This document shows positions 1-64,000 of a stretch of 64,000 nucleotides of DNA, piece by piece. Position numbers and translations under genes: made by a program. The stretch's first letter is position 1, and the number at the start of each line of letters is the position of its first letter. Under the pieces are notes generated by a model that was given only the letters and a program-made list of their open reading frames with translations, was not told where the DNA came from and made no database searches. The DNA is taken from the NCBI GenBank assembly GCA_016215555.1, contig JACRJC010000063.1, positions 1-64,000 on the forward strand, given 5' to 3'. Source of the DNA: Rhodospirillales bacterium. Lineage in GTDB: Bacteria > Pseudomonadota > Alphaproteobacteria > Rhodospirillales > WMHbin7.

Positions 1-63
1 AACCCGTGCCTCAAGATGGACATAACTGAAAAGGCTGCCGCTTTGCTGATCCGATCCGCGCAT
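1..63 (-). CDS. IS5-family transposase, N-terminal fragment (cut by window edge)
   Basis: Twenty-one codons are visible, starting MRGSDQQSGSLFSYVHLEAR. The pattern MRG-S/A-D followed by LFSYV and LE-R is the usual N-terminus of one group of IS5-type DDE transposases, in which it is followed by a conserved HPLR stretch; that part is outside the window. Recognition rests on this short pattern only, so the exact IS group is uncertain and it cannot be said whether the gene is intact. Confidence 0.55.
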   Translation of the reverse strand, partial: MRGSDQQSGSLFSYVHLEARV

Positions 64-137
64 CTCAAAACCCCATGGCCGTTCCAAAAAGTGAATCACG
101 ACCAGGGCTTCAATGCGAGGCGTTTTTCAGCAGCCTG
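1..137 (-). mobile_element. End of an IS5-type insertion sequence, running off the left edge
   Basis: The minus strand carries the first codons of a transposase (63 down to 1) preceded by about 74 nt that starts with GGCTGCTGAAAAACG at about position 135, which looks like an IS terminal inverted repeat. It abuts a truncated regulator gene, so the element seems to have inserted into that gene. The other end lies outside the window, so length, target duplication and family cannot be confirmed. The outer boundary is an estimate from where the regulator's protein similarity stops. Confidence 0.55.
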
Positions 138-307
138 ATAGTCCATGAGGGTCATGTTCTCATCGTTCAGTAACTGGGCGAGGCTGTTCAGCGACGGCAG
201 CCAGACCGTGGGTTCTTTCTTGCCTCGCTTGGCCTGGCCTCTGGCAGCGCCAGCAGCCGGGTCTTGGCTTCCTCGTGGCTTCGAATGCCGCTGCGCAGCA
301 TTTTCAT
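138..307 (-). pseudogene. COG4190-type MarR-like transcriptional regulator, frameshifted and truncated by the IS
   Basis: Starting from the ATG at 307 the frame reads MKMLRSGIRSHEEAKTRLLA, then a one-base frameshift near 245 is needed to continue as RGQAKRGKKEPTVWLPSLNS and AQLLNDENMTLM. These blocks (EPxVWxxSLxSLAxxLxDEN) are typical of small predicted regulators of about 120-140 residues, often found as antitoxin-like partners. The winged-helix part that should follow is missing and is replaced by the IS end. The gene is therefore dead twice over: frameshift and disruption. No toxin partner is seen in the next 40 bases before the convergent ABC-F gene. Confidence 0.6.
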
Positions 308-345
308 AGAAAAAAACATGCCATGTTAATGTTGCAAGAGGGCGC

Positions 346-2229
346 TTAAGAGGCCTCCCCCACCTCTAAAGCCTCATGCGCCTCTAGCCACACAAGCTCG
401 GCGGCTTCCAGGTCGCGGTCCACGGCGCCGATATCCAGGCGCAGTTTGGTCACCATTTCCGGTGGGCCATCGTATAATTTCGGGTCGGCCAACTTGGCTT
501 CCAGCGCCGATTTCTTGTCGTGCAGTTTCGCCAGCAACGCGTCGGCATCCTTGGCCGCCTTGCGCAAGGGTGCTTGCTTGGCTCGCATCTCGGCGGCATT
601 GCGCCGTTCATCCTTGCGCGAGGGCTGGCTTTGCAGGGCGGGCGAATTCGAAGAAGCCGCCGAGCGCCGGTTCTCGGCCAAGAGGGCGCGATAGTCATCC
701 AGATCGCCCTCGAAGGGGGTAACCGTGCCGTCGCCGACGCGCCATAATTTGTCGCAGGCCAGTTCGATCAGATGGGCGTCGTGACTGACGATCACCACCG
801 CGCCGTCGAAGGCGTTGAGGGCCTGGACCAAGGCCTCGCGGGCGTCGATATCCAGATGGTTGGTGGGTTCGTCCAGCACCATCAGCGAGGGTGCTTCGCG
901 GCACATCAGGGCGAACAGCAGCCTTGCCTTCTCGCCGCCCGACAGATTGGCGACCTTGGTTCCCACATGGTCGGCGGTGAAGCCGAAACAGGCCAGGTGG
1001 TTGCGCATCTTTTCCACGGTCAATTGCGGGGCCAGGGTCTGCATATGGCCAAGCGGCGTGTCGCCCAAGTTCAATTCGTCGGCCTGGTCCTGCGCGAAAT
1101 AGCCGACGCGCAGCTTGCCGGGTTTGGTGACGTTGCCCGACTGCGCGGCCAGCCGTCCGGCCAGCAAACGGGCCAGCGTCGTCTTGCCGTTGCCGTTGGG
1201 GCCAAGAAGGGCGATGCGGTCGTCGGGGTCGAGACGCAGATTCAATTTGCGCAGCACCGGCTTGTCTTGCACATAGCCGACGGCCACGTCATCCAGCGCG
1301 ATCAGGGGCGGCGAAAATTCCCCGGGCGTCGGAAAGTCGAAGCTGATCGGCTGGTCTTCCACCACCGGCACCGCCAGCTCCATCTTTTCCAGCATCTTCA
1401 AGCGGCTTTGCGCCTGTCTGGCCTTGGTCGCTTTTGATCGGAAGCGATCGACGAAGGATTGGATATGGCGGCGCTGTTCCATCTGCTTCGTATAGGCCTT
1501 GGCCTGCAGATCCAACCGCTCGCGCCTGGTCTGTTCGAAGCGGCTGAAATTGCCCTGATAGGCGTTCAGCTTGTTTCCCTCGATATGGGCGATGCGGTTG
1601 GCCACGGCGTTCAGCAGATCGCGGTCATGGCTGATCATCACCATCGTGCCCTGCCAATTGGCCAGATGGGTGGTCAGCCACAGCACGGCCTCGAGATCGA
1701 GATGGTTGGTGGGCTCATCCAGCAGCAGCAGATCGGGCTTGGTGAACAGCGTGCGGGCCAGGGCGACGCGCATGCGCCAGCCGCCCGAGAATTCGCGAAT
1801 GGGGCGTGACTGCGCCTCGGCATCGAAGCCAAGCCCGGCCAGAATGCTGCCGGCGCGCGATGGCGCTCCATGGGCGTCGATATCGGTCAGGCGCTGATGG
1901 ATGTCGGCGATGCGGTGGCCGTCCGTCGCCGTCTCGGCCTCGGCCAATAGTTGCGTGCGTTCGCTGTCGGCTTCCAGCACGATCTCGAGCGGCGTCGCCT
2001 CGCCCGAGGGCATGTCCTGCGCCACATGCCCCACCCGAATGCGTGGGCGCAAATTCACCTCGCCGCCATCGGGATGGATCTCGCCTAGAATAAGTCTGAA
2101 CAGCGTCGTCTTGCCCGAGCCGTTGCGTCCGATCAGGCCCAAATGCTGGCCTTCGGGCACATGCAAGGTGGCGCCGGCGAACAAGGTCCGCCCTCCTTGA
2201 CGAAAGGTAAGATCGTTAATGTGCAACAT
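346..2229 (-). CDS. ABC-F family ATPase (YheS/Uup-like ribosome-associated protein)
   Basis: A soluble protein of 627 residues with two ABC domains and no membrane segments, the hallmark of ABC-F proteins, which act on the ribosome rather than as transporters. Domain 1 has Walker A GRNGSGKTT near residue 35, signature FSGGWRMR and Walker B LLLLDEPTNHLD; domain 2 has GPNGNGKTT, LSGGEKARL and MVLDEPTNHLD. A charged linker rich in K, R and Q joins them, and the C-terminal 90 residues are coiled-coil like (KDADALLAKLHDKKSALEAK). I chose the ATG at 2229 (MLHINDLTF) because the domain begins there; an in-frame GTG lies six codons upstream. It is divergent from ndk. Which ABC-F subgroup it belongs to is not settled; the layout fits YheS best. 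Confidence 0.9.
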   Translation of the reverse strand: MLHINDLTFRQGGRTLFAGATLHVPEGQHLGLIGRNGSGKTTLFRLILGEIHPDGGEVNLRPRIRVGHVAQDMPSGEATPLEIVLEADSERTQLLAEAETATDGHRIADIHQRLTDIDAHGAPSRAGSILAGLGFDAEAQSRPIREFSGGWRMRVALARTLFTKPDLLLLDEPTNHLDLEAVLWLTTHLANWQGTMVMISHDRDLLNAVANRIAHIEGNKLNAYQGNFSRFEQTRRERLDLQAKAYTKQMEQRRHIQSFVDRFRSKATKARQAQSRLKMLEKMELAVPVVEDQPISFDFPTPGEFSPPLIALDDVAVGYVQDKPVLRKLNLRLDPDDRIALLGPNGNGKTTLARLLAGRLAAQSGNVTKPGKLRVGYFAQDQADELNLGDTPLGHMQTLAPQLTVEKMRNHLACFGFTADHVGTKVANLSGGEKARLLFALMCREAPSLMVLDEPTNHLDIDAREALVQALNAFDGAVVIVSHDAHLIELACDKLWRVGDGTVTPFEGDLDDYRALLAENRRSAASSNSPALQSQPSRKDERRNAAEMRAKQAPLRKAAKDADALLAKLHDKKSALEAKLADPKLYDGPPEMVTKLRLDIGAVDRDLEAAELVWLEAHEALEVGEAS

Positions 2230-2352
2230 GGTTGGGGGGTTTAACACGTTAACAATTAAAGCGCCATTGCTTGGCGTTTAAATTAGGGCTATAACCCCGC
2301 CCGCCCCGGGGGGAGCCCTGGGCGAGAGGGTCAACAACCAAGGACATCTAAG

Positions 2353-2775
2353 ATGGCCATCGAACGTACGCTGTCGATCATCAAGCCGGACGCCACGCGC
2401 CGGAACCTCACGGGCAAGATCAACGCCCGCTTCGAGGAAGCTGGCTTGCGGATCGTCGCACAAAAGCGCATTCAACTGACGCTCTCGCAGGCGCAGGGTT
2501 TCTACGCCGTCCATGCCGAGCGCTCGTTCTTCAACGATCTGTGCGCTTTCATGACCTCGGGCCCTGTTGTCGTGCAGGCGCTGGAAGGCGAGAACGCCGT
2601 GGTCCGCAATCGCGAGATCATGGGGGCGACCAACCCCAACAACGCCGAACCCGGCACCATCCGCCGCGACTTCGCGGAATCGATCGAAGCCAATTCGGTC
2701 CACGGTTCGGACAGTGTGGAAAACGCCGCCAAGGAAGTGTCCTACTTCTTCTCGGCCATCGAGATCGTCGGCTGA
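2353..2775 (+). CDS. ndk: Nucleoside diphosphate kinase
   Basis: Transfers the gamma phosphate between nucleoside tri- and diphosphates through a phosphohistidine. The 140-residue length is standard. It starts [13 protein letters not shown], the usual NDK N-terminus, and carries the active-site block NSVHGSDS around residue 117, where the histidine is phosphorylated. GTIRRDFA and NxxHGSDS nucleotide-contact residues are present. A purine-rich AAGGA lies about 9 nt before the start. It is a single gene, followed directly by a strong terminator. Confidence 0.98.
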
Positions 2776-2797
2776 ATTCTGCCCGCTATCGAATGAC

Positions 2798-2827
2798 AAA
2801 CAGCCCCGGCCAAAACCGGGGCTGTTT
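2798..2827 (+). terminator. Rho-independent terminator after ndk
   Basis: A perfect 12-bp inverted repeat, AAACAGCCCCGG (2798-2809) and CCGGGGCTGTTT (2816-2827), with a six-base loop CCAAAA. The stem ends in an A-tract on one side and a T-tract on the other, so it can work in both directions: for ndk on the plus strand and possibly for the convergent acyl-CoA synthetase on the minus strand. Confidence 0.9.
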
Positions 2828-2926
2828 GCTTATTGACCGCAGTGTCCGCAGAGTTTCGCCGTGGTTGCGCAGATTGGCACTGCCACTGCGATCTCTCAGC
2901 GTCCTCTGCGGTTGATCTCACTCTTC

Positions 2927-4744
2927 CTACTCATACAGCGCTTCCAGCCTGGCGCCCCACTGGCCGCGGATGACGTGGCGGCGTATCTTCATGGTCGGCG
3001 TCATCATTTCGTTGTCCACCGAGAAGGCTTCGGGCACCAGCACGAAGCGGCGCACCTTCTCGATGTTGGAGAGGTTCTTGTTGACGCGCTCGAAGGCCTT
3101 CAAGATCGCCTTGTGGAAGGCCGGGGCGCCGCACAGCGCCTCCATCGAGAAGGGGATATTGTTCTCGGCGGCCCAGCTTTTGGCGAATTCCTCGTCGGGC
3201 ACCGCCAGCGCCACCAGATGCGGGCGCTTGTCGCCATGCACCATCGCCTGGGCGATTTCCGGCTCCAGCGTCAGCAGGCCCTCGATGCGCTGGGGCGAAA
3301 TATTGTCGCCGCCCGAATTGACGATGATGTCCTTCTTGCGGTCGGTGATCTGCAGATAGCCTTCCTTGTCGAACTGGCCGATGTCGCCGGTATGCAGCCA
3401 GCCTTCTTTCAAGACCAGGGCGGTGATTTCGGGATGGTTCCAATAGCCCTGCATCAGCAACTCGCCCCGGACCAGGATTTCGCCGTCCTCGGCGATCCGC
3501 ACTTCGGTATGGGCAATGGGCGGCCCCACGGTATGCAGCTTGGCCTGCAGGGGCGTGTTGCAGGAGATGACGGGGGCGGATTCGGTCTGGCCATAGCCTT
3601 GCAGCAGGCGCAGGCCAAGCGCCGTGAAGAACAGGCCGACGTCGTAATTCAAGGGCGCTCCGCCCGAGACCAGCGCCTTCAAGCGTCCGCCGAAACGGGC
3701 GCGAACCTTGTCGCGGACCAGGCGCTCCAGGATCGCGTTTTGCAGACGCTCGAACAGCGACAGCGAGCCCGGTTTCTCGTAGACCTTGCCGCCCAGTTCC
3801 AGCGCCTTCATGAACAGCGTCTTTTTCAGGCCGCCGGTGCGCTCGACGCCCTTTAAGATTCGCGCGCGCATGTTTTCGTAAAGCCTGGGCACGGCGGTCA
3901 TGATGGTCGGTCTGGCCTCGACCATATTGTCGCCAAGCTTCTCGACCCCTTCCGCGAAATAGATTTCGGCGCCGATGGCCATGGGGAACATCAGCCCCGC
4001 CGTGTGTTCGTAGGAATGCGAGAGCGGCAGGAAGGACAGGAACACCTCGTCCTTCAGGCCCAGGCTTTCCAGAAGGATGCGCGCTCCCTCGACATTATGC
4101 AGCAATGCGCCGTGCGACAGCATGACGCCCTTGGGCACGCCGCCGGTGCCAGACGTGTAGATCAGGCAGGCGGTGTCGGTGCGTTCCAGGGCCGGGACGT
4201 CCTGGTCGGCGAAGGCCTGGCCCATCTCCAGCGCGTCCTGCCAGCGGATGATGTCGATGCCAGGATTTTGCTCGAGCTCGAAAGGGTCGATGGCGACGAT
4301 CTTGGGCTGGTGGCGGGTCGATAGGGCCGCCTTCAGCACGCGTTCGGTCAGTTGCGGCGTGGAAACGATGACCAGCCTGGCCCCGCTGTCGTTCAGCACA
4401 TGCGCGTGATCGGCGACGGTGTTGGTGACATAGGCCGGTACCGAAATGGCGCCCGCCGTCATGATCGCCATGTCGGCCACGAACCATTCGGGGCGGCTTT
4501 CCGAGACCAGCATCACCCGGTCGCCGGGCTCGACGCCCAGAGCCAGCAGTGCCCGGGCCAGCTGATCGACTTCGCCCTCGGCCTCGCGCCAGGACATGGG
4601 CCGCCAGGCCCCCATTCGTTTGGCCCACAAGAAGGGCTTGTCTCCCAACAGCTTGGCCTGGGCATCGAAGAGTTGCGGCAGCGATGGGCAGGCCATCAGA
4701 TCCAGTGCCACGGAAGCGTTCCCCTTTGTCATTGACAGTTTCAT
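2927..4744 (-). CDS. Long-chain acyl-CoA synthetase (AMP-forming)
   Basis: Activates fatty acids to acyl-CoA through an acyl-adenylate. About 605 residues with the AMP-binding motif YTSGTGGVPKGV near residue 190, the A5-like block QGYGQTESAPVI, the HTGDIGQFDKEGYLQITDRK block (hinge) and the C-terminal lysine region ending TPTMKIRRHVI. This is the length and layout of FAA1/FadD15-type long-chain ligases that lack membrane segments. The start is uncertain: ATG at 4744 is used, but ATG at 4729 is also possible, and no good ribosome binding site is seen. It is divergent from pepF, with only about 40 bases between the two starts. Substrate chain length cannot be told from the sequence. Confidence 0.88.
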   Translation of the reverse strand: MKLSMTKGNASVALDLMACPSLPQLFDAQAKLLGDKPFLWAKRMGAWRPMSWREAEGEVDQLARALLALGVEPGDRVMLVSESRPEWFVADMAIMTAGAISVPAYVTNTVADHAHVLNDSGARLVIVSTPQLTERVLKAALSTRHQPKIVAIDPFELEQNPGIDIIRWQDALEMGQAFADQDVPALERTDTACLIYTSGTGGVPKGVMLSHGALLHNVEGARILLESLGLKDEVFLSFLPLSHSYEHTAGLMFPMAIGAEIYFAEGVEKLGDNMVEARPTIMTAVPRLYENMRARILKGVERTGGLKKTLFMKALELGGKVYEKPGSLSLFERLQNAILERLVRDKVRARFGGRLKALVSGGAPLNYDVGLFFTALGLRLLQGYGQTESAPVISCNTPLQAKLHTVGPPIAHTEVRIAEDGEILVRGELLMQGYWNHPEITALVLKEGWLHTGDIGQFDKEGYLQITDRKKDIIVNSGGDNISPQRIEGLLTLEPEIAQAMVHGDKRPHLVALAVPDEEFAKSWAAENNIPFSMEALCGAPAFHKAILKAFERVNKNLSNIEKVRRFVLVPEAFSVDNEMMTPTMKIRRHVIRGQWGARLEALYE

Positions 4745-4786
4745 GTCACGATACCCATATGCGCTTTGTACGCAAGGAGAAGATAC

Positions 4787-6574
4787 ATGACTCATATGCC
4801 GGCCGGCGATCTGGCCCCCCCCCTGCCCGAATGGGATCTGGCCGACCTGTATCGGGGGCCTGACGCTCCCGAGATCGAGCGCGATCTGGCTTGGACCATG
4901 GGCGAGGCCAAGCGCCTGGAAGCCGAGATCAAGGGCCGCATCGGCCAGTTGCCGGGGGCCGAGTTCGGGGCCGCCATCGAACGTTTCGAGCGTATCTACG
5001 AAATTCTGGGCAAGATCCTAAGTTACGCCCAGTTGCTGCATGCCGCCGATGTCGCCGATCCCGAGCGCGGGCGATTCAGCCAGACCATGCAGGAGCGCGC
5101 CACCGACATCTCGACCCACACCCTGTTCTTCTCGCTGGAGATCAACCGGCTGGATGACGATCTGCTGGCCGACAAGCTGACGGACCCCAGGGCGGCGCGC
5201 TACGCCCCCTGGCTGCGCGATCTGCGCGTCTTCAGGCCGCACCAATTGTCCGACGATCTGGAGCGGCTGCTGCACGAAAAGGAAGTGGCGGGCCGTTCGG
5301 CCTGGATGCGCCTGTTCGACGAAACCATGGCCCGGCTCAAATTTCCCATCGAGGGAAGGGAGATGTCGATCACCGAGGCCACCGATCTGTTGTCCGACCC
5401 CGACCGTGCACGCCGCCAAGAAGCGGGCCAGGCCATCGGCAAGGTGCTGGGCGAACAGACGCATGTCTTCTCGCTGATCACCAATGTGCTGGCCAAGGAC
5501 AAGGCGATCGAGGATTCCTGGCGTAAATATCCGCATCCGGTCAGTGCGCGCAATCTGTCAAATCAGGTCGAGGACGAGGTGGTCGATGCCCTGGTCTCGG
5601 CGGTCAAGGGGGCCTGGGATCAACTGGCGCACCGCTATTACCGCATCAAGGCCGGGTGGATGGGCCTGGACCATATGGACTACTTCGACCGCAACGCGCC
5701 CTTGCCCGGCGATCTGGACCGGCGCTATGGCTGGCCCGAGGCGGTGGAGCTGGTGCTGTCGGCTTATGGACGTTTTTCGCCGGAACTGGCCAGGGTCGGA
5801 CAGAATTTCTTCGATCATCCCTGGATCGATGCCGGTATCCGCCCCGGCAAGGCGCCGGGCGCTTTCGCCCATCCCACCGTGCCCTGCTCGCATCCCTATC
5901 TGCTGGTCAATTTCATGGGCCGGGCTCGCGACGTCATGACGCTGGCCCATGAATTGGGGCACGGCGTGCATCAGGTGCTGGCCGGCGCGCAAGGACCGTT
6001 ATTGTCGGAAACCCCGCTGACCCTGGCCGAAACCGCTTCGGTCTTCGGCGAGATGCTGGTTTTCCGCGCCATGCTGGAGGATGAAACGGATCCCAAGAAC
6101 CGGCGCGTGCTGCTGGCCGGCAAGGTCGAGGACATGCTGAACACCGTGGTGCGCCAGGTCGCTTTCTACGAATTCGAGCACCGCGTCCATTCCGAGCGAC
6201 GCATGGGCGAAATCGGACCCGAACGCTTGGGCGACATGTGGCTTGACGTGCAGCGGGAAAGCCTGGGACCGGCCTTCAAATTCTCGGACGAGTACCGGCA
6301 TTTCTGGTCCTACATTCCGCACTTCGTCCATACGCCCTTCTATGTCTACGCCTATGCCTTCGGCGATTGCCTGGTCAATTCGCTCTATGAAAGCTATCGC
6401 CAGGGCCTGCCCGGTTTCGAGGCTCATTATCTCGACATGCTGAAGGCGGGCGGAACGTTAAGGCACAAGGATCTTCTGAAGCCCTTCGGCCTCGACGCCT
6501 CGAATCCCGCCTTCTGGCGCCAGGGCTTGGACGTCATCACCGGCTTCATCGACGAGTTGGAAAAGATGGGGTGA
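4787..6574 (+). CDS. pepF: Oligoendopeptidase F (M3 family metallopeptidase)
   Basis: A cytoplasmic zinc peptidase that cuts short peptides. The 595-residue protein carries the gluzincin motif HELGHGVHQ near residue 388, with the third zinc ligand expected in the ETASVFGE block that follows about 30 residues later. N-terminal helices and the lack of a signal peptide are as in the PepF/M3B clade. The start at 4787 is set by AAGGAGA at 4774-4780, six bases upstream. It stands alone, followed by a 336-base non-coding stretch holding a dispersed repeat. Confidence 0.95.
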   Translation: MTHMPAGDLAPPLPEWDLADLYRGPDAPEIERDLAWTMGEAKRLEAEIKGRIGQLPGAEFGAAIERFERIYEILGKILSYAQLLHAADVADPERGRFSQTMQERATDISTHTLFFSLEINRLDDDLLADKLTDPRAARYAPWLRDLRVFRPHQLSDDLERLLHEKEVAGRSAWMRLFDETMARLKFPIEGREMSITEATDLLSDPDRARRQEAGQAIGKVLGEQTHVFSLITNVLAKDKAIEDSWRKYPHPVSARNLSNQVEDEVVDALVSAVKGAWDQLAHRYYRIKAGWMGLDHMDYFDRNAPLPGDLDRRYGWPEAVELVLSAYGRFSPELARVGQNFFDHPWIDAGIRPGKAPGAFAHPTVPCSHPYLLVNFMGRARDVMTLAHELGHGVHQVLAGAQGPLLSETPLTLAETASVFGEMLVFRAMLEDETDPKNRRVLLAGKVEDMLNTVVRQVAFYEFEHRVHSERRMGEIGPERLGDMWLDVQRESLGPAFKFSDEYRHFWSYIPHFVHTPFYVYAYAFGDCLVNSLYESYRQGLPGFEAHYLDMLKAGGTLRHKDLLKPFGLDASNPAFWRQGLDVITGFIDELEKMG

Positions 6575-6609
6575 GTTAAGCGTCCCATTTTTAGGGCTTG
6601 AAAAGGACA

Positions 6610-6742
6610 CCTCATCCTGAGGAGGGCCGAAGGCCCGTCTCGAAGGATGATGAAGTCCCTGAGCGACTGCCTTGATGCTTGGAAAGGACTCATTATCCGC
6701 TTTCGCCCCATCTTTCGAGACGCTTCGCTCCTCAAGATGAGG
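6610..6742. repeat. Dispersed palindromic repeat, inverted pair (locus 1)
   Basis: The gap between pepF and the ABC1 kinase (6575-6910) holds no gene. It contains the unit CCTCATCCTGAGGAG...GTCTCGAAGGATG at 6610-6650 and an inverted, diverged copy CATCTTTCGAGAC...CTCCTCAAGATGAGG at 6709-6742. The same unit recurs at 19654-19761. This sequence is a common intergenic repeat in alphaproteobacterial genomes. The remainder of the gap (6743-6910) shows nothing I can name. Confidence 0.8.
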
Positions 6743-6910
6743 CGCAAGAATGCAACAGCAGAATTAAACCGGAGTGAAGTGCGCTTGACGCGGGCATCCA
6801 CGCCTTTTTCTTTCCTGCCGGATGGATCGCCGGGTCGTGAAGTTTACCGCCGGGCTGGCCTGCAGCCAGACCCGGTGGCCCGGCGATGACGAAGAAAAGA
6901 GGGTGACGCA

Positions 6911-8227
6911 ATGCAAGACCGTGCTTCCCACCTTTCCGGCCGCGTCAAACGCTATGCCCAGGTCGGCAAAGCGATGGGCGGTCTGGCTCTGGGCGGATCG
7001 GGCGAGCGGGCCCGCAAATTGAAAGAGGCGCTGGGCGGTCTGAAGGGGCCGCTGATGAAGGTGGCGCAGATTCTGGCCACCATTCCCGAAGCGCTGCCCG
7101 AGGAATATGCCGCCGAACTGCGCCAGTTGCAGTCGAACGCGCCGCGGATGGGCTGGCCTTTCGTGAAACGGCGCATGGCCGGCGAGTTGGGGCCGGACTG
7201 GCGCGAAAAATTCGCCCGCTTCGAGCCCGAAGCCGCGCATGCCGCCTCGCTGGGCCAGGTCCACCGGGCGATCACCCATGACGGGCAGGAACTGGCGGTC
7301 AAGTTGCAATATCCGGGCATGGATTCGGTGGTCGAGGCCGACCTGCGGCAATTGAAGCTGATCTTCAGGCTGTTCAAGGCCTATGACGGCGCCATCGATC
7401 CGTCCGACATCCATGCCGAATTGGCCGAACGGCTGCATGAGGAATTGGACTATGTGCGCGAGGCGGCCAATATGCGCCTTTACGCCGCCATGCTGGCCGG
7501 CGAGGCGGGGGTGCGGGCGCCCGAAGCGCTGCCCGAGCTTTCGACGTCGCGCCTCTTGACCATGTCCTGGTTGGACGGGCGCCCGCTTCTGGACCTGACG
7601 GATGCCCCGCAGGAGATGCGCGATCAGGTGGCGGTCAATATGTTCCGGGCCTGGTATGTGCCCTTTTACCGCTATGGGGTCATCCATGGCGATCCGCATC
7701 TCGGCAATTACAAGGTCCGCCAAGACGGCAGGATCAATCTGCTCGACTTCGGCTGCATCCGGGTCTTTCGTCCCGGCTTCGTGCAAGGCGTTCTGGACCT
7801 GTATCGGGCCGTCGAAAGCGGCGATAGGGATCTGGCCGTCCATGCCTATCGGGCCTGGGGCTTCCAGGATCCCACCCCCGAGCTGATCGCGACCCTGAAT
7901 CGCTGGGCCTCCTTCCTGTTCGCCCCCTTGCTGGAAGACCGGCCCCGCCTGATCCAGGAAACCGGATCGCCCGGCGCCGCCGGCTATGACGTGATTTCCA
8001 AGGTTCGGGAGGAACTTGGCCGTTTGGGTGGGGTCCGCCCGCCCCGCGAATTCGTCCTCATGGACCGGGCCGCCATCGGGCTGGGCTCGGTCTTTTTGCA
8101 CTTGCGAGCCCAGGTCAACTGGCACCGTCTATTTCACAGTTTGATCGGCGATTTTAGCCCTGAAGCGCTTGAGAAACGCCAGGCGGCGGCGCTATGGGCG
8201 GCTGGTGTTGCACCCGCGAAAAAATGA
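6911..8227 (+). CDS. ABC1/UbiB-family atypical protein kinase-like protein
   Basis: The 438-residue protein has the ABC1 (ADCK) kinase-like fold: the KxGQ-type segment appears as LMKVAQILATIPEALPEEYA near residue 50, the A-rich loop as AAHAASLGQVHRA, the catalytic-type lysine in VKLQYPGM, the GDPHLGN loop and the metal-binding DFG in LLDFGCIRV. Family members support ubiquinone synthesis or lipid homeostasis as ATPases. It is not the ubi-operon UbiB: it lacks the two C-terminal membrane helices and its neighbours are unrelated. The normal KxGQ is replaced by KVAQ, a change seen in a subgroup of these proteins. Its start fits the purine-rich AGAGGGTGACGC just upstream. Confidence 0.85.
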   Translation: MQDRASHLSGRVKRYAQVGKAMGGLALGGSGERARKLKEALGGLKGPLMKVAQILATIPEALPEEYAAELRQLQSNAPRMGWPFVKRRMAGELGPDWREKFARFEPEAAHAASLGQVHRAITHDGQELAVKLQYPGMDSVVEADLRQLKLIFRLFKAYDGAIDPSDIHAELAERLHEELDYVREAANMRLYAAMLAGEAGVRAPEALPELSTSRLLTMSWLDGRPLLDLTDAPQEMRDQVAVNMFRAWYVPFYRYGVIHGDPHLGNYKVRQDGRINLLDFGCIRVFRPGFVQGVLDLYRAVESGDRDLAVHAYRAWGFQDPTPELIATLNRWASFLFAPLLEDRPRLIQETGSPGAAGYDVISKVREELGRLGGVRPPREFVLMDRAAIGLGSVFLHLRAQVNWHRLFHSLIGDFSPEALEKRQAAALWAAGVAPAKK

Positions 8228-8370
8228 CGAAGCATCGGCTTGCGTGGGCAGGATGAGTGTGGTAGACAAACCACGCGCTTGGGCAGGGCTGTTCCAAGCG
8301 GGTGGAACTTGTTTTGACAATTCAGGCCCTTGGATTTCTCCCTGGGCCCTTCTTCGAGGGCATCGAGCGC

Positions 8371-8933
8371 GTGTCTAGCGATTCATCCGGCGCATCCGGC
8401 CTTGCCGAACGATATGCTTCGGCGCTGTACCAGTTGGCCCAGGAGGGGAACAGCCTCGACCGGGTGGCTGGAGACCTCAAGGATCTCAAAGCCATGATCG
8501 CCGGGTCGGAAGATCTGCGCCGCTTTCTGAAGAACCCCATTCATTCCCGTCAGGAACACGAACAGGCGCTAAGCGCCCTGGCCGTCAAGGCCAGCTTCGA
8601 TTCGCTGACCCGCCGTTTCCTGGGGCTGGTCGCCAGATCGCGCCGCCAGGATGCGCTGCCCGGCATGGTCAACGCCTTTCTCGCCCGTCTGGCCAAAAGC
8701 CGCGGCGAGGTCACGGCCCATGTCAAGGCCGCTCAGCCTTTGTCCGATGCCCAGACCGCCGCCCTGAAGGCCGAACTGGCCAAGAGTGCCGGCGGCGGCA
8801 AGGTCGATCTCGATATTACCGTCGAGCCTGCGCTCCTGGGCGGCCTTGTGGTCCGTCTGGGTTCGCGCATGATCGACACGTCTCTGAAAACCAAGTTGCA
8901 AAACCTCAAGCTCGCTATGAAAGGGGTCGGGTA

Positions 8934-8934
<1 letters not shown>
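8371..8934 (+). CDS. atpH: ATP synthase F1 subunit delta
   Basis: Links the F1 head to the peripheral stalk. The 187-residue length and [16 protein letters not shown] at the N-terminus match OSCP/delta subunits; the C-terminal block [20 protein letters not shown] is diagnostic. I use the GTG at 8371, which gives the family's normal length; an upstream in-frame ATG at 8302 would add 23 residues with no family counterpart. A TTGACA hexamer at 8314-8319 may be part of the operon promoter, but no clear -10 is visible. First gene of atpHAGDC; its stop TAA overlaps the ATG of atpA by one base. Confidence 0.95.
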
Positions 8935-10463
<1,529 letters not shown>

Positions 10464-10488
10464 CCCAAGGGAAGAGAGCGGCTAGCCG

Positions 10489-11376
10489 ATGGCCAACCTT
10501 AAGGACTTACGGGTCAGGATTAGCAGCGTAAAGTCGACGCGCAAGATCACGTCGGCCATGAAGATGGTCGCCGCTTCGAAGCTGCGCCGCGCCCAAAGCG
10601 CCGCCGAGGCGGCCCGCCCCTATGCCGAGCGCATGGAGCGCATGGTCGGCTCGCTGGCCGCCAATCTGCCCCAGGGCGTTCTGGGACCGGCGCTGCTGTC
10701 GGGCAACGGCAACGACATGATCCATCTGGTGGTGCTCGTCACCTCGGATCGCGGCCTGTGCGGCGGCTTCAACAGCTACGCCGTGCGCAACGCCAAGCAG
10801 TTCATCAACGAGAAGCTGTCTGCGGGCAAGGAAGTGCGAATTCTGTGCGTGGGCCGCAAGGGCCGCGACCAGTTGAAGCGCGAATTCGGCTCCTTCATCA
10901 TCGACACCTACGAAGGCATGGGCCGCAAGGGCATGCGCTATGCCGACGCCTTGGAAGTGGCGGCGCGCATCACCAAGCTGTTCGAAGACGGCCAGTTCGA
11001 CGTCGCCACGCTGATCTACAACCGCTTCAAGTCGGCGATCAGCCAGGTTCCGACGCGCCATCAGATGATTCCCTTCGAGGGCGAAAGCGTCACCGAGGAA
11101 GCGGGCGACATGGCCATGCGCGCCATGTACGAGATGGAGCCCGAGGAGCAGGAAATTTTGGCCAAGCTGCTGCCGCGCAACCTGGCCACCCAGGTCTTCC
11201 GCTCGCTTCTGGAAAGCTTCGCTTCCGAGCAGGGTGCTCGCATGACCGCCATGGACAATGCGACCCGCAACGCGGGCGACATGCTGAATGCCCTGACGCT
11301 GCGCTACAACCGCACGCGCCAGGCCAACATTACCAAGGAACTGATCGAAATTATTTCCGGCGCCGAAGCGCTGTGA
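10489..11376 (+). CDS. atpG: ATP synthase F1 subunit gamma
   Basis: Central rotor shaft of F1. The 295-residue protein shows both family signatures: the N-terminal helix [34 protein letters not shown] and the C-terminal helix [33 protein letters not shown]. The Rossmann-like middle has [12 protein letters not shown]. It lies 25 bases after atpA with GGGAAGAGAG as ribosome binding site. Confidence 0.98.
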
Positions 11377-11387
11377 CGAACGCCTAA

Positions 11388-12824
<1,437 letters not shown>

Positions 12825-12836
12825 GGAACAAGCGTC

Positions 12837-13265
12837 ATGGACATCAACAAGGTTCAGTTCGATCTGGTCAGCCCCGAGCGGCTATTGGTGTCCGATCTCT
12901 ATGACATGGTCGTGGCTCCGGGCGAGGAGGGCGATTTCGGCGTCCTGCCCGGCCATTCGCCGCTGATCGCCAATCTGCGCCCCGGCGTCATCGACATCTA
13001 TGAAAACGGCGTGATTTCCGACCGTCTGTTCGTGGCCGGCGGTTTCGCCGAGGTGACGCCCGAGCGCATGACCGTCCTGGCCGAAGAGGCCATGCCGGTC
13101 CACGAAATCAAGGCCGCGGACGCGGAACAGCGGCTGCGGGACGGCAAACTGGCCTATGAAGAGGCCGATACCGACGCCGCAAGGGCCGAGGCCGAAGCGG
13201 TCATTGCCGTGGCCGAGGCCATGCTGGCCGCCGTCGAGCGCCTGCGCGGCGCCTCGGGGCATTAA
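12837..13265 (+). CDS. atpC: ATP synthase F1 subunit epsilon
   Basis: Rotor-associated subunit that inhibits ATP hydrolysis. The N-terminal beta-sandwich shows the family blocks FDLVSPERLL and PGEEGDFGVLPGHSPLIANL, followed by FVAGGFAEVTPERMTVLAEE; the C-terminal part is helical and alanine/glutamate rich. At 142 residues it is normal for alphaproteobacteria. It closes the atp operon; no convincing terminator hairpin follows. Confidence 0.97.
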   Translation: MDINKVQFDLVSPERLLVSDLYDMVVAPGEEGDFGVLPGHSPLIANLRPGVIDIYENGVISDRLFVAGGFAEVTPERMTVLAEEAMPVHEIKAADAEQRLRDGKLAYEEADTDAARAEAEAVIAVAEAMLAAVERLRGASGH

Positions 13266-13323
13266 CCGAACCGCAACACTGCCAAGCTTGCCTTCAAGGC
13301 CCCCGATGCGGCACCTTGAGGGA

Positions 13324-14424
13324 ATGAAAGCGCTGTCAGCCATCAAGTTCCTTCTGATCCTTCTTGCCTTCCTGGCCGGGTTTTCTGGCCGGGTGCTGGC
13401 CGATTATCAATTTTCGCCCGGGCTTTCCATCCAAGGCCCCGGCAAGGCCAAGGGCGCCGTCATCTGGAATCACGGCCTGGCCCGCCTGGGCGATCCCAAT
13501 CCCATTCTGCCGCCCTATCTCAAGGCGCTGGAGGGTGATGGTTGGGATGTCTTCAAGCTGGTCCGTCTGTGGAGCGGCGACAAGGAATACGACTCTAGCC
13601 AGGCCCTGCTGGCCGAGGGTAAAAAACTGAAGGACCAGGGATATCGCCAGGTCGTCACGGCGGGCCAAAGCTTCGGCGGCTGGATTTCCTTCATCGCCAC
13701 GGCGGATGAAGGCAATCCCTTCGACGCCCTGATCGCCACAGCGCCGGCCGCCCATGGCGAATTCGGGCAATCCAGCAACTGGCAAAGAAACGCCGGTTAT
13801 TTATATCCGCTGGTCAAGGGAATGAAGCCGATTCCCGCACTGGTTTTTTTCTTCGCCAAGGACAATTACGATCCAGGCGGGCGGGGCTTGGAACTTCGCG
13901 CCATTTTCGAAGGCAAAAACCAGCCCTATGGGCTGGTCGATCAGCCGTCCGGTCATTCGGGGCACGGGGCTGCGAACAGCGCCATCTTCGCCCGCCAATT
14001 CGGGCCATGCCTGGTCAGCTTTCTAGGTGCGCTATCGTCTCTGAAAGGGCCCTTCGACTGCCAAACCGTTGCTTCCAAGACCGACTTATCAACTTTTTCG
14101 TTGCCCGCCGGCATGGCTCAGCCGCCTGGCGGCACGGGATTGCCGGGCCGCTGGATGGGGGCTTTGGAGAATGGGCGGGGTGCCTTGCTGCAGATCGATG
14201 AATTGGCGGACGGCGTGGGAAAAGCGGTTTATGCCTGGAGCGCCAGGGGCGACAAGGCCGGATATCTGCAGCTATCGGGCCGTCTGGATGGGGATGTCTT
14301 GCGTCTGATCGGGACCAAGGTGATCGTCGAATTCAGACAGACCGGCGAGGATCGGGGCGACATCCGCTGGATGCGCCCCGACGGCAGCAATGTCTTGTCG
14401 GGACAGCTGGAACGAAGCCGATGA
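13324..14424 (+). CDS. Secreted alpha/beta-hydrolase family protein, substrate unknown
   Basis: The 366-residue protein begins with a Sec signal peptide (MKALSAIKFLLILLAFLAGF, cleavage likely after VLA near residue 25). The nucleophile elbow GQSFGG follows around residue 115 and a late histidine in QPSGHSGHG could complete the triad, so a serine hydrolase acting in the periplasm is likely. The C-terminal 110 residues form a separate beta-rich domain (RWMGALENGRGALLQIDEL and RLDGDVLRLIGTKVIVEF) that I do not recognise. The ATG at 13324 is chosen because it puts the signal peptide at the N-terminus and has TTGAGGGA upstream. It is 58 bases after atpC, probably transcribed on its own. Confidence 0.7.
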   Translation: MKALSAIKFLLILLAFLAGFSGRVLADYQFSPGLSIQGPGKAKGAVIWNHGLARLGDPNPILPPYLKALEGDGWDVFKLVRLWSGDKEYDSSQALLAEGKKLKDQGYRQVVTAGQSFGGWISFIATADEGNPFDALIATAPAAHGEFGQSSNWQRNAGYLYPLVKGMKPIPALVFFFAKDNYDPGGRGLELRAIFEGKNQPYGLVDQPSGHSGHGAANSAIFARQFGPCLVSFLGALSSLKGPFDCQTVASKTDLSTFSLPAGMAQPPGGTGLPGRWMGALENGRGALLQIDELADGVGKAVYAWSARGDKAGYLQLSGRLDGDVLRLIGTKVIVEFRQTGEDRGDIRWMRPDGSNVLSGQLERSR

Positions 14425-14504
14425 CAAGGAAACATCTCCTTGCCGGGGGTTGTTCTTGGAGGCAAACTCCACCACCTTATTCTTGAGATGAGCTTGCCGC
14501 CTGC

Positions 14505-15476
14505 ATGATTTCCATCGACCGGCTTCACCACGTCTATCCCGGCGGGCGGCAACAGGCTGCGCGCACGGCCTTGCATCATCTGTCGCTGCGGGTGGCCGAG
14601 GGCGAGTTGGCCATACTGTCCGGACCCAACGGTTCGGGCAAATCGACCCTGTTTCGCATCCTGACCGGTCTATTGCGGCCCAGTTCGGGCAAGGTCGCGG
14701 TGGGCGACTTCGATCTGTTCGCCGAACCGGCCAAGGCCCGCGCCCTGATGGGCGTGGTCTTTCAAAGCCCGGCCTTGGACAAGCATCTGACGGTCATCGA
14801 GAATATCCGCCTGCAGGGCGTGCTCTACGGGCTGTCCGGGCGCTTGCTGGAAAGCCGCATCGACGAGGCCCTGGCCTGGAGCGACGTCAAGGCGCGCCTG
14901 GACGACAAGGTGATGACGCTGTCGGGCGGGCTGGCCCGCCAGGTCGAACTGGTCAAATGCCTGCTGGCGAGGCCGAAACTGCTGCTGCTCGACGAGCCGA
15001 CGACGGGACTCGATCCCTCCAGCCGCCGCGCCTTCCTGGACCAACTGGCCCGCCTGCATGAAAAGATGGGCATGACGGTGCTGATGACCAGCCATATTTT
15101 CGCCGAGGCCGAGACGGCGGGTCGTGTCGCCATTTTGAAGAACGGCCATCTTCTGGCCTATGACACGCCGGCCAGTTTGCGCCAAATGCTGGGCAGCGAA
15201 GTGCTGGTCATTCGCTCGTCCAACCCGGACGCCCTGGCGGCCAGGCTGGAAGGCGAGGCGGGGGCCCACAAGCTGCGCCGCTACGGCGACGAATTGCGCA
15301 TCGAGGCCATCGAGCCCTCGCAAAGCCTGGCCCTGCTGGAAAGCGTGCTCGAACAGCATCGCGGCCTCATTCAAAGCATCGCCATCAAACAGCCGGAGCT
15401 GGAAGACGTGTTCCTGCACATCACCGGCCATGCCGTCGGCCCCGGCGGCGGCGAGAACGGGGAGCAGGCGGCATGA
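14505..15476 (+). CDS. ABC-2 type exporter, ATP-binding subunit
   Basis: A 323-residue ABC ATPase with Walker A GPNGSGKST near residue 46, a signature LSGGLARQVE (a variant of LSGGQ) and Walker B LLLLDEPTTGLDPSS. The C-terminal 90 residues are the regulatory extension usual in the NodI/DrrA/CcmA-like group (ELEDVFLHITGHA at the end). Its stop overlaps the start of the permease by four bases, so the two are translationally coupled and form one exporter. The substrate cannot be read from the sequence. Confidence 0.88.
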   Translation: MISIDRLHHVYPGGRQQAARTALHHLSLRVAEGELAILSGPNGSGKSTLFRILTGLLRPSSGKVAVGDFDLFAEPAKARALMGVVFQSPALDKHLTVIENIRLQGVLYGLSGRLLESRIDEALAWSDVKARLDDKVMTLSGGLARQVELVKCLLARPKLLLLDEPTTGLDPSSRRAFLDQLARLHEKMGMTVLMTSHIFAEAETAGRVAILKNGHLLAYDTPASLRQMLGSEVLVIRSSNPDALAARLEGEAGAHKLRRYGDELRIEAIEPSQSLALLESVLEQHRGLIQSIAIKQPELEDVFLHITGHAVGPGGGENGEQAA

Positions 15477-16267
15477 ACAACGCCATCGCCATTGCCCTGG
15501 CCAAGCGCGAATGGATTCGCTTCATCCGCCAGCCGCAGCGCGTCGTCGGCAGCGTCGGCCAGCCTTTGCTGTTCTGGCTGTTCCTGGGCTCGGGCTTCTC
15601 GCCTTCCTTCAAGCCGCCCGGCATGGGCGAGATCGGCTATCTCGAATATTTCTATCCCGGTGCGCTGCTGATGATGCTGCTTTTCGCCGGCATCTTTTCT
15701 TGCATCACCGTCATCGAGGACCGCGACCAGGGCTTTTTGCAAAGCGTGCTCGCCGCTCCCGTGGCCCGCTTTTCCATTGTCGCCGGCAAGGTCGGCGGGG
15801 CGGCCCTGATCGCGCTGTTCCAATGCCTGATCTTGCTGGTCGCCGCTCCCATGGTCGGCCTGGTGCCAAGCCTGGGCGGGACAGCGCTGCTGCTTCTGGG
15901 CCTGATCCTGGCCTCGGTGGGATTCACGGCGCTGGGCTTTGGCATCGCCTGGGGCATGAACAGCACATCGGGCTTCCATGCCGTGATGATGGTCTTCCTG
16001 ATGCCGCTGTGGATGCTGTCGGGGGCTCTGTTCCCGACCATGGGCGCTCCCTTCTGGCTGCAGACGGTGGTGGCCGTCAATCCGATCAGCCATGCCCTGA
16101 CCCTGATCCGCGCCCCCTTCTACGCCGATGTGCCAACCTTGCTGGCGGACAGCGCCTATCTGGGGGCTTTAAGCGTGGCGCTGGTCTGGGCGGCTTTATG
16201 CCTCGCCTTTTCGCTGTGGCGGGTGGGCCTGGTGGAAAAGGGCGTCAGTCCAGTTCCGGGCAAGTAA
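15473..16267 (+). CDS. ABC-2 type exporter, membrane subunit
   Basis: A 264-residue integral membrane protein with about six hydrophobic segments and the ABC-2 family blocks EDRDQGFLQSVLAAPVARF near residue 85 and AVNPISHALTLIRAPFY near the end. It overlaps the preceding ATPase gene by four bases. The last 23 bases overlap the end of a convergent methyltransferase gene. Together with the ATPase it resembles NodIJ/DrrAB half-transporters. Confidence 0.86.
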   Translation: MNNAIAIALAKREWIRFIRQPQRVVGSVGQPLLFWLFLGSGFSPSFKPPGMGEIGYLEYFYPGALLMMLLFAGIFSCITVIEDRDQGFLQSVLAAPVARFSIVAGKVGGAALIALFQCLILLVAAPMVGLVPSLGGTALLLLGLILASVGFTALGFGIAWGMNSTSGFHAVMMVFLMPLWMLSGALFPTMGAPFWLQTVVAVNPISHALTLIRAPFYADVPTLLADSAYLGALSVALVWAALCLAFSLWRVGLVEKGVSPVPGK

Positions 16268-17042
16268 GCGCCGCCACAAGTCTTTCCGTGGCGCCGAAGC
16301 GGCCCAAATCGCGCATATGCCTGAACGTGGCCTCGGCGCCCGCGAAGGCGTGCAGGGTCATGGCCACCTGTCCGACCAGCTTTTGCGGCACCAGGGCGGC
16401 GATGCCCGACGGCGTGCGCCACAAGGGTTGGAAGATCAGCCCGTTGTCTTGTCCCAGCCTCTCGACGGCCTTCAGCAGGCCATAGCTGACGGCATCGTGA
16501 AACAGCCACAGCGCGCCCTTGTCGGCATGCGGACGAACGGCGTTGAAATCGATCGCCACCTGGCGGGCCGTATGTTCGCCGTCGATGAAGACCATGTCCC
16601 AGGGCGCGGTCTTGGCATAGGCCTCGGCGATGGCGGGCAGATCCTCGGGCGAACGCCCCTTGATCGCCACAAGATTGGAAAGCCCCTCTGCGGCTGCGAT
16701 GCGGTTGGTCAGGTCCAGCCCTTCGGCGGCGGCGGTCTCGGCGCAGGAATCGACGGCCAGCAGCTTGGCTTGGGGGAAGACCAGCGCCATCGCCACCGCG
16801 CTCCAGCCAAAGGAATTGCCGACGATCAGGATATGCCTAGGCAAAAAGACGTCGCTTAGGGCTTCCAGTAAATACAGTTCCTGCACCGCGATGCCGGCGG
16901 CATGGGTGACGATCTCGCCATCCTTCAGCAGATAGGTGAAGGGGGCGGAAATTTCGCCGTAGAGATGGGTGGGATTAAGGCCGGTCGTCAGATCGAAACC
17001 CTGACGTTCGTAAATCGACGTCAGGCGCGGCAGAACGGCCAT
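16245..17042 (-). CDS. Class I SAM-dependent methyltransferase, substrate unknown
   Basis: A 265-residue protein with a Rossmann-type N-terminal strand and motif I variant ILIVGNSFGWSAVAMAL around residue 90, motif II acidic VDSC, and the post-motif block DMVFIDGEHTARQVAIDFN near residue 175. This arrangement is that of the Methyltransf_24 group, where the usual GxGxG is replaced by GNSxG. The substrate is unknown. It is followed downstream, on the same strand and upstream in position, by nothing related; the DUF2336 gene lies 6 bases before its start on the same strand and may share its transcript. Confidence 0.65.
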   Translation of the reverse strand: MAVLPRLTSIYERQGFDLTTGLNPTHLYGEISAPFTYLLKDGEIVTHAAGIAVQELYLLEALSDVFLPRHILIVGNSFGWSAVAMALVFPQAKLLAVDSCAETAAAEGLDLTNRIAAAEGLSNLVAIKGRSPEDLPAIAEAYAKTAPWDMVFIDGEHTARQVAIDFNAVRPHADKGALWLFHDAVSYGLLKAVERLGQDNGLIFQPLWRTPSGIAALVPQKLVGQVAMTLHAFAGAEATFRHMRDLGRFGATERLVAALTCPELD

Positions 17043-17048
17043 CGCGGC

Positions 17049-18185
17049 TCAGGCTTCCGAATTCAAGGGCGAGGGCAGCTTCATCATCTTGGTCATCAGA
17101 TATTCCAGATCCTCGGCCCCGAATTCGACATCGGCCATGCCGTATTGGGTAAGAATCCGCTCCAGCATCAGGCGCGAATGGCGCTCGCGGTCGCGGGGCG
17201 CGCCGTCGAATCTGGTTTCGCGCTCGATCTCGACGGCGGCATGGAAGGCCTGGAAGAGATTCTTGGGCAAGCCGGCGCGTTCATAGATGGCGCGGAAACC
17301 CAGGCGGCCGGAATCATGGATCAGGATGCGGGTGTTGACAACGGGCACGCCGGAAAGCTGGGCCAGCCCGGCCTCGAAGAAGCGCAAGTCGCCCATGCAC
17401 AGCGAGCGCAGGATGATCGAGGCGGTCAGGCGCTCGTTGCGATGCAGATGGCGAACCAGCAATTCGACGTCGCCCATGTCGTAGTCGCCGGCCAGGCCCA
17501 AAAGGGCGCGCTCGCGGCTTTGCAGGGCGATCATGTCGGCCTGCTCGGCGGTCATTTCCGGGCGGCTCATCAGATAGCGGCGCAAATTCTCGGAGGCCTT
17601 GGCCATCAGGCGCTCGGCCACCGTGATCGGCAGCTTGGCCCGGTGGGCCAGCTTGTCTTGCACGCTTTCATTGTCGCCGAAGGCATCGACCACGGTCTTC
17701 AGCGAAATCTCGGAAATCTCGGCCCCTTCATTGGCGACCAGGGTTTCCACGACGACGGCGCTTTTGGTTTCGACCAGCGCTTCCGAAACCGCTTCCGAAA
17801 CCTTGGCCCGGCTGGCGATGGCGACCTGATGACCCATGCCCTGACTTTGCACGATTTCAATCAAGTCTTCGTCGGTCAGAATGTCGGAATATTTGAGCAT
17901 CGGCACGGCGACGGTCTCGACGTCGCGGGCCAGCTTCAGCGCCACATCCTTGGGCACGTCGGGACTGCTTTTCAGATGCAGCGACAGGGCGCGGCGCACG
18001 CGCTCCTCGGCGTCGTGCATCATGATGCGGAAAATGTCTTCGGCCAACCGGCGCTCGGCATCGGTCAGGGTGCGGGCCTGGAAACCCTCGGCCAGTTTGG
18101 CGGCGGTATCGGCCCTGGCCTCGGCCGACGGGTCGGAGAGCAGGCGTTGGACATCCGCTTCGGAAAGGCCGCTTTTCGTTTTCAT
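17049..18185 (-). CDS. DUF2336 family protein
   Basis: A 378-residue, helix-rich soluble protein with the pattern of DUF2336 proteins, which are widespread in Rhodospirillales and other Alphaproteobacteria and have no established function. Visible blocks are LSEADVQRLLSDPSAEARAD at the N-terminus, DIFRIMMHDAEERVRRALSL and VAVPMLKYSDILTDEDLIEI, which look like HEAT-like helical repeats. No catalytic motif is seen. It sits 6 bases upstream of the methyltransferase gene on the same strand and is divergent from the isochorismatase-type gene. Confidence 0.75.
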   Translation of the reverse strand: MKTKSGLSEADVQRLLSDPSAEARADTAAKLAEGFQARTLTDAERRLAEDIFRIMMHDAEERVRRALSLHLKSSPDVPKDVALKLARDVETVAVPMLKYSDILTDEDLIEIVQSQGMGHQVAIASRAKVSEAVSEALVETKSAVVVETLVANEGAEISEISLKTVVDAFGDNESVQDKLAHRAKLPITVAERLMAKASENLRRYLMSRPEMTAEQADMIALQSRERALLGLAGDYDMGDVELLVRHLHRNERLTASIILRSLCMGDLRFFEAGLAQLSGVPVVNTRILIHDSGRLGFRAIYERAGLPKNLFQAFHAAVEIERETRFDGAPRDRERHSRLMLERILTQYGMADVEFGAEDLEYLMTKMMKLPSPLNSEA

Positions 18186-18328
18186 CGCCGGTTCGACACG
18201 CCAATGTGACCTAAGATCCGGATTTCTCCGGGTTTTGGAACTATACCTTTCGGAAACGGTTAAGGCTACACTTCTTAAAGACCCGCTCTGTGACGGCGAT
18301 CATAGGCCTATAACTTTTGGAGGTGACG

Positions 18329-18871
18329 ATGCTGCTAGCCGCCGAACGATCTTTTCTGGCGATCATCGACATCCAGGAACGCCTGCTGCCGGTTATGGCC
18401 AATCCAAGGCAGGTTCTTTGGGGGGCGGCGGTCCTGATGCGGGCCGCCACCCGGTTGGGCGTGCCGATGGTGGTGACCGAACAATACCCTAAGGGGTTGG
18501 GGCCGACCCAGGCAGACCTGAAGCCCTTCATTTCAGAAGGGGCTTTGTTCGTCAAACAACACTTTGCCAGCACCGGCGAGGCGGGATTTCTGGAGCGCAC
18601 CGGCGGCTTCAACCGCAAGCAGGCTGTGCTGGCCGGCATCGAATCCCATATCTGCGTCACCCAGACGGCGCTGGGGCTGAAGGCGGCGGGCTATGAGGTT
18701 TTCGTGGTCCTCGACGCCTGTTCGTCGCGTCACCAGACCAGCCTCGACACGGCGCGCCAGCGGCTGCTCCAGAACGGCATCGACATCGTCACCGTCGAGA
18801 TGGCCTTGTTCGAATGGATGGGCCGGGCCGGTACGCCCGAATTCAAGGAATTGTCGGCCCTGATCAAATAG
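18329..18871 (+). CDS. Isochorismatase-like cysteine hydrolase
   Basis: A 180-residue member of the isochorismatase/nicotinamidase-like superfamily. The catalytic aspartate is in FLAIIDIQERL, a lysine lies mid-chain (LFVKQHFAS) and the nucleophile cysteine is in AGIESHICVTQTAL, preceded by the usual cis-peptide region. Members of this close group (YcaC-like) have unknown physiological substrates. The ATG at 18329 is chosen because GGAGGTGACG lies directly before it. The next gene, a small alpha/beta hydrolase, starts 12 bases after its stop and is probably co-transcribed. Confidence 0.82.
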   Translation: MLLAAERSFLAIIDIQERLLPVMANPRQVLWGAAVLMRAATRLGVPMVVTEQYPKGLGPTQADLKPFISEGALFVKQHFASTGEAGFLERTGGFNRKQAVLAGIESHICVTQTALGLKAAGYEVFVVLDACSSRHQTSLDTARQRLLQNGIDIVTVEMALFEWMGRAGTPEFKELSALIK

Positions 18872-18882
18872 GAAAGCTTCGC

Positions 18883-19581
18883 ATGTCTCAGCCCGTTGTG
18901 CTTTTGCCCGGTTTGCTGTGCGACGGCGATCTGTTCGCGCCTGCCGTCGCAAGCCTGTCCGATGTCGCGCATTTCCATGTCGCGGATTTGACGCAAGACG
19001 ACAGCATCAAGGCCATGGCCAGCCGGGTTTTGGCTTGGGCGCCGCCCTGCTTTGCCCTGCTGGGCCTGTCGATGGGCGGTTATGTGGCCCAGGAAATCAT
19101 GCGCCAGGCTCCGGGCCGGGTGACGCGCCTGGCCTTGCTCGACACCACCTACAAGCCCGATACGGATGAAGCGCGGGCCCGGCGCCTGGGCTTCATCGAA
19201 TTGGCCAAAACCGGCCAGTTCAAGGGGGTGACGCCCCGGCTGCTGCCCATGCTGGTCCATCCCGATCATCTGAAAGTGCCCGCCGTCGCCGGCACGGTGC
19301 TGGCCATGGCCGAGCGCGTGGGCAAGGACGCCTTCATCCGCCAGCAGACGGCGATCATGGGCCGGATCGACGGCAAGGGCGATTTGGAGCGCATCGCCTG
19401 CCCCACGCTGGTGCTGTGCGGGCGCGACGACCAGTTGACGCCGCTGGATGTTCATCGCGAGATGGCGGGCCTGATTCCCAATGCCAGGCTGGTCATCGTC
19501 GATCAGAGCGGCCATCTGCCGCCGCTAGAGCAAGCCATCGCCGTCAACGCCGTTTTGCGCTACTGGCTGGCCACTTCTTGA
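18883..19581 (+). CDS. Alpha/beta-fold hydrolase
   Basis: A 232-residue soluble alpha/beta hydrolase with the oxyanion-type start VVLLPGLLCDGDLF, the nucleophile elbow GLSMGG at about residue 67, an aspartate in CGRDDQLTP and the terminal histidine in DQSGHLPPLEQ. The triad is therefore complete. The ATG at 18883 follows AGGAAAG at a suitable distance. It pairs with the upstream isochorismatase-like gene; a joint role in breaking down a small ester or amide can be suspected but not shown. Confidence 0.82.
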   Translation: MSQPVVLLPGLLCDGDLFAPAVASLSDVAHFHVADLTQDDSIKAMASRVLAWAPPCFALLGLSMGGYVAQEIMRQAPGRVTRLALLDTTYKPDTDEARARRLGFIELAKTGQFKGVTPRLLPMLVHPDHLKVPAVAGTVLAMAERVGKDAFIRQQTAIMGRIDGKGDLERIACPTLVLCGRDDQLTPLDVHREMAGLIPNARLVIVDQSGHLPPLEQAIAVNAVLRYWLATS

Positions 19582-19653
19582 AACGATAACGTCAAATCCG
19601 AGCGCTGAACCGCTTCGCGCGAGGGTTTATACCAGGTTGCAGAAAGCGCCCGT

Positions 19654-19761
19654 TATCCTCGTGCTTCGAGACGGATGCTTCGCATCCTCCTCAGCATGAG
19701 GATAACTCCTTGAAATAAGCCCACGACCTCATCCTGAGGAGCGAAGCGTCTCGAAGGATGG
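19654..19761. repeat. Dispersed palindromic repeat, inverted pair (locus 2)
   Basis: The intergenic stretch between two convergent genes contains two facing copies of the same repeat as at 6610-6742: TATCCTCGTGCTTCGAGACG...CAGCATGAGGATAA at 19654-19705 and CCTCATCCTGAGGAGCGAAG...TCGAAGGATGG at 19727-19761. Each unit can form its own hairpin. It may act as a bidirectional terminator here. Confidence 0.8.
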
Positions 19762-19771
19762 CCGATACGGG

Positions 19772-20878
19772 TCATTCTTTTGCAACATCGTATTGGCGAT
19801 TCCGGGAACGTGCCATGCGCAGCCCCGCCAGCAGCAGCAGCAGCAGCAAGACCGGCAAGGCGACGACCATCAACAATTGATAGTCCAGCTCCTCGACCGG
19901 CGGCGTCCAAGCCAGGGCCGCGGCGCCTGGAACCGGGCTTGCCTGCGCAATCAGGCTGGGTGGAGAAGGAAAATCCTGGCCATAGGCATAGATCAGCCCG
20001 TCTCGGATTTCCGCTTGGGCAAGGACGGGTTCGGCGATGGCAAAACCCTGGCGCGATGTCAGGGTCAGCCCCTCGGCGGCCACCAGCGTGGTCAGCCAAC
20101 GGGCGCGCATCTGTTGCTGTTGCTGGCACTGAGAACCGACGACCGACGCCGCGCGGCGAAGCAGATGCTTATACTGCTTGGCGTCGATGTTGTTGTCACG
20201 CTGCACGGCCAGAATGCCCGGACTGGCCGTGCAGGGTGAGACGCGGCCCTGGTCGTCGGCCTGTCCGACCGTGAAGACCTCGGACACCTCATTCAGGCTC
20301 GACCCCATCCAAGACAAGACCGTGCGGTCGGGCAGGCCGATGACCAGCTTGCTCTCGGCTCCGCTTTTGGGATCAGCCAGGGGAATGCCGTTCTGGAAAA
20401 GGGTGTCGAGGTCGAAGACAGGCGTCCATTTGCCAGCACTCTCCTGGGATTCAACCTTCAAAACACCCTGGCCGTCTGCCCGGCCCTGCTTGCAGGCCCC
20501 TTGATAGGCAAAACGGTATTTCGCCCAAGGCTGGTCGCGCTTCATGCCCACCCAGACCCAGCAGGGGCCGCCATCGATCCAGCGCGCCAGGTCCGCATCC
20601 GGATTCATGGTCTGGACCGCCTTCAGCATCGCCACCACCGGTTGGTGCAGGCCGTTTTCATCGATCGGAGGCGGGCCGGGGGGGACGAAGGCGGGAATGG
20701 TATTGGTTTCAACCGCCGTCCGGGGGGCGGCCTTCGGGGCCGGCGGGGCCGGTCTGGCGGAGGGTTTGGCCGCCTGCTTGGCGGGTTGCTTCAGAGACTG
20801 GGCCGGACTGGAATCCGGGGCCGTCGCCAAAACCAGAATTGCCGCCAGCATGATCAGCCTGCGCACTACCGAGGTCAC
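19772..20878 (-). CDS. Exported hypothetical protein with proline/alanine-rich linker and C-terminal membrane anchor
   Basis: The 368-residue protein is not one I recognise. From the GTG at 20878 (preceded by GGGAGAAGGAGAAG) it has an N-terminal signal segment (LIMLAAILVLATAPDSSPAQ), a Pro/Ala/Lys-rich linker to about residue 60, a globular part with scattered cysteines (GGPCWVWVG, QGACKQG, VSPCTAS, GSQCQQQQQ) and one C-terminal helix (LLMVVALPVLLLLLLLAGLR) followed by a basic tail. The layout suggests a periplasmic domain anchored to the inner membrane. It follows a 66-codon gene by 31 bases. Confidence 0.55.
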   Translation of the reverse strand: MTSVVRRLIMLAAILVLATAPDSSPAQSLKQPAKQAAKPSARPAPPAPKAAPRTAVETNTIPAFVPPGPPPIDENGLHQPVVAMLKAVQTMNPDADLARWIDGGPCWVWVGMKRDQPWAKYRFAYQGACKQGRADGQGVLKVESQESAGKWTPVFDLDTLFQNGIPLADPKSGAESKLVIGLPDRTVLSWMGSSLNEVSEVFTVGQADDQGRVSPCTASPGILAVQRDNNIDAKQYKHLLRRAASVVGSQCQQQQQMRARWLTTLVAAEGLTLTSRQGFAIAEPVLAQAEIRDGLIYAYGQDFPSPPSLIAQASPVPGAAALAWTPPVEELDYQLLMVVALPVLLLLLLLAGLRMARSRNRQYDVAKE

Positions 20879-20909
20879 GTCTTCTCCTTCTCCCTTGGGG
20901 CTTGCCGGA

Positions 20910-21110
20910 TCAACCGTTATGCGCCAGCCCATGCGCGCGGGTAATTTCATCGAGCATGCCAAAGACCGAAACGCCGGCGTAATAGTGATCCAGGAGCAAT
21001 CTTCCTTCAACGCCCAAATCGCGGATCGTGCGGTCGAATCCGTCCTTTAGTCGCGTTTCCAGATCGCCTTGCCAGTTGGTGAATTCCACGTCGAACAATG
21101 GGTAGGGCAT
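20910..21110 (-). CDS. Small conserved-looking hypothetical protein (66 residues)
   Basis: Starts MPYPLFDVEFTNWQGDLETR and ends TRAHGLAHNG; soluble, no signal peptide, mixed charge. The case for a real gene is the AGGAGA ribosome binding site 6 bases before the ATG, the strong third-position GC bias and its place just upstream of the exported protein gene in the same direction. No known domain is recognised. Confidence 0.55.
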   Translation of the reverse strand: MPYPLFDVEFTNWQGDLETRLKDGFDRTIRDLGVEGRLLLDHYYAGVSVFGMLDEITRAHGLAHNG

Positions 21111-21251
21111 GTCCGTCTCCTGTGTCCGGACCGGATCGGCAAATCCTGCCTTGGGGCCGATTTTGCCGGGCGGATCGGCTTGGAATCCGCCGGAACGGGC
21201 CTCTCCGGTGCGTTCAGGAAGGCCTCTGCATCAGCTATGCCAGGCGGCGTG

Positions 21252-21350
21252 TCAGTTTCTGATATTATAATTCTGGACGGGGATGGGCGTCAGGCCCGCC
21301 ATGATGTTGCGCGCCCATTGCTTGAAACTGGGCTCGCTGGGACGGAAACC
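21252..21350 (-). other. Possible very short coding sequence in the 21111-21369 gap
   Basis: The stretch between the 66-residue gene and the membrane protein gene contains a minus-strand frame that reads VGFRPSEPSFKQWARNIMAG and ends PIPVQNYNIRN before TGA. Codon third positions look biased as in real genes, and a GGGGGG run precedes a possible GTG/TTG start, but at about 33 codons it cannot be called from sequence alone. Otherwise the gap shows nothing. Confidence 0.2.
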
Positions 21351-21369
21351 CACTTCCAAGAAAGCCCCC

Positions 21370-21900
21370 CTACGCCACCCAATAAGGCATGGCTTTGCGC
21401 TTTTCCTCGGGCAGATGGCTGGCCAGCGCCCTATGCAGCTCGTCCTCGCTGGCCTTCACGACATTGCTGGCGATGGCCAGCACATTCTGATCCGCAGCGC
21501 CCAGCAGCCGTGCCAACAGCGTCGCCCTGGCCGGCACCGAAGGGTCGATGTAAACATTGAACGAGGTCGTGAATTTGTTCTTCGTTTTGGCGACGGCGAT
21601 CACCTTGTCCCAGAGAATCGTTTCGTCGCAACCAAGCGCGTAGAAAAGCCCCGCCTCGTCGATGCGCAGAACAACGGGCCTGCCCAGCGCGAGTGCGAAC
21701 AAGCGCAGATAAGGCTGCGCCAATAAGGCGAAGAGCAGACCGAAGACAAGGCCAATCGCGCCCACAAAGGCGATCTCGGGATCCGGCAGGAATTTCGCCG
21801 CAAAGACGAAACCGCCGCCCGAAAAAAGGGCGCTGACGGCAAAAGACATCAGTCCCTTCATCCAGTTGAAGCCGGATTCCAGCACTGGGCCGTCCATCAC
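21370..21900 (-). CDS. Two-helix membrane protein with cytoplasmic PH-like domain, hypothetical
   Basis: A 176-residue protein with two adjacent transmembrane helices (about residues 14-40 and 45-72) followed by a soluble domain of mixed strands and one helix (VVLRIDEAGLFYAL, DETILWDKVIAVAKTKNKF). The order resembles STM3941-type proteins of unknown function. No catalytic residues stand out. It is flanked by non-coding sequence on both sides and seems to be a single-gene unit. Confidence 0.6.
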   Translation of the reverse strand: MMDGPVLESGFNWMKGLMSFAVSALFSGGGFVFAAKFLPDPEIAFVGAIGLVFGLLFALLAQPYLRLFALALGRPVVLRIDEAGLFYALGCDETILWDKVIAVAKTKNKFTTSFNVYIDPSVPARATLLARLLGAADQNVLAIASNVVKASEDELHRALASHLPEEKRKAMPYWVA

Positions 21901-21981
21901 GGCTTAACCGGCAAGTGAAGAAAGGGGTCGGGGTGAGGAACGCTCATGCGCCCATCTTATACTGGCGGTGAGGTCATGCAA

Positions 21982-22350
21982 TCAATGCACATCCTTCTCA
22001 TGCGTCCAGATCCAGGCTTCGCGGCGCTGATGGGCGCTGAAGAAACGGATGTTCGATTTGCTGACGGCGTTGAAGGCGACCACCGAGGCCCGTTCCCAGG
22101 CCCGGTCGCCGATGAGCGCGCAGCGCTCGAAATCGTTCCAGTGGCGGATGCCCAGGATGAAATCCTTCCAGGCCGCCTTGGCCGTCCAGCCTTCGAAGGC
22201 GGTCATGTCGATGAGCGCGCGCACGCGGCCATGCTCGGCCACCAGCCTGTCCAACTGCGGGGTGAATTTCTGGTAATCGCGTTCGGTCAATTTGCCGACG
22301 GCGCAGACGCTAAGAAAGTCGCCGCGACTTTCTGGTTGAATCTCGAGCAT
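21982..22350 (-). CDS. SpoIIAA-like (STAS-related) protein
   Basis: A 122-residue protein with the pattern of the SpoIIAA-like family: a first strand with LSVCAVGKLTERDYQKFTPQ, a central RVRALIDMTAFEGWTAKAAW and RCALIGDRAWERASVVAF. Family members are small STAS-fold proteins found in many proteobacteria and have no agreed role; the serine used in true anti-anti-sigma factors is not evident. The ATG at 22350 is chosen because GGAGGGTCAGG lies just upstream; an in-frame start nine codons earlier is possible. Confidence 0.7.
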   Translation of the reverse strand: MLEIQPESRGDFLSVCAVGKLTERDYQKFTPQLDRLVAEHGRVRALIDMTAFEGWTAKAAWKDFILGIRHWNDFERCALIGDRAWERASVVAFNAVSKSNIRFFSAHQRREAWIWTHEKDVH

Positions 22351-22528
22351 CCTGACCCTCCGGGTCGCTAAGCCCACCTCCGACGAAGGTTAATAATATC
22401 ATAATTTCGACATTTCGGGGATCCGCATTTATCGCATACGCAGCCCAGCCTTGAGCATTCCCCCCAATTCGGGCATTCTGGCAGGCCTCAAACCGGGTTT
22501 TTTGGCAAAATACTTAGGCTTTTCAATC

Positions 22529-24133
22529 ATGTCTGACAAACGCGTCTATCTCTACGACAGCACCTTGCGCGACGGCGCCCAGACCCAGGGCGTCGATTTC
22601 TCGGTGGCCGACAAGATCGCCATCGCCGCCGAACTCGACCGTTTGGGCATCGATTACATCGAGGGCGGCTGGCCAGGCGCCAATCCCACCGACGATTCCT
22701 TTTTCGCCAGCCTGCCGGCGCTGTCGCGCGCCCGCTTCACCTCGTTCGGCATGACCAGGCGCCAGGGCCGCTCGGCCGAGAACGATCCCGGTCTGCAGGC
22801 CCTGTTCGCGCCCGGCGTCCGGGTCGTCACCATGGTCGGCAAAAGCTGGGACTTTCAGGTCGAGGTGGCGCTGGGCATCGAGCTGGCCGAGAATCTGCGC
22901 ATGATTTCCGATTCCATCGAACACGCCCGAACCAAAGTGGCGGAGGTGATGTTCGACGCCGAACATTTCTTCGACGGCTTCAAGGCCAATCCCGATTACG
23001 CCCTGTCTTGCGTGGAAGCCGCCTACGAAGCGGGAGCGCGCTGGGTGGTGCTGTGCGACACCAACGGCGGCGCGCTGCCGCACGAAATCACCGAGATCGT
23101 GACCAAAGTGTCAGCCAAGGTGCCGGGCTCGCATCTGGGCATTCATTGCCACAATGACAGCGACAATGCGGTCGCCAATTCGGTGGCGGCGGTCAGGGCC
23201 GGGGTGCGCCAGGTGCAGGGCACGCTGAACGGTTTGGGCGAGCGCTGCGGCAACGCCAATCTGATCAGCATCATTGCCAATCTGGTCTTGAAGCTGGGTT
23301 ATGAGACCAATATCAGCCCTTCCGACATGACCAAGCTTATGCATGTCAGCCGCGTTCTTGACGAACGTTTGAACCGGGCGCCGGACAAGCGCGCCCCCTA
23401 TGTCGGGGCCAGCGCCTTTGCCCATAAGGGCGGGCTGCATGTCTCGGCGGTCGAGAAGGATCCGCGCTGCTACGAACATATCTCGCCGGAACTGGTGGGC
23501 AATCATCGCCATGTCGTGGTGTCGAACCAGGCCGGTCGGTCGAACATTCTGGCCACGCTGCGCGATCTGGGCGTCGATGTCGATAGCGCCGATCCCAAGG
23601 TGGCGCGCATGCTGGAAGACGTGAAACAGCGCGAATATGACGGCTATGCCTATGACGGCGCCGAGGCCAGCCTGGAACTCTTGGTCCGGCGCACCTTCAA
23701 CCAGGTGCCGCTTTATTTCGACCTCAAAAGCTTTCGCGTCATCACCAGGCGCGAATGGCAGCAAGACGGCAGCTTCGCCCTGGTCAGCGAGGCCACGGTC
23801 AAGGGCCGGGTGCGCCATGGAGAGATGATGGAAGTGGCGGAAGGCAACGGCCCCGTCAATGCCCTGGACGCGGCGCTCAGGAAGATGCTGCGCCCCTACG
23901 CCTCGTATCTGGAAGATCTGAAGCTGGTCGATTACAAGGTGCGCATCTTCACGCCGGGCGCCGGCCCCGGCGACGGCACCGACGCCGTGACCCGGGTCAT
24001 GATCGAAAGTGCGGACAAGCAGGGACGGCGCTGGTCGACGGTGGGGGTTTCCACCAATGTCGTCGATGCCTCGTTCGACGCGCTTTCCGACAGCATCACC
24101 TACAAGTTGCTGCGCGACGGCGCCCTTTCGTGA
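22529..24133 (+). CDS. cimA: Citramalate synthase (LeuA/CimA family)
   Basis: Condenses acetyl-CoA with pyruvate to (R)-citramalate in the pyruvate route to isoleucine. The 534-residue protein has the family start LYDSTLRDGAQTQGVDFSV, the metal site HCHNDSDNAVANS near residue 205, LNGLGERCGNANL and the C-terminal LeuA-type allosteric domain from about residue 400. The extended length and DGAQTQG variant fit the CimA type better than isopropylmalate synthase, which has DGEQSPG. The ATG at 22529 is the first start in line with the family; there is no strong ribosome binding site. The stop codon overlaps the start of the next gene. Confidence 0.88.
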   Translation: MSDKRVYLYDSTLRDGAQTQGVDFSVADKIAIAAELDRLGIDYIEGGWPGANPTDDSFFASLPALSRARFTSFGMTRRQGRSAENDPGLQALFAPGVRVVTMVGKSWDFQVEVALGIELAENLRMISDSIEHARTKVAEVMFDAEHFFDGFKANPDYALSCVEAAYEAGARWVVLCDTNGGALPHEITEIVTKVSAKVPGSHLGIHCHNDSDNAVANSVAAVRAGVRQVQGTLNGLGERCGNANLISIIANLVLKLGYETNISPSDMTKLMHVSRVLDERLNRAPDKRAPYVGASAFAHKGGLHVSAVEKDPRCYEHISPELVGNHRHVVVSNQAGRSNILATLRDLGVDVDSADPKVARMLEDVKQREYDGYAYDGAEASLELLVRRTFNQVPLYFDLKSFRVITRREWQQDGSFALVSEATVKGRVRHGEMMEVAEGNGPVNALDAALRKMLRPYASYLEDLKLVDYKVRIFTPGAGPGDGTDAVTRVMIESADKQGRRWSTVGVSTNVVDASFDALSDSITYKLLRDGALS

Positions 24134-24918
24134 GCCAGGTTGCCGGCACGGACAGAACCAAGGCGGCCCCGCCCGATCCGCTGGCACCAGCGGTGATTCT
24201 GGTGGCGCCGCAATTGGCGATGAATATCGGCACCACGGCCCGGGCCATGGCCAATTGCGGGTTTTACGATCTGCGCATCGTCAATCCCAAGCCGAAATGG
24301 CCCAACGAATTGTCGCGCCGCGCTTCTTCGGGTGCGCAAGGCATCCTCGACGAGGCAAGGATCTGCGCTTCCACCAGCGAGGCCATCGCCGACCTTACCC
24401 GCGTCTACGCCACCACCGGGCGCAGCCGGCGCATGACCAAGCGCATCGTCACCCCCAGGCAGGCGGCGCTGGAAGTCCGTACGGCGCATGGCCAGGGCGA
24501 AAAGACCGGCTTTCTGTTCGGACCCGAGCGCACCGGCCTTGAGAACGACGATCTGGCGCTGGCCGACGCCCTGATCTCGGTGCCCTTGAACCCCGCCTTC
24601 GCCTCGCTGAATCTTGCTCAGTCGGTGCTGCTGGTCGGCTATGAATGGTTCCAGGCCGGCGACCGAACGCCGGCCAGCCGCCTGGCCAGCGGCGATTCGC
24701 CGCCGGCGACGAAAGAGCAGTTGGAAATTTTCTTCCAGCATCTCGAGCGCGAACTGGATCATTGCGGATTCTTGCGCGTCGCCGACAAGCGCCCGACCAT
24801 GGTGCGCAACCTGCGCAATATTTTCCAGCGCGCCTCCCTGACCGACCAGGAAGTGCGCAGCCTGCACGGCGTGGTGGCGGAATTGGTGCGGGGGCCGAGG
24901 GGTGGGGTCAGGTCTTGA
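24130..24918 (+). CDS. trmJ: TrmJ-like tRNA/rRNA 2'-O-methyltransferase (SPOUT)
   Basis: Methylates a ribose 2'-OH, in TrmJ at tRNA position 32. The 262-residue protein shows the SpoU blocks VAPQLAMNIGTTARAMANCG near residue 25, FLFGPERTGLEN near 130 and SVPLNPAFASLNLAQSVLL near 155, followed by a helical C-terminal extension. It starts with GTG at 24130, overlapping the cimA stop (GTGA). The last three codons and the TGA stop lie inside the left arm of a palindromic element (24904-24988), so the C-terminus has been shaped by that insertion. Confidence 0.85.
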   Translation: MSQVAGTDRTKAAPPDPLAPAVILVAPQLAMNIGTTARAMANCGFYDLRIVNPKPKWPNELSRRASSGAQGILDEARICASTSEAIADLTRVYATTGRSRRMTKRIVTPRQAALEVRTAHGQGEKTGFLFGPERTGLENDDLALADALISVPLNPAFASLNLAQSVLLVGYEWFQAGDRTPASRLASGDSPPATKEQLEIFFQHLERELDHCGFLRVADKRPTMVRNLRNIFQRASLTDQEVRSLHGVVAELVRGPRGGVRS

Positions 24919-24988
24919 ATTATGAATTTAACTGATTCGCCCGAACTCACGGCTATCGCCGCAAATTCATAATTCAAGACCTGACCCC
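24904..24988. repeat. 85-nt palindromic element with perfect 26-bp arms
   Basis: Left arm 24904-24929 begins GGGGTCAGGTCTTGAATTAT; right arm 24963-24988 is its exact reverse complement. The 33-base centre has no obvious gene. Such GGGGTCAGGTCTTGAAT ends are found around REP-associated/IS200-like transposase genes in many bacteria, so this may be a small non-autonomous element. It also supplies the trmJ stop codon and could act as a terminator for cimA-trmJ and for the convergent GGDEF-EAL gene. Confidence 0.8.
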
Positions 24989-25077
24989 ATCCGCGTGCAG
25001 TTTCCATGAGCGCTCCTCCAGTCTACAGGTCTACAAGAGGAATTACCCCGGCACAAAGAACAAGTCAAGAACGTTTG

Positions 25078-27543
25078 CTAAACCGCCGCGCCGATGGATT
25101 TCAAAAGTCCGGGACCAGGCGGAGCCAGCAGCAATTCCACGATGCGTTCGGGGGCCACCGGCGGGCTGACCAGATAGCCCTGGATTTCGTCGCATTCCAG
25201 ATCGTTCAGCACCGCTAGCTGTTCGAGCGTTTCCACACCCTCGGCAACGATGCGCCGACGCAGCGAATGGCCCATGGTGATGATGGTGCGCACGATTTCG
25301 GCGTCGTCGCTGTCGGCGACCAGATCCTTCACAAAAGAGCGGTCGATCTTGATGGTATCGAGCGGGAAGCGCTTCAGGTAGCTCAAGCTTGAATAGCCGG
25401 TGCCGAAATCGTCCATGGCCAGCGGAATGCCCATCGCCGACAGATCCTTCAGCAGTTGCGAGGCCAGGTCGGCGTCGCCCATGATCAGGCTTTCGGTGAT
25501 TTCAATCTCGATGCAGGTCGGACAGGCGCCGGTCTTTTTCAGGATGCTCTCGACCAGTTCGGCCAGGCCGGGCCGGATCTGGCGCGCCGACAGGTTGACG
25601 GCGATCTTCACGTCCTTATAGCCGGCTTCGGCCCAGGCCTTTTGCTGGCGGCAGGCGGTTTCGATGACCCATTCGCCGACCTCGACGATCTGCCCGGTTT
25701 CTTCCAGAACGGGAATGAAGCGGACCGGCGAGACGAAGCCCAGCCAGGGATTGCGCCAGCGCAGCAGCGCCTCGACCCCCATTATCTGGCCGTTGGCCAT
25801 GTCCAGTTTGGGCTGGTACAGCAGATGAAATTCGCCGCGCTCCAGCGCCTTGACCAGATTGGTCTTGATGGCCAGGCGTTCGTTGAAGGCGTCGGTGATG
25901 TCGGGCGTGAAGAAGGCGTAGTTGACCTTGGTCAGTTCCTTGGCCTTGGTCTTGGCGGCGGTGGCGTTTTTCAAAAGCGCCTGCGGGCTGTCGGAAGCGT
26001 CGGGGAAGAGGGCGATGCCGATATTCGCCGTCACGAAAGCCTCGTAGCCTTCAAGATCGAAAGGAACGCGCATCGCATCGATGATGGTTTCGGTCAGTTG
26101 CACGGCCTCCTGTTCTGAGGCGATGTTGGGCAGCAGCACGGCGAATTCGTCGCCGCCCAAACGCGCCAGCAGATCGTTGTCTCGGGTCACATGGACCAGA
26201 CGGCGGCTGGCCTCGCGCAGCAGCAAGTCGCCGATATCGTGGCCCAGCGTGTCGTTGACCAGTTTGAAGCCGTCAAGATCGAGAAAGAGCAGCGCGCCGC
26301 GCTTGCGGGTCTCGTGCGCCAGCTCGACGGCGTCGCTTAGCTGTTCCAGAAACAGCATGCGGTTGGGCAGTTCGGTCAGCATGTCGTGCGTGGCCTGGTA
26401 GCGGATGCGCTCCTCGTCCAGGCGACGGCGCGTGATGTCGGAAAAGACCATCACATATTGCTGGACGATTCCCCGCTCGTCCTTGACCGTCGAAATCGAC
26501 AGGCGTTGGGCATAACGCTCGCCGGACTTTTTCTTGTCCCACAATTCGCCTTCCCAGCCGCCGGTGCGCATCAGCGCTTCCCACAAGAGCAGGAAGAAGC
26601 GCTCGTCCTGATAGGGCGAGCTTAGAAAGGGCGGCTTCTGGCCGACGATTTCAGCGGCTTCATAGCCGGTGATCGACGACACCGCGCTGTTGACGACGGT
26701 GACCTTGAAATCGTCGTCGGTGACCAGAATGCCCTCGGCCGCGGTTTCGAAGACGGTGGCCGACAGGCGCAGCCTTTCTTCGGCCTTCACGCGCTCGGAG
26801 ATGTCGCGGATGACGCCGATGAACAGCGGCTCCTTGCCCTGGCGCATTTCCGTGATGTGGATTTCGATGGGAAAGACCGTGCCGTCGCGCCGCCGTCCCG
26901 GCAATTCGCGGGCGACATTCATGATCCAGGATTTGCCGCCCTTGGCGTAGCGCTGCATATAGGCGGCGTGCTCGGTGGCATAGGGCTCGGGCATCAGGCG
27001 CGAAATCGGCTGACCGATGATTTCTTCGGGCATGAAGCCGAATATGCGGCTGGCGGCGGCGTTGAAGGACTGGATGCGGCCCTCGGTGGAAATGGTGATG
27101 ATGGCCTCGATCACCGCGTCGAGGATGCCCGACAGCTTGGCCTCGCGTTCACGCAGCGCCTCGGCCGAACGCTTGCTTTGCGTGATGTCGCGGGCTTCCA
27201 TCATATAGCCGCCCTCGACGTCGCCCAGGCGGCGCACGGTCAGATCGACGTCCAGCTCGCCATCGGTCGGGCGGACCAGTTTCATGGTGACCGAGCTTTC
27301 CTCGTCGGCCAGCATGGCCAGACCCTCGGCGGTCAGCAATTCCCGGTAATCGCGGTGGGCCAGTTCCTGCACCGGCTTGCCGATCAGGGGAGCGGGGCCG
27401 TCAAAGCCCATCATCCGCGCCCCCGAACCATTGGCATAGACCAGCCGCCCGTCCTGGATGATGGCGATCAGATCGCTCACCAACTCGACGAGGCGAAGCC
27501 CCCAGGTTCCTGCCGCGGGCGATTCGTTCTGACTATGGGTCAT
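25078..27543 (-). CDS. Three-PAS GGDEF-EAL cyclic-di-GMP turnover protein
   Basis: The 821-residue protein has no membrane segment. Three PAS domains (about residues 20-120, 130-255 and 260-380, the last with FSDITRRRLDEERI at its end) are followed by a GGDEF domain with intact RLGGDEFAV and a preceding RDND that fits the inhibitory I-site (RxxD five residues upstream), then an EAL domain with MGVEALLRW, ITESLIMGD and DDFGTGYSSLSYL. Both catalytic motifs are intact, so it could both make and break cyclic-di-GMP. Input is probably a small ligand or redox signal through PAS. It is a single-gene unit, with a GGAAACC/GGTTTCC hairpin just upstream. Confidence 0.92.
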   Translation of the reverse strand: MTHSQNESPAAGTWGLRLVELVSDLIAIIQDGRLVYANGSGARMMGFDGPAPLIGKPVQELAHRDYRELLTAEGLAMLADEESSVTMKLVRPTDGELDVDLTVRRLGDVEGGYMMEARDITQSKRSAEALREREAKLSGILDAVIEAIITISTEGRIQSFNAAASRIFGFMPEEIIGQPISRLMPEPYATEHAAYMQRYAKGGKSWIMNVARELPGRRRDGTVFPIEIHITEMRQGKEPLFIGVIRDISERVKAEERLRLSATVFETAAEGILVTDDDFKVTVVNSAVSSITGYEAAEIVGQKPPFLSSPYQDERFFLLLWEALMRTGGWEGELWDKKKSGERYAQRLSISTVKDERGIVQQYVMVFSDITRRRLDEERIRYQATHDMLTELPNRMLFLEQLSDAVELAHETRKRGALLFLDLDGFKLVNDTLGHDIGDLLLREASRRLVHVTRDNDLLARLGGDEFAVLLPNIASEQEAVQLTETIIDAMRVPFDLEGYEAFVTANIGIALFPDASDSPQALLKNATAAKTKAKELTKVNYAFFTPDITDAFNERLAIKTNLVKALERGEFHLLYQPKLDMANGQIMGVEALLRWRNPWLGFVSPVRFIPVLEETGQIVEVGEWVIETACRQQKAWAEAGYKDVKIAVNLSARQIRPGLAELVESILKKTGACPTCIEIEITESLIMGDADLASQLLKDLSAMGIPLAMDDFGTGYSSLSYLKRFPLDTIKIDRSFVKDLVADSDDAEIVRTIITMGHSLRRRIVAEGVETLEQLAVLNDLECDEIQGYLVSPPVAPERIVELLLAPPGPGLLKSIGAAV

Positions 27544-27860
27544 GTATGCCCGGAAACCGCCTGGTTTCCAGCCCCCTTTTGTTGGAAACTGGAATGGTTA
27601 AAGACCCATAAGCCTACCTGAAAGAAGCCCGCTTGTTGACAGATTTCTTGGTTATACAACCCTTTGCGCCAGGATTTTGCCGCCGGCGAGGCTCTGGAAA
27701 TGCCGCTTTGCATGGCTTCAAAAGGGCTGGGAAGATTAATTTAGGAAATTATCCTATTATCAGGGATAACGAGGCGCAGAACCTTGTGTGGCGAAGCGCT
27801 CTTTGGCTGGGCTACCCTGCCGCGCTGGGGCCTTGGAGACGATTGGGGATACCGAGACGG
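27544..27860. other. Intergenic region between divergent genes, AT-rich patch
   Basis: Holds a hairpin GGAAACC-GCCT-GGTTTCC at 27552-27569 close to the start of the GGDEF-EAL gene, and an AT-rich stretch at 27738-27775 with small dyads (TAGGA-AATTA-TCCTA, TTATCC...GGATAA), which probably includes the promoter of the TPR-glycosyltransferase gene. No gene is seen. Confidence 0.4.
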
Positions 27861-28970
27861 ATGGCGACTTTTGCCGGCGCCCTTCAGTTGCAGGAACAGG
27901 GACGGCTCGAAGAGTGCGAGCGCGTCTGTCACGAGCTGCTGCGGCAATCTGACGATCCGCAAATTCTGCTGTTGCTGGGCGATCTGTGTCGCGGCGCCGG
28001 CAGGCCTGAAGAAGCGGCCGACTGGTACAAGAAGGCGGCCATCCGCTTGCCCCGTTGCGCCGAACCTCTTTACGGCCTGGCCCTGCTGCATCTGAGCGGC
28101 CCCCATATCGACGTCGCGGCGGCGCTTGACGCCGTCGATTCCGTCATCGAGATGCGCCCCAACCACGGCAATGCCCACGCCATTCTGTCGCGCCTGCTGA
28201 AGATGCGCGGCCAAGCCACCGGCCGCTATCCGGTCAGCGTCGTCACCCCGACCGTGGGCACCGATTTTGTCGCCCGCGCCATCGCCTCCGTGCAGGCGCA
28301 AACCTACGGCAAGGTCGAGCATCTGATCTTCGTCGATGGCCCGGCCGGCCTCGACAAAGTGTCGGCCCTGGCCCCCTCCGCGCCACGGCATCCCATCCAT
28401 GTCTTTCCCCTGCCCTACAATACCGGCAAGGGAGGATTCAACGGGCATCTGATTTATGCGGCCAGCGCCTTTCTGGCCCGGGGCCGTTACATCTCCTTTC
28501 TGGACGAAGACAACTGGTTTTTGGAAAACCACCTCAAATCGCTGATGGATCTCATCGAAAGCCGGGGCCTGGATTGGGCCTATTCGCTGCGCAATATTCA
28601 TGAAACCGACGGCAGCTTCGTCTGCCGTGACGATTGCGAAAGCCTCGGCCAATGGGATGCCTGGGAGGGAGGGCGCGTCATCGACCAGAATTGCTATTGC
28701 TTAAGGCGCGACATCGCCGTCCAACTGTCTTGGATTTACAACCGCCGCTATCTCGATTCCGAATCGCCCGACATTCTGCTGTGCAAGGAACTGCTCAGCC
28801 GGTTTCCGAATTTCGAGACCACAGGCGGCTATACCTCGAACTACACGGTCTCGAGGTCGCCCCATTCGCTGAATGCCGACTATTTCAAGATTGGCAACGC
28901 CAAACAATTGGCGCTCCACCCCGATGGCCTGCCCTGGCGAAAGCCCGCCCCCGGCGCCCAAGCGCCCTGA
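27861..28970 (+). CDS. TPR domain - family 2 glycosyltransferase fusion
   Basis: About the first 110 residues are helical repeat (LQLQEQGRLEECERVCHELL, PEEAADWYKKAAIRLPRCAE), like tetratricopeptide repeats. From about residue 125 a GT-A fold follows: VSVVTPTVGTDFVARAIASV, HLIFVDGP and the DXD-like DEDNWFLENHL, with a late EWxxR-like region missing in the usual form. The frame continues upstream without a family counterpart, so I use the ATG at 27861 (MATFAGALQL). The sugar donor and acceptor are unknown; there are no polysaccharide genes around it. Confidence 0.65.
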   Translation: MATFAGALQLQEQGRLEECERVCHELLRQSDDPQILLLLGDLCRGAGRPEEAADWYKKAAIRLPRCAEPLYGLALLHLSGPHIDVAAALDAVDSVIEMRPNHGNAHAILSRLLKMRGQATGRYPVSVVTPTVGTDFVARAIASVQAQTYGKVEHLIFVDGPAGLDKVSALAPSAPRHPIHVFPLPYNTGKGGFNGHLIYAASAFLARGRYISFLDEDNWFLENHLKSLMDLIESRGLDWAYSLRNIHETDGSFVCRDDCESLGQWDAWEGGRVIDQNCYCLRRDIAVQLSWIYNRRYLDSESPDILLCKELLSRFPNFETTGGYTSNYTVSRSPHSLNADYFKIGNAKQLALHPDGLPWRKPAPGAQAP

Positions 28971-29048
28971 CCCGCCGCCGCCCGTCTCCGGCGCGGCGCG
29001 GAACGCAGAAAGCTCCGGATTTCCTGAGCTTTTGCGCAATCTGGGAAA

Positions 29049-29105
29049 TGGTGGGCGCTACAAGGATCGAACTTGCGACCTCTTCCATGTCAGGGAAGGC
29101 GGCGC
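29049..29105 (-). pseudogene. 3' fragment of tRNA-Val(GAC)
   Basis: Read on the minus strand, the fragment has a complete anticodon arm (CTTCC-CTGACAT-GGAAG, anticodon GAC), a variable loop AGGTC, a T arm GCAAG-TTCGATC-CTTGT, the 3' acceptor strand AGCGCCC and an encoded ACCA end at 29049. The matching 5' acceptor strand (GGGCGCT) and D arm are absent; the sequence diverges just 5' of the anticodon stem. A 3' tRNA remnant of this kind is what site-specific integration into a tRNA gene leaves at one end of an element. Confidence 0.8.
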
Positions 29106-29365
29106 TATTCGCAACCGATTGATTCAAAGTTCGAATTAGAGCGGCCTGCCCGTTTTGCACCGGTTATGGGCGTCAAGGCGCTTCGGGCTCATGCATCCAG
29201 ACCGGAAAGTCTCGCTGGTGCGTAATGACCGGCTTTGCACTCAAGCCGTAGCGCTTTCCCAGATGCGATTTCGCAAGCCGTCAAAATAGGTGTCCTGGAA
29301 AGTCTTGGGCGGCTCGGACGCAGCGCTTGCCCGCAGCAAGCCACGCAAACGCGAACAATCAGGTC

Positions 29366-29431
29366 AGCCGCAACAGACGGCTGGCACGTGACTTCGAGAA
29401 TCTGGCCAGGACAGCAACCGCTCTCGTGCGC
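29366..29431 (+). mobile_element. Decayed C-terminal remnant of an IS5-family transposase
   Basis: Twenty-two codons read SRNRRLARDFENLARTATAL-VR, the conserved GRNRRLxKDFENL...A segment near the C-terminus of IS5-type transposases, where it is normally preceded by a WVVERxFxW block. Upstream no frame continues the match, and downstream the usual LALRRL end is lost. It is a relic, not a gene. Confidence 0.65.
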
Positions 29432-29440
29432 TCCCCAGGC

Positions 29441-30307
29441 TTAACGCAGCGCCTCGATGACAATGCTTGAGTTCAAGTCGCCCCAGCCGCGATCCAGAAC
29501 CGTCTGGAACACCTTGCACGTCGCCTCCGAGACCGGCGTTGCCTGACCGGCTGCGGTTGATTGTCCAAGAGCGTAAACGGCGTCCTTATGCCGCCAGCGG
29601 GCGGAGAAATATACATCCTGATGATCCGCTTTGACCATGCGGGTGACAATGTATTTGACCAAAGGGCTTGCCACAGCGCCTTCCCCAAGAGCCTTGGCGA
29701 CAACGTCAAGGTCAAGTCCCAGCTTCTCGGCAACCAGCAATCCTTCGGCAGCCGCCACGGCCTGGACTGCTCCCATCATGTTGACAATCAGCTTGTAACT
29801 CGTGCCCATGCCCACCGGACCGAAATGAAATGATTTGTCACTATAGGCCGTCAAAACGGTCATGGCGTCCGTTACGGCGTCACGGTCTCCACCCAACAGC
29901 AGGGTGAGTTGTCCCGCGCGGGCTCCGTCTGGCCCGCCCGTGACCGGGCAATCAAGAAAGCGCAGACCCTTGCTTGCGGCAAGGCGATCAAGGTCAAGAA
30001 TCCAGGCGCGTGACAGGGTCGAGCTTTCCACCAGAATGGCGTTGCTCGCCATTGCCGCTTCGAGAGCGCCATTCGGTCCAAGCCAAACGGCCCTTGAAGC
30101 TTCATCATCACCAACCATCGAGATGACCATATCGCAACCGGTTGCCGCCTCCGCCGGACTTGCGGCTTGTCTGGCGCCCGCCTTTAGCAAGAAAGACAGC
30201 TTCTGCGGCGACCTGTTGTACACGGCAACCTCATGCCCTGCCTGCAGAAGCCTCAGAGCCATTTCCGCGCCCATGACGCCCGCTCCGAGAAAACCGACTT
30301 TGGCCAT
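29441..30307 (-). CDS. 3-hydroxyisobutyrate dehydrogenase family oxidoreductase
   Basis: An NAD(P)-dependent beta-hydroxyacid dehydrogenase of 288 residues. The N-terminal Rossmann motif is GFLGAGVMGAEMALRLLQAG; NRSPQK after the second strand suggests NADP preference. The family's substrate loop appears as DCPVTGGPDGARAG near residue 118 and the catalytic lysine in GTSYKLIVNMMG near residue 170. It is the last gene of the four-gene operon that starts at 34744, 27 bases after the radical SAM gene. The substrate is unknown; the relatives act on 3-hydroxyisobutyrate, tartronate semialdehyde or succinic semialdehyde. Confidence 0.85.
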   Translation of the reverse strand: MAKVGFLGAGVMGAEMALRLLQAGHEVAVYNRSPQKLSFLLKAGARQAASPAEAATGCDMVISMVGDDEASRAVWLGPNGALEAAMASNAILVESSTLSRAWILDLDRLAASKGLRFLDCPVTGGPDGARAGQLTLLLGGDRDAVTDAMTVLTAYSDKSFHFGPVGMGTSYKLIVNMMGAVQAVAAAEGLLVAEKLGLDLDVVAKALGEGAVASPLVKYIVTRMVKADHQDVYFSARWRHKDAVYALGQSTAAGQATPVSEATCKVFQTVLDRGWGDLNSSIVIEALR

Positions 30308-30334
30308 GCGTCAAACTCCCTTGTGCTGAGGGTA

Positions 30335-31822
30335 TCAACTCATGTACTGGGCGATGTAGCGCTCAGATAGCTTGCTGAAGATGTCATCACCCTCGGGAGT
30401 CAAGGCCTCGGCTTTACGTATCTCCGGCCAATCTTCCTTGGCGAATTTGACGTAGAGAGGAAACGCCCGATGCAATCCTGCCAATTCCGCAGCGCTTAGC
30501 TGTGGCATGTCCATGGATGGCCCAAGCCGGTAATCCATAGCGATTGCGTCATCGGAAATGTACCCCTCCTGCTCACAGACCTCTCGCAACGTGCACCCCT
30601 TATACGGGCTGAAGAAACTGACCATGACGCCGTTGGCCTGAATGATCCGGTTCAGTTCGATGGTCTCGAAAATCATCTCGCGTGTCTCGCTGGGAAAGCC
30701 AATAATGTTATTGGCGCTGACGCGAATGCCAGATTCGCGGAGCAGCTCAAACGCACGGATGATGACGGAATCCTGGACATTGCGGCCAAGTTTGGTCTTG
30801 CGAAGATTGAAATTGCCGCTTTCAAGCCCGACGCTGATCCCCTCGCAGCCGATCTCTTTCAACAGCTCAACCCGGTCGGGGGTAATCGATTCGGGTCTTG
30901 CTTCCACCCAAAACGGCAGGTTGACGCGCTCGCCATACAATTTTCCGAAACGTTCAATACGGCTTCTCGTCGTGGTCAGAAAGCTTTCAGCCACAAGGTA
31001 AACATAGGCTAGCTGATACTGCTCCTTCTTCTCAGCCATCTCATCCACCAAACGATCAATGTTCTGCTCCCTGTAATAGCCGCCATGGTCGCCGTAGATC
31101 TTATCGAACCCCGAATTGATGCAGAAGGTGCAGGTGTAGGGGCAGCCTCGGTTCATCTCGAACGTTCCGGTAACCGAGATGCGCCCCCCCATCGGCTTCC
31201 AGAAGCGCCGCTGATCGTAGACGGTCCAATCCTGACGCGGCAGCTTGTCGAGCTGGATCGGCGGGCGCACGGGGTTCTTATAGACTTTACCGTCCGTCTT
31301 AACCCAGATATTTCCAATATCCCTGATATCTTGGTTCTTTCTCATGCGCGCGCACAATTCAAGCAGCGCGTCCTCGCCCTCTCCAACGCAAACCATATCT
31401 ACGCTGCCCTGACGGATAACGATCTCAGGTGCGAAAGTAGCGTAGGGCCCGCCAACAATGGTGGGGATTTCCGACCCGCGCACTGCGTCCAGCAGACGAA
31501 TGCCCAGCGGATAGGTGACCTCGATAGCCGACAGACCTATCAAATGAGGCCGGTAGTCCGCCACTTGGCGCACAAAGTCTTCCACCACGTCGCTTTCCTC
31601 GGGAGTGATGCCCAGATCGGCAAAATTTGTTTTCTTAACCTGCAAGGCGCTGGCCCTTGCGTCATCGCCCGTTCGCTCTGCCGTACGATAAAAGGTCGTG
31701 TCGAACAGCTTGACGTCGATGTCCGCTTCCTTCAGGCATGCCGACAGAATGCCAATTCCAGCCGTCACCAATGTGTCCAACATGGTATTGCAGTTGATCA
31801 ACATGACGCGGAAGTCACTCAT
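30335..31822 (-). CDS. B12-binding-domain radical SAM protein
   Basis: The 495-residue protein has an N-terminal Rossmann-type cobalamin-binding domain (about residues 1-150; GGPYATFAPE and MVCVGEGEDALLELC are typical) that lacks the DxHxxG base-off motif, as in BchE-like members. The radical SAM core follows, with the 4Fe-4S motif CPYTCTFC near residue 208, ISVGLESG and IIGFPSETREM. It starts at the ATG at 31822, overlapping the upstream stop by four bases, with GGGAGAAAAAG before it. Members of this class do methylations, cyclisations or other radical chemistry under anoxic conditions. No known product-specific motif is seen. Confidence 0.88.
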   Translation of the reverse strand: MSDFRVMLINCNTMLDTLVTAGIGILSACLKEADIDVKLFDTTFYRTAERTGDDARASALQVKKTNFADLGITPEESDVVEDFVRQVADYRPHLIGLSAIEVTYPLGIRLLDAVRGSEIPTIVGGPYATFAPEIVIRQGSVDMVCVGEGEDALLELCARMRKNQDIRDIGNIWVKTDGKVYKNPVRPPIQLDKLPRQDWTVYDQRRFWKPMGGRISVTGTFEMNRGCPYTCTFCINSGFDKIYGDHGGYYREQNIDRLVDEMAEKKEQYQLAYVYLVAESFLTTTRSRIERFGKLYGERVNLPFWVEARPESITPDRVELLKEIGCEGISVGLESGNFNLRKTKLGRNVQDSVIIRAFELLRESGIRVSANNIIGFPSETREMIFETIELNRIIQANGVMVSFFSPYKGCTLREVCEQEGYISDDAIAMDYRLGPSMDMPQLSAAELAGLHRAFPLYVKFAKEDWPEIRKAEALTPEGDDIFSKLSERYIAQYMS

Positions 31823-32679
31823 TCTTTTTCTCCCTGGATGATTTGTTTGGTTTTCTGAACGAACTGGGACACCCAATCGTATCCTTCTTGGATGGCGGGG
31901 GTAATCCTATCAACGGGATATTCGAACACGATGGATGCCTCAGGACTGGCGCTTAGAACCGCCCGCAACGTGCCTTCGATATCGATCCAGCCGTCTTTTG
32001 GGCTTTGCGACGGATGCAAAGGCAGATGTCCATTTGCCTTCACATCATCAGCGCCCCGCGTGTTCCAAAGATGCATGGAGCGAGTTCTCGGGCTTAAAGT
32101 CTCGATGTCCTTCCAATAGTCCCGTTCGCGCTTTTGCGCACCTATGAAGGCGTGCCCGACGTCCAGGCAAATTCCCAGCTCCGGATGCTCGTCGATCAAT
32201 TCGGCAAAGTTGTCTGCTTTGTGAAACGAGTCCGTATAGGCGGCAAATTCAATATCAATGGGGATGCCAGAGGCTTTGCTCATGGCCGCCATTCGCGCGC
32301 CGGCCGCGGCGGCAAGTTTGCGCGCCGTCGCTTCATCCTTGCAGTCTGCCGGGCCATAGGTCAAATGGGTGACAACGTGCTGGGCTTGCCAAGAACGCGC
32401 ATATTGAAGCGTTTCAGCCAAAAGCCTGAATGAAAGCTCTCTTGCTTCCGTGTCTTCATTCATGAAAAAGCATGCGACGCCCGAATGCCAAAACCAAGCC
32501 GGGCGAGAAATCGGAGCATGGAAGCTGAAGAGATGCCGCCCTTCCTCAGCCAGCGCCTTCAAAAGCTGGCGCAGGTTTTTCAGTTCCTCGTCAGTCATGT
32601 CGAAGAATTCAACACGGCCAACCCCCCGGTGGATCAGGGATTCGGGCGGCGCCCGGTTACGTTTATCAGTTGCAGCCAT
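31819..32679 (-). CDS. Sugar phosphate isomerase/epimerase-like TIM-barrel protein
   Basis: A 286-residue protein of the xylose isomerase-like/AP-endonuclease 2 superfamily. Metal-ligand candidates are in the expected order: FSFHAP, IDIEFAAY, LGICLDVGHAF, SMHLWNTRG and IVFEYP. The N-terminus is short, so the first barrel strand is weak. It overlaps the end of the molybdopterin oxidoreductase gene by 14 bases and the start of the radical SAM gene by 4, showing tight translational coupling. Its substrate is not known; isomerase, epimerase or lyase activity would all fit the fold. Confidence 0.78.
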   Translation of the reverse strand: MAATDKRNRAPPESLIHRGVGRVEFFDMTDEELKNLRQLLKALAEEGRHLFSFHAPISRPAWFWHSGVACFFMNEDTEARELSFRLLAETLQYARSWQAQHVVTHLTYGPADCKDEATARKLAAAAGARMAAMSKASGIPIDIEFAAYTDSFHKADNFAELIDEHPELGICLDVGHAFIGAQKRERDYWKDIETLSPRTRSMHLWNTRGADDVKANGHLPLHPSQSPKDGWIDIEGTLRAVLSASPEASIVFEYPVDRITPAIQEGYDWVSQFVQKTKQIIQGEKE

Positions 32680-34744
32680 TTGGCGCCTCGATCAGGGCTT
32701 CTACTTGAACGAGATTGCTGTTGAAGGCCGAACCGCCCCCCATGTCTGCGGGAAAATCCGGCGTCGTGCAATTGGCGTTGCCCCCATCCGGATAATGCCG
32801 GCTCCACCACTGGCCTTGACTTACGACAACGCTTGGCAAAACCCCTTCGTCAATCCGCGCCCACAGAACGCAGCTTCCCCGCTCATTGAAGACCCGCACG
32901 GTCTCGTCATCGTGAATTCCCCGCTCTTTTGCATCCAAGGGATGAATTCGCAGCGTTGGGCGGTTTTCTGATGCCAGGGCGCCTGCCTTGTCCGCGTAGG
33001 CCGCATTCAGAAAAGAATGGCCCGACGGCGTGAGAAATGTGAGCGGATAACGGCTGTACAGCCCTGGCGTTGACTCGCTGCTTTCCCTGGGCGGAACATA
33101 AACCGGCAAGGGATCGACGCCATTTTCCTGCATTGACCGGGAATAGAATTCCACTTTTCCCGAAGGCGTTGGAAAACGGCCGCGCGCGAAATCTGCCTGC
33201 TCGGGATTGGGGTTAGCCGCCATCCAGCCATACTTGTCCAGCTTATCCAATGTAATGCCATGAATGGCTGGGTGATCCAGGCCCAGCAGTTCCTCGATCA
33301 CGTCCCAATCTCTTTGGAGAAAACAGGGCTCCTTGAATTCCAGAGCAGCCGCTAGCTCCTTGAACACGTCGAGATTCGACTTGCATTCACCCAAGGGTTC
33401 GATCGCCTTGCGGTTCAGCAGCAGGCTTGGACTGTAATAGGAATAAAGCAAATCCGTCTGCTCAAACTGGGAGGTTGCGGGCAGCACGATGTCGGCATAG
33501 CGCGCGGTGTCGGTGAGAAATAGTTCATGGACTACCGTGAACAGGTCTTCGCGCGACAGACCTCGACGCAGACGGTTCTGATCGTACAGAACCGAGGCTG
33601 GATTGCCGTTATAGACATAAAGGCTTTGGATATCGTCTCGCCGGCCTTCCAGCAGGCGGGCCAAATGGATCATATTGTACCCAGCCGGTGGATTAGGGCG
33701 CATTTCCTCGCCGCTCAGCGCGTGCCAATCGGCCGGGAACACCGTCGATGTCGGGAAATAGACGCCGCCACAGGGATGGCGCCACGCGCCGACAAGAGCC
33801 GGCAGGCAGGCGATTGTTCTGACCGTCATGCCGGAATTCGAGTGGCGCTGGCAACCGGGACCAATATAGATGAAGCTTGGCTTGAGATTGGCGTACAGCC
33901 TGGCGAAATCACGAATATCCCGCGACTTGATTCCCGTCAGTGTTTCAACGCGTTCGGGTGGATAGTCTTCAATGCGCTTTTCAAGCTCTTCGAACCCGAT
34001 CGTCGCCAGCTTGACGTATTCCTGATCGTAAAGCTTTTCCTTGATGATGACGTGCATGAGACCAAGCGCCAAGGCTCCGTCGCTGCCGGGCCTTGGTTGC
34101 AGAAAGATATCGCTGTTGTCGCCGGTGCGGACGGGATTGACGGCAACATGCCTCGCGCCATTTAACCGCGCCCGCTTGAAAAATGTTTGCTGATGAATGT
34201 TGGTCGATGCCGCATTCAGTCCCCAGGAAATTAATAGTTTGGCGTCATTTATATTGGTGGGATCGGCGCCAACGGAGGTTCCCATTGTGTAGCGGTACCC
34301 GGTGCGCCCCGCCTTTGTGCAAATGGTGCGAACCAGTTGCAATGTCCCCAGGCGGTTAAAGAAGCGCTTGCCCGAGATATCTCCATGAACCAGACCCTCC
34401 GTCCCTGATCCGCAGAAGGGAAGAATGGCGTGAGGAGACGATTCGCTTATGATCCTTCGCCAGCGGCGAGCGATTGTTGCAATCGCCTCGTCCCAGGAAA
34501 TGCGGTCGAACTTTCCCGATCCTTTGGGGCCGCTGCGGCGTAGGGGATAGTGCAACCGGTCGGAAGCGTACACACGTTCCTGGATATTCGTCATCTTACG
34601 ACAAAGAAAACCTTGTGTAACTGGGTGCTCGGGGTTTCCTTCAACCAGTTTTAATTTTCCGTTTTCGACATGAGACAAGATGCTGCACGTATCTGCGCAG
34701 TCGTGCGGACAAACGCTATGGACGATGGAACTCCCTGAACCCAC
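32666..34744 (-). CDS. Molybdopterin (bis-MGD) oxidoreductase of the DMSO reductase superfamily
   Basis: The 692-residue protein has an N-terminal 4Fe-4S site, C12-x3-C16-x3-C20-x27-C48 (VCPHDCADTC ... FLCRK), then the molybdopterin domains: ICTKAG near residue 142 offers a cysteine as likely Mo ligand, and the C-terminal dinucleotide-binding domain has PLTFLTPSGHSFLNAAYADK and RIHPLDAKERGIHDDETV. No twin-arginine signal is present, so it should be cytoplasmic. It belongs to the MopB_3-like group of uncharacterised oxidoreductases rather than Nap, Fdh or DMSO reductase. It is first in the operon, 74 bases downstream of an FNR-like palindrome. No separate iron-sulfur or membrane subunit is next to it. 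Confidence 0.88.
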   Translation of the reverse strand: MGSGSSIVHSVCPHDCADTCSILSHVENGKLKLVEGNPEHPVTQGFLCRKMTNIQERVYASDRLHYPLRRSGPKGSGKFDRISWDEAIATIARRWRRIISESSPHAILPFCGSGTEGLVHGDISGKRFFNRLGTLQLVRTICTKAGRTGYRYTMGTSVGADPTNINDAKLLISWGLNAASTNIHQQTFFKRARLNGARHVAVNPVRTGDNSDIFLQPRPGSDGALALGLMHVIIKEKLYDQEYVKLATIGFEELEKRIEDYPPERVETLTGIKSRDIRDFARLYANLKPSFIYIGPGCQRHSNSGMTVRTIACLPALVGAWRHPCGGVYFPTSTVFPADWHALSGEEMRPNPPAGYNMIHLARLLEGRRDDIQSLYVYNGNPASVLYDQNRLRRGLSREDLFTVVHELFLTDTARYADIVLPATSQFEQTDLLYSYYSPSLLLNRKAIEPLGECKSNLDVFKELAAALEFKEPCFLQRDWDVIEELLGLDHPAIHGITLDKLDKYGWMAANPNPEQADFARGRFPTPSGKVEFYSRSMQENGVDPLPVYVPPRESSESTPGLYSRYPLTFLTPSGHSFLNAAYADKAGALASENRPTLRIHPLDAKERGIHDDETVRVFNERGSCVLWARIDEGVLPSVVVSQGQWWSRHYPDGGNANCTTPDFPADMGGGSAFNSNLVQVEALIEAPNGCN

Positions 34745-34817
34745 TCCTACTACCTTGCCATTTCTGAACGATGTACATCCTTACCTAGGCAAATAGCAAA
34801 GTTAGCGGGCCAACGTC

Positions 34818-34831
34818 ATGACTTTCGTCAA
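34818..34831 (-). promoter_or_regulatory. FNR/NnrR-like palindrome upstream of the molybdopterin operon
   Basis: On the minus strand the site reads TTGACGAAAGTCAT, nine of ten half-site bases matching TTGAC-N4-GTCAA. It lies 74-87 bases before the start codon at 34744. The same core occurs perfectly at 55415-55428. It implies control by a Crp/Fnr-type regulator and expression at low oxygen. Confidence 0.55.
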
Positions 34832-35119
34832 GTTTTCTGGATGAGAGAAAATTTTCCGAGCAGATTCATTACCCACCACTGAATTCTACGACGCTGGCGC
34901 ACATTGCCGGCACGCCTCAACGCGGGCTCCTTTACCGTCAACTTGCCGCCAGAGATCATCGGACTACCGTCTCCGAGTCCGGGATTAGGCCTGCACCGCA
35001 CAGTAAGAGACATTTCTTCTGCAAACTCAGCGACACTTTCAAAACGACCGCCCAAGCGGGCGAGTGACGCGCCCGCCCCCGCTTTCATCAGCCATGATCG
35101 CAATACCACGACCAGAATC

Positions 35120-35148
35120 TTGACAAATCAACCGCGCCTCCCTAAGTT
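35120..35148 (+). promoter_or_regulatory. Sigma70-type promoter of the DevBCA-like operon
   Basis: TTGACA at 35120-35125 and TAAGTT at 35143-35148 with 17-base spacing, 18 bases before the HlyD-type start codon. A short direct repeat (TTAGTTAG) overlaps the -10 region and could be part of the operator for the TetR-type regulator encoded at the end of the operon. Confidence 0.5.
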
Positions 35149-35166
35149 AGTTAGTGCTTACTGCTT

Positions 35167-36111
35167 ATGAGGACTCCCATGTGGTTAAAAAGGCGTTCCA
35201 TCATCATCGCGGCAACGGCCGTGATCGCCCTTACGGGAATTGCCGTTACCCTGAATGCCCGGACGAAGGAAGCGGCCCCACCGCCGGTGACCATGCGCCA
35301 GAACGCAGGCCAAGTGTATGGGTTGGGAACCGTTGAAGCGAAAACGCTTTCACGTCTGAGCTTCGAGGTGTCCGGATCCTTGGCCGAACTGGCCGTTGAT
35401 CAGGGAGACAAGATCCAAGCCGGGCAGATTCTGGCCAAGCTTGATGACCGGCAGCAGCAAGCCAAGGTGGCTCAGGCCCAGGCGGCGGTCCGGCAGGCCC
35501 AGGCTGGGCTGGAACAGGCCCTGAGCCGCCTAGATCGCACGAAGACGTTGCACGTTCAGCGCAACAGCGTGAACGAACGACGCCAGGCCCTGGCTCGCCG
35601 GGGAACCGTTTCCGTCGAAGCCGCCGAGGAGGCGCTGGCGAATTCCTCTACGGCAAATGCCGACGTCAAAGTGGCGCAAAGCGATATCGAGGCGGCCCGC
35701 GGAGGAGTGGATGCCGCCAGGGCTCTTTTGCAACTGGAGCAGGCCATCCTGGGAAAATACGTCCTAACCGCTCCCTATGACGGCATCGTCGTATCACGTG
35801 CACTTGAACTGGGAACGACGGCAACGCCAGGCGCCATCGTCTTTACGATCGCCGATCCGGTCAGCGTCTGGGTGCAAGCCTATATCGACGAGGCCTTGGC
35901 GGGAAAGCTGCGAATTGGTCAGAAGACTGAAATCAACCTGCGCTCGCAACCTGAACAAAGACATTACGGGCGGATTATCCGTCTGGACATGGAAAATGAT
36001 CGCGTTTCAGAAGAACGGCTGGTTCATGTAACCTTTGAGCAGCAGCTATCACCCTTCTTCCTCGGCGAACAGGCGGAAATCCTGGTCGATACGGCGGGCG
36101 AAACCAAATGA
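35167..36111 (+). CDS. HlyD/DevB-like periplasmic adaptor (membrane fusion protein)
   Basis: A 314-residue adaptor with one N-terminal membrane anchor (about residues 10-30), a lipoyl half-motif (LAELAVDQGDKIQAGQILAK), a long coiled-coil hairpin (about residues 90-195, rich in A, Q and E) and a beta-barrel part (VLTAPYDGIVVSRALELGT). It links an inner-membrane exporter to an outer-membrane channel. First gene of a four-gene operon; it overlaps the permease start by four bases (ATGA). Confidence 0.88.
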   Translation: MRTPMWLKRRSIIIAATAVIALTGIAVTLNARTKEAAPPPVTMRQNAGQVYGLGTVEAKTLSRLSFEVSGSLAELAVDQGDKIQAGQILAKLDDRQQQAKVAQAQAAVRQAQAGLEQALSRLDRTKTLHVQRNSVNERRQALARRGTVSVEAAEEALANSSTANADVKVAQSDIEAARGGVDAARALLQLEQAILGKYVLTAPYDGIVVSRALELGTTATPGAIVFTIADPVSVWVQAYIDEALAGKLRIGQKTEINLRSQPEQRHYGRIIRLDMENDRVSEERLVHVTFEQQLSPFFLGEQAEILVDTAGETK

Positions 36112-37238
36112 ATCTGGCGATCCGCGACATACGTCACCATATGGGGCGATTCGTGCTGACCTGCCTGGGTTTGGCGCTGCTGCTGGGCGTCGTCGTCTCA
36201 ATGGTAGGAATTTATCGTGGGCTTGTTTCGGACGCCCTGTCCTTGGTGCGCGCGCCCGCCCCCGATCTATGGGTTGTCGAGGGTAAAACGCGGGGACCAT
36301 TCGCGGAAGCCTCGCGCATACCATTCGACATGCGCGACGCCATCGCCCGCATTGACGGCATCGCCGAAGCAGGCGCGGTTACCTATCAGTCCTTGCAGCT
36401 GGAAATCGATGGACGGATCTTGCGGGCATTTGTGGTGGGGTATGAGCCAGGCCGCCCGGGCGGCCCCGCAAACCTAGCGGAAGGCAGGCCGATTGAACGC
36501 AGCCATTTTGAGATCGTTGCCGACCGGCGAACCGGAATACCTCTTGCGGCCAAGTTCAAAATCGGCGCCGACTGGTTTACCGTGGTCGGCAGAACGGCGG
36601 GACAGGTGGATTCCGCGGGCAATCCGACCATCTACATGACTCTCAAGGATGCGCAGAAAATCCAGTTTCAACAAGAAGGGGCGGCGGCGCGCAATCTGGC
36701 GGTCAGGGGCGAAAGCGGCACCCCGAACCAAGTCAACGCCGTCCTGGCCAAGCTGAAGCCCGGCGTCGATCGCCTTGCCCTCGTCCAGGCGATTGAACGC
36801 TGGAAACATCTCTCCGCCATGACGCAGAACGATCAGGAGGCTTTGCTGCTGCAGTCGGTGGTGGAAAAGGCCAGAAAGCAAATAGGCCTGTTCACGGCGA
36901 TCCTCCTCGTCGTTTCAACGGTAATCATCGCCTTGATCATTCACACCATGACCCTCGACAAGGTTCGGGAAATCGCGACCCTTAAGCTGATCGGCGCTCC
37001 TGACCGGTCCATCGTTGGGTTGATCCTTCAGCAGGCGCTTGCCATGGGGACGATCAGCTTCTCGCTTGGCGCCGGTTTGCTTTTCTTGTTGGCCGGACAT
37101 TTCCCGAGACGGGTCGAAATCTTGCCGGGCGACATCATAGCGCTGGCGTCCGCCGTCGCCCTGGCTTGCGTTCTGGCAAGCATGCTCGGCGTCCGCCACG
37201 CGCTTAAGATTGACCCCGCGCAGGCGTTGGGTGGCTAA
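36108..37238 (+). CDS. DevC/FtsX-like ABC exporter permease
   Basis: A 376-residue permease with one N-terminal helix (about residues 16-38), a periplasmic domain of about 220 residues and three C-terminal helices (about 262-290, 310-335 and 342-366): the MacB/FtsX topology. TLDKVREIATLKLIGAPDRS before the second helix is the conserved coupling region. It works with the neighbouring adaptor and ATPase; no outer-membrane TolC is encoded here. Confidence 0.88.
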   Translation: MNLAIRDIRHHMGRFVLTCLGLALLLGVVVSMVGIYRGLVSDALSLVRAPAPDLWVVEGKTRGPFAEASRIPFDMRDAIARIDGIAEAGAVTYQSLQLEIDGRILRAFVVGYEPGRPGGPANLAEGRPIERSHFEIVADRRTGIPLAAKFKIGADWFTVVGRTAGQVDSAGNPTIYMTLKDAQKIQFQQEGAAARNLAVRGESGTPNQVNAVLAKLKPGVDRLALVQAIERWKHLSAMTQNDQEALLLQSVVEKARKQIGLFTAILLVVSTVIIALIIHTMTLDKVREIATLKLIGAPDRSIVGLILQQALAMGTISFSLGAGLLFLLAGHFPRRVEILPGDIIALASAVALACVLASMLGVRHALKIDPAQALGG

Positions 37239-37239
37239 A

Positions 37240-37938
37240 ATGAACGAAGCAATCGTGCAGCTACGGGGTTTGTCCAAGCATTACGGCGAGGGAACAACCC
37301 GCGTCGATGCGCTTAAGGAAGTCGATCTCGACATCTCGGCCGGTTCCGTCGTCGGCCTACTGGGCCCCAGCGGATCGGGCAAAAGCACCCTGTTGAACCT
37401 GATCGGCGCCATCGTCGATCCGTCGGCAGGACTTATCCGTCTTGACGGCGAGTTGGTCTATGACGGCCGGTGGATCAGGAAGGATTTGCGCCGTTTGCGG
37501 CTTGAAAAGATTGGGTTCATCTTTCAGTTCCACAATCTCATCCCTTTTCTGAATGTCAGCGAGAACATCGAAATCGTTCTGGAGCTTGCCGGTTACACGC
37601 TGGCAGACGCCCGGAAACGGTCGCTGGAACTGCTCGATTACCTTCAAGTTGCCGACAGGGCGCAAGCCAAACCGTCTCAGCTTTCCGGGGGCCAGGCGCA
37701 GCGCGTCGCCATCGCGCGCGCGTTGGCCAACCGCCCCCGCATCATCCTGGCTGACGAGCCGACGGCCGCGCTTGATTTCGAGCGGGCAACCATCGTTATC
37801 GACCTTCTTCATCGTGTTGCCGACGAACAACATGCCGCCGTTATCGTCGTGACGCATGACGAGAAAATTATGCCACGCCTTGACGAAATACATGTCCTTC
37901 GGGACGGCGCGCTTATGGAAAAGGAAGCCGCAGGATGA
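37240..37938 (+). CDS. DevA/LolD/MacB-type ABC transporter ATP-binding protein
   Basis: The 232-residue ATPase has Walker [14 protein letters not shown], signature [14 protein letters not shown] and Walker [14 protein letters not shown] use the ATG at 37240, directly after the permease stop, which gives the usual N-terminus ([20 protein letters not shown]). Its 3' end overlaps the TetR gene by four bases. Together with the two preceding genes it forms a type VII (mechanotransmission) exporter. Confidence 0.92.
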
Positions 37939-38528
37939 AACGCATCCGCAAAAGCGGCGAAGAGCGGCGCCTTGAGATTATCGAGGCGACGCTGCGGCTA
38001 GCCGCAAAGCACGGACCAGACAGAATTACGGCGGACATCATTGCTCATGAACTTGGGATATCTCAGCCCGCGATTTTCCGGCACTTCCCCAGGAAAGGCG
38101 ACATCTGGACAGCCACCATTGGCTGGTTGCAAGAATGCCTGACCGCTTTATGGAACGCTTCCATCAACAACGCCTCGCCCGAGGATCGCCTGCCAGCCCT
38201 GATCAAGGCGCATTTCGAGTTCATCGAGAACCATCCAGCCCTGCCGCTCGTTCTCTTGTCGTCAGAGCTTCAAATACGGCACGATGCCATGCGCCACGCC
38301 GTAATCGGCCTGATGTCGCTGTTTCATGCAAAGCTTAAAAGAGCCGTGGAGGACGGTCAGGCTCACGGATGCTATAAGGCTGGCCTGAATTCAACGCAGG
38401 CCGCCTGGATGCTAATTGCGCTGATCCAAGGCGTGGCGCTGCGTTGGACGGCGTCACAAGCTTCATTCAAGATTGTCAAGGAAGGCGTCACGCTTACGTC
38501 CATGGCTCTTCAAGGCTTGAAAGGCTGA
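37935..38528 (+). CDS. TetR/AcrR family transcriptional regulator
   Basis: A 197-residue regulator with an N-terminal helix-turn-helix (ITADIIAHELGISQPAIFRH, about residues 32-51) preceded by the usual amphipathic helix, and a variable C-terminal ligand domain. It is the last gene of the exporter operon, overlapping the ATPase gene by four bases, and so most likely represses that operon through the region near 35120-35160. The ligand is unknown. Confidence 0.9.
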   Translation: MKRIRKSGEERRLEIIEATLRLAAKHGPDRITADIIAHELGISQPAIFRHFPRKGDIWTATIGWLQECLTALWNASINNASPEDRLPALIKAHFEFIENHPALPLVLLSSELQIRHDAMRHAVIGLMSLFHAKLKRAVEDGQAHGCYKAGLNSTQAAWMLIALIQGVALRWTASQASFKIVKEGVTLTSMALQGLKG

Positions 38529-38539
38529 TGCCTGCAGCG

Positions 38540-40603
38540 TCATCCGGCCTTCCTGACGCTCGCAAGAAAAACCTCGACCTCGCGATTGAGGTTTGAAGCC
38601 TGGTTGCCCATATCTCCGGCGGCGGCCAGAACTTGTCCTGCCGCTGCGCCGGTTTCCGTCGCGGCTTGGCTTACTCCTTTGATGTTGAGCGAAACCTCCT
38701 GCGTTCCACTCGATGCTTGCGCGACGCTGCGGGCAATTTCCTGAGTCACCGCCTCCTGCTCCTCGACCGCAGCGGCGATTGCGGAAGCGATGTCGTTGAT
38801 CTGCTTGATTGTTGCGCCGATGCTTTCTATAGCTGACACGGCATTGCGCGTTTCTTGCTGTACGCTGCCGATTTGTTGGCCGATTTCATCTGTTGCGCGG
38901 GCTGTTTGGTTTGCCAAATTCTTTACCTCATTGGCGACCACGGCAAAGCCCTTGCCGGCGTCTCCGGCTCTTGCCGCTTCGATGGTGGCGTTAAGCGCCA
39001 ACAGGTTGGTTTGCGAAGCGATGTCGTTAATCAGGTTGACAACCTCTCCGATCCGTTCGGCAGCCTCAGCAAGGCCCCGCACCATGGCGTTCGCCCTTTC
39101 AGCCTCATGAACGGCGCTGCGCGAGATGTTGGCGGAATCCGCAACACGTCCACTGATCTCTCCGATTGACGCCGACAATTCCTCGGCCGCCGAAGCGACT
39201 GTTTGCACATTGGTTGAAGCCTCCTGCGCCGCATTGGCGACGGAAGCGGCTTGCCTTGACGTCTGCTCGACCGCTGCAGACATGGACTGGGCCGTCGCCT
39301 GCAATTGTTGCGCTGCGCCAGCCACCGATTTGACGACGCCAAGGACGCTGCTTTGGAAATTGCCGGCCAAGTCGAGCATGCCCTGCCGCCGCTCGGTCTC
39401 CGCCCGCTTCTTCAACTCTTCCTGTTCGGCAACCAAGCGATGCTTGTCCAGGGCGTTCTGCTGGAACACCTTGACGGCGCGGGCCATGATGCCGGTTTCG
39501 GACCGGCTGTCAGCACCTTCCACAGTCACATCGAGGTTTCCTTCTGACAGCCGGGCCATCACCTGGGTCAGATGCCCGATAGGCAGGACAATGCTGCGCG
39601 CGATCAAAGGCGTCATGATGGCCAGGACAACTAAGGTTGCGGCTAGGGCGGCCAAAGCCATTGTGAGCGCCGCCGCCGCCTCCCTCTTGACACTCGCAGC
39701 CAAGTCCATGAGACCGGTCGCGCTTCGATCTTCAACGCCCTTCAGCAAGTCGATGCGCTTGCTTGATTGCTGGAACCATTCCGCCGCCTTCAATTCAAGC
39801 GCCGTACCATTGACCGCATTGTCAAGGGCAGCCTTGCGGAATTTGGCAACCGCTGCCGCCGCGTCGGAAGTCAATGTCTTATCCAGGGCGTCAACTTCCT
39901 CGGGCCGGGCCAACCCGCGGAAACCGATGAAGTAAGCCTCCTGCGATGAAATGAGCCCTAGGAAGCGTTCAATCAAGTCAGGCGCGAATCTGCCGGAGGC
40001 AAAGCCAGAGGCCCCAACGGCACGTTCCTGTCCAGCGCTCTCCTTTCCTCGCATTAAGCTGAGATGGGCCGTAATGGAAGAAGCGATCTGCGGGTTTGCG
40101 CTCAAGCGAGACATGGCGCCGACAACATCAAGGTATCTGCCGATGGCTTGCGTGTAGGCGGCTGCCGCTTGCGATGCGTCCAGCGACAAGGCATCGACGG
40201 CTGCTCTTCCAGCAATAGTCTTTTCAAGTCCTGCCTTCGCGTCAGCCATCGTCTTTCTTAATCCCGCGTCGGCCGCTTCAACACCTCCATCATTTCCAAG
40301 CATATTCAAATTCTTGACCGCTGCCTCCGTACCCATCCGTTGAGTCCTAAGCTCTTCGCCGAATAGGGCCCCTTTACTGGATAGAAATGTCGCGGATGCA
40401 CCTCGTTCACGTTGCAATTCATGCACCAGAGCGCTGACTTGTATGACGTATCTTCCGGCTTTCTCGGCGGTTTCCGCTTCGCTCCATTCAGCAGCCTTCT
40501 GCAGGGCCGCCCAGGCCCCGAAGGTCAGCATGGCGACCACGGGCAATGTCAACGCTAAATACAAGCGTGAACCAATTCTCAGATTGCGCAGGTGAAAGCT
40601 CAT
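38540..40603 (-). CDS. Methyl-accepting chemotaxis protein with NIT (nitrate/nitrite-sensing) domain
   Basis: A 687-residue chemoreceptor: membrane helix near residues 14-32, a large periplasmic NIT-type domain with the family block VHELQRERGASATFLSSKG, a second membrane helix near 318-340, a HAMP domain, and the methyl-accepting signalling domain with the hairpin tip INDIASQTNLLALNATIEAA. NIT domains bind nitrate or nitrite in the few characterised cases. The ATG at 40603 (MSFHLRNLRIGSRLYLAL) has GGGAGGGAGAT before it. It lies 57 bases from nosY on the same strand, so it could be co-transcribed with the nos genes. Confidence 0.9.
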   Translation of the reverse strand: MSFHLRNLRIGSRLYLALTLPVVAMLTFGAWAALQKAAEWSEAETAEKAGRYVIQVSALVHELQRERGASATFLSSKGALFGEELRTQRMGTEAAVKNLNMLGNDGGVEAADAGLRKTMADAKAGLEKTIAGRAAVDALSLDASQAAAAYTQAIGRYLDVVGAMSRLSANPQIASSITAHLSLMRGKESAGQERAVGASGFASGRFAPDLIERFLGLISSQEAYFIGFRGLARPEEVDALDKTLTSDAAAAVAKFRKAALDNAVNGTALELKAAEWFQQSSKRIDLLKGVEDRSATGLMDLAASVKREAAAALTMALAALAATLVVLAIMTPLIARSIVLPIGHLTQVMARLSEGNLDVTVEGADSRSETGIMARAVKVFQQNALDKHRLVAEQEELKKRAETERRQGMLDLAGNFQSSVLGVVKSVAGAAQQLQATAQSMSAAVEQTSRQAASVANAAQEASTNVQTVASAAEELSASIGEISGRVADSANISRSAVHEAERANAMVRGLAEAAERIGEVVNLINDIASQTNLLALNATIEAARAGDAGKGFAVVANEVKNLANQTARATDEIGQQIGSVQQETRNAVSAIESIGATIKQINDIASAIAAAVEEQEAVTQEIARSVAQASSGTQEVSLNIKGVSQAATETGAAAGQVLAAAGDMGNQASNLNREVEVFLASVRKAG

Positions 40604-40660
40604 ATCTCCCTCCCCTCGAATTTCGTCCGATGACCTCCTCTGGCGCAGACCCATTTAGAT

Positions 40661-41494
40661 TTATGGCAAATCATTACGCTGAAAGAGGAAGCAACCCAAT
40701 GCGGCAGACAAGGTACCAAGAATAGCTGGGTAGAGGATCGCAAAGGCTAGGTATCCCCACCGCCCCAGCGAGTCCAGAATGACATAGGCCGCAGGCCCAA
40801 GAACAACCATCTGCGGATCGAAAAGCAAGATGGCCGCCGTCCTGAATGACTGAAGCGGATTTAGAAGGGCGACTCCGACGATCAACTCGAAAGGCAGGCT
40901 TTCCCGGATCATCACGCCAAGGAACAACAGGTCGAGAAACAGCAGCAGGACAAGCCACAGAAGGAACGCGCCCGTTTGCGCGACGTCTGGCGTGCGGGCA
41001 ACGGTCGAGATCAGCATGCCGAATCCCAGGAAGGCCCAGGACAGGGAAACCAACAGCAGCGTGTACAGCAAGAAAAGCTCCCAATCGAGCCCGATGCGCC
41101 TATAGAGCGACCACAGCGCCGCTCCCAGCATGGCCAGGAAGACCGGCAGGAAAATCACCAGGAAGCGGCCAAGCATCTTTCCCCAGAACCAAGATTTCAA
41201 CGGAACCGGTAGAGACAGCATGTATTCGTAGACGCCGGCCTCGCGGTCGCCGGCCACGGAACGAACGGTGGTGATCAGAACGAAGACCGGCAGGATGGCC
41301 ACGCATAATTGAATGTAGGTGACCAGCAGCCTGGAAAGACCCGTGAAGCCAAGCACGCGCGATTCGGTCAGGCCGAAAACGAACAGCAGGACGATGAGGC
41401 CGCCGAAAACAAGGGAATAGAAGAGAAACCAGCGAGCTCTGAGGCTTTCGGCGATGTCCAGGCGAGCTGTGAGCAAAAGCGATTTCATCGGCAT
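40661..41494 (-). CDS. nosY: NosY, ABC permease for NosZ copper-site maturation
   Basis: A 277-residue ABC-2 type permease with about six membrane helices. VRSVAGDREAGVYEYMLSLP and the LNPLQSFRTAAILLF block are typical of NosY. With NosF and NosD it forms the complex that delivers sulfur/copper components for the CuZ site. It ends the nos accessory genes; it starts 4 bases after nosL. Confidence 0.93.
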   Translation of the reverse strand: MPMKSLLLTARLDIAESLRARWFLFYSLVFGGLIVLLFVFGLTESRVLGFTGLSRLLVTYIQLCVAILPVFVLITTVRSVAGDREAGVYEYMLSLPVPLKSWFWGKMLGRFLVIFLPVFLAMLGAALWSLYRRIGLDWELFLLYTLLLVSLSWAFLGFGMLISTVARTPDVAQTGAFLLWLVLLLFLDLLFLGVMIRESLPFELIVGVALLNPLQSFRTAAILLFDPQMVVLGPAAYVILDSLGRWGYLAFAILYPAILGTLSAALGCFLFQRNDLP

Positions 41495-41498
41495 AATC

Positions 41499-41984
41499 TC
41501 AATTTCTAACCAAGGATAAGGTGACGCATTCGGATCGCGAGCCTCCCGCGATCACCCGGTCACGGTAGGCTTCGAAGGTCAAAGCGCCATCCTTGGGTTC
41601 GGCGACGGCCCCGTAATCGTAGCCCATGGGCGACTTCATGCCAGATAGATAATAGGCTTTCTTGCCGTCAATCCACTTTCCGGTCGCGGAATTTCCAACC
41701 CAGAACTCCGTCTTTTCCTCATTCTCCCAGCTTTGCCTGGCCCGCCATAAAACGCCGCAACTAACGTCGTCGAACTTCCATAGCTTGCGCGGGTCGCCGC
41801 CTCGGATCTGGGCGGCAAATCTGGGGTTGTCGATGATCATGCCGCAGTAATCGCAGAACTCCCTTCCCCAACGCACCTCCGCAGGCCCCGTCGATGACCC
41901 TTCAAAGCAGCCGGACAAGGCGGCAACGAAGCCCGGCGAAACGACGGTCAGGAATCGTCTGCGCGACAGGTGAAGCTTGCACAT
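41499..41984 (-). CDS. nosL: NosL, copper-binding outer lipoprotein chaperone
   Basis: A 161-residue protein with a twin-arginine-like start (SRRRFLTVV) and a lipobox (AALSGC, lipidated Cys at about residue 26). The conserved CDYCGMII motif binds Cu(I), with KWKFDD-like and YLSGMKSPMGYDYGA blocks further on. It hands copper to NosD for NosZ assembly. The Tat-type signal is notable because NosZ itself here carries a Sec signal. Confidence 0.93.
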   Translation of the reverse strand: MCKLHLSRRRFLTVVSPGFVAALSGCFEGSSTGPAEVRWGREFCDYCGMIIDNPRFAAQIRGGDPRKLWKFDDVSCGVLWRARQSWENEEKTEFWVGNSATGKWIDGKKAYYLSGMKSPMGYDYGAVAEPKDGALTFEAYRDRVIAGGSRSECVTLSLVRN

Positions 41985-41985
41985 G

Positions 41986-42849
41986 CTAGCGCCCTCCCCT
42001 GTCTTCGGACATTTTCATGCTGCCGACCAGTCCGGCGTAGCGGGTCAGCACGCTTAGGAAGCGCAAACGGTCTGGGCCGTTTACCTGTCCCGACCAACTA
42101 TTGCCGTCTGCAGATGGCAGGAACAGCCATTCCTCCATGACCCTGGCGAAGGCCGGTTCGGGGCGGACCAGATCGATCTCGCAACGCCACACGCCGGTCA
42201 GGTCGATATCGTCAGCCACCCGGTCGTCGAGAGCGATTTTCCCCTGATCCATTTCGATCACGCGATTGACCAGCGAGGCCACTTCGTCCAGGCGGTGGCT
42301 GGTGATCAGCATCACCGAGCGTTCCTTGCGCTCGGCCAACTGCCGGAAGAAGATATGCCTGGCCTGGGGGTCGAGATTGGCCGCCGGTTCATCCATGATC
42401 AGGATGTCGGCGTCGCGGCCGAAAGCGATGCTGATCAGCATCTTCTGCTTCATGCCGCCGGACAAGCGGACGAAAGGCAGGCGCTGTATCTTGGCATAGT
42501 CGAGCCCCAGATCTTCTGCGATGCCGATCATGCGCTGCGGCTTCGTGCCGCATAGGGCCGCTGCAAAGGAGACCAGCTCCCCGACCGGCATTTTAAGCGG
42601 CGGCGGAATTTGCGGCACGAAGCCGACGCGGCCAAGAACAGCGCCGCGATGTTTCCTAGGGTCCAATCCCCCAACCGCGATGCTGCCTTCGAAAGTGTAC
42701 TCGCCCAACAGGCAGCGAATGAGCGTCGTCTTCCCAGCCCCGTTCGAGCCGACCAGTGCGACGCGCTCTCCCTTCTCGACCGACAGAAAGATGTCGTCGA
42801 GAACGGTTCTTCTTTGGAAAGCTTTCGTCACCCCGGAAAGGGAAATCAT
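41986..42849 (-). CDS. nosF: NosF, ABC ATPase for NosZ maturation
   Basis: The 287-residue ATPase has Walker A GSNGAGKTTLIRCLLGE, signature LSGGMKQKM and Walker B ILIMDEPAANLDPQA, followed by a C-terminal regulatory part. It pairs with NosY as the energising unit of the NosDFY complex. It lies 12 bases after nosH, and nosL follows directly. Confidence 0.92.
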   Translation of the reverse strand: MISLSGVTKAFQRRTVLDDIFLSVEKGERVALVGSNGAGKTTLIRCLLGEYTFEGSIAVGGLDPRKHRGAVLGRVGFVPQIPPPLKMPVGELVSFAAALCGTKPQRMIGIAEDLGLDYAKIQRLPFVRLSGGMKQKMLISIAFGRDADILIMDEPAANLDPQARHIFFRQLAERKERSVMLITSHRLDEVASLVNRVIEMDQGKIALDDRVADDIDLTGVWRCEIDLVRPEPAFARVMEEWLFLPSADGNSWSGQVNGPDRLRFLSVLTRYAGLVGSMKMSEDRGGR

Positions 42850-42861
42850 GGATTCCTGCTC

Positions 42862-43824
42862 CTAAAGAAGCTTGTTCAAACCCTTAATGTCGAATTTCAA
42901 GGAACCGGTCGGGCAAGCATCGACGCAGGCCCCACAGCGCGTGCAGTCCGGCCCGATGGCAACCTTGACATCCTCGGCATAAGATTTTTTCGTACATTCC
43001 AGAACATGGGGAACCAAGCAGACCTTGCGGCAGTCGCCCTCATGCAGGCAGTTGGTAAGCTCATACTGAACCCGAACCGGCGAAATGGCGCCTACGAAAC
43101 CATATGTCAGGCCGATAGGACAAATGTATCGGCACCACATGCGACGGATAAAGAATACTTCGTAGACCAGAAGACCGCCCACCCAGACCAAAGCCAGACC
43201 CGGTCCGTAGATCAGGGCGCGGGACAAGATGCCGGTGGGCGAGATCGACTCGTAGACCGTGTAGCCGCTGACAAGCGCCAGCAGGACGAAGATGACGTAC
43301 AACACGGTCCTTGTGCCGCGGTGCAGCGGGTAGTTGAGAACAAGCTTCCGCTCCGCCAACCACAAATGAAGCATCTCCGCCAACTCGGCCAGCAAATGGT
43401 AAGGGCAAGTCCAGGAACAAAAGCTGCGGCCGCCGAACAACAGCCAGAGCAGCAGAACGGTCACGGTGCCGATGACCAGATTGATCAGAATATGCTTGTA
43501 GGCCAGCATCACCTGTAGAGAAGAGTTGAGGTCGGCGAAATGGAAGCCGACGACGCGCGAAGCGGTCAGCGCCCCCTCGACAAGCTGGATATCCAACCTA
43601 AAGGAGACGACGAAAAGCAGGTTGATCACGATCAGCGTCGTCCAGCGGATGTTGCGCCATTTGTGGCTTTTGTTCCCGGAATGCAGCGCCTTGATTTCCT
43701 TGGCCCGTTGGGCGCCCTTGACCTGACGCTTGGCCTCGTGGATGGCAACCGCATCCTGCGTGACGCCGATCGTGCGCCTGGGCTCAGCGCCCAACATGGC
43801 TTTCAGCGAGTCGATCGCGCCCAT
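42862..43824 (-). CDS. nosH: NosH, NapH-like membrane quinol dehydrogenase subunit
   Basis: The 320-residue polytopic protein has four or five membrane helices, two CxxxCP motifs at the membrane surface (CSWTCPY and CRYICPI), a CLHEGDCRKVC cluster and a C-terminal ferredoxin motif CTRCGACVDACPTGS. This matches NapH/NosH, which takes electrons from (mena)quinol and passes them with NosG toward the cytochromes c. The ATG at 43824 overlaps the nosG stop by one base; a longer frame exists upstream but lies inside nosG. Confidence 0.92.
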   Translation of the reverse strand: MGAIDSLKAMLGAEPRRTIGVTQDAVAIHEAKRQVKGAQRAKEIKALHSGNKSHKWRNIRWTTLIVINLLFVVSFRLDIQLVEGALTASRVVGFHFADLNSSLQVMLAYKHILINLVIGTVTVLLLWLLFGGRSFCSWTCPYHLLAELAEMLHLWLAERKLVLNYPLHRGTRTVLYVIFVLLALVSGYTVYESISPTGILSRALIYGPGLALVWVGGLLVYEVFFIRRMWCRYICPIGLTYGFVGAISPVRVQYELTNCLHEGDCRKVCLVPHVLECTKKSYAEDVKVAIGPDCTRCGACVDACPTGSLKFDIKGLNKLL

Positions 43825-44582
43825 CACACGTCTCCCCACCTGCGGCGAATGTCGATGACAATGGCCGCCGGCTCGGTCGGGCATATCATTTCGCACATGC
43901 CGCAGCCCGTGCAGGCCTGATGAACGACGGGCGTGCGACGCTTGTCCGAAGGGTCGTCCGACATCGGCTCCAGCGTGATCGCCTTGTCGATGGGGCACTC
44001 GCGCAAGCAAAGATCGCAGAGCTCGATATCGTAATCATATTTGGCCATTTTGACCGGCTTCCAGCGGTCGATCGATTCGATTCGATGAAGACCCTTGAAT
44101 CCCCTCCCCCGGGCCGGGCCTTTGAGTCCTTTTCCTTGCCTAGCCAAGCACAGGTTCGGCTTGTCGAGGCGGGCAAGCCCCATGCGCACTTGCTCTTTCT
44201 TGTCGATATCGTGGGCAAGCGCCTCGGTCGGACAGGCCAGGACGCACTGGACCGCGTCGCAGGAAAAGTCGCAAGCTTGGTCGCGGGCGTTGATATAGGG
44301 AACCCCTACGCCGAACCCCTCGTCAAGATCGCCCAGCCGGATCGCCTCGACGGGGCAGACTTGGACGCATTGTCCGCATTTGATGCAAGCCGCCAGGAAC
44401 TCGTTTTCATCGATCGCTCCGGGAGGGCGCAAGCGAGGCATCCATTTTTTCAGAACGGGGAAAAAACCGAAGAGAGAGGCGCCGACGACGGCGCCTCCCA
44501 ACGCGACGGAACGCATGATCTCGCGCCGCGTCTTTTGCGTGAAAACGGGTTTCGCTTGCGGCTGGGGATGCGGCTCGCTCAT
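43824..44582 (-). CDS. nosG: NosG, NapG-like ferredoxin-type protein with four 4Fe-4S clusters
   Basis: A 252-residue electron carrier with an N-terminal twin-arginine-like signal (TRREIMRSVALGG) and four cysteine clusters: CIKCGQCVQVCP, CDFSCDAVQCVLACP, CDLCLRECP and CTGCGMCEMICP. It sits on the periplasmic side and works with NosH as a quinol dehydrogenase. Start overlaps the nosD stop by four bases (ATGA). Confidence 0.93.
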   Translation of the reverse strand: MSEPHPQPQAKPVFTQKTRREIMRSVALGGAVVGASLFGFFPVLKKWMPRLRPPGAIDENEFLAACIKCGQCVQVCPVEAIRLGDLDEGFGVGVPYINARDQACDFSCDAVQCVLACPTEALAHDIDKKEQVRMGLARLDKPNLCLARQGKGLKGPARGRGFKGLHRIESIDRWKPVKMAKYDYDIELCDLCLRECPIDKAITLEPMSDDPSDKRRTPVVHQACTGCGMCEMICPTEPAAIVIDIRRRWGDV

Positions 44583-45892
44583 GAGCGGCTTGCCTTTCCT
44601 TTGTTCATCAATGGGCGCTTGTCTTCGAGAAGCAGGCGGGGCTCGCTGAAGGGCGCCAAACGGTCCAGGAAATCCAGAACTTCCAGAACCGGGGTATCCT
44701 TGAAAAAGCGGGTGTTGGGAACTTCCATCCAGACAAGTCCGGCGTAGTTGTAAAGCCTTTGCGGCGTGTCGCCAATGCCGTCCTTGTCACGGTCGAATCC
44801 CTCGTAGGACTCCCAGGCGTTGCCGTCCCATTCGTTCTTATGCGCACCTCCCCCTCCGAAAACGACGACTTCGGTCATGTTGCTGCGCAGGATGTTGTCC
44901 TTGAAGACGTTGTCGCGCCAGTCGTTCAGAAAGGAGATCGCGATATCGTTGTAGGATATGCGGTTGCCGGTGATGATGTCCTTGGTCCCGGGCTCGAAGG
45001 GCGACAAGTCGAGATAGATGCCAGTGGCGCAATAGAGAATGTCGTTGTTCTCGATGGTTACGCCGCTTGCCTCCTTGAGGGATACGCAGGTTCCCGTTGC
45101 CCCCGTCGATTTGGCGATATAGTTGTTCCGCACGACGTCGCCGACGCTGTACATCAGCGAGACTCCGACGGAGTTGTCGAAGAATCTGTTGTTCTCGACC
45201 AGGTTGTCGACGGCATACATGAAATGCAGGCCGTATCTTCCGCCGCTGCTGCTGTTGCCGGTCAGGTGGTTGTTGCGCGAGTACCAAAGGACGATGTCGC
45301 GGGAATTGACGACTTCGTTGTCCTCGACCTTGTTGCCGTTGGAATACCACAGCTTCAAGGCGTCCCCGCGCAATCCCAGGTCACGCGGCCTTGACGATAT
45401 CTTGTTGCGGCGAATGACGTTGTTGTCGGATTTTTCAAGCGTCATGCCGAACAGCGTGTTTTCGATGACGACGTCCTTGATCACGTTGCCGCTGCCGCGG
45501 ATTTGTATTCCAGCGTCCTCGGCATTGTGGTCTTCCCCGGAATTCACCAACCTCATGTTGCGAAGCGTCACGTTGTTGGAGAATAGCTGGATGACGGTTC
45601 CTGTACCGTTCGCGTCGATGGTCACGCTGTTCTGGCCATCCAGGGTGATGGATTTTTCGATCTTCAGGTTGCCGACATAGGTGCCGGGCGGGATGACAAG
45701 TTCGGCGCCGTCAGGTGCCCGGTCGATCATTTCCTGGATGACGGATACGCTGGCAGCGCCTTCCTGACGGGTTTGGCCGAAGACAAAAGCGGTTGAGCAA
45801 AGCGCCAAGACGAAAAACGACAGCCACAACCCTTTGGTCAACCTACCCGCCGGGGGCTCAAGCATCCAAAGGGGGGGCGATAGGCGAACCAT
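44579..45892 (-). CDS. nosD: NosD, periplasmic copper/sulfur-transfer protein
   Basis: A 437-residue right-handed parallel beta-helix (CASH domain) protein: repeated short turns such as NNVIRRNKIS, GNKVEDNEVV, NNHLTGNSSS and NDIAISFLND. It has a signal segment (LWLSFFVLALCSTAFVFGQT). NosD passes copper from NosL to NosZ with NosFY. I chose the ATG at 45892 as it gives a normal signal peptide position; the open frame extends into the preceding gene. Confidence 0.92.
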   Translation of the reverse strand: MVRLSPPLWMLEPPAGRLTKGLWLSFFVLALCSTAFVFGQTRQEGAASVSVIQEMIDRAPDGAELVIPPGTYVGNLKIEKSITLDGQNSVTIDANGTGTVIQLFSNNVTLRNMRLVNSGEDHNAEDAGIQIRGSGNVIKDVVIENTLFGMTLEKSDNNVIRRNKISSRPRDLGLRGDALKLWYSNGNKVEDNEVVNSRDIVLWYSRNNHLTGNSSSGGRYGLHFMYAVDNLVENNRFFDNSVGVSLMYSVGDVVRNNYIAKSTGATGTCVSLKEASGVTIENNDILYCATGIYLDLSPFEPGTKDIITGNRISYNDIAISFLNDWRDNVFKDNILRSNMTEVVVFGGGGAHKNEWDGNAWESYEGFDRDKDGIGDTPQRLYNYAGLVWMEVPNTRFFKDTPVLEVLDFLDRLAPFSEPRLLLEDKRPLMNKGKASRS

Positions 45893-45927
45893 GTTGCATT
45901 CTGCCTTGTTCGACGGGCGGCACGGAA

Positions 45928-46575
45928 TTACCTCTCCCTCAATTGCTTGCGGCGAAGCAGAAGGGCGAGCACCAGCAGAAGGGATGCGCCGACAAGCAGC
46001 AAATAGCCATAGTGAGGGTAGGAGTAAGTCGAGAATTGGGCCACCTTGCCTTCGCCGAACACCGTCGGCATAAAAGGCTTGACTGAAAAGGCAGCCCATT
46101 CATGCAGATTATGGCCGAACCACCACAGCCAGGCGGAATAATCGATGACGAAGGCGACGGGAATCACGATGCCGCTTAGGGGTAGCACCCACCAGAAGGG
46201 ACCGGAATAGAACAGGAAGGCCAGCAGCATCACGCCGACCAAAGAGAACAGATAGGGGGCGGCGGCTATTTCCAGTTTTGCGCCACCGGCAATCGGTTCC
46301 ATGCCGATGAAATGGTTGATCACGTTCATCTCGTGGACGCAATCCAGGGGCTCGTCCTCATCGACGCCCGAATCGGCCGGCCTGGCCTGGCAACCATTGA
46401 AGACGCCATTGACATGAAAGTGAATGCGCACGCCATCCGGAAAGGTCTGCGCCGGATAGTTGGGCGCCTTCAGAGCCACCCACCAGACCGGCGACACATA
46501 GGCGGCGCCAATCAGCAGCATCGCGGCCAGCGTCAGAAGGCGGAACATTGCAGGCAATTTCGATAAACCGGACAT
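45928..46575 (-). CDS. nosB: NosB-like integral membrane protein of clade II nos clusters
   Basis: The 215-residue protein has one N-terminal and about four further membrane helices, with a periplasmic part between (IHFHVNGVFNGCQ, DCVHEMNVINHFIGM, NLHEWAAF). The conserved His, Met and Cys residues there could bind copper, but this is inference. Clade II clusters, first described in Wolinella, carry an integral membrane protein NosB of unknown function next to nosZ/nosD; position and topology fit. It follows a terminator-like hairpin and precedes nosD by 35 bases. Confidence 0.65.
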   Translation of the reverse strand: MSGLSKLPAMFRLLTLAAMLLIGAAYVSPVWWVALKAPNYPAQTFPDGVRIHFHVNGVFNGCQARPADSGVDEDEPLDCVHEMNVINHFIGMEPIAGGAKLEIAAAPYLFSLVGVMLLAFLFYSGPFWWVLPLSGIVIPVAFVIDYSAWLWWFGHNLHEWAAFSVKPFMPTVFGEGKVAQFSTYSYPHYGYLLLVGASLLLVLALLLRRKQLRER

Positions 46576-46602
46576 CAGGGCGCCTTTATTCTTGAAAATT
46601 GG

Positions 46603-46629
46603 GCGGGCCGTCCGTCTTGGGCGGCCCGC
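46603..46629 (-). terminator. Intrinsic terminator or attenuator between the cytochrome and nosB genes
   Basis: On the minus strand GCGGGCCG (46629-46622), an 11-base loop and CGGCCCGC (46610-46603) form an 8-bp GC stem, followed by CCAATTTTC. It lies 10 bases after the dihaem cytochrome stop and 28 before the nosB start, so it may lower transcription of the distal nos genes. Confidence 0.6.
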
Positions 46630-46638
46630 TGCGTCAGA

Positions 46639-47391
46639 TTACTTGAAGTCGGGGTTCTTCCAACCGACCTTGCCGACCTTGTCCTTGGGAGGTTTGATGC
46701 GCGATACGTAATCCAGCACGGCCTTGGTGTCGCGGTCGGTGAAGCTCTGAATCTGCTTGACCATATCGGGATTGGCGTTGCGGCGCTTTCCTTCCTTGAT
46801 CCACTGATACTGGCGAAGCAGATAGTTGTAATGCTGCGCTTCCAGACGCGGGTAGAATTTCTCGTTGTCGCCCTCGCCATGTTCGCCATGGCAGCGCACG
46901 CAATTCTCCTTGTAGAGTTTCTCGCCATGCGCCAGATCCTTGCCGTCGCCCAAGCCGGGCTTCGGATTCATCTTGAGCGACTGGATGTAGCCCGCCACGT
47001 CGGCGATCGACTGCGGGCCGCCGATCTGCGACGGCAAGGCGAAGGGATACATGGTGGGATTGTCGCGGTTTTTGGCCCGGATGTCGGAAAGCTGCTTGAT
47101 GATGACCTTGTAGTGTTGTCCGGCCAATTGCGGGAACGTGCCATCGGTCAGACCCCAGCCCTCAGGCAGGTGACATGCGGCGCAGACTTCGTAGACGTCG
47201 CGGCCGTTCTTGAGATCGGGCTTGGCCTTCAATGCCTCGGCGTCCTCGCCGTCGCCCTTGTTCCATTCGTAGCCTGCTTCACCCAGTGATTTTCCCTGTT
47301 TGATGTTGTCGCCGGGACCAGCTGCAAAAGCGGGGACGGCGGCCAGCGCCATTGCCGACAGAGCGGCTGAAATCAATATGTTCTTTCTCAT
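46639..47391 (-). CDS. Dihaem cytochrome c, NosC-type electron carrier
   Basis: The 250-residue protein has a Sec signal (LISAALSAMALAAVPAFA) and two haem c sites, CAACH near residue 70 and CVRCH near residue 170, each in a cytochrome c4/c553-like fold (PQLAGQHYKVIIKQLSDIRA and PRLEAQHYNYLLRQYQWIKE are the matched helices). It presumably carries electrons from NosGH to NosZ, as proposed for NosC1/NosC2 in clade II systems. The ATG at 47391 has GGAG upstream. Confidence 0.85.
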   Translation of the reverse strand: MRKNILISAALSAMALAAVPAFAAGPGDNIKQGKSLGEAGYEWNKGDGEDAEALKAKPDLKNGRDVYEVCAACHLPEGWGLTDGTFPQLAGQHYKVIIKQLSDIRAKNRDNPTMYPFALPSQIGGPQSIADVAGYIQSLKMNPKPGLGDGKDLAHGEKLYKENCVRCHGEHGEGDNEKFYPRLEAQHYNYLLRQYQWIKEGKRRNANPDMVKQIQSFTDRDTKAVLDYVSRIKPPKDKVGKVGWKNPDFK

Positions 47392-47446
47392 CACATAATC
47401 TCCGGCGGGTTGGTTGACAGATATCCTAGCCGAAAGGATTCGGCAT

Positions 47447-48061
47447 TTACTTGACGAGTGATAAATATTCGGCGATTTGCGCCTTTTCCTTGTCGTTGAC
47501 CAGGTGCATGACCGGCTGCATCGAGTCTGCAAGGCCGTTGGCCCTGGCCTTCGAACCGATATCCTTCATCTGGGTCAGAAGATAGGTTTTGTCCTGTCCG
47601 GCCAGGAAAGGATAGGTCTTCATGAGGGGCTTCATGCCCTCCTTGCCATGGCAGGCGATGCAGGTTTTGGTCAGGTAAAGCGCCTTGCCGGGCAGGGTTT
47701 TAGCGGGAGGAGCGCCCTGGGAATCCCATTTCAGCGACGCCAGATAGCTTGTCAGCGCCTTCATTTCGTCGTCCTTCAGCTCGTCGATGACCGGTTTCAT
47801 GGTATCGACGATCTGGCCGTTCTTGCGTGCTCCCGATTTCACGTCTTTCAACTGCTGCAGCATGTAATCGGCGTTCTGCCCTGCCAGTTTTGGATACCCT
47901 TTTTCGAGCGGGGTTTTGGCATCTTCGCCGTGACAGGCCGTGCATCCTTTGTCTTCATACAGGGCCTTGCCGTCGGCAGCGGCGGCAAGAGAAGGAAAAA
48001 CAAAAACCGAAAGCGCCAAACCAAAGGCAGAAAGCTTATTTTTGGAACCATCAAACGGCAT
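47447..48061 (-). CDS. Dihaem cytochrome c4-like protein, NosC-type electron carrier
   Basis: The 204-residue protein has a signal peptide (GLALSVFVFPSLAAAADG) and two haem c motifs, CTACH and CIACH, with PKLAGQNADYMLQQLKDVKS and PFLAGQDKTYLLTQMKDIGS repeating the c4 core. It follows nosZ across a strong terminator-like hairpin and is likely a periplasmic donor to the CuA site. Which of the two cytochromes corresponds to NosC1 or NosC2 is not clear. Confidence 0.88.
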   Translation of the reverse strand: MPFDGSKNKLSAFGLALSVFVFPSLAAAADGKALYEDKGCTACHGEDAKTPLEKGYPKLAGQNADYMLQQLKDVKSGARKNGQIVDTMKPVIDELKDDEMKALTSYLASLKWDSQGAPPAKTLPGKALYLTKTCIACHGKEGMKPLMKTYPFLAGQDKTYLLTQMKDIGSKARANGLADSMQPVMHLVNDKEKAQIAEYLSLVK

Positions 48062-48081
48062 GTCGCACCTCGAGAAAAAGT

Positions 48082-48113
48082 CCGGGGGCGGGGGGAGTGT
48101 GCCCCGCCCCCGG
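48082..48113 (-). terminator. Intrinsic terminator/attenuator directly after nosZ
   Basis: On the minus strand CCGGGGGCGGGG (48113-48102) and CCCCGCCCCCGG (48093-48082) form a perfect 12-bp stem with an 8-base loop, followed by ACTTTTTC. It sits 13 bases after the nosZ stop and 20 before the next gene. The strong GC stem and T-run should end most nosZ transcripts and leave reduced read-through into the accessory genes. Confidence 0.85.
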
Positions 48114-48126
48114 CAGCTGGGGGTTC

Positions 48127-50427
48127 TTACTTCTGCACCTTCTTGGCGCCATTCTGCTCCAGATGGGTCTTGGCACGCAGGCCGATGTCGGCCGCCTTAA
48201 CCTGGTACTGGAACCATTGTTCGGCCCAAAGCATGGCGTTGTTCCAATCCTGCTTCTTCGCGAACTCTTCCGACTTCTCCTTGGAAGACTTGGCAAAGTT
48301 GAGCTGATCGGTCGCGTCTTCGACCAGGGCCACCGCTTGCGGGAAGTCCTTGAAGTTGACGCTGGTGATGTAACCAACAACGCCGTCGATCACGCCTTGC
48401 GTGTCGATGTTGGCCTTAACGCGGGCGTCGTAATCGGCCTTGGTGTAGTTGACGCCTGCCTTTCCGGCCGCGGCAGCGCCGCCCTTGTAGTTGGCAGGCT
48501 TGACCAGGAGGTAGCCTTCCATCTCAAGGTGCAGCGCCGAGCAGAACTCGGTGCAGTAGTAGGGATAGACGCCGGCCTTGTTGGCCTTGAAAGTGGCCGT
48601 TACCGTTTTGCCGGGTTCGAGCGAAAGGTTCACGTTGTGCTTGGACACCGCGAAGCCGTGGGTTTCGTCCTCGGCGCGTTCGAGATTGGTGAAGTGGACG
48701 GTGATTTCGTCACCTTCGTTGGCCTCGATGATTTCGGGCGTGATGTGCGAACGGATGACCGTGCCGAACACCTCGACCTTGCCGGGTTTCTTGTCGGTAT
48801 GCTCGCTGCCTGCGCGCACCGCGAACGGGCTCTTCTCGTCCGTGCGGCTATTGGTGCCCGAAGGATAGCGGATGCTGGGCTTCAGCCGGTCGGTGGAGAT
48901 GGCGACCGCGTAGTGCGGCTCGCCCAACGGCAACGGCATGTCGTACAGAAGCTGCATCTTGTCGCCGCTGATGTCGATCAACTGATGGTTCTGCGGATGC
49001 AGGGGGCCAACCGGAGCGAAACGGTCGATGGCCAGCTTGTTCAGAGCCACCAGATACTTGCCCTTGGGATGGGCGGTGTCGCCTTCCATGGTCATCAAGT
49101 GGCCGATGTTATAATGCACCGACAGCTTGTCGAGAACCTTGCCTTCGCAGTAATCCCACTTGGTCACCTGCGAATCGACGTAGATCGAGGTATAGGCGAC
49201 GCAGGACTTCGAGTCGTACTGGGTGTGCAGCGGTCCCAGGCCGACTTCGACCTGCTTGTGGACGGCCGCCGCAAGGTCGATGATCGGCACGCCGTAATCG
49301 TCCTTGCCCGAATACTTCCCGGCCTTGATGGCGGCCTGGATCTTCTCGAAGCTGTAGACGGTGGCATGGGTGTCCAGCTTGCCGGCGACGATGATGTACT
49401 TGCCGTCAGGCGTCACGTCGGAACCATGCGGGCTTTTCGGCTCGGGAATCAGGAACAGCACGCCTTCCTTGGCCGCAACGTCCATCGGCAGAACCTTCAT
49501 GCCGTTGATGGTCTTGGTCTTGCCGGCCTTGACAAGTTCCTCGGCCTTCTTCCAGTTGACGACATGCAGGAAATCGACGTCCTTGGCCGAGCAACCGGCT
49601 TCGAAGGGCGGCCGGCCGCGCTCGATACCGCCGACATAGCGCTCGGCGCAGAACGAGTTGGTGAACGACCAGCCGTCGGACGGCCCCTTGCCGAAATCCG
49701 ACAAGTCCTGGCTGTAGGGCGGCAATTCGATGCTGAACGAATTCTCGGGCTCGATGCGGCCCTTGGTGCGGTTGAATTTCCAATAGGTCACCGCGCCGCG
49801 GTACTTCTCATTGAATTGCTCGAGAGGGACGTACTCGCCGCCCAGCGGAGCGGGATACTGCGAGGCCTCGATCACATATTCGGTATTCGGGCTGACGAAG
49901 GCGCCGCCGTGGTCCGACTGCATGATCGGGTTCTTGACGATCTGCTTGGTTTCGAAGTCCTTCAGGTCGATCACGGCGATGCGCGGCGTGTTCTTGTCGT
50001 TGATGAACAGGAACTGGCCGTCGGTGTCGCCGTTTGTTTCAGAAATCGCCGGATGGTGCGTGTCGCCGAACAGAACTTCCCGTCCGTCCACCTTCGAACC
50101 TTCCTGCAAAACCTTCTTCGACTCTTCGTCGAAGCCGTAGCCCTGCCAGGGCTCGGGCGTGAAAACGCCGATATACTTCAGGATGCGCATGGACGGGATG
50201 CCGTAGACGATCACCTGACCGCTCTGGCCGCCGGAACTGAAGACGATGAATTCGTCGTGTTTGCCGGTTGGCGTGTAGGTTTTTGCTGCCGCCATGACGT
50301 CGGCCTCGGTCAAACCGCGCCGCTTCATGACGTCTTGCAGGGTGTCAGCCGACCACGCGCTGCTAGATGCGAACGCGCCAAGGCTGACCGTGGCGAGCAG
50401 TGTCGCCAGGACATGATTCATTCTCAT
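48127..50427 (-). CDS. nosZ: Nitrous oxide reductase, clade II (atypical, Sec-exported)
   Basis: Reduces N2O to N2 in the periplasm. The 766-residue precursor has a Sec signal without twin arginines (VLATLLATVSLGAFASSSAW), which marks clade II. CuZ ligands are in the seven-bladed propeller: DTHHPAISETNGD, MQSDHGG, SPHGSDVTPDGKYI, LDTHATVYSF and GPLHTQYD. The cupredoxin CuA domain has DETHGFAV and CTEFCSALHLEM at 625-636. About 120 residues follow the CuA domain, without a haem motif; a tail there is haem c in some Campylobacterota NosZ but not here. Best relatives are expected in Magnetospirillum-like bacteria. Confidence 0.97.
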   Translation of the reverse strand: MRMNHVLATLLATVSLGAFASSSAWSADTLQDVMKRRGLTEADVMAAAKTYTPTGKHDEFIVFSSGGQSGQVIVYGIPSMRILKYIGVFTPEPWQGYGFDEESKKVLQEGSKVDGREVLFGDTHHPAISETNGDTDGQFLFINDKNTPRIAVIDLKDFETKQIVKNPIMQSDHGGAFVSPNTEYVIEASQYPAPLGGEYVPLEQFNEKYRGAVTYWKFNRTKGRIEPENSFSIELPPYSQDLSDFGKGPSDGWSFTNSFCAERYVGGIERGRPPFEAGCSAKDVDFLHVVNWKKAEELVKAGKTKTINGMKVLPMDVAAKEGVLFLIPEPKSPHGSDVTPDGKYIIVAGKLDTHATVYSFEKIQAAIKAGKYSGKDDYGVPIIDLAAAVHKQVEVGLGPLHTQYDSKSCVAYTSIYVDSQVTKWDYCEGKVLDKLSVHYNIGHLMTMEGDTAHPKGKYLVALNKLAIDRFAPVGPLHPQNHQLIDISGDKMQLLYDMPLPLGEPHYAVAISTDRLKPSIRYPSGTNSRTDEKSPFAVRAGSEHTDKKPGKVEVFGTVIRSHITPEIIEANEGDEITVHFTNLERAEDETHGFAVSKHNVNLSLEPGKTVTATFKANKAGVYPYYCTEFCSALHLEMEGYLLVKPANYKGGAAAAGKAGVNYTKADYDARVKANIDTQGVIDGVVGYITSVNFKDFPQAVALVEDATDQLNFAKSSKEKSEEFAKKQDWNNAMLWAEQWFQYQVKAADIGLRAKTHLEQNGAKKVQK

Positions 50428-50511
50428 AAGCCCACCTCTCTAATTAACTGTTAATCCGGAATATTCTGACCTTCACAACGATGAGCCTAAATTAACAAAA
50501 ATTTTGCGGCC

Positions 50512-50525
50512 TTATCATTTGTCAA
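50512..50525 (-). promoter_or_regulatory. Weak FNR-like half-site upstream of nosZ
   Basis: The minus strand reads TTGACAAATGATAA, 85-98 bases before the nosZ start. The left half (TTGAC) matches the FNR/NnrR half-site and the right half is poor. It also lies between the divergent nosZ and SCO1 genes, in an AT-rich stretch suitable for promoters. Confidence 0.3.
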
Positions 50526-50600
50526 GGAATCGAGGATTTTTTTGGGCCATTCTTCTCTTTGCAACGCCCCGGCCAACCCACCCTCCTCGGAGTCTCGATT

Positions 50601-51185
50601 ATGTCTAAGTTTCGGCGTAACATACTGGGATGGTTGGCTATACTAGGTGTATCCCTCGTGCCGGCGCCTGGGAGGGAGGCCCTTGGCGCCGACGCACCTT
50701 CGATCAGCGGGCGATTCCTACTGAAGGATGACAAAGGTCAAGTTGTCACAGATCAGTCATATTCCGGGAAAATCCGCGTCATGACGTTCGGATACACCTT
50801 TTGCCCGGACATCTGCCCGACGACCCTGTCCACCATGTCCGAAGCCGCGACGAAGCTTGCCGCTCACAAGGACAAAATTGTTTATTTGTTCGTCAGCGTC
50901 GATCCCGAGCGAGATTCCGCCGAGCAGTTGAGAACTTATCTAGAGTCCTTTCCCGGCATTCGCGGCCTGACGGGATCGCCAGCTCTAATCGAGGGCGCCG
51001 CCCGCAATTTCCGGGTCGTCTACGAACGCCAGCCTGCGCCCAAGGACGACCCACAGAGCTATGCCGTCGATCATACGGCGGGCATCTATATCATGGGAGG
51101 TGACGGGCGGTTCCTATCCAAGCTGCCGCATATCGCCCAGCCGGAAGACGTCGTGTCGCGGATCAAGGGATTCCTAAAGCCATGA
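50601..51185 (+). CDS. SCO1/SenC family copper chaperone
   Basis: A 194-residue thioredoxin-fold protein with an N-terminal signal/anchor (ILGWLAILGVSLVPAPGREA), the copper-binding CPDICP motif at about residue 72 and a later histidine in YAVDHTAGIYI, the three ligands of SCO proteins. It probably loads the CuA site of NosZ (or an oxidase). I choose the ATG at 50601 for the CTCGGAGT upstream. It overlaps the next gene by four bases. Confidence 0.9.
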   Translation: MSKFRRNILGWLAILGVSLVPAPGREALGADAPSISGRFLLKDDKGQVVTDQSYSGKIRVMTFGYTFCPDICPTTLSTMSEAATKLAAHKDKIVYLFVSVDPERDSAEQLRTYLESFPGIRGLTGSPALIEGAARNFRVVYERQPAPKDDPQSYAVDHTAGIYIMGGDGRFLSKLPHIAQPEDVVSRIKGFLKP

Positions 51186-51772
51186 ACCGCCGGTCATTCA
51201 TCGCCTGCCTTGCCGCCGCCGGGATAATGGCGCCGGTCGGCATCGCCTCTGCCGCCAAGCGAGGGCACGGGCTGATTTGGCATCCTCAGCCCATGCTTCT
51301 TTCCAACATTGCCTTTCAAGACGCCGCGGGGCTCGAACGTCCCTTGTCGGCTTTCGAGGGAAAGGCCGTCGTCATCAACTTCTGGGCTAGCTGGTGCCTG
51401 CCCTGCGTCGTCGAATTGCCATCCATCGACCGCCTGAAGGCCGCCGCGAACGCGTCGCGCTTCGACATTCTTGCCGTTTCTGTCGATATCAAGGGAAGAC
51501 CGGCTGCCGAGACGGCGTTCCGCCGCTTCGGGATCAAGAATCTTGAGCCGTTCGTCGATGACCGGAAACATGCCGTCGAGAACCTGGCAATTCCTTTTCT
51601 TCCAACGACCCTGTTGATCGACCGCCAGGGCCGGGAAGCCGGCCGCTATCTTGGCGCGGGCGAGTGGGACGGGCCCGAAGCCGGAAGGCTACTTGACATC
51701 CTTTATTCAGGCGAGGCGATGCCGGCCGGCTTTTCCATTCCCAAGTTGGATTCGCCCAAGGTTGCACCCTGA
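51182..51772 (+). CDS. TlpA/ResA-like periplasmic thiol-disulfide reductase
   Basis: The 196-residue protein has an RR-containing signal (NRRSFIACLAAAGIMAPVG), the thioredoxin active site WCLPC in NFWASWCLPCVVELP near residue 78 and the cis-proline in AIPFLPTTLLIDRQG. Proteins of this group keep the CuA cysteines reduced for metallation. It sits between SCO1 and PCu(A)C genes, which supports this role. Confidence 0.88.
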   Translation: MNRRSFIACLAAAGIMAPVGIASAAKRGHGLIWHPQPMLLSNIAFQDAAGLERPLSAFEGKAVVINFWASWCLPCVVELPSIDRLKAAANASRFDILAVSVDIKGRPAAETAFRRFGIKNLEPFVDDRKHAVENLAIPFLPTTLLIDRQGREAGRYLGAGEWDGPEAGRLLDILYSGEAMPAGFSIPKLDSPKVAP

Positions 51773-51811
51773 AGGGCTCCGTCGGCTCTTTTTTGCATAT
51801 GGAGATTTCAC

Positions 51812-52309
51812 ATGCTGCGCAAACTGCTTATGGCAACCACTCTTTGTCTAGCCGCCTTTCCTGCGCTGGCCCTCGACTACAACCTGGGCGGCATCAAGAT
51901 ACAAAGCCCCTGGTCGCGCGCGACGGCGGCTTCGGCTCCATCAGGCATCGCTTATCTGACCATCGTCAACAACGGCGCTTCCGACAGGCTGGTCAAGACG
52001 TCCACCGACGTCAGCCGGACGGCTGAACTGCATACGCATCTCATGGACGGCCAGGTCATGCGCATGCGACATGTGCCGGAGATCGAGGTCGCGGGAGGGG
52101 CGGAAACCAAACTCGCCCCGGGCGGACTGCATGTCATGCTGATCGGCCTGAAAGGCCCCTTGAAGGAGGGCGCGTCGTTTCCCCTCACGCTGACGTTCGA
52201 AAGGGCCGGAACCGTGACCGTCGAGGTCCAGGTGCTGGGTATTGCGGCCAAAGCTCCAGGCGCCGCATCGCCAGCGCCAACGATGGACGTGAAGCACAAG
52301 GGGCACTGA
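51812..52309 (+). CDS. PCu(A)C family periplasmic copper chaperone
   Basis: The 165-residue protein has a signal peptide (LLMATTLCLAAFPALALDYN) and the copper site with the family's H-x10-M-x21-H-x-M spacing: LHTHLMDGQVMRMRHVPE and GGLHVMLIGLK. These proteins hand Cu(I) to CuA sites together with SCO1. The basic, histidine-ending tail (MDVKHKGH) could add copper affinity. It is the last gene of the three-gene copper operon. Confidence 0.93.
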   Translation: MLRKLLMATTLCLAAFPALALDYNLGGIKIQSPWSRATAASAPSGIAYLTIVNNGASDRLVKTSTDVSRTAELHTHLMDGQVMRMRHVPEIEVAGGAETKLAPGGLHVMLIGLKGPLKEGASFPLTLTFERAGTVTVEVQVLGIAAKAPGAASPAPTMDVKHKGH

Positions 52310-52329
52310 ACGTCACTTGAAGGCGTGGA

Positions 52330-53283
52330 TCAGCGCCACGTATTGGCCGCAAGCACGATCAGGGCGGCATAGGCGAACTGGTATTTCGCGGTAGCGGCTA
52401 GCAGCGCGTTGAAGGCAGGACCCCGGGCGCTGGAGGCGAACTGCATGGATAAAAGTATGGCAAACGGCAGCAAGACAAAAGCAAGCGCTCCGCCGTTGGG
52501 GCCAAGCGGCGGTACGGCCAGCGCAATGGGAACGAAAAGGAACAAGCCGTAAAGGATCTTCGAGCGTTTTGGTCCTATCATAATGGCCAGGGTACGCCTG
52601 CCAACCAGCCTATCGGGTTCCAGGTCGCGGTAGTTGTTGGCCATCAGAACGCCAGCGCCAATCAGGCCCAAGGCCAAGCTGACGGAGACGACAGGGCCGG
52701 TCAGGGTTTGCGTTTGCAGATAATAGCTGCCCCCCACGGCGCCAAGACCGAAGAAGGCGACGACGAATATTTCTCCAAGGGGCGTATACGCGATCGGCCT
52801 TGGGCCGAAGGAGTAGGACCAGCCGGTCAGAAGCGAGGTCAAGCCAAGAGCCAGGATCGGCCAGCCTCCGGCGTGGACCAGCAGCATACCAGACAAGACC
52901 GCCAGAACGAAACAGACGGACGCGGCCAACTTGACCTGGCCGGGCGACGCCCAGCCTTGGGCCGTGACGCGTGCCGGTCCCTGACGCATAGGCTGGTCGC
53001 CGCCCTTCAAAAAGTCAGCAACGTCGTTATAGAGATTGGTCCCTGCCTGAATGGCGACGGCGCCGATGAGCGCGGCCAGCGCCACGACGGGATCGACATG
53101 GCCAATGTCGGCCAGGGCCAGCCCGCTCCCCGTCAGCACGGGGGAAACGGCTATGGTCAAGGTTCGCGGCCGCATCGCCTGCCACCAAAGGACGAAGCCT
53201 GTCGGCGCGGCTCCAGAAGGGCTGGCAGGGGAAATATCCTGGGGAGAAGCCTTGGCCTGGCAAGACCCGCTTTCAGTTTTCAC
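52330..53283 (-). CDS. menA: 1,4-dihydroxy-2-naphthoate polyprenyltransferase
   Basis: A membrane prenyltransferase of the UbiA superfamily, 317 residues with about eight helices. The two aspartate motifs are NLYNDVADFLKGGD near residue 83 and NYRDLEPDRLVGRRTLAI near residue 215. The N-terminal FVLWWQAMRPRTLTIAVSPV and the sequence as a whole fit MenA rather than UbiA. It attaches the isoprenoid tail in menaquinone synthesis. It overlaps the menG stop by four bases and is convergent with the copper chaperone gene. Confidence 0.9.
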   Translation of the reverse strand: MKTESGSCQAKASPQDISPASPSGAAPTGFVLWWQAMRPRTLTIAVSPVLTGSGLALADIGHVDPVVALAALIGAVAIQAGTNLYNDVADFLKGGDQPMRQGPARVTAQGWASPGQVKLAASVCFVLAVLSGMLLVHAGGWPILALGLTSLLTGWSYSFGPRPIAYTPLGEIFVVAFFGLGAVGGSYYLQTQTLTGPVVSVSLALGLIGAGVLMANNYRDLEPDRLVGRRTLAIMIGPKRSKILYGLFLFVPIALAVPPLGPNGGALAFVLLPFAILLSMQFASSARGPAFNALLAATAKYQFAYAALIVLAANTWR

Positions 53284-54035
53284 TTCATTCCCTTTCGGGC
53301 CATGTGCAGGCAGGCGACGCCGAAGGTCAGGTTATGCCATTCGACTTGGGTGAATCCTGCATCGGAAAGGTGCCCGGCAAGGGTTTTCTGGTCTGGAAAG
53401 GCCCGGATCGATTCCACCAAATAGGTGTAGGCGGCGGGCTCCTTCGCCACCCACGCCCCAAGCCTTGGAATGATATGAAAGGAGTAGGCGTCGTAGAGGG
53501 GCCGGATCACGGCCCATGGCCTTGAAAATTCAAGACAAAGAAAACGTCCGCCGGGCTTTAGGACTCGCAGGATTTCCGCCAAGGCCCAAGAGAGGCGCGT
53601 GACGTTGCGCAGGCCGAAGGCGATGGTCACGATATCGACTGAACCATCTGGGAAAGGCATGCTCTCCGCGGTTCCTTCGACAAACGAAAGACTTTCAGCA
53701 CCTTTGCGCCGGCGCCCCATGGCCATCATGGCCGGGCTGGGGTCGCAGACCACCACCTCCCTGCCAGGTCCGGACATGGCGATCGCGACGTCTCCGGTTC
53801 CCCCGGCAAGGTCGATGATCTTCTGTCCGGGCTTAGCCTCTGCCGCCCCGACAAGATACCGCTTCCACAGACGGTGGAGGCCGAAGCTCATCATGTCGTT
53901 CATCAAATCGTAGCGCGGAGCGACCGATTCGAACACTTGCCGGATGCGCCGCTCGCGATCTTCGGAAGAAACATTTTCAAAGCCAAATGAAGCGTCAAGA
54001 CTCGTCTTCGCGTCGTGGGGGGGCACTTCAGGCAT
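53280..54035 (-). CDS. menG: Demethylmenaquinone methyltransferase (UbiE/MenG family)
   Basis: A 251-residue C-methyltransferase that finishes menaquinone (and in bifunctional cases ubiquinone). It has the family start FESVAPRYDLMNDMMSFGLH, motif I DLAGGTGDVAIAM, VEGTAESMPFPDGSVDIVTI and the GLRNVTR block. Its pairing with menA in an operon points to menaquinone here; a separate UbiE for ubiquinone may exist elsewhere in the genome. Confidence 0.88.
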   Translation of the reverse strand: MPEVPPHDAKTSLDASFGFENVSSEDRERRIRQVFESVAPRYDLMNDMMSFGLHRLWKRYLVGAAEAKPGQKIIDLAGGTGDVAIAMSGPGREVVVCDPSPAMMAMGRRRKGAESLSFVEGTAESMPFPDGSVDIVTIAFGLRNVTRLSWALAEILRVLKPGGRFLCLEFSRPWAVIRPLYDAYSFHIIPRLGAWVAKEPAAYTYLVESIRAFPDQKTLAGHLSDAGFTQVEWHNLTFGVACLHMARKGMK

Positions 54036-54098
54036 TGAGACAATCGGAAAAAACGAAATGACAGGAACAACGGGAAACGCAAGCCGGGCAAATGGCCC

Positions 54099-54485
54099 TC
54101 ACGCAGAAGGCGGAGCGCGCGCTTGGAAGGGCCGGGCAGGCAGTCCGGGAACCTCGGCCATCGCTACGCGCGAACCTGTCGACAGAGCCTTTCCGTAGGT
54201 AGGCTTTGTGAAGGTCAGGACCGGCGTCATGCCGACGGTCGTCGACGCAGAATGGCAGAGCAGACAGCTTGCGCATGAATTAATATCCCTGCCTGTCGCC
54301 GGAGCGGGAGACGGCGTCTCCATGCTTGTTGGCGACTGGCAAAGGAACTCGGTATTGAAATAGATCCAGGGCCCCTGCGCCCGCATGATCATGTCGGCGG
54401 CAGGAATCTGTATATGCGTGACAAGGCCGCACAGCACAAGCAGGGCCAGAGGAATTCTTCGAAGAATTCCAGGCGCTCCCTTCAT
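54099..54485 (-). CDS. Small exported cysteine-rich hypothetical protein
   Basis: A 128-residue protein with a signal segment (IPLALLVLCGLVTHIQIPAA) and a CASCLLCHSA motif near residue 75, preceded by another cysteine (TEFLCQSP). It resembles small secreted DUF2946-like proteins often found near copper genes, but this is a weak impression. The start is uncertain (ATG 54485 or TTG 54506). It lies upstream of menG on the same strand, 63 bases away. A metal-related or envelope role in N2O respiration can be suspected. Confidence 0.45.
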   Translation of the reverse strand: MKGAPGILRRIPLALLVLCGLVTHIQIPAADMIMRAQGPWIYFNTEFLCQSPTSMETPSPAPATGRDINSCASCLLCHSASTTVGMTPVLTFTKPTYGKALSTGSRVAMAEVPGLPARPFQARAPPSA

Positions 54486-54573
54486 GCTCTGGCTGACCTG
54501 TCTCAAATCTCAGTTCTCCAGCGATTCAGGCAAAACCGGCCAAAGAGGAGTGGCGTGATCAGATGTCACTGGA

Positions 54574-55281
54574 CTACCTGAAGAATTTTATAAAAGGCAC
54601 AAGATGCTTCACCGTCTTGTCGAGAATCAGCATTTTCTCGCGATCCTTCCACTCGATAACCCCTTGCTTCTGGAGCTTCGTAAGCGTACGGGAACAGGAT
54701 TCCGGTGTCACCGAAATAATCTCGGCGATTTCGTTCTTTTGCACCGGAACCCGGATTGAGATAGGAAACCTGTCAAGCTGCCTCTCATCGACCAGCGAAA
54801 GAAGGAAGGTCAGCAGCCTCTCTTCGGAATTTAGCACCGAGAGACGGGCGACGGATTCCTCGAGAAGGAGATTCTCCCGATATGCCGCCATCATGGCCCA
54901 TTGTTGAACTTGCGACGGATTATCGCGGCACCATTCTTCCACAGGGAGATAGCAATAGTCCCCATCACACAGGGCCCACCCCTCGTAGCGGTGACGGCTT
55001 CCGACAAGAGCCCCGCTCCACTCGACGATGTCCCCCGGTCTTCCAAGACGGACAATCGCTCTGCGCCCGTCTCCATGGTGGTGGCGCAAGGCAATCAGGC
55101 CACGCTCGATCCTGTACAGACCGTGGCAGGCGCTTCCGGATGAAAAAATGATGGCATGCCTCTTAAACGCAACATGCCGTCCAAAGGACGCAAAGGGGCA
55201 GATATCTCCGCCTTGTTTTGGAAACAGGAGATTGCCCAGATCTGGACGCAGGCTCTTGACTTCGGTTGCTTGGTGCAACAT
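54574..55281 (-). CDS. Crp/Fnr family transcriptional regulator (Dnr/NnrR-like)
   Basis: The 235-residue protein has an N-terminal cyclic nucleotide-binding-like fold (HAIIFSSGSACHGLYRIERG, PGDIVEWSGAL) and a C-terminal winged helix with VQKNEIAEIISVTPESCSRT, where the E..SR residues are those that read TTGA half-sites. The four-cysteine pattern of O2-sensing FNR is not evident. It is divergent from the hemerythrin-NIT gene, with a perfect FNR-type box between them, so it probably binds there and at nos sites. An NO- or haem-based signal is possible. Confidence 0.85.
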   Translation of the reverse strand: MLHQATEVKSLRPDLGNLLFPKQGGDICPFASFGRHVAFKRHAIIFSSGSACHGLYRIERGLIALRHHHGDGRRAIVRLGRPGDIVEWSGALVGSRHRYEGWALCDGDYCYLPVEEWCRDNPSQVQQWAMMAAYRENLLLEESVARLSVLNSEERLLTFLLSLVDERQLDRFPISIRVPVQKNEIAEIISVTPESCSRTLTKLQKQGVIEWKDREKMLILDKTVKHLVPFIKFFR

Positions 55282-55414
55282 AAAACGCGATTCCCTCCAC
55301 CCTATCCATGCCGACCCGAGGCCGCATCAACCTGTATTCCTTCGTCCCCGCCGCGAAAATGGTTCGGTTGGTTTCTCAACCTGTGAAGCTTATCAGAGCT
55401 CGAAGCGGCTATAA

Positions 55415-55428
55415 TTGACAAAAGTCAA
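55415..55428. promoter_or_regulatory. Perfect FNR/Dnr-type box (TTGAC-N4-GTCAA)
   Basis: TTGACAAAAGTCAA is a perfect 5-4-5 palindrome between the divergent Crp/Fnr regulator gene (starts 55281) and the hemerythrin-NIT sensor gene (starts 55524). It is the canonical operator core of Dnr/NnrR/FNR-type regulators and may serve both genes. Confidence 0.8.
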
Positions 55429-55523
55429 GTTTGCTGAGGTCAAATTACGGGGCGCTGCCGTCGGCAATGTTTCATTTTTCCTGCCATATGCTATATTTCC
55501 ACAAAGTTCATAGGGAATACTCG

Positions 55524-58229
55524 ATGGACATGGACGAAGTCGGCTGGCGAGACGACCTGGCGACCGGTGTCGAGTGGATCGACAGGGCGCACAGGCGGCT
55601 GTTTGGGCTGCTTGACGGCATTACCGACGCCAGAAAACGCGGCAACTTGGTCGAAGCCGCAGCGGCTACGGCAAGGTTTCTCGAGGTCTTCAACCAGCAT
55701 TTTGACGAAGAATCCGAGTATCTGAGAGCCCGTGACCCCGCTGGTTTCTCCACTCTGCAACAGGATTTCGTCTCGGCGCGCGCGGTGCTTGCCATGCAAC
55801 CAGTGGGTGCCGACGACATCGAACTGATCGACCAATCGGCGCATTATGCCAAGGCATGGCTTCTTGACCACATCGTCAGACAGAGCCGCATTTGCCAGCA
55901 AGGCGCCAGCGACCGGAGGGGCGCTTGGCTGCGCTACGACAAGCTGAAGCTGCAATGGCGCATCGTTTTGTTGGCAATCGTTCCCTTGCTGCTGGCTTCG
56001 GGGCTGGTCCTGGCCGTTATCGATGAATTGCGCCTTTCCATGGACAAAATGGACTTGCTGCTGAAGGTCAACGACCTGAACGCCCAGGTCGGGAACCTTG
56101 TCTTCGATCTCGAAACGGAGCGCGGATTGGCGGTTATGGCGGGCGCCAATCCGGTCAAGTTCCGCGAGCAATTCGTCCGGCAGGTTGAGAAAACCGACTT
56201 TGCCCATGGAAAGTTCGACCTATCGGTCGCGGCGATCTTTGACCAACTCCCCAGCGAAAGCGCCAAGAGCCGGATCGAAGACGCCGTTTCTTCGCTCGAC
56301 ATCATTCCCGAGATCAGGGGCGATGTTAACATTGGCAGTTTTGACGGCATAACGTCGCTGGATATCTATACGACGGCGATTACCGACCTTACGAACATCG
56401 TTCCGGAAATCGTCCGCACGATCGCCCCATCCGACTTTACGAAGAACAACATCGCCTATGTTCTTCTTCTTCAGACCAAGGAATTGGCTTCGCTCGAACG
56501 TGCGATTGGAACGGCCATCCTCAGCCACAGCTCGCCTATCTACTTCTCGCGGCGCAGCGTTAAAACGCTGGCGAATCAGCAAACAGCCCTTCTGGAAAGC
56601 TTTCTTGCGATTGCCCCCCACGAAATTTCCGAGAATTATCAATGGGCCAACCGCCACGCATCCTACGCGATGGGATGGATGCGCGACGAGTTGGAAAAGG
56701 GTGTCATCGTCAACCTGACGCTTCATGATTGGTTCGAGGCGACATCAAGGCATCTGCAGCAATTCGAGGAGATCGAAGACAAGCTGACGGCGCAACTTCA
56801 GAAGGATGCCGGCGCCCTTCAGAGCCAAGCGACCAGCCGCGCCATTTTGCTGGGTGGCGGCCTGCTGGCCCTGTCGCTAATCTCGCTGGTCATGGTCGGA
56901 ATACTGGCCTGGACCATCCTGACGCCCCTGAAGGAGCTTCTTGGCGCCATCCACCGTCTTGCCAAGGGTGACTACACGTCCCGGGTTCCGCGTCTGGACG
57001 CCAAGGACGAAGTCGGCGATATCGCGCGCGCCATGCACAAACTGAAGGAAAGCCTTGCGCAGAGCGCTCTCTTGTCAGCCAGACAATGGACGAAAAATGC
57101 CGAGCGGCTTCGGCTCATCGCAGACAATTTTCCTGGCATTGTGTTCAGGGTCGAACAGAATGGGAGTTCTCTGGCTGCGTTCACATGCGTCAGCCGCAGG
57201 CTGCGCCAAGTAACGGGCCTTGCGCCCGACGAAATCATCGACAGGCCAATTGCCTATCTTCTTCGAAAATTGATGAACCCCCAAGATTGTCATGCGTTTC
57301 TTCAGGTCATGCGTAGATCTAGAGCCCGGCAAATTGACTTTGAATTTTTCCTAAGGAATGCCCATGACAATGGAGGGCGTTGGTTGCGCGTTCTGGCCGC
57401 ACCGTTCTCTTCAGGCGAAACCTGGATTTGGGACGGAGTAGCGCTTGATATTTCCACGATCAAGCAAGCGGAATCCGAACAGGATCGGGTTTCCGCCGAG
57501 CTTGGTCGTTTGCATAGGAAGATTTCAGCGGCCAACCTTGCCAACGACTTCGGCAGAGAGATTGCCGCGCTGGTCCACCCCGTCACAGCGAATACGGAGA
57601 AAGCCATAATTTCCTTACCTGGAGATTCGCCGGTCAGGGGCGATCTTCTCGTTGCCCTGGCCTCGTCCCGCAAGATTAGCTTGGCGGCGGAAAGATGGTC
57701 AGCCTTGCACAACCATCAGGGCGGCTCTTCCTCCGGGATCGAACTAGACAAGGCAATAGAAGAGACGCTCGAACGCATTACGGACGATCTTCCGAAGAAT
57801 GTTTCTTCCAGGCTTGACTTGGCATGGCTGGGCGATACGGTCCTCTTGTCGTCCAGGGAGGCCGAACAGCTTCTCATGCAACTATCTGAAAACGCCGTAA
57901 AGGCGCTTAGCCGGCGCGCCGCGACGCTGCTGATTGCGACAAAGAGAATTGACGACGGCAATCTGGTTCGCCTTCAAATTGGCTGTGACTTAACTATCGT
58001 CAATGAAGGCGTTAACGAGGCGCCATCTACTGACTCGCTGGATGCTTTGGCTATGTCTCGCAAGGGTGCCGTTGCCATTGCACTTTCCCGAGCGATCGTT
58101 GAATGTTGCGGGGGATGGATAGACGTAATTCGAAGCCCCACTGTCGGGATCTCGTTTGACGTTTATCTGCCCATTCAGAATATATGGCACAGCAATGTTA
58201 TTCCTCTGCGGAAAGGGTTAGGCAGATGA
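55524..58229 (+). CDS. Hemerythrin - NIT - HAMP - PAS - kinase-like sensor protein
   Basis: The 901-residue protein has (1) an N-terminal hemerythrin-like helical domain (about 1-130), in which DRAHRRLF, FNQHFDEE and LLDHIV supply ligands but the HxxxH pair and last Asp are missing; (2) a membrane helix near 150; (3) a periplasmic NIT-type helical domain with LVFDLETERGLAVMAGAN; (4) a second helix near 450 and HAMP; (5) a PAS domain; (6) a C-terminal histidine kinase-like part with LVHPVTAN and N box QLSENAVKAL, but no DxGxG. The kinase core therefore looks degenerate. The start at 55524 follows AGGGA. Its stop overlaps the next regulator. Confidence 0.75.
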   Translation: MDMDEVGWRDDLATGVEWIDRAHRRLFGLLDGITDARKRGNLVEAAAATARFLEVFNQHFDEESEYLRARDPAGFSTLQQDFVSARAVLAMQPVGADDIELIDQSAHYAKAWLLDHIVRQSRICQQGASDRRGAWLRYDKLKLQWRIVLLAIVPLLLASGLVLAVIDELRLSMDKMDLLLKVNDLNAQVGNLVFDLETERGLAVMAGANPVKFREQFVRQVEKTDFAHGKFDLSVAAIFDQLPSESAKSRIEDAVSSLDIIPEIRGDVNIGSFDGITSLDIYTTAITDLTNIVPEIVRTIAPSDFTKNNIAYVLLLQTKELASLERAIGTAILSHSSPIYFSRRSVKTLANQQTALLESFLAIAPHEISENYQWANRHASYAMGWMRDELEKGVIVNLTLHDWFEATSRHLQQFEEIEDKLTAQLQKDAGALQSQATSRAILLGGGLLALSLISLVMVGILAWTILTPLKELLGAIHRLAKGDYTSRVPRLDAKDEVGDIARAMHKLKESLAQSALLSARQWTKNAERLRLIADNFPGIVFRVEQNGSSLAAFTCVSRRLRQVTGLAPDEIIDRPIAYLLRKLMNPQDCHAFLQVMRRSRARQIDFEFFLRNAHDNGGRWLRVLAAPFSSGETWIWDGVALDISTIKQAESEQDRVSAELGRLHRKISAANLANDFGREIAALVHPVTANTEKAIISLPGDSPVRGDLLVALASSRKISLAAERWSALHNHQGGSSSGIELDKAIEETLERITDDLPKNVSSRLDLAWLGDTVLLSSREAEQLLMQLSENAVKALSRRAATLLIATKRIDDGNLVRLQIGCDLTIVNEGVNEAPSTDSLDALAMSRKGAVAIALSRAIVECCGGWIDVIRSPTVGISFDVYLPIQNIWHSNVIPLRKGLGR

Positions 58230-58930
58230 AAGTTGTCATCACGAATGCTGAAACGCTCTCCCAAGACGGCAGTTCGGCCAATGGCGGTCCTGACGAGAAG
58301 CTGGAACGGCTTCTTTATCGTCTTTTTCCTGGAGAAAATAAACGTTCGCTCAGTCATCGAGCCCGAACATACGTCTACCACCAAGGTGACGCGATAACTT
58401 CCTTTTACTTTCTTGTGAAAGGCATGGTCGCCCTGGAACGGCTTGACAACAGCGGGCGCATGGCGATTCTGGGCATTGCCCGGCAGGGCTCTATTCTCTC
58501 ATGGACGGAATTTTTTGAAAGAGGGCATTACAGTTGTAGCGCCCAGGCGATTTCTCCTTGCGAAATCGTCGCAATTCCCCGCGTGGACTTTCTAAGCAAA
58601 CTACAAAGGCATATAGATCTTCTTTCCGCCGTCATGCACAACGCGACACATCAGTTGGAAGCTTACGAGGACCATATTTTCAGGCTCTCGACACTGGAAG
58701 TTCCCGAGCGCCTCTACTCGACATTGTGCAATTTTGCTGAAGGCAATTGCGATGGAAGTCACGGCAGAGAAGTTGACCTTCCTTTACGCAAAAGGGAAAT
58801 CGCAGCCCTTATCGGCACGACGCCGGAGGGAATCTCGCGCAGTTTGAAGCGGCTGGAAGAGATCAATGCCATTGAGGTCGGAAAGGGCGAGGTTGTTCGT
58901 CTGCACACAAGAGGCCATGGCTCGTCATGA
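58226..58930 (+). CDS. Second Crp/Fnr family transcriptional regulator
   Basis: The 234-residue protein has a cyclic-nucleotide-binding-like domain (TYVYHQGDAITSFYFLVKGM) and a C-terminal helix-turn-helix LRKREIAALIGTTPEGISRS, again with E..SR residues for TTGA recognition. Its ATG overlaps the stop of the sensor gene (ATGA), so the two are one transcript and translationally coupled: the sensor is likely to act in the same pathway as this regulator. No cysteine motif for an iron-sulfur cluster is clear. Similarity to the regulator at 54574-55281 is limited to the family fold. Confidence 0.87.
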   Translation: MKVVITNAETLSQDGSSANGGPDEKLERLLYRLFPGENKRSLSHRARTYVYHQGDAITSFYFLVKGMVALERLDNSGRMAILGIARQGSILSWTEFFERGHYSCSAQAISPCEIVAIPRVDFLSKLQRHIDLLSAVMHNATHQLEAYEDHIFRLSTLEVPERLYSTLCNFAEGNCDGSHGREVDLPLRKREIAALIGTTPEGISRSLKRLEEINAIEVGKGEVVRLHTRGHGSS

Positions 58931-59219
58931 GCGCTTATGCCTAGCATGATTGGCACGAGAGCGAGCGAGGGAAATGAAGCTGGGAAGGTTGCCGCGATGC
59001 GGCATGTGGCCTGCGGGGATCTGGGCTTGCTCGGAGATCGGCTCGAAACTTCTGGCTGGCAAATACGTTAATACCAGTTTGCAGAGTGACTTGGCGCACG
59101 ATCGTTTTACCCGGGTCACTTCGTGACGCGGATTAAGACGTGAATCGTTCGCTAAAACAAATCGCTAGCAGATTCACGCGCTAAACCCGAGCCATTAAAC
59201 GGCTCAGGTTTCTTCCGAT
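58931..59219. other. Intergenic stretch without an accepted gene
   Basis: About 290 bases between the second Crp/Fnr gene and the palindromic elements. Apart from one hairpin (listed separately) I see no gene, RNA or repeat that I can support; short open frames here lack a start signal and codon bias. Confidence 0.45.
59183..59211. terminator. Hairpin, possible bidirectional terminator
   Basis: AAACCCGAGCC (59183-59193), a seven-base loop ATTAAAC and GGCTCAGGTTT (59201-59211) pair over 11 positions with one mismatch. A and T runs flank the stem, so it could end transcripts from the Crp/Fnr operon or from tyrA. Confidence 0.5.
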
Positions 59220-59295
59220 CTAGTGTCCTGATTCGTAAGTTCGTGAGATTTGAAATCCGGCGATTTACGAACTTACGAATCAATAGGGTCACTAG
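59220..59295. repeat. 76-nt palindromic element, copy 1
   Basis: Bounded by CTAGTG and CACTAG. The arms share GATTCGTAAGTTCGT (59230-59244) and its exact complement (59267-59281); one arm has about four extra bases between the end and the core. It forms a long imperfect hairpin. An element of the same length and design follows after 14 bases. Confidence 0.75.
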
Positions 59296-59309
59296 CAAAC
59301 ATTTGATTT

Positions 59310-59385
59310 CTAGTGTGGTTTCTGGTTTCGAAGTTCGTGTTGCCGGGGCCGCATAATCGCACGAACTTCGAAACCACCACACTAG
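59310..59385. repeat. 76-nt palindromic element, copy 2, overlapping the tyrA stop
   Basis: Also bounded by CTAGTG and CACTAG and also 76 nt. The arms share GGTTTCGAAGTTCGTG; the left arm has four extra bases (TTCT). The stop codon of tyrA (TAG, minus strand 59384-59382) is part of the right end. The two copies share ends and layout but have different cores. Confidence 0.75.
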
Positions 59386-60257
59386 CTATCTTGCTTGGCG
59401 TCGATGATGCCCTTGCGGATGGCGCGCGTGCGGGTGAACAAATCTTCCAGCACCTGGCCCTCGCCCCAGCGGATGGCGCGCTGCAAGGCCGTCAGATCCT
59501 CGGTGAAGCGCTGCAGCATTTCCAGCACGGCGTCGCGGTTGTTCAAGAACACGTCGCGCCACATGATGGGGTCGGAGGCGGCGATTCTGGTGAAGTCGCG
59601 GAATCCGCTGGCCGAATAGCGGATCACTTCGCCCTTCAGGCTTTCTTCCAGATTGCCGGCCGTGCCGACGATGGTATAGGCGATCAGATGCGGCAGATGC
59701 GAGGTGATGGCCAGCACCATGTCGTGATGGCCGGGCTCCATGATTTCGATCATCGAGCCCATGGACTCCCAGAAGGCCTTGACCTTGGCGGTGGCGGCTT
59801 CGTCGGTGCCGGTGGGCGGGGTCAGGATGCACCAGCGGCCCTGGAAGAGGTCGGCGAATCCCGCCTCGGGGCCGGAAAACTCCGTGCCGGCGATGGGATG
59901 GCCGGGCACGAAATGCACGCCCTCGGGCAGCAGCGGCCCGACGTCGCGGATCACCGATTGCTTGACCGAACCGACATCGGAAATAATGGCGCCCGGCTTC
60001 AGATGCGCCGCCATCCTCTCGGCCACTTCGGCATTGGCGCTGGCGGGCACGCACAAGACGACCAGGTCGGCGTCCTTGACCGCCTGCGACACTTGCATGC
60101 TGGCGCTATCGCAGATGCCAAGCGCCAGCGCCTTCTGGCAATGGGCTTCGCTGGCGTCGCCGACCGCGATGCTGCCGGCCAGCCCGTTCCTCCGGGCCGC
60201 CCTTGCGATCGATGAGCCGATCAGGCCGATGCCGATCAGCGCGATTTTGTCGAACAT
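59382..60257 (-). CDS. tyrA: Prephenate/arogenate dehydrogenase
   Basis: Oxidative decarboxylation of prephenate or arogenate in tyrosine synthesis. The 291-residue protein has an N-terminal NAD motif ALIGIGLIGSSIARAARRNG, GSVKQSVIRDV, the substrate block HFVPGHPIAGTEFSGPEAGF and the helical C-terminal dimerisation domain. The ATG at 60257 follows the hisC stop; a GTG at 60263 that overlaps that stop is also possible, with AAGGAG upstream. It is the third gene of a chorismate mutase-hisC-tyrA operon. Confidence 0.92.
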   Translation of the reverse strand: MFDKIALIGIGLIGSSIARAARRNGLAGSIAVGDASEAHCQKALALGICDSASMQVSQAVKDADLVVLCVPASANAEVAERMAAHLKPGAIISDVGSVKQSVIRDVGPLLPEGVHFVPGHPIAGTEFSGPEAGFADLFQGRWCILTPPTGTDEAATAKVKAFWESMGSMIEIMEPGHHDMVLAITSHLPHLIAYTIVGTAGNLEESLKGEVIRYSASGFRDFTRIAASDPIMWRDVFLNNRDAVLEMLQRFTEDLTALQRAIRWGEGQVLEDLFTRTRAIRKGIIDAKQDS

Positions 60258-60259
60258 CG

Positions 60260-61351
60260 TCACGGCGCCAGAAACTCCTTCATGGCCGCCACCACCGCCT
60301 TCATCTCGTCGTCCTGGCCGATGGTGATGCGCAGCGCGTCCGGCAAGCCGTAGCCGCCCATCTTGCGGGCGATGATGCCCTTCGCGGTCAGGAATTTGTC
60401 GGCCTCGTCGGCGGTTCTGCCGGTGGCCTTGGGAAAGCGCAGCAGCACGAAATTGCCGACGCTGTCGGTCAGATCCAGTCCCAGCCCCCGCAACTGCTCG
60501 CTCAGCCAGGGCAGCCACATGTCGTTATGGGCCTTGCACAACGCGAAGAATTTCTCGTCGGCCAGCGCCGCCAGGCCCGCCGCCTGGGCGGGCTGCGAGA
60601 CGTTGAAGGGATTGCGCACCCGGTTCAGGACGTCGGCGACATTGGGCGGGCAATAGGCCCAGCCCAGCCGCACCGAGCCCAGGGCGTAAATCTTCGAGAA
60701 GGTGCGCGTGACCACGGTGTTGGAGCCGGCATCCACCAATTCATTGCCGGCGGCATAGTCGTTCTTGCTCACGAACTCGGCATAGGCGGCGTCGATGACC
60801 AGCAGCACATGGTCGGGCAGGCCTTTGCGCAGGCGCTCAAGCTCCTTGACCGGCACATAGGTGCCGGTCGGATTGTTGGGGTTGGCGACGAAGACGATCT
60901 TGGTTCTGGGCGTGACCTTGGCCAGAAGCGCATCGACGCTCATGGTCAGATTGGTTTCGGGCGCCGTTACCGGCGTCGCCCCCGCCGTCTTGGCGGCGAT
61001 GGGATACATCAAGAATCCGTGCTGCGAATACAGCACCTCGTCGCCGGGACCGGCATAGGCGCGGCACAACAGGCCCAGCAATTCGTCGCTTCCAGCCCCG
61101 CAGACGATGCGGGCCGGGTCAAGGCCCCAGCGGACGCCCAGGGCCTTGCGCAAGTCGGAGCAGCCGCCGTCGGGATAACGATGCAGCTCGCCCGCCATCG
61201 CCCGGTAGGCCTCGACGGCGGCCGGGCTGGGACCCAAGGCGCCCTCGTTCGAGGCCAGCTTGATGACGCGGTTGACGCCGGGGATTTTGGACTCGCCGCC
61301 GATGTAGGGGGCGATATCCATGATGCCGGGGCGGGGTTCAGGCAGGCTCAT
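60260..61351 (-). CDS. hisC: Histidinol-phosphate/aromatic aminotransferase
   Basis: A PLP aminotransferase of fold type I, 363 residues. The cofactor lysine is in TRTFSKIYALGSVRLGWAYC near residue 215; ANPNNPTGTYVP and DAAYAEFV are the conserved PLP contacts. The neighbours (chorismate mutase, tyrA) suggest it also or mainly transaminates prephenate or aromatic keto acids; both roles are known for this family. Confidence 0.92.
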   Translation of the reverse strand: MSLPEPRPGIMDIAPYIGGESKIPGVNRVIKLASNEGALGPSPAAVEAYRAMAGELHRYPDGGCSDLRKALGVRWGLDPARIVCGAGSDELLGLLCRAYAGPGDEVLYSQHGFLMYPIAAKTAGATPVTAPETNLTMSVDALLAKVTPRTKIVFVANPNNPTGTYVPVKELERLRKGLPDHVLLVIDAAYAEFVSKNDYAAGNELVDAGSNTVVTRTFSKIYALGSVRLGWAYCPPNVADVLNRVRNPFNVSQPAQAAGLAALADEKFFALCKAHNDMWLPWLSEQLRGLGLDLTDSVGNFVLLRFPKATGRTADEADKFLTAKGIIARKMGGYGLPDALRITIGQDDEMKAVVAAMKEFLAP

Positions 61352-61363
61352 CGCAAACTCCGA

Positions 61364-62182
61364 TTAGGCGGGGATGGGTCTTGCATAAGCGCCCAGCACT
61401 TGGATGCGGGGCAGGGAAAGAGCGGTTATACGCGCATCTTCGTCCGTCACAAAGCCGTCAACCTCGGCCAGGGCCAGCGCCCTGGCGCCATAGCGCCCGG
61501 CGGCCAGCAGGCGGGCCGAAAATCCGGCCTTCTCCAATTCGGTCTTCAGGCCGGAACGGCTGGCCGGCTCGTCGGTCTCGATGCAAAGCCAGGTGATGTC
61601 GTCGCCGGACGGTTCGGGCGGAAATAGAGCCGTCACCAGAGCTTCACGCCCTGCCGCCTGCCCGCTTACGAAGGGAAGTTTGGCCACGATGCGGGGCGGA
61701 TGCCCGCCATCCATCAGCAGCGGCCACCAAGGGGCGGGGTCATCCGAACCGGGCATGGGCAGCACGGCTTGAACCACCTTGCCCTCGCCCAAGGCCGCCA
61801 AGGCCGGACCGGGCTGGGTGAAGGCCAACAGTTGAACCCCGCCGCCGTAGTGATCGCGGGCCAGATCCCGGACCGGCGAGTCGGGGCCCGATTGGCAGAC
61901 CGCCACCGCGTAATTGGCTTCAAGCTGGGTGAAGCTGGCGATGATCTCGCGCCACAGCCTGGCGATCACAAGATAGGGCAGCGCCCCTTGATGGCGGTCG
62001 GCCAGACGGCGCAGAATCTCGGCTTCGCGGCCCAGCCGGAAGGGCGGCCCCAGCTTCTGATGCTTCTTCAGCTCGCCCACGGCCTCGACGATCTGGGCCC
62101 TTTGCATCAGCAAATCATGCAGCTTCGTATCGAGCAGATCGATGCGTTTGCGCAAGGAGGAAAGGGTAGGGGCTTTGCTCAT
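61364..62182 (-). CDS. AroQ chorismate mutase with unusual C-terminal domain
   Basis: The first 90 residues are an AroQ-type chorismate mutase (SLRKRIDLLDTKLHDLLMQR, AVGELKKHQ, GREAEILRRLADRHQGALPY). The remaining 180 residues resemble a much-diverged prephenate dehydratase/ACT arrangement (ALAALGEGKVVQAVLPMPGS, TWLCIETDEPASRSGLKTEL) but the catalytic TRF-type motif is absent. It is therefore likely a mutase with a regulatory or degenerate P-protein tail. The ATG at 62182 is used. First gene of the operon with hisC and tyrA, divergent from metX. Confidence 0.75.
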   Translation of the reverse strand: MSKAPTLSSLRKRIDLLDTKLHDLLMQRAQIVEAVGELKKHQKLGPPFRLGREAEILRRLADRHQGALPYLVIARLWREIIASFTQLEANYAVAVCQSGPDSPVRDLARDHYGGGVQLLAFTQPGPALAALGEGKVVQAVLPMPGSDDPAPWWPLLMDGGHPPRIVAKLPFVSGQAAGREALVTALFPPEPSGDDITWLCIETDEPASRSGLKTELEKAGFSARLLAAGRYGARALALAEVDGFVTDEDARITALSLPRIQVLGAYARPIPA

Positions 62183-62242
62183 GATCCGGCCAATTGTCAG
62201 GGGCAACCCTTTTAGCCGCCGTTGGCCCTGAAATCAAAGGGA

Positions 62243-62271
62243 TTGACAGGGGGGGCCCCCCGCCCTAGGTC
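62243..62271 (+). promoter_or_regulatory. Promoter of metX, suggesting a nearly leaderless transcript
   Basis: TTGACA at 62243-62248 and TAGGTC at 62266-62271 are 17 bases apart, and the ATG follows only nine bases later at 62281. There is no Shine-Dalgarno-like sequence before the ATG (CTCTTCCATC). The spacer is a GGGGGGGCCCCCC run, which is odd in itself. Confidence 0.5.
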
Positions 62272-62280
62272 TCTTCCATC

Positions 62281-63441
62281 ATGAATCTGCCGCCTGCCTT
62301 GGTTCCCGGCGGGGACGACCCCCGCACCAGCGCCTGCTCGACCGTCGAGTTGGGCCCCCTGAGGCTCGACTGCGGGGTGGTGCTGGACCATATTACCGTG
62401 GCTTGGCGCACCTATGGCGCCCTCAACGCCGCCAAATCCAACGCCGTCCTGGTCTGCCATGCCCTGACCGGCGACCAGTATCTGGCCGATCCCCACCCCG
62501 TGACCGGCAAGCCGGGCTGGTGGCATACGCTGGTGGGGCCAAACAACCTGTTCGACATCGAGCGCTATTTCCTGATTTGCATCAATGTGTTGGGCGGATG
62601 CATGGGCACCACCGGACCTCGCGAGATCAACCCCGAGACCGGCAAGCCCTGGGGGCTTGGCTTTCCCGTCATCACCATCGGCGACATGGTCAATGCCCAG
62701 GCCCTGCTGCTCGACCATCTGGGCATCGACCAGCTTTTCTGCGTCATCGGCGGCTCGATGGGCGGCATGCAGGTGCTGGAATGGGCGGCCAGCCATCCCA
62801 GGCGCGTCTTCGCCGCCCTGCCCATCGCCACCAGCTACCGCCATTCGGCCCAGAACATCGCCTTTCACGAAGTGGGGCGCCAGGCCATCATGGCCGACCC
62901 CGACTGGAAGGGCGGCGACTATCTGGAGCACGGCACCAATCCGCATCGAGGCCTGTCGGTAGCCCGCATGGCCGCCCATATCACCTATCTGTCCGAGGTG
63001 GCGCTGCACCGCAAATTCGGGCGCAAGCTGCAGAATCGCGAGAATGTGACCTATGGCTTCGAGGCCGATTTCCAGATCGAAAGCTATCTGCGTCATCAGG
63101 GCAGCACCTTCGTCGAGCGTTTCGACGCCAATTCCTATTTGTACATCACCAGGGCGATGGATTATTTCGACCTGGCGGCCGAGCATGGCGGCAAGCTGGC
63201 CAACGCCTTCAAGGGCACGAATGTGCGTTTCTGCGTGATTTCCTTCACCAGCGACTGGCTGTTCCCGACCCAGGAATCGCGCTCCATCGTCCATGCGCTG
63301 AACGCCGTGGCGGCCAATGTCAGTTTCGTCGAAATCGAGAGCGACAAGGGCCACGACGCCTTTCTCCTCGACGAGCCGGAATTCCACCGCACCCTTCAGG
63401 GTTTCCTGGACGGCGCCGCCGAGCAGCGAGGCCTGTCGTGA
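62281..63441 (+). CDS. metX: Homoserine O-acyltransferase (MetX family)
   Basis: Acylates homoserine in methionine synthesis. The 386-residue alpha/beta hydrolase-fold protein has [29 protein letters not shown], the nucleophile elbow [13 protein letters not shown] near residue 160, and the late acid and histidine in [14 protein letters not shown] and [11 protein letters not shown]. Whether acetyl- or succinyl-CoA is used cannot be decided with certainty. It overlaps the metW start by four bases, the usual metXW pair. Confidence 0.95.
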
Positions 63442-64000
63442 ATCCCACCCAGTTGCGCTTCGATCTGCGCCTGATCGCCGACATGGTGGAGCCCCGGACG
63501 CGCGTGCTCGATGTCGGCTGCGGCGGGGGCGAGTTGCTGAAATATCTGCGCGAGACCAAGAAGGTGGACGGTCGCGGCATCGAATTGTCGATGAGCGGCG
63601 TCTCGGGCGCGGTGCGCCAGGGCCTGTCCGTCATCCAGGGCGACGCCGACACCGATCTTAAGGACTATCCGGCGCAGGCTTTTGACTATGTGATCCTGTC
63701 GCAGACCCTGCAGGCGACCCGCAATCCCCGCGAGGTGCTGGAACAGATGCTGCGCATCGGGCGCCACGCCATCGTCAGTCTGCCCAATTTCGGCCATTGG
63801 CGGGTGCGCCTAAGCCTGCTCGCGCATGGGCGCATGCCGGTGACCTCGAGCCTGGGATTCGCCTGGTACGACACGCCCAATATTCACTTGTGCACCATGG
63901 ACGACTTCATCGATCTGAGCCATGCCATCGGCGCCAAGATCGAAAAAGGCATCGCCATCGATTCCTCGGGCCGGACGCGGCCCTTCTCGCCGCCCGATTG
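63438..64000 (+). CDS. metW: MetW, SAM-dependent methyltransferase-like partner of MetX (cut by window edge)
   Basis: At least 187 residues are visible, starting with GTG at 63438 that overlaps the metX stop (GTGA). Motif [15 protein letters not shown] near residue 24, [29 protein letters not shown] and [15 protein letters not shown]-like [15 protein letters not shown] are the MetW blocks. In other proteobacteria MetW is needed together with MetX for homoserine acylation. The C-terminal end lies beyond the window, though little should be missing given the usual 200-residue length. Confidence 0.93.

Follow-up and report, generated by a model that had tools for sequence, protein, structure and literature searches.

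A four-gene operon that appears to represent a previously undescribed, oxygen-independent branch of hopanoid synthesis and decoration

What might unite a molybdopterin oxidoreductase, a TIM-barrel protein, a cobalamin-type radical SAM enzyme and a dehydrogenase in one operon is the question raised by a locus on the minus strand of the window, the 64-kb stretch of DNA from a Rhodospirillales bacterium analysed here. The four open reading frames are Mop (34744-32666; GTG start, 692 aa), TIM (32679-31819; 286 aa), rSAM (31822-30335; ATG start, with the longest open frame running from TTG 31876) and HIB (30307-29441; 288 aa). Their tight packing, described in an earlier note on this DNA, was confirmed exactly: the coordinates agree, the first two junctions overlap by 14 and 4 bases, and 27 bases separate the last pair. 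The domain types proposed there also agree with the Pfam profiles: Molybdopterin and Fe4S4 in Mop, AP_endonuc_2 in TIM, B12-binding (PF02310) and Radical_SAM (PF04055), both above cut-off, in rSAM, and NAD_binding_2 and NAD_binding_11 in HIB. All four proteins scored below cut-off for every named NCBIfam family, and comparison with Pfam and NCBIfam profiles gave no known pathway, in line with the note; a description of the Mop-TIM-rSAM-HIB gene set was likewise absent from the literature found, including work on hopanoids and phosphonolipids and on BHT-x, an unusual stereoisomer of bacteriohopanetetrol (BHT) from marine anammox bacteria. Because a characterised close homologue was found for none of the four enzymes, the individual reactions and the product given below for the operon are those that we infer.

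Mop is a Mo/W-bis-MGD oxidoreductase of the cytoplasmic type, with a single [4Fe-4S] site (C12, C16, C20, C48) and no twin-Arg signal. Its best sequence matches are acetylene hydratase and the formate dehydrogenases of the same family, acetylene hydratase (2e7z) being the closest in sequence among solved structures, at 277.7 bits to the family profile, and its probable metal ligand, Cys142, which lies in an invariant RTIC[TS] motif (16/16), is aligned with their Cys ligand. However, the Cys/Sec-His active site of formate dehydrogenases is not found, since Cys142 is followed by Thr/Ser instead of His, and Mop is without a partner subunit and falls below all curated cut-offs, including that of formate dehydrogenase alpha (TIGR01591; 266.3 vs. 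666.25). TIM is a xylose-isomerase-like barrel whose putative metal ligands (H54, H105, D112, E144, D173, H176, H203, H218, E253) are conserved and whose predicted structure (mean pLDDT 94.3) resembles a sugar 3-epimerase/isomerase (Z 20.1, rmsd 3.1, 232 aligned); its score to the cobamide remodelling phosphodiesterase CbiR (NF041277) was 39.8 against a cut-off of 105. HIB is a β-hydroxyacid dehydrogenase-fold reductase with invariant K172 and N176. Judging by its profile matches, it belongs to the wider 3-hydroxyisobutyrate dehydrogenase/tartronate semialdehyde reductase superfamily, with scores well short of both named members (TIGR01692, 149.5 vs. 291.6; TIGR01505, 156.3 vs. 340.75).

The CxxxCxxC motif of rSAM (at C227), its N-terminal B12-binding domain and its fold place it in the cobalamin-type radical SAM superfamily, cobalamin binding being predicted. 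The motif is present in 28/28 family members, which form one clade (100/99), and DxHxxG, reported as missing in the earlier note, is indeed missing in all 28. The fold gave Z scores of 22-25 to AprD4 (Z 25.3, rmsd 3.8, 412 aligned), MgmA (Z 25.0, rmsd 3.6, 376 aligned), CysS, OxsB and TsrM. The top NCBIfam match was BchE, the anaerobic Mg-protoporphyrin ester cyclase, itself a cobalamin radical SAM enzyme and the O2-independent counterpart of an oxygenase; rSAM differs from it in lying far below the cut-off (TIGR02026; 103.7 bits vs. 481.35) and in having no tetrapyrrole genes seen beside it. The score to HpnJ (TIGR03471) was below cut-off as well (101.5 bits vs. 577.6).

Expression under low oxygen had been predicted from an FNR/NnrR-type palindrome (ATGACTTTCGTCAA / TTGACGAAAGTCAT; 34818..34831, minus strand), a 9/10 match that is indeed present 73 bases upstream of the Mop GTG. 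A single such site is not special, as the window holds 11 palindromes of this quality against 4.6 expected. Its recurrence is another matter: sites of at least 9/10 lie upstream of Mop in 10 of the 14 proteobacterial loci, compared with a mean of 0.41 and a maximum of 3 in shuffles, and chance was therefore rejected as their origin. Palindromes conserved upstream across relatives, as in an FNR/NnrR-type regulon, make low-oxygen control of the operon well supported, the sites themselves being predicted.

The order Mop-TIM-rSAM-HIB is kept in 11 further MAG loci of Alpha- and Gammaproteobacteria, so that the four genes do recur as a unit in distant proteobacterial lineages, their hosts being low-oxygen bacteria. 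Mop, TIM and rSAM are also found in the planctomycete order Brocadiales, including the marine anammox genus Scalindua, and Mop and rSAM co-vary across 62 Brocadiales genomes (both in 19, rSAM only in 2, Mop only in 3, neither in 38). HIB was found in none of these 62 genomes; the core therefore consists of Mop, TIM and rSAM, and HIB is a proteobacterial accessory. The view that the four genes form one system thus holds for the recurring gene order, but not for HIB as a core member. This distribution also bears on the anaerobic route for breaking down a hydroxy- or sugar-acid suggested in the note, which we now consider highly improbable: HIB and TIM do resemble the GlxR and sugar-isomerase superfamilies, but the operon loci show no recurring transporter, kinase or aldolase, anammox autotrophs retain the core while lacking HIB, and the context is instead one of hopanoid and phosphonolipid biosynthesis. 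A glyoxylate/hydroxypyruvate (Hyi-GlxR) operon was rejected as well, as TIM matches no hydroxypyruvate isomerase model in the profile comparison and HIB lies below cut-off. Ladderane synthesis was discarded as a general role because the hosts include many Proteobacteria.

Hopanoids are bacterial sterol-like membrane lipids, and the operon is a hopanoid-associated system: squalene-hopene cyclase (SHC) and HpnH each occur in 24 of the 27 distinct host genomes, and among the Brocadiales almost every locus with a contig long enough to show it has an HpnL-like flippase gene after rSAM. The class base rates of SHC are 28% in Alphaproteobacteria (67/240) and 14% in Gammaproteobacteria (33/229). The co-occurrence can partly follow lineage, SHC being present in 4/4 genomes of one host order. 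If lineage and ecology explained it entirely, the substrate of the enzymes could be a sugar of the cell surface; some host orders do commonly have SHC, and the sister clade of rSAM (34-42% identity) sits in polysaccharide clusters with CMP-nonulosonate-type genes, where it probably acts on surface sugars. Nevertheless, no glycan-cluster genes recur around the operon loci, the class-level base rates of SHC are 14-28%, and the HpnL-like neighbour and the linkage of HpnH to PEP mutase described below stand against this explanation, which seems to us distinctly unlikely; a surface polysaccharide role is likely for the sister clade.

The phosphonate genes, which serve carbon-phosphorus head groups, encode PEP mutase (PepM), phosphonopyruvate decarboxylase (Ppd), AEP transaminase (AEPT) and cytidylyl- and CDP-alcohol phosphotransferases (NTPt, CDPPT). 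In two Alphaproteobacteria and in five members of the Brocadiales they adjoin the operon; in a further seven hosts they sit beside HpnH. PepM (391 bits, cut-off 320) and Ppd adjoin Mop in L007, the closest relative of the window, and in L008; Ppd-AEPT-NTPt-CDPPT lies immediately upstream of Mop in G548, G549, G550, G552 and G553; and NTPt-PepM-Ppd-AEPT adjoins HpnH in G289 (where AEPT was not seen in the cluster), G310, G311, G313, G314, G316 and G317. A role in glycans and lipids of the cell surface has been predicted for most bacterial clusters of the AEP type (PMC6697681), and in Roseomonas the linkage of a hopene cyclase to PEP mutase has been described in connection with an “undiscovered terpene-phosphonate” (PMC8776678). 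The operon thus shares its neighbours with bacterial AEP/CMP-AEP tailoring (Ppm-Ppd-AEPT-PntC), although none of these pathways described in the literature found includes Mop, TIM or rSAM of this kind. The same neighbours could point to head-group tailoring of a non-hopanoid phosphonate, for an ordinary phosphonolipid or phosphonoglycan, for example if rSAM carried out Fom3-like cobalamin chemistry on a CMP-phosphonate and TIM served as a phosphodiesterase. Weak matches of rSAM to the P-methyltransferases PhpK (88 bits) and Sden_1168 (45 bits), the weak match of TIM to the phosphodiesterase CbiR, and invariant TIM residues that appear to resemble an endonuclease IV-type metal set would agree with this, but all these family matches are far below cut-off, and phosphonate genes beside HpnH in seven hosts and the HpnL-like gene after rSAM speak against it, leaving it rather unlikely.

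On balance, we lean slightly towards reading the operon as a module under FNR control that tailors the polar head of C35 hopanoids independently of oxygen, because its core is conserved in hopanoid producers, FNR-type sites precede it, an HpnL-like gene neighbours it and phosphonate genes adjoin it or HpnH; the branch is probably tied to a phosphono-hopanoid. The Roseomonas precedent (PMC8776678) supports this reading, as does UbiV, an O2-independent ubiquinone enzyme encoded ~1 kb downstream of the operon in L015. It is weakened by the lack of PepM, Ppd and AEPT in the window, in the 1.50 of 2.92 Mb of its genome that were examined and in the Scalindua stretches examined, by the possible lineage effect on SHC and two host MAGs with neither SHC nor HpnH (G290, G294), by the HpnL-like proteins, which score 158-174 bits to TIGR03476 (cut-off 195.65) and belong to a general flippase family, and by the location of Scalindua Mop, mostly on a different contig from TIM-rSAM. 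The hosts carry SHC, HpnG, HpnH, HpnA and HpnN of the known HpnG/HpnH/HpnI-K-J side-chain pathway, whose radical SAM enzyme HpnJ acts on the head group of BHT; the operon differs in that rSAM is not HpnJ, hpnI and hpnK are missing, and Mop and TIM have no counterpart there. In the mechanism that we propose, the hosts would make aminoethylphosphonate (AEP) and activate it with CMP for use as a head group, and the CDP-alcohol phosphotransferase would transfer it to a hopanoid polyol. Under low oxygen the operon would then modify either the sugar-like side chain or the phosphonate head that this chain carries. A carbon of the polyol or of the head group may be the target of radical chemistry by rSAM; TIM may use a metal to isomerise, to epimerise or to cleave an ester; Mop may catalyse an O2-free hydration or two-electron redox reaction; and HIB may act as an NAD(P)H-dependent carbonyl reductase.

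To our knowledge, the enzymes for several hopanoid side-chain steps are still missing, including the conversion of ribosylhopane to BHT, the formation of BHpentol and BHhexol and the production of the marine anammox BHT isomer, and the operon offers concrete candidate genes for one of them. As a special case of hopanoid tailoring, the core could make BHT-x, with TIM isomerising the open-chain ribosyl side chain and rSAM or Mop/HIB inverting or re-reducing a carbinol to give a BHT epimer. The core occurs in Scalindua and is missing from a block of 31 other Brocadiales genomes, nearly all with SHC, the TIM fold is ketose 3-epimerase-like, and the enzyme converting ribosylhopane to BHT is not established (PMC12583986). 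The phosphonate linkage would be left unexplained, however, the literature found does not settle which stereochemistry BHT-x has, and a BHT isomer has also been reported for “Ca. Brocadia” (PMC8102298), so that we regard this case as improbable. A wider proposal, tentative and itself doubtful, is that bacteria at oxic-anoxic boundaries make phosphono-hopanoids (AEP on a C35 hopanoid), with the operon as their dedicated FNR-switched, O2-independent tailoring branch, a PhyH dioxygenase as its aerobic counterpart, and the core in marine anammox giving rise to a hopanoid of diagnostic value, for instance the BHT isomer that serves as an anammox biomarker. The operon ties hopanoids to phosphonate chemistry, earlier hinted at only by the Roseomonas linkage (PMC8776678), and predicts which organisms beyond anammox could make an “anammox” biomarker. 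If the hopanoid reading is right, a sedimentary hopanoid biomarker could reflect regulation by low oxygen and not the presence of a single organism.

Among the other neighbours, isocitrate dehydrogenase was rejected as part of the system, as it occurs in operons of Brocadiales only. In some Scalindua, hut genes sit between rSAM and the HpnL-like gene; they represent a lineage-specific insertion, and a role in histidine metabolism was rejected. Finally, a PhyH-type dioxygenase is found in the hpn or pepM cluster of several hosts, where it may carry out the corresponding step when oxygen is present.

The four minus-strand reading frames described in the earlier note, with overlaps of 14 and 4 bases and a 27-base gap, were reproduced exactly, and Pfam backed each proposed enzyme class: a Mo/W-bis-MGD oxidoreductase (Mop, 32666-34744), a TIM-barrel protein (TIM, 31819-32679), a cobalamin-type radical SAM enzyme (rSAM, 30335-31822) and a beta-hydroxyacid dehydrogenase-fold protein (HIB, 29441-30307). 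The NCBIfam search gave many superfamily matches for the four proteins and none over a curated cut-off: Mop reached 282.9 bits (cut-off 777.7), TIM 39.8 with CbiR (105), rSAM 103.7 with BchE (481.35) and 101.5 with HpnJ (577.6), and HIB 156.3 (340.75). All four are therefore placed outside the named equivalogs. The novelty of the operon lies in the combination of known superfamilies, which is undescribed and widely conserved.

Mop retains the [4Fe-4S] site CxxxCxxxCx27C in 16 of 16 family members, none of which has a twin-Arg signal. Its invariant Cys142 takes the alignment position of the Cys/Sec that binds the metal in formate dehydrogenases and acetylene hydratase, and is followed by Thr or Ser, whereas formate dehydrogenase has His there. 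In TIM, nine residues (H54, H105, D112, E144, D173, H176, H203, H218 and E253) are kept in all 26 aligned members. Sugar 3-epimerases/isomerases are the structures nearest to its predicted model (pLDDT 94.3), at Z 20.1 and rmsd 3.1 over 232 aligned residues, and endonuclease IV is likewise among the matches; such a likeness points to a shared fold and does not thereby give the reaction. As the earlier note had stated, rSAM lacks DxHxxG; this holds in 28/28 members, all with CxxxCxxC. The rSAM model (pLDDT 81.5, with lower confidence near the cluster loop) matched AprD4 (Z 25.3), MgmA (25.0), CysS, OxsB and TsrM. HIB retains the Lys/Asn typical of beta-hydroxyacid dehydrogenases.

A scan of 84,980 species identified 29 close rSAM relatives (55-84% identity), and the 28 rows used in a maximum-likelihood tree formed one clade (100/99), separate from its sister clade, which is 34-42% identical. 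The complete order Mop-TIM-rSAM-HIB was found in eleven further proteobacterial loci (L007, L008, L009, L011, L012, L015-L019 and L036), L007 being counted although it is cut in HIB; L013 and L034, the latter cut by a contig end, show Mop-TIM-rSAM. Members of the sister clade (L035, L037-L055) are encoded in surface-polysaccharide clusters that also hold genes of CMP-nonulosonate type and genes for epimerases and aminotransferases. Some of these clusters have a TIM-barrel protein of their own, and the context suggests an uncharacterised glycan radical SAM family.

Of 14 proteobacterial loci, 10 have an FNR-type site (TTGAY-N4-RTCAA, at least 9/10) within 300 bases upstream of Mop, and in five the site is perfect; dinucleotide shuffles gave a mean of 0.41 loci (maximum 3). 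In L015 the operon is followed, at a distance of about 1 kb, by the anaerobic ubiquinone gene ubiV, and genes of the ubiV sequence cluster are near the operon in L016 and L019. Because these sites recur and ubiV-type genes lie nearby, a putative anaerobic role is supported, and the kept gene order together with the sites upholds the single low-oxygen system proposed earlier. The window's sole perfect FNR/NnrR-type palindrome is at 55415-55428 (TTGACAAAAGTCAA).

Among 62 genomes of Brocadiales, the planctomycete order with the anammox Scalindua, rSAM was present in 21 and Mop in 22 (above 900 bits): 19 had both, two rSAM alone, three Mop alone and 38 neither. The positives comprise Scalindua and a lineage around RIFCSPLOWO2_12_FULL_50_35; the five single-gene genomes, small MAGs beside or inside these groups, are probably incomplete. 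A block of 31 genomes (G556-G586), which we infer to be the freshwater anammox genera, has neither gene, with squalene-hopene cyclase (SHC) in 30/31. HIB was not found in the 62 genomes at E 1e-40, in a set without a positive control, and the core is therefore taken as Mop, TIM and rSAM. A second Mop paralogue, less closely related at about 550-590 bits (e.g. G299:C20:3787-5745), is kept in most of the Brocadiales genomes that carry the operon and also in a few that lack it. TIM adjoins rSAM in every Brocadiales stretch read that has both. In Scalindua (L106-L116) Mop is mostly apart from them; its neighbours, as judged by eye from the sequence, are an M48-type peptidase gene and often also genes for a CysQ-like phosphatase and isocitrate dehydrogenase. 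In some Scalindua-type genomes genes of histidine degradation (HutU, HutI and formimidoyl-THF cyclodeaminase) directly follow rSAM (L024:3122-7465, L026:3239-5895, L154:2716-6688), in L024 lying between rSAM and an HpnL-like gene.

SHC (TIGR01507) was found in 25 of 28 host handles, or 24 of 27 distinct genomes, against base rates of 67/240 in Alphaproteobacteria and 33/229 in Gammaproteobacteria, a co-occurrence subject to lineage (one host order has four genomes, 4/4 with SHC). The hopanoid protein HpnH was present in 24/27 host genomes, and G290 and G294 are the only hosts with neither SHC nor HpnH. The Brocadiales gene after TIM-rSAM is HpnL-like (158-174 bits to TIGR03476, by far its top NCBIfam match though under the cut-off of 195.65), and this adjacency is a physical hopanoid link not subject to the lineage caveat. 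The window's own genome encodes SHC-HpnG (L145), HpnA and HpnH (L173), and HpnN.

A second link is to phosphonates. Genes for PEP mutase (PepM; 391 bits, cut-off 319.55) and phosphonopyruvate decarboxylase (Ppd) adjoin the upstream side of Mop in two loci: in L007, the window's closest relative, they diverge from it across about 127 bases, and in L008 they share its strand. Ppd, aminoethylphosphonate (AEP) transaminase (AEPT), NTP transferase (NTPt) and CDP-alcohol phosphotransferase (CDPPT) directly precede Mop in five Brocadiales genomes (G548, G549, G550, G552, G553), the fullest arrangement being Ppd - AEPT/NTPt - CDPPT - Mop - isocitrate dehydrogenase - TIM - rSAM - HpnL-like. In seven proteobacterial hosts (G289, G310, G311, G313, G314, G316, G317; loci L170, L171, L174, L175, L186, L187, L188) NTPt-PepM-Ppd(-AEPT) adjoins HpnH, often with CDPPT and HpnA; no AEPT was seen at L175, G316 is cut by a contig end, and in L188 the end falls inside PepM. 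NTPt also lies within the hpn clusters of G087, G307 and G308. The clusters beside HpnH suggest phosphono-hopanoids in general. A search of the 64-kb window and of 1.50 Mb of its 2.92-Mb genome turned up no phosphonate gene. The general idea of such a link has a precedent in a published survey, which linked hopene cyclase to PEP mutase in Roseomonas, proposed an undiscovered terpene-phosphonate and, in the portion available, made no mention of the Mop-TIM-rSAM-HIB operon (PMC8776678).

The FNR, hopanoid and phosphonate linkages are best joined if the operon performs an oxygen-independent tailoring step on the hopanoid polar head, which in many hosts would carry or coexist with AEP; any reaction assigned to the four enzymes is putative. 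With this gene context, a lipid reading displaces the sugar-acid pathway of the earlier note. Marine anammox bacteria have been reported to make a bacteriohopanetetrol (BHT) stereoisomer (PMC5516240), a testable candidate product since the core is present in Scalindua. The enzymes for ribosylhopane-to-BHT conversion and for BHpentol/hexol have been reported as unknown (PMC12583986).

In several hosts, PhyH-type dioxygenase genes occur within or next to hpn or pepM clusters (L148:12696-13454, L149:12639-13382, L163:14877-15617, L175:13310-14074, L036:20294-21031). Their products are closest to the methylphosphonate hydroxylase PhnY*, at 98-187 bits, far under its cut-off of 500, and are candidate enzymes for using O2 to hydroxylate either the side chain of the hopanoid or its phosphonate head. 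Such an enzyme could be the aerobic counterpart of the operon, a pairing for which we see a parallel in AcsF and BchE, a known pair of oxygen-dependent and oxygen-independent counterparts.
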